Origin: Desulfobacteraceae bacterium
Lineage (GTDB): Bacteria > Desulfobacterota > Desulfobacteria > Desulfobacterales > Desulfobacteraceae
Direction of reading: 5' to 3'
DNA: 8,205 bases
Assembly (NCBI GenBank): GCA_015486915.1
Contig: WFQS01000287.1
Span: 1-8,205, forward strand
The position numbers and the translations under genes were made by a program. The first letter of the stretch is position 1. Each line of letters opens with the position of its first letter. The notes beneath the pieces were generated by a model. The model searched no databases, was not told the origin of the DNA, and saw nothing but the letters and a program-made list of their open reading frames with translations. Shown here in pieces: positions 1-8,205 of the stretch.

Positions 1-798
1 GGACAGGAAAATATGCTGTCCCTGTTGAAGTTCTGTGAAAATGTCAAGATTGAGCTCATTGAGCTTGAAGACTGGAACTGCTGTGGTTCATCCTCTGCGC
101 ACAGTATAAATCCTGAAATTGCGAATCAACTGCCGCTGCGGAATCTAAGCCTTGCACCAGAGGGGATACCCATGCTTATTGCATGTCCGAGTTGTTTTCT
201 CCGCATGAAACAGGCGTTTTTTAATTTAAAAAAGAATGAGAAATTACAGCTGAAATATGAAAAGGACTGGGGAACACCGTTTAATCCTGATCTTGAGATC
301 ATCCATTTTTTTGAAATTTTTAACAGAATAAAATTGTCGGATTATATCAGAAATCCCCAAAAAAAATTAAATCATATAAAAGTTGCTCCCTATTATGGGT
401 GTATGCTTGCAATGCCGCCTGATCTGCGATGTGAACCAAACTATTATGGCACCATGGAAAAAGCCTTGGCAGGCCTTGGTGCAGATATAATTTTTTTTGG
501 GTATGAAACAAAATGCTGTGGTACATATCTTTCTGCTGCAAAGCCTGCCATTGCAGAAAATGTTGTTAATCAAATTGTTTCCAATGCCATGTATGCAGGT
601 GCCGAGTGCATGGTTACGGCGTGTTCAATGTGTTATCTGAATATTGAAATTCGATGTACCATTAAGAATCCACTTCCTATACTTCATTTCTCCGAGCTTC
701 TTTCCATGGCCCTTGGTGCCGGAGAAAAGAAAAAATGGTTTCCAAAACATATTGTTGATCCGGTCCCGCTGCTTGTAAAGCGAAAACTTTTAAAATAG
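1..798 (+). CDS. HdrB-like CCG-domain (heterodisulfide reductase subunit B family) protein, 5'-truncated by the window
   Basis: Seen: the frame is open from base 1 (Gly-Gln-Glu-Asn before the first ATG at 13), so that ATG is probably internal and the N-terminus lies outside the window. Numbered from that Met, there are two cysteine modules: W-N-C-C-G (C23, C24) with CPSC (58-61), and YYGC (C130), KCCG (C168, C169) with CSMC (204-207). The first Cys of module one is missing because of the truncation. Family knowledge: the CX31-39CCX35-36CXXC pattern binds the unusual non-cubane [4Fe-4S] clusters of HdrB, the catalytic subunit of heterodisulfide reductase; sulfate reducers carry many HdrB-like subunits in cytoplasmic electron-bifurcating or Qmo/Hdr-type complexes. 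Inference: it is a soluble thiol/disulfide electron-transfer subunit, and its HdrA/HdrC partners would lie upstream. The gene ends at TAG 796-798, only 28 bp before the next start codon, so the two may once have shared a transcript. The substrate is unknown. Confidence 0.87.
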   Translation, partial: GQENMLSLLKFCENVKIELIELEDWNCCGSSSAHSINPEIANQLPLRNLSLAPEGIPMLIACPSCFLRMKQAFFNLKKNEKLQLKYEKDWGTPFNPDLEIIHFFEIFNRIKLSDYIRNPQKKLNHIKVAPYYGCMLAMPPDLRCEPNYYGTMEKALAGLGADIIFFGYETKCCGTYLSAAKPAIAENVVNQIVSNAMYAGAECMVTACSMCYLNIEIRCTIKNPLPILHFSELLSMALGAGEKKKWFPKHIVDPVPLLVKRKLLK

Positions 799-815
799 TG
801 CCATGGCTTATTTTA

Positions 816-820
816 AAGGG
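816..820 (+). promoter_or_regulatory. Ribosome binding site deciding the lipoprotein start at 827
   Basis: A purine-rich AAGGG lies 6 bases before the ATG at 827. This favours 827 over the in-frame ATG at 803, which falls only 4 bases after the hdrB-like stop codon and lacks a comparable site. Starting at 827 also puts the positive residues and hydrophobic core at normal positions for a signal peptide. Confidence 0.45.
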
Positions 821-826
821 AATTTC

Positions 827-1030
827 ATGGAAAATTTTTTTAAAAATTATCGTGTTTTAATATGCCTTTTCACAGCTGTTTTGTTGAGCCTTTTTTCAGC
901 ATGTTCAAATGATTCTGACTATAAGAGCAGGCCATGCCAGGCGGTGGGAATATTTTTGTTCAGACTGAGAATATCACTATTGATGAAAACTCAGTCAAAA
1001 CCTGCCAGGTCAATCCCGGTAAATATGTAA
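827..1030 (+). pseudogene. 5' fragment of a lipoprotein-type gene, fused out of frame to a kinase remnant
   Basis: Seen: starting at the ATG at 827, the product begins with a short N-region (K6, R9), a hydrophobic core (about residues 10-23) and an LFSAC sequence with C26 as the possible lipidated cysteine, then a polar tail S-N-D-S-D-Y-K. After about base 921 the sequence becomes that of a histidine kinase read in the wrong frame, so residues 34 onward, up to the stop at 1028-1030, are meaningless. Inference: only the signal peptide of the original gene remains. Desulfobacterota hybrid kinases sometimes carry an exported solute-binding-like sensor domain, so this could be the N-terminus of the same kinase gene after a large internal deletion. 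Alternatively, two unrelated genes were joined. The signal-peptide reading is fairly sure; the identity of the parent gene is not. Confidence 0.6.
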
Positions 1031-1662
1031 AAATTTCTGTAACAGACACGGGAACCGGCATGGATGATAAAACGCTGGAAAGAATATTTGACCCGTTTTT
1101 TACTACAAAAGATATGGACCGTGGCACAGGCTTAGGCCTTGCTTCCGCCTACGGGATTATCAAAAATCATAGTGGTTTTATTGATGTTTACAGTGAAAAA
1201 GGTGAAGGTACCACTTTTAATATTTACCTGCCGGCATCTGAACAAAGAGTCAATGATCAAATAGCTGAAGTCAGTAACGGTATCAAACATGGACATGAAA
1301 CCGTTCTTCTTGTGGATGATGAAGAAATAATCATTGAGGTGGGCGAACTGATGCTGCAAAGACTTGGCTACAGGGTTTTTACCGCAGGAAACGGAGAGGA
1401 AGCAATTGAAACTTACTCTGGAAAAAAAGATATAATTGATCTGATCATCATGGATATGATAATACCCAATATGGGTGGCAGTGAGACATATAGCACCCTC
1501 AAAAACATCAACCCCGATGTAAAAGTTCTTCTGTCAAGCGGCTACAGCATAAATGGTCAGGCACAGGAAATATTGGACCGTGGCTGCAACGGATTTATCC
1601 AGAAGCCCTTTAACTTAAATAATCTTTCTCAAAAAATAAGAAATATTCTGGATAAAGCTTAA
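934..1662 (+). CDS. C-terminal remnant of a hybrid sensor histidine kinase (partial HATPase_c plus receiver domain)
   Basis: Seen (numbering from the ATG at 934): kinase ATPase boxes G1 at D38-T-G-T-G-M, F box F52-D-P-F-F and G2 at G64-T-G-L-G-L, ending near residue 100. A linker follows, then a complete CheY-like receiver at about 122-242 with acidic pair D128/D129, phospho-acceptor D174, S201 and K224. Missing: the N box, the phospho-accepting His (HisKA) and any sensor. Homology starts at about codon 925 (E-Q-A-M-P-G-G-G, usually found just after the N box), but an in-frame TAA at 922-924 closes the frame. ATG 934 is the only plausible start and has a poor, closely spaced GCAGG site. Inference: a deletion removed the front of the kinase. 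The remnant should not act as a kinase, but the receiver is intact over a frame with no further damage, so the event is recent or the receiver is still used. It could be called a pseudogene. Confidence 0.75.
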   Translation: MPGGGNIFVQTENITIDENSVKTCQVNPGKYVKISVTDTGTGMDDKTLERIFDPFFTTKDMDRGTGLGLASAYGIIKNHSGFIDVYSEKGEGTTFNIYLPASEQRVNDQIAEVSNGIKHGHETVLLVDDEEIIIEVGELMLQRLGYRVFTAGNGEEAIETYSGKKDIIDLIIMDMIIPNMGGSETYSTLKNINPDVKVLLSSGYSINGQAQEILDRGCNGFIQKPFNLNNLSQKIRNILDKA

Positions 1663-1729
1663 AAAAGTTTTTTATATCCTTCGCCTCACAGGACAGACGA
1701 CAAAACTCATAGAACTGGTAATTAATTTT

Positions 1730-1754
1730 AGATTGACCCCTTAACGGTTAATCT
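1730..1754 (+). other. Stem-loop upstream of the repeat units
   Basis: AGATTGACC (1730-1738) pairs with GGTTAATCT (1746-1754): nine pairs including one G-U in RNA, around a 7-base loop. No T-run follows, so it is not a standard intrinsic terminator. It could protect or process the 3' end of the upstream transcript. Confidence 0.45.
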
Positions 1755-1760
1755 CCTAAT

Positions 1761-1870
1761 AACGGCCATGAGGCCGAGCTGGACAGCACTACGGAGCCTC
1801 AAAAAATCAGAGATTTTGACGAACATAGAAAGAGTATTGGTTACTTTATTAAAAGTACGCTCTTTCTTAT
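1761..1870 (+). repeat. Structured repeat unit A (about 111 bp)
   Basis: Seen, in order: stem 1 CGGCC-ATGA-GGCCG (1763-1776); an alternative stem 2 in which GAGGC (1770-1774) pairs with GCCTC (1796-1800); stem 3 AAAATC-AGA-GATTTT (1803-1817); and stem 4 with outer AAAGAG (1829-1834) / CTCTTT (1860-1865) and inner TACTTT-ATTA-AAAGTA (1842-1857). Stems 1 and 2 share bases, so both cannot form together. The unit ends TTTCTTATAAA, as unit B does. Compared with B, stems 1, 3 and 4 differ in sequence but still pair, which suggests selection for structure. Family unknown; REP-like or a small structured RNA are both possible. Confidence 0.6.
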
Positions 1871-1980
1871 AAAACCGCCATGAGGCGGATCTGGATTGGT
1901 CCAGATTTGCCTCAAAGAATCAAAGATTCTGACAAAAAATGAAAGTTACACGTTGTTTCACAAATACTTTCTTATAAAAA
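1871..1980 (+). repeat. Structured repeat unit B (about 111 bp)
   Basis: Second tandem copy, 112 bases after unit A measured from GAGGC to GAGGC. Stem 1 is CCGCC-ATGA-GGCGG (1875-1888). Stem 2 is a long hairpin, 1882-1895 paired with 1900-1913: fourteen pairs counting two G-U, with a TTGG loop. Stem 3 is AGAATC-AAA-GATTCT (1916-1930). Stem 4 has outer GAAAGT (1941-1946) / ACTTTC (1966-1971) and an inner TTGT-TTC-ACAA (1953-1963). The unit stops just before the rhodanese Shine-Dalgarno sequence, so it would lie in that gene's 5' leader if transcription comes from upstream, and in the kinase remnant's 3' region otherwise. Confidence 0.62.
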
Positions 1981-1988
1981 AAGGTGGG
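1981..1988 (+). promoter_or_regulatory. Shine-Dalgarno of the rhodanese gene
   Basis: AAGGTGGG ends two bases before ATG 1991; the AGG core sits about 6 bases upstream. It immediately follows repeat unit B, so folding of unit B could affect access to it (inference). Confidence 0.5.
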
Positions 1989-1990
1989 TA

Positions 1991-2638
1991 ATGGATACAA
2001 AAAGAATAAAAACAAAATTTACAAAGGGTCTGAAAGCAGCTTTTTTTATTGGTTTTATCAGTTTTTTTATATTTCTCTCCGGGCGTGCTGATACACCCTG
2101 TACCCCTGTTTCAGCCCATGGAGAAGAACTGAACATAAAATCCCTTGATGCTTTTACTGTCCCCCGTAAAAAGCAGACAATCCTCAATCTGTACCTGACG
2201 GCAAACAAAGCATATGGCATATGGAAAAAACATCCTGACAAAATTACAATGATAGACACCCGAACCCAGGGTGAATATATTTTTGTCGGGCATCCTGCCA
2301 TGGCATACAATATTCCCGTTGAATTCCTGCAGTCAAAAAAACTATTTGGGTATGAAATGCGCCGGAATAAAAATTTTGTATCAGATGTACAAGAAAAATT
2401 AAAAAAAAACGATATAATTTTTGTTATATGCCGTTCCGGAAATAGAAGCGTCACTGCCGTTAATCTGCTGGCACGGGCTGGATTTAAAAAGGCATACAGC
2501 GTCATTGACGGTGTTGAAGGAGATAAATTGAGATATCCCGCAAGCATTGACAATGGCAAAAGAGTTGTCAATGGCTGGAAAAATTTCAAGTTACCCTGGA
2601 CATATCATTTAAATTCCAAACTGATATATCACCCATGA
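1991..2638 (+). CDS. Exported or membrane-anchored rhodanese-like domain protein
   Basis: Seen: 215 residues. The N-terminus is basic (K4, R5, K7, K9, K12, K15), then hydrophobic at about 16-31 (FFIGFISFFIFLSG), giving a signal peptide or single anchor. The rhodanese fold follows at about 70-200: an I-D-T-R-T-Q-G-E-Y motif at 88-96, a substrate-entry-like G-H-P-A-M-A-Y-N-I-P at 100-109, and the active-site loop C147-R-S-G-N-R-S with catalytic Cys147. A single rhodanese domain is seen. Family knowledge: such domains carry sulfane sulfur as a persulfide or act as redox or sulfur-relay proteins. Inference: it works outside the cytoplasmic membrane, handling sulfur species, which fits a sulfur-metabolising host. 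Start: ATG 1991 follows AAGGTGGG (1981-1988) at a short spacing. It appears to be a single-gene unit. C37, near the likely cleavage region, is not in a good lipobox. The physiological substrate is unknown. Confidence 0.85.
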   Translation: MDTKRIKTKFTKGLKAAFFIGFISFFIFLSGRADTPCTPVSAHGEELNIKSLDAFTVPRKKQTILNLYLTANKAYGIWKKHPDKITMIDTRTQGEYIFVGHPAMAYNIPVEFLQSKKLFGYEMRRNKNFVSDVQEKLKKNDIIFVICRSGNRSVTAVNLLARAGFKKAYSVIDGVEGDKLRYPASIDNGKRVVNGWKNFKLPWTYHLNSKLIYHP

Positions 2639-2655
2639 GTCTTTCTTGAACTCGT

Positions 2656-2753
2656 CAGGCTGTTACGGAACTACATTTTTCAAAATTGCAAGTCAATAAA
2701 TCTATAAGTTACAACCTAAAAAATGGGGAAAATCAGCATTCTGTAACAGCCTG
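2656..2753. mobile_element. 98-bp terminal-inverted-repeat element, MITE-like
   Basis: Left end CAGGCTGTTACGGAA (2656-2670) and right end TTCTGTAACAGCCTG (2739-2753) are inverted copies with 14 of 15 positions matching. The 68-bp core is AT-rich and non-coding on the + strand. The GGCTGTTAC-type end resembles IS termini in general, but no family can be named. GTCA occurs just outside both ends (2654-2657 overlapping the left end, and 2753-2756), but one base is out of register, so a target duplication is not proven. It could instead be a lone structured intergenic element. Confidence 0.42.
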
Positions 2754-2919
2754 TCAAACTAAAATAAATAAAATATTTTGCAAAATTTAAATTAAACCTT
2801 CTATCTTCCAAGAACTCCACATACAACTCCGGAAAAACTTCTTGAAACCTATTATATATTTTGGTTCCGGCTTGTTTATGTATTGCTTTTTTTCTATATT
2901 TCAGAATCCATACAATATG
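2716..2919 (-). pseudogene. Unidentified decayed open frame (67 codons, no start)
   Basis: The minus-strand frame between stops at 2922-2920 and 2718-2716 reads like protein: HIVWILKYRKKAI at its start and RFQEVFPELYVEF in the middle. It has no ATG near its 5' end, and its 3' end runs into the right arm of the 98-bp inverted-repeat element. The opening H-I-V-W-I-x-K-Y-R recalls the start of IS200/IS605-type Y1 transposases, but the rest does not fit that family, so no identification is made. It may be a gene fragment interrupted by the inverted-repeat element. Chance openness in AT-rich DNA is a real alternative. Confidence 0.25.
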
Positions 2920-3056
2920 TTACATGCAAACCAAAGTTGTATGACTTAGTCTTTGGTTGTTGTTAATTGAAAGTCTATTTTGCTGTGATCTTTGATCAGC
3001 GTGACGGTGATCTTCTTAAATTCGCTATGGAGGCGGCCGGATTTATTGCTTTTTAA

Positions 3057-3326
3057 TTATTCCAATAGGTCAGAATGAGTTCCCGTTCTTTCAAAAATTA
3101 TTTCAGCTTCTTTGATTTTGTAAATCAATAACCAATTTGGTTCAAGATGGCATTCTCTCCTGCCTTTGTAGTTACCTATCAATTGATGGTCTTTATAAAT
3201 TGGATTGAGTGGTTCACCATTCACAAGTTTTTGGATAACGACTTTCAATTTATTCTGTGATTTTTTACGTTTTTGTATCCTTTTGATATCTTTTGAAAAT
3301 TGTTTGGAATAGACTGGTATTAACAT
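3057..3326 (-). CDS. YafQ-family (RelE/ParE superfamily) toxin of a type II toxin-antitoxin system
   Basis: Seen: 89 residues, a usual length for the family. The pattern matches E. coli YafQ along its second half: K-D-H47-Q-L-x-G, G-R-R-E-C-H60-L-E-P, W65-L-L-I-Y-K, E-R-T-G-T-H84-S-D-L-L. Family knowledge: YafQ is a ribosome-dependent mRNA interferase whose active site uses H50, H63, D67, W68, H87 and F91. Those map here to H47, H60, N64, W65, H84 and L88, so the Asp is Asn (codon AAT at 3137-3135) and the Phe is Leu. Inference: the cytoplasmic toxin may be weakened or use a shifted mechanism, yet the frame is intact. It begins on the base right after the antitoxin TAA (ATGTAAATG arrangement), so translation should be coupled. 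The AGGG in the antitoxin's last codons may act as its Shine-Dalgarno. Repression would come through the antitoxin-bound operator upstream. Confidence 0.85.
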   Translation of the reverse strand: MLIPVYSKQFSKDIKRIQKRKKSQNKLKVVIQKLVNGEPLNPIYKDHQLIGNYKGRRECHLEPNWLLIYKIKEAEIIFERTGTHSDLLE

Positions 3327-3587
3327 TTACATCCCTAATTTTTCAAACATATCATCTACTGTCTCACAACGTATGAGATTTTTATTTGCATCTGTATCCT
3401 TAAAAACCCTTTCTGTTGTTTTGTTGGGAACAACGACATTAAAAGGTAATCCTTTTCTTAATTTTACCTGTCTATAAAACATTACAATTGCTTCGGTTGT
3501 AGAAATACCTAATTTTTTGAAAAGGTTTTCAACCTCTTTCTTAAGTTCAGGTTCAATTCTTGCTCTTATTGTTGCAGTCTTTGCCAT
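3327..3587 (-). CDS. DinJ/RelB-family antitoxin
   Basis: Seen: 86 residues. The N-terminal half is a ribbon-helix-helix type DNA-binding and dimerisation region (T-I-R-A-R-I-E-P-E-L at 6-15, then two helices with G-I-S-T-T-E-A-I). A K-G-L-P-F-N-V motif at 45-51 follows, as in DinJ. The C-terminal toxin-neutralising tail ends D-D-M-F-E-K-L-G-M (78-86), close to the D-D-L-F-D-K-L-G-I end of E. coli DinJ. Start choice: ATG 3587 has a near-perfect Shine-Dalgarno TAAGGAGGTGAT (3602-3591) and lies just after the predicted transcription start. The in-frame ATG at 3629 lies inside the promoter and is rejected. Family knowledge: the antitoxin neutralises the toxin and, alone or as a complex, represses its own operon. 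It is the first gene of a two-gene operon with the YafQ-type toxin. Confidence 0.87.
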   Translation of the reverse strand: MAKTATIRARIEPELKKEVENLFKKLGISTTEAIVMFYRQVKLRKGLPFNVVVPNKTTERVFKDTDANKNLIRCETVDDMFEKLGM

Positions 3588-3590
3588 AAA

Positions 3591-3602
3591 TATCACCTCC
3601 TT
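3591..3602 (-). promoter_or_regulatory. Near-perfect Shine-Dalgarno of the antitoxin gene
   Basis: TAAGGAGGTGAT on the minus strand is almost the full complement of the 16S rRNA 3' tail and lies four bases before ATG 3587. It settles the start codon and predicts strong translation of antitoxin relative to toxin. Confidence 0.8.
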
Positions 3603-3608
3603 ACAATC

Positions 3609-3637
3609 AAAATATCCCATATGGGCCACACTGTCAA
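3609..3637 (-). promoter_or_regulatory. Promoter and palindromic operator of the toxin-antitoxin operon
   Basis: Read on the minus strand: a perfect -35 box TTGACA (3637-3632), a 17-base spacer, and -10 TATTTT (3614-3609, 4 of 6 consensus). The spacer contains the 10-base perfect palindrome CCCATATGGG (3625-3616), the expected place for a ribbon-helix-helix antitoxin to block RNA polymerase. Transcription would start near 3602, just at the Shine-Dalgarno, giving an almost minimal leader. Confidence 0.7.
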
Positions 3638-3780
3638 TCTATTTTCGTAGTCCGAATGAAGTATGTGTTACTAAGACATTGTTCCTGCTAAAATTTTATG
3701 ATGATCTTATGAATATGCCCGACTATCCCAAAAGTCCTCCCAGCGATTACTTAGAATACAGAATCGTAACAAAATTATGT

Positions 3781-3814
3781 TATCCGGGGTAATTAACTTG
3801 CCCAGCCCCGGATA
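3781..3814. repeat. Perfect 9-bp inverted repeat
   Basis: TATCCGGGG (3781-3789) and CCCCGGATA (3806-3814) are exact inverted copies around a 16-base spacer. No T-run lies on either side, so a standard terminator is unlikely. It starts where unit D stops matching unit A, so it may mark the broken end of that repeat or a protein binding site. Confidence 0.5.
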
Positions 3815-3848
3815 CTGTAACGCTGTCCAGATCGGCCTCATGGCCGTT
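3815..3848 (-). repeat. Structured repeat unit D, truncated copy
   Basis: On the minus strand it reads stem 1 CGGCC-ATGA-GGCCG (3846-3833), then ATCTGGACAGCG (3832-3821). It resembles unit A over roughly its first 35 bases, including GGACAGC and a following TAC. The GCCTC partner of stem 2 and the later stems are absent, the sequence passing instead into the 9-bp inverted repeat. Its GAGGC starts at 3839, 111 bases after that of unit C. Confidence 0.5.
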
Positions 3849-3956
3849 TATATGAAACTCCTGTAAAATACCTTAAATTCTTAGAGTTGGCTACGCGCCT
3901 ACGGCCCATGTTTCGTTGAGAGGCCGTCTGAGAGAATTCAGATCCGCCTCTTGCCA
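3849..3956 (-). repeat. Structured repeat unit C, directly after the GTPase stop codon
   Basis: On the minus strand, GAGGC (3950-3946) pairs with GCCTC (3924-3920) and the inner TCTGA / TCAGA arms also pair, as in stem 2 of unit B. Stem 4 is kept as AACTC (3860-3856 on + coordinates) / GAGTT (3884-3888) with an inner TAAAA / TCTTA partial stem including one G-U. The unit shares AGAGGCGGATCTG with unit B near its start and ends TTTCATATAAA like units A and B. Stem 1 is lost (GGC-AAGA-GGC does not pair) and stem 3 is not evident. It begins within two bases of the GTPase stop, so it would be the first thing in that operon's 3' untranslated region. Confidence 0.52.
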
Positions 3957-3957
3957 G

Positions 3958-5382
3958 TTATATCAATTTTAAAAGTTCTTTTTTAACAAGATCCGTCATG
4001 ATTAAATTGATATCGTTTTTTTTATCTTTGTATAGCCCCTTGTTTTTGCCGTTGGAAAGGCTGAAAAAATCAGTGCATATTTTTTTTGCGTTTTCATCCC
4101 GGAAGGCGGCGGTCCCTTTTTTAAGATTTTTTTTAAGTTCAGAATCAATGTCCCTGGAGTAATCCCTGCGGGCATGTGCCCAGTTGATAATTGCCGAATA
4201 AAAAATAATTGCACGGTCAAGCAGAACATACATGAGCTGAATATCATTTGTGGGACCGACTCTGATCAGGTCTCTTCCAAGCCTTATTCCACGGATTTTC
4301 ATTCCGCTGATGTGCCTGCCTCCAAGCAGTGCGGACCCTGCTCCTGCAAGCCCTCCAATTGCGGAAAATACTCCAAAGGTAATGCCAGCCGCTGCAATAT
4401 CGATGGCAGCCCCAACAGTTCCCCCGGCAATTCCTGCTGCAATGGCCATTTCTCCCGGAGTCAGGCCTAAAAACTTCCAGGTCTTTTCACTGAAGAGATT
4501 CTCATTTAAAATGGAATGCGAAGGAAGCTCACAATGGAAAATATTGTGCTTAAAAAGTTTTTTTATTCTTTCCTGGGCTTTTTTTTCAATGGACTCAATT
4601 TTTTTCCTGTATATATGCCCGAGTTCCTCTTTTATTTCGTTAAAGGTGTCATTGTTCCTTATATTTTTCTCCACACTTAAGCCGATAATTTCTTCAAGCA
4701 TCTGAACGATGATTGCGGCACTTATTTCGGTTCGCTCAAGCCAGTCTTTTTTAAATGCTTCAATCACTTTGACAAGGGCAGGCTGCCAGTCCTGATCCAT
4801 GCTTTTTAAGCTTTCAAGAAGTTCCATGCGTTCCGTGTAAGTGGCAATTTTTGCGTTGAATAAACGGATGGAATTAAAATGTTTCCTGAATTCATTTTTC
4901 CATTTTAAAAGAAACGAAGAATCCGCATCCTTGCAGTTGATAACTGCCATGCGTGGACGTGCCGTGAGCCTGAGAATTTCCATTTCAGCCCTGTCATCAT
5001 TTCTCAACGGCCTTGAACCGTCAACCACGTAGATAATTCCCGCGCCTTTTGCAACCGGGCCAAACAGTTCACATTCATCCCTGAATTCAGGGTCATTTCT
5101 GTGATGGTCAATAAAAGCAGACAACATAAGTTCGTCGGGACCTGAATAGTTTCTCATCCATGCAAGGGTCTGCTTTGGACATTGAAAACCCGGTGTATCG
5201 GTAAATTTTATAATTTCTTCACCGTCAATTTTCACGGAAAAAGTCTGGCACTTAATTGTTTCCCCGGGAACAGGCCCGATTCTCACGGAATCATCTTCAG
5301 CAAGGGTTGAAACAACAGATGATTTTCCCTCATTCGGGTGTCCTAAAATGGCAAATTCCGGAATAAAATCTGATGATATCAT
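3958..5382 (-). CDS. DUF3482-type dynamin-like/Era-like GTPase, second gene of a DUF2868-DUF3482 operon
   Basis: Seen: 474 residues. The N-terminal G domain (about 8-190) has P-loop G14-H-P-N-E-G-K-S21 and G3 D62-T-P-G65. The G4 site is odd: I find N149-C-K-D152 rather than N-K-x-D. A lysine-rich, probably helical region (about 225-280) follows, then a glycine/alanine-rich hydrophobic stretch (about 310-354) with many small residues, able to insert in or lie on membranes, then a basic C-terminal tail. Family knowledge: DUF3482 GTPases are regularly found beside DUF2868 membrane proteins; neither has an established function. Inference: the membrane partner recruits this GTPase to the inner face of the membrane. 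Its ATG overlaps the stop of the upstream gene in ATGA, so the two are translationally coupled. A structured repeat lies immediately after its stop codon. Confidence 0.83.
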   Translation of the reverse strand: MISSDFIPEFAILGHPNEGKSSVVSTLAEDDSVRIGPVPGETIKCQTFSVKIDGEEIIKFTDTPGFQCPKQTLAWMRNYSGPDELMLSAFIDHHRNDPEFRDECELFGPVAKGAGIIYVVDGSRPLRNDDRAEMEILRLTARPRMAVINCKDADSSFLLKWKNEFRKHFNSIRLFNAKIATYTERMELLESLKSMDQDWQPALVKVIEAFKKDWLERTEISAAIIVQMLEEIIGLSVEKNIRNNDTFNEIKEELGHIYRKKIESIEKKAQERIKKLFKHNIFHCELPSHSILNENLFSEKTWKFLGLTPGEMAIAAGIAGGTVGAAIDIAAAGITFGVFSAIGGLAGAGSALLGGRHISGMKIRGIRLGRDLIRVGPTNDIQLMYVLLDRAIIFYSAIINWAHARRDYSRDIDSELKKNLKKGTAAFRDENAKKICTDFFSLSNGKNKGLYKDKKNDINLIMTDLVKKELLKLI

Positions 5383-7250
5383 AAAGCTGTTTCCACAAGG
5401 GTTTCGATTTGGATATAAGGATCGCCAAGACCTTTTATTTTCATGTTCCAGATTTTTAAATCCATTTCCTTAACAGGAGTAAAAATTGTTGTTTTACAGG
5501 GTTTTCCAATAAGCGTAATAATCAATGGCATCTCCTTTTCTCCTGTTTTCCTGATATTTTTGATAAATTTCAGAATTTCTCTGATCGGCGGCTGCCAGGC
5601 TTCATAAAGCAGAATAAATCCTTGGGAATTTTCTTTTTCATTTTCTGAAATAATTTTTTTAACCGCTTCAAGGTCATGATTAAAATTAATACCGACCCTT
5701 TTTATACCATTAAGATAACAGCCGCTGGTGTTTTTCACAATGAGTTTTAATTGCTCAAAATCACATTGATCATAAATATCATCGGGGATAAGGGCTGTAA
5801 ATCCAACGACCGCTTTACCGGTTAATTTGAGACTGTTTTCTGTGAAATCTGAAAATGTGGATTCTGAAAATGTGGATTCTGAAAATTTGTCAATATCCAT
5901 TGGATTTTGTAAATCATCAAAAGAATTCTGCAAATCACGGGAAAAAGACGGTTTAACAGATCCAGGAAAATTTTCAGTATCACAGGGACCTGGTGTTGAA
6001 TCAAGTGATACACCGGGAAAAAGCATGCGGCGCATCAGTTTTGAACAGTCACCATGGTTTAATTTCTGGCGGTTAAGATTTCTTTTTAAACAGATATTTG
6101 CTGAAACAAAGAGAATAAATCTTGGTAAAAAGCCGTAAAATAATACGGTAAAGCATAAAAAAGGCCACCATGATACAAGGTTTGCCGTAGTTAAATGTAA
6201 TATTCCGTCCTTTAAAATCATTCTGCTGCCCTGAATCTCGGCAGGACCGGGAAAAGCTAAATCCGGCGGGACAAACCATGACCATGGAGATGCAATCAAG
6301 GAAACAATTTTGTAAACGTTATGTGCGTTCACCTGAACCGTTGACTGCCAGCCAAAGGCTGTATCAAAAAACATGACATGAAACAGGGTGGAACCGAGAA
6401 CACCGACATTAAATCCCATGGCAAACAGCTGGAATAAGATAAAAATGGGCCAGAAAAATAAAAATCCGTAAACAATGTGTCCTTCACGTATGATACCGAG
6501 TAAGGTAAGTATTTTTCCCCTGTCAACACCTGCTATTTTTCCAAAAATTTTCTTTTCGGACCAGAGCATGAACTTTTCAACACAAACACCTGTAAGGGCA
6601 TAGATTCCAAACTGTTTCTTACTGATGATATTTTGTCTTGTTAAAAAAAAGGATAAAAACAGAATTGTAAGAAGAAGAATTTGCGGTAAAACCGTGATGG
6701 CAATAAAATAAGCAACATTAAGGGGATTTGTACCTGTATATGAAAAAAAAGAGGTGCACAGGGAAACACCTGCAAGAATGCCAAGGATTAAAAAAAGTAT
6801 TTTTAATATTTTGTGTGTCTCTTTATAAAAGCTTCCGGGAAACAGAAAAGGATGTGATATTTCAGATTTTACCTTTGCCCGCATTGCATGAAGCCACAGT
6901 CTTATTATGTTTTTTCTGAACTTTTCAATTGTTGTTCTGTCATCTGTTGTTGTTCTGTCATCATTTTTTGTTCTCTCATCTTTTTTTCCGTTTTTTAGAG
7001 ATCCGGTTCCAGGTCTTTTCTTCAAAGAATTTGAATTATTTTCAATATCACCAGGCAGAACCTGATAATTTTTTTTTAAACGGGCATCTTTATTAAATAC
7101 AGGTTCGATATTCAATGCAGGTTCGATGCAATCAAGATAAATTTTTCGATCTCTTTTTTTTAAATATGTCTGATCAGTCTGGTTAAGATCCTTTTTAAAA
7201 AAATATTCAAGATCAATGATATCACTGATTGTCCATTTTAACTGGCTCAT
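5379..7250 (-). CDS. DUF2868-type multi-pass membrane protein, partner of the GTPase
   Basis: Seen: 623 residues. The N-terminal W-T-I-S-D-I-I-D-L-E-Y-F (6-17) is typical of the family. A variable charged linker (about 60-110) follows, then hydrophobic segments at about 147-170, 177-203, 258-282 and 361-385, probably four membrane spans. A second variable Ser/Asp/Phe-rich linker (about 410-472) leads to a cytoplasmic-type C-terminal domain (about 475-620), with F-I-L-L-Y-E-A-W-Q-P-P-I-R-E at 545-558 and G-D-P-Y-I-Q-I-E near 609-616. Both linkers contain short in-frame tandem repeats. Family knowledge: DUF2868 proteins occur next to DUF3482 GTPases; function unknown. Start: ATG 7250 has only a weak upstream GGGC but puts the conserved W-x-x-S-D motif at its usual place. 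It is first of the two-gene operon, with 165 bp to the regulator gene upstream on the same strand. No clear promoter was found. Confidence 0.82.
   Translation of the reverse strand: MSQLKWTISDIIDLEYFFKKDLNQTDQTYLKKRDRKIYLDCIEPALNIEPVFNKDARLKKNYQVLPGDIENNSNSLKKRPGTGSLKNGKKDERTKNDDRTTTDDRTTIEKFRKNIIRLWLHAMRAKVKSEISHPFLFPGSFYKETHKILKILFLILGILAGVSLCTSFFSYTGTNPLNVAYFIAITVLPQILLLTILFLSFFLTRQNIISKKQFGIYALTGVCVEKFMLWSEKKIFGKIAGVDRGKILTLLGIIREGHIVYGFLFFWPIFILFQLFAMGFNVGVLGSTLFHVMFFDTAFGWQSTVQVNAHNVYKIVSLIASPWSWFVPPDLAFPGPAEIQGSRMILKDGILHLTTANLVSWWPFLCFTVLFYGFLPRFILFVSANICLKRNLNRQKLNHGDCSKLMRRMLFPGVSLDSTPGPCDTENFPGSVKPSFSRDLQNSFDDLQNPMDIDKFSESTFSESTFSDFTENSLKLTGKAVVGFTALIPDDIYDQCDFEQLKLIVKNTSGCYLNGIKRVGINFNHDLEAVKKIISENEKENSQGFILLYEAWQPPIREILKFIKNIRKTGEKEMPLIITLIGKPCKTTIFTPVKEMDLKIWNMKIKGLGDPYIQIETLVETAL
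5848..5887. repeat. In-frame 15-bp tandem repeat in the membrane-protein gene
   Basis: TCTGAAAATGTGGAT occurs at 5848-5862 and 5863-5877, with a partial third copy from 5878. On the coding (minus) strand it encodes the 5-residue unit F-S-E-S-T within the linker before the C-terminal domain (around residues 456-467). The period is a multiple of three, so copy changes alter linker length without a frameshift. Confidence 0.75.
6931..6980. repeat. In-frame 18-bp tandem repeat in the membrane-protein gene
   Basis: Three copies of a GTTGTTCTGTCATC-type unit begin at 6931, 6949 and 6967 (the third diverged). On the coding strand they encode three 6-residue units of the form D-x-R-T-x-x (about residues 91-108) in the linker between the N-terminal region and the first membrane span. 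Confidence 0.72.
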
Positions 7251-7415
7251 ATTTTTTTGCCCGGTTTAATTTCATATCCTGCATTATTGATGTCTTTTTA
7301 TATTGTTGTATTGAATCTGATGAATTTTACATGGTCAGAAATGATATGGCAATACCCAAAATGTATCCGGCCTGCTCTACATGCTTTAATCCCGGGAAAA
7401 AGCAGTAACGTCCTC
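7251..7415. other. Gap between the regulator gene and the membrane-protein operon
   Basis: 165 AT-rich bases on the path from the regulator to the DUF2868 gene. I see no intrinsic terminator after the regulator and no convincing sigma70 promoter before the operon. A TATAAA-like box at 7298-7303 on the minus strand has only a poor -35 partner. Whether the operon is transcribed separately is open. Confidence 0.4.
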
Positions 7416-8205
7416 TTAAAATTTTAAATTGAACAGGATATTATTTTCAAGGTAGATCTGTTCCAATTGTTCCTGGTGTTTCTGTAAAGAGTCCCCCTCC
7501 CCTGATGCCAGTGCCTGCACAATATATTTTATGACGCAGAGCATATTTGACGGATTTCCGATAAAAGGAATTGATTTTAAGGGAACCACAAGGGAAAGAC
7601 TGGCAAACTGAATTACAGGAGATATGCTGCTGTCGGTGAGGACAACGAGTGTATGGCCAAGGCGGCGTACAAGCCTGCTTAAATTGATCAGTTCATTGGG
7701 GTATCTTGTGGTGGCAATCAAAATAACAAGGCTGTTGTCAGGTGCACTTGATAAAATATCAATTGTTGTGGAATCACTTCCCTTTAGGATTCTTATCCCT
7801 TTTCTTATTTTGGAAAGTGACCATCCGAGATAATAGGCAAAAGTATAGGATAACCTTGAACCTGTGACATAAACGCATTTATTTTCTGCAATGCAGTCAA
7901 CCACCTGCTCCATTTTTTTCACATCAATGGTTTCATATAGATACTTGAGATCATTTAACTCTTCAAGCACGAGATGGTGGAATTTTTCAAGCCCTTTTCC
8001 CTTGCCTTCCTGCAGATCTGCCCTGTCGGGCAGGGTAAGACCTGTGTTTACAAAATCCCTTAATGCCCGTATAAAATCCGTATAACCGTTATAACCTATG
8101 GCGCTGACAAATCTTGTTACAGTGGCCTCACTGATGTTGCACGTTTCAGCAAGTTCCCTTGTGGTCATGAACACAGCTTTACTTGGTTTTTGAATTATAT
8201 AATTA
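7416..8205 (-). CDS. RpiR/MurR-family transcriptional regulator (HTH plus SIS domain), 5'-truncated by the window
   Basis: Seen: the frame stays open to the window edge. Codons before the GTG at 8174 read N-Y-I-I-Q-K-P-S-K-A, which fits the usual stretch before F-M-T-T-R-E-L-A in this family, so that GTG is internal and roughly 30 or more N-terminal residues are missing. Numbered from the GTG, the helix-turn-helix is at about 4-27 (T-R-E-L-A-E then S-E-A-T-V-T-R-F), and a sugar-isomerase (SIS) domain spans about 98-222, with V-T-G-S-R-L-S-Y at 103-110 and L-T-D-S-S-I-S-P at 179-186. Family knowledge: the HTH binds DNA and the SIS domain senses a phosphosugar or related metabolite. The effector and targets are unknown here; the second SIS loop (I-A-T-T-R-Y-P-N-E) lacks the classic S-x-S-G-x-T. 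No sugar-use genes are seen beside it. Confidence 0.88.
   Translation of the reverse strand, partial: NYIIQKPSKAVFMTTRELAETCNISEATVTRFVSAIGYNGYTDFIRALRDFVNTGLTLPDRADLQEGKGKGLEKFHHLVLEELNDLKYLYETIDVKKMEQVVDCIAENKCVYVTGSRLSYTFAYYLGWSLSKIRKGIRILKGSDSTTIDILSSAPDNSLVILIATTRYPNELINLSRLVRRLGHTLVVLTDSSISPVIQFASLSLVVPLKSIPFIGNPSNMLCVIKYIVQALASGEGDSLQKHQEQLEQIYLENNILFNLKF

Follow-up and report, generated by a model that had tools for sequence, protein, structure and literature searches.

Copies of a short repeat found in the window (the whole stretch of 8,205 nucleotides from a Desulfobacteraceae bacterium that was analysed here) very probably represent a non-autonomous mobile DNA element of about 90–112 bp that was spread among the relatives of the host by a trans-acting enzyme. 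The element has fixed ends, AAC on the left and TTTCATATAA or TTTCTTATAA on the right. Many dispersed copies were detected, including exact 90-bp copies in different flanks; the structure of the copies covaries, their preferred left flank is AAT or AAG, nothing indicates that a longer target was copied, and unlike copies are stacked in one orientation. Taken together, these observations point to mobility of the copies. The family is large and has no Rfam entry, and no earlier description of it was found in the open papers searched; the passages of PMC2702500 on 2357 exact repeats of at least 50 bp in one genome do not describe the element. It may explain part of the repeat load and of the broken assemblies of such genomes.

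The window contains three full copies and one truncated copy, arranged as two head-to-tail arrays:

Positions 1761–1872, plus strand: unit A, full copy of 112 bp with the ends AAC...TTTCTTATAA and an optional small hairpin
Positions 1873–1977, plus strand: unit B, full copy of 105 bp, directly head-to-tail with unit A
Positions 3848–3959, minus strand: unit D, full copy of 112 bp with a different internal insertion
Positions about 3815–3848, minus strand: unit C, truncated copy consisting of the left part only, joined head-to-tail to unit D

The core motif GCCATGAGGCSGAKCTGGA, allowing up to 3 mismatches, matched four times in the window and in none of 200 shuffles. A covariance model (R2) was built from an alignment of 28 copies of three genomes (A1, see below). 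With default filters, R2 matched unit B (1870–1977; 56.8 bits, E 3e-10) and unit D (3848–3962; 45.5 bits, E 6.8e-8), and unit A (1758–1854; 41.4 bits, E 2e-8) was reported only with the covariance-search filters off, the default filters giving no match there. Unit B belongs to a different subfamily from unit A, since the letters of stem 2 and of the 3′ stem differ. A truncated copy matching unit C was found at the same place in a related genome, G001.

All stems listed for units A and B by an initial annotation, made from the window alone, were recovered in the sequence:

Positions 1763–1776, plus strand: stem 1 of unit A, CGGCC (1763–1767) pairing with GGCCG (1772–1776) around ATGA
Positions 1875–1888, plus strand: stem 1 of unit B, CCGCC (1875–1879) pairing with GGCGG (1884–1888) around ATGA
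Positions 1769–1801, plus strand: stem 2 of unit A, TGAGGC (1769–1774) pairing with GCCTCA (1796–1801), its GGC common to stem 1
Positions 1881–1914, plus strand: stem 2 of unit B, TGAGGC (1881–1886) pairing with GCCTCA (1909–1914)
Positions 1803–1817, plus strand: optional inserted hairpin of unit A, AAAATC/GATTTT
Positions 1916–1930, plus strand: optional inserted hairpin of unit B, AGAATC/GATTCT
Positions 1828–1866, plus strand: 3′ stem of unit A, GAAAGAG (1828–1834) pairing with CTCTTTC (1860–1866)
Positions 1941–1971, plus strand: 3′ stem of unit B, GAAAGT (1941–1946) pairing with ACTTTC (1966–1971)

The hairpin that had been counted as the third of four stems is present in both units, but it is an optional insertion and not a core part: its pattern was found in 13 of 126 distinct full-length copies of G001, 90 of which are no longer than 104 nt. 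Like a second optional inner module, a block resembling GGGTCGAAGACGCGAAGCC, this small hairpin (AGAATC/GATTCT) is carried by some copies only; examples are the G001 copies L035:3727–3841 and L116:5005–5134, as well as unit D of the window. Predicted RNA folding of unit A gave a z-score of -2.32, with 6 of 200 shuffles folding as well, and that of unit B a z-score of -4.93, with none of 200; the minus strand of the element folds as well as the plus strand.

The two copies of the window had been read as selected for structure rather than for sequence. Covariation between two copies is only suggestive, and it was made firm by two wider alignments of copies chosen for variety: A1, and A2 with 38 copies (37 distinct) from 13 genomes, in which L147, L152, L157 and L161 were left out among the 30 loci from the re-searched genomes. 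RNAalifold, unaided, recovered stem 1 and the 3′ stem on both alignments. Within A2, 95.7% of the cells of the structure were paired compared to 80.1% in shuffles, and the covariation score was 0.350 compared to 0.066 for shuffled alignments and at most 0.096 when the structure was slid along the alignment. The stem-1 pair 7–18 occurred in A2 as TA (12 copies), GC (10), CG (9) and AT (6), with no broken pair. The same pair was Watson-Crick in 208 of 293 copies from three genomes (88 expected; largest shuffle 114), a set that was gathered by a motif search leaving pair 7–18 free and in which some members may be chance matches. Base changes were not found to break the pairing as often as they keep it. 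Base pairing, and not the exact letters, is what evolution keeps in this element; four Watson-Crick types at one pair across 13 genomes make it an uncommon natural example of selection on structure in apparently mobile DNA.

Stem 2 begins at the T of CAT and ends at the A preceding CAAC. In 112 copies it formed on average 5.35 of 6 pairs, compared to 4.30 in shuffles that do not preserve relatedness (largest shuffle 4.54), with one pair fixed by the search; on a plain alignment test it was slightly above shuffles (88.1% compared to 85.1% of cells). The proposal of two mutually exclusive stems that share GGC was supported, both stems covarying. The arms of stem 2 differ by subfamily: TGAGGC/GCCTCA, TGGCAG/CTGCCA, TGATGC/GCATCA, TGGGC/GCCCA and TGTCC/GGACA. 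Stem 2 is retained in three subfamilies, whose left ends are AACATACA, AACNGCCATGATGC and AACCCCCATGTCC; judged from their letters, stem 1 cannot form in them. Stem 2 is therefore the feature of wider occurrence, and stem 1 belongs to the main family. Subfamilies lacking stem 1 were seen at L012:2854, L126:5214, L049:222 and L001:1956 (e.g., TGTCC-TTCG-GGACA), and the TGATGC/GCATCA subfamily is present in both G001 and G005.

Among 1172 cells of the fixed stem-1 pairs in the 293 copies, 1001 were unchanged, 46 were G.T, 51 A.C, 6 compensated and 68 otherwise broken. Damaged stem-1 pairs in these copies thus showed no preference for wobble pairs (46 G.T compared to 51 A.C), which suggests that pairing may not be maintained after insertion and that selection would act at the time of copying.

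When genome contigs were scanned for the exact pattern, 53 stretches were recovered, of which 48 were from the draft genome of Desulfobacteraceae S145_18 (G001) and two from Desulfobacterales GB_4872_bin16; the remaining three, one each from Tautonia, Bacteroidales and Phocaeicola, were set aside as chance matches or single stray copies (25 matches compared to 8 reversed in the Bacteroidales genome G003). G001 is close to the organism of the window (rhodanese gene 95%, two blocks 93.5% and 98%) and contained 554 core-motif matches with up to 3 mismatches compared to 6 for the reversed control; the second genome, G002, contained 46 compared to none reversed. The covariance search that the initial annotation had proposed did find further copies in related genomes, R2 matching 26 of 78 genomes (G001 and its relatives) at E <= 1e-4, with G001 counted among the 26. 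When ten of these were searched again at E <= 1e-5, all ten matched, with from at least 9 to at least 106 matches each, all such counts per genome being lower bounds. Arrays of three and two copies were also found in G049 and G045.

Phage and plasmid records gave only matches of 26–27 bases at 10–11% of the query and, in further searches, none; viral contigs gave none in one search and, in another, five matches that all came without the other parts of the element. The initial annotation had recognised no known family, and the Rfam searches agree with this: no match was obtained at E <= 1 in the window, and seven other loci gave only two sub-threshold matches, both outside the element. A sub-threshold match to the Termite-leu RNA family was located at L144:1662–1749 (26.6 bits; cut-off 51), outside the element. 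A regulator locus was found twice in G018 and once in G040 (L152, L164, and L165), each time with the element at 1501–1597 and 92–95% identity; the shared position suggests that some copies are old and have been retained.

The ends of the element were defined on the single-contig chromosome G035, in which many R2 matches had identical scores. Twenty regions of equal or near-equal score were found to carry the same or nearly the same 90-bp sequence within unlike flanks. Across the whole genome 71 left ends and 69 right ends were found, of which 68 pair, 67 at 90 bp and one at 91 bp. Each of the three left ends that lack a partner runs on into an altered or truncated copy, and the lone right end without one is part of a full copy whose left part has changed. 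With 68 of the 71 left ends paired at 90–91 bp, G035 thus yielded no longer, gene-bearing version that shares these ends, up to 3 mismatches being allowed. No long autonomous version was recognised in 0.78 Mb of G001 either; three long candidates there (486, 4428, and 4471 bp) each carry two to six core motifs of their own.

The stretches fetched from G035 (the 20 regions of equal or near-equal score and others chosen because an end was variant or unpaired) cover 44 of the 71 left ends. For 41 of these the right end was present too, and all 41 copies were exactly 90 bp long within different flanks. Their left flank was AAT in 30, AAG in 7 and another triplet in 4, with pyrimidines further to the left, and the first base of the right flank was A in 39 of the 41. 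At the seven AAG sites the right end read ATATAA in six and ATCGAC in one, and this retention of ATATAA shows that the base at -1 is not copied there. Left-flank 3-mers recurred on the right in 6 of the 41 copies (5.2 expected) and 4-mers in none, so that no copied flank of 3 bp or more was seen above chance. A 2-bp AA duplication at insertion is possible. ATAA stood at both borders in 32 of the 41 copies, and for these, taken alone, a duplication of a strongly preferred ATAA is possible as well. Among 97 solitary copies of G001, G002 and G008 no consistent target duplication was found, the best shift reaching z 3.5 among many tried. A search with the joined flanks of 158 copies revealed no empty site, only tandem neighbours appearing among the matches listed. 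A/T tracts surround the copies, the left flank being rich in pyrimidines and the right flank in A.

Copies that lie within 240 bp of each other were on the same strand in 51 of 56 cases, with five on opposite strands, and 47 of the 51 same-strand neighbours were spaced by 87–127 bp, i.e., joined directly or nearly so. The two members of 46 tandem pairs of G001 were no more alike than random pairs (similarity 0.55 compared to 0.57), so the stacks are not the outcome of copies simply duplicated in place. It seems instead that a new copy inserts, in one orientation, at the right-hand end of a resident one; the A–B and D–C pairs of the window are examples of such stacking.

We propose that the element forms two hairpins on one strand and that this folded single strand, more likely of DNA than of RNA, would be recognised by the enzyme. 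While the strand is cleaved or transferred, its left end could alternate between stem 1 and stem 2, and the A+T-rich right end of a resident copy may act as the target for the next insertion. With its fixed ends, ordered hairpins and conserved CAACAAA linker, the element is like the ends of IS200/IS605 elements or REPINs (compare the description of REPINs in PMC6006769). As in IS200/IS605 ends and their non-autonomous derivatives, there are fixed left and right ends with a hairpin each, a preferred short sequence in the left flank and orientation-specific stacking. The element differs from them in that no longer version with its ends was found in G035 and no bias between replication arms was seen, such a bias being what insertion into the lagging strand would predict. 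Strand counts by replication arm for the 71 G035 copies were 17/17 and 20/17, the position of the origin being assumed, and no arm bias was seen in four genomes among the top matches listed. Thus, the design is near that of IS200/IS605 ends and REPINs, but a guide tag, an arm bias and a firm tie to a Y1 transposase were not found, which leads us to favour trans-mobilisation of a folded strand. As a tentative first guess, somewhat doubtful in our view, the mobiliser may be a single-strand (HUH-type) transposase. The element might even represent a new class of trans-mobilised hairpins, a possibility that we hold only tentatively, defined by two ordered hairpins and not by sequence. Its left end would then switch between the two mutually exclusive stems during transfer, it would insert preferentially, in one orientation, at the right end of resident copies, and its enzyme would fall outside the REP/RAYT and IS200/IS605 pairings known so far. 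The element offers a testable system for finding its mobiliser.

A population of REPs or REPINs mobilised by a RAYT (TnpA_REP), or of repeats derived from another Y1 transposon, would share much with the element: like REPs and REPINs, it is short, largely intergenic, of high copy number and hairpin-forming, and in its best reading it is mobilised in trans without a long target duplication. In this respect the earlier suggestion of a REP-like DNA element holds as far as a dispersed hairpin repeat is concerned. However, PMC6006769 defines REPs and REPINs by a guide of four nucleotides, such as GTAG, at the foot of the hairpin on its 5′ side, and in A1 and A2 neither stem 2 nor the 3′ stem has a GTAG/CGTC tag at that place. 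The element also differs in having two hairpins in a fixed order, in stacking unlike copies head-to-tail and in showing no firm tie to a RAYT or other tyrosine transposase.

The genes for such enzymes gave a mixed picture. Y1_Tnp genes were found in 67 of the 78 genomes, but none was detected in G008, a 1.9-Mb draft with at least 74 copies of the element. G001 encodes a RAYT-like Y1 protein of 265 aa (NCBIfam NF047646, 63.3 bits, below the cut-off of 80), whose gene (L057) has one copy of the element, about 1 kb off, and is not flanked by copies. In four of 20 fetched Y1-gene regions (L168, L169, L173, and L181), these being part of the Y1 genes of each genome, R2 detected five elements 0.2–0.7 kb from the Y1 gene. 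This proximity may be more than an even spread would give and would then favour mobilisation by a Y1 enzyme; against it, the side of the gene on which the element is found varies among the four regions, and detailed comparison of one region showed the insertion sequence to be a separate unit of 591 bp, about 325 bp from the element. We regard a REP/RAYT or other Y1-derived origin as unlikely.

A MITE of an ordinary double-strand (DDE) transposase would likewise be short and non-coding, with many near-identical copies and fixed ends, and the A+T-rich target agrees with such an origin, as does the ATAA found at each border of 32 of the 41 copies. The ends of the element in A1 and A2 (AACNGCC... 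and ...TTTCATATAA) nevertheless share only TATAA/TTATA and no longer terminal inverted repeat, copied flanks of 3 bp or more were not above chance in the 41 G035 copies, and covarying internal hairpins and same-strand tandems of unlike copies would not be expected, which makes this origin quite unlikely. The MITEs Correia/NEMIS and RUP are about 100 bp long, non-coding, dispersed and foldable. The element resembles them in all these respects, but it lacks genuine terminal inverted repeats and showed no TA duplication. BOX and ERIC are modular or foldable intergenic repeats of about 100–150 bp, some with optional inner modules; the element shares this modular or foldable design and differs in host group. 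Integron attC sites have self-complementary ends, RYYYAAC...GTTRRRY. An attC site was rejected here, as the ends read in A1 and A2 are not complementary beyond TATAA.

Copying through an RNA intermediate by a reverse transcriptase, as in a bacterial SINE-like repeat, would fit the covarying hairpins, the pyrimidine-rich left and A-rich right flanks and the lack of a tie to a DNA transposase, but both strands fold equally well, and we consider it improbable. A structural or terminator-like repeat that is maintained by the host and spreads mainly by gene conversion is very doubtful: exact 90-bp copies in different flanks need insertion. The hairpins, the A/T tracts around the copies and the position of the copies relative to genes would otherwise be consistent with it, 139 of 233 copies of G001 lying wholly between predicted ORFs and 42 more overlapping one by less than half.

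Gene contexts were taken from simple ORF calls, and copies were included when an ORF was present on each side in the fetched stretch. With 54 copies set aside because a predicted ORF covers more than half of their length (52 from G001, two from G008), both flanking genes were sense compared to both antisense in 43 and 43 cases in G001, 18 and 20 in G008 and 1 and 4 in G002, so that no clear strand preference relative to genes was found in these three genomes. In a small sample of 20 copies of G035, eight had both genes sense and three both antisense, seven lay between divergent or convergent genes and two inside ORFs. The suggestion that each unit acts as an attenuator or riboswitch expression platform, i.e., a cis-acting RNA switch, was accordingly not upheld: the two mutually exclusive, covarying stems sharing GGC and the eight to three ratio among the few intergenic copies of G035 (18) speak for it, but the equal numbers of sense and antisense copies in G001 and G008, the hundreds of copies in one genome (G001), the damaged stem-1 pairs without wobble preference and the lack of an Rfam match make it highly improbable.

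Elsewhere in the window, a RelB-type antitoxin and YafQ/RelE-type toxin pair is located between the two repeat arrays (3057–3629, minus strand). In G001 a MobB-type gene (PF03205; L055:3718–4200) is present between the rhodanese gene and the toxin-antitoxin pair; its sole remnant in the window is a 54-bp match at 2802–2855, and the MobB-type stretch therefore seems to have been lost in the lineage of the window. In the gene at 934–1662 the end of a kinase domain is accompanied by a response-regulator domain, and since the similarity to G001 stops at 926, this gene looks truncated or rearranged. It is overlapped by a short ORF (803–1030) whose start, judged by eye, is lipoprotein-like. Adjacent GTPase/DUF3482 and DUF2868 genes occupy 3958–7250 on the minus strand.
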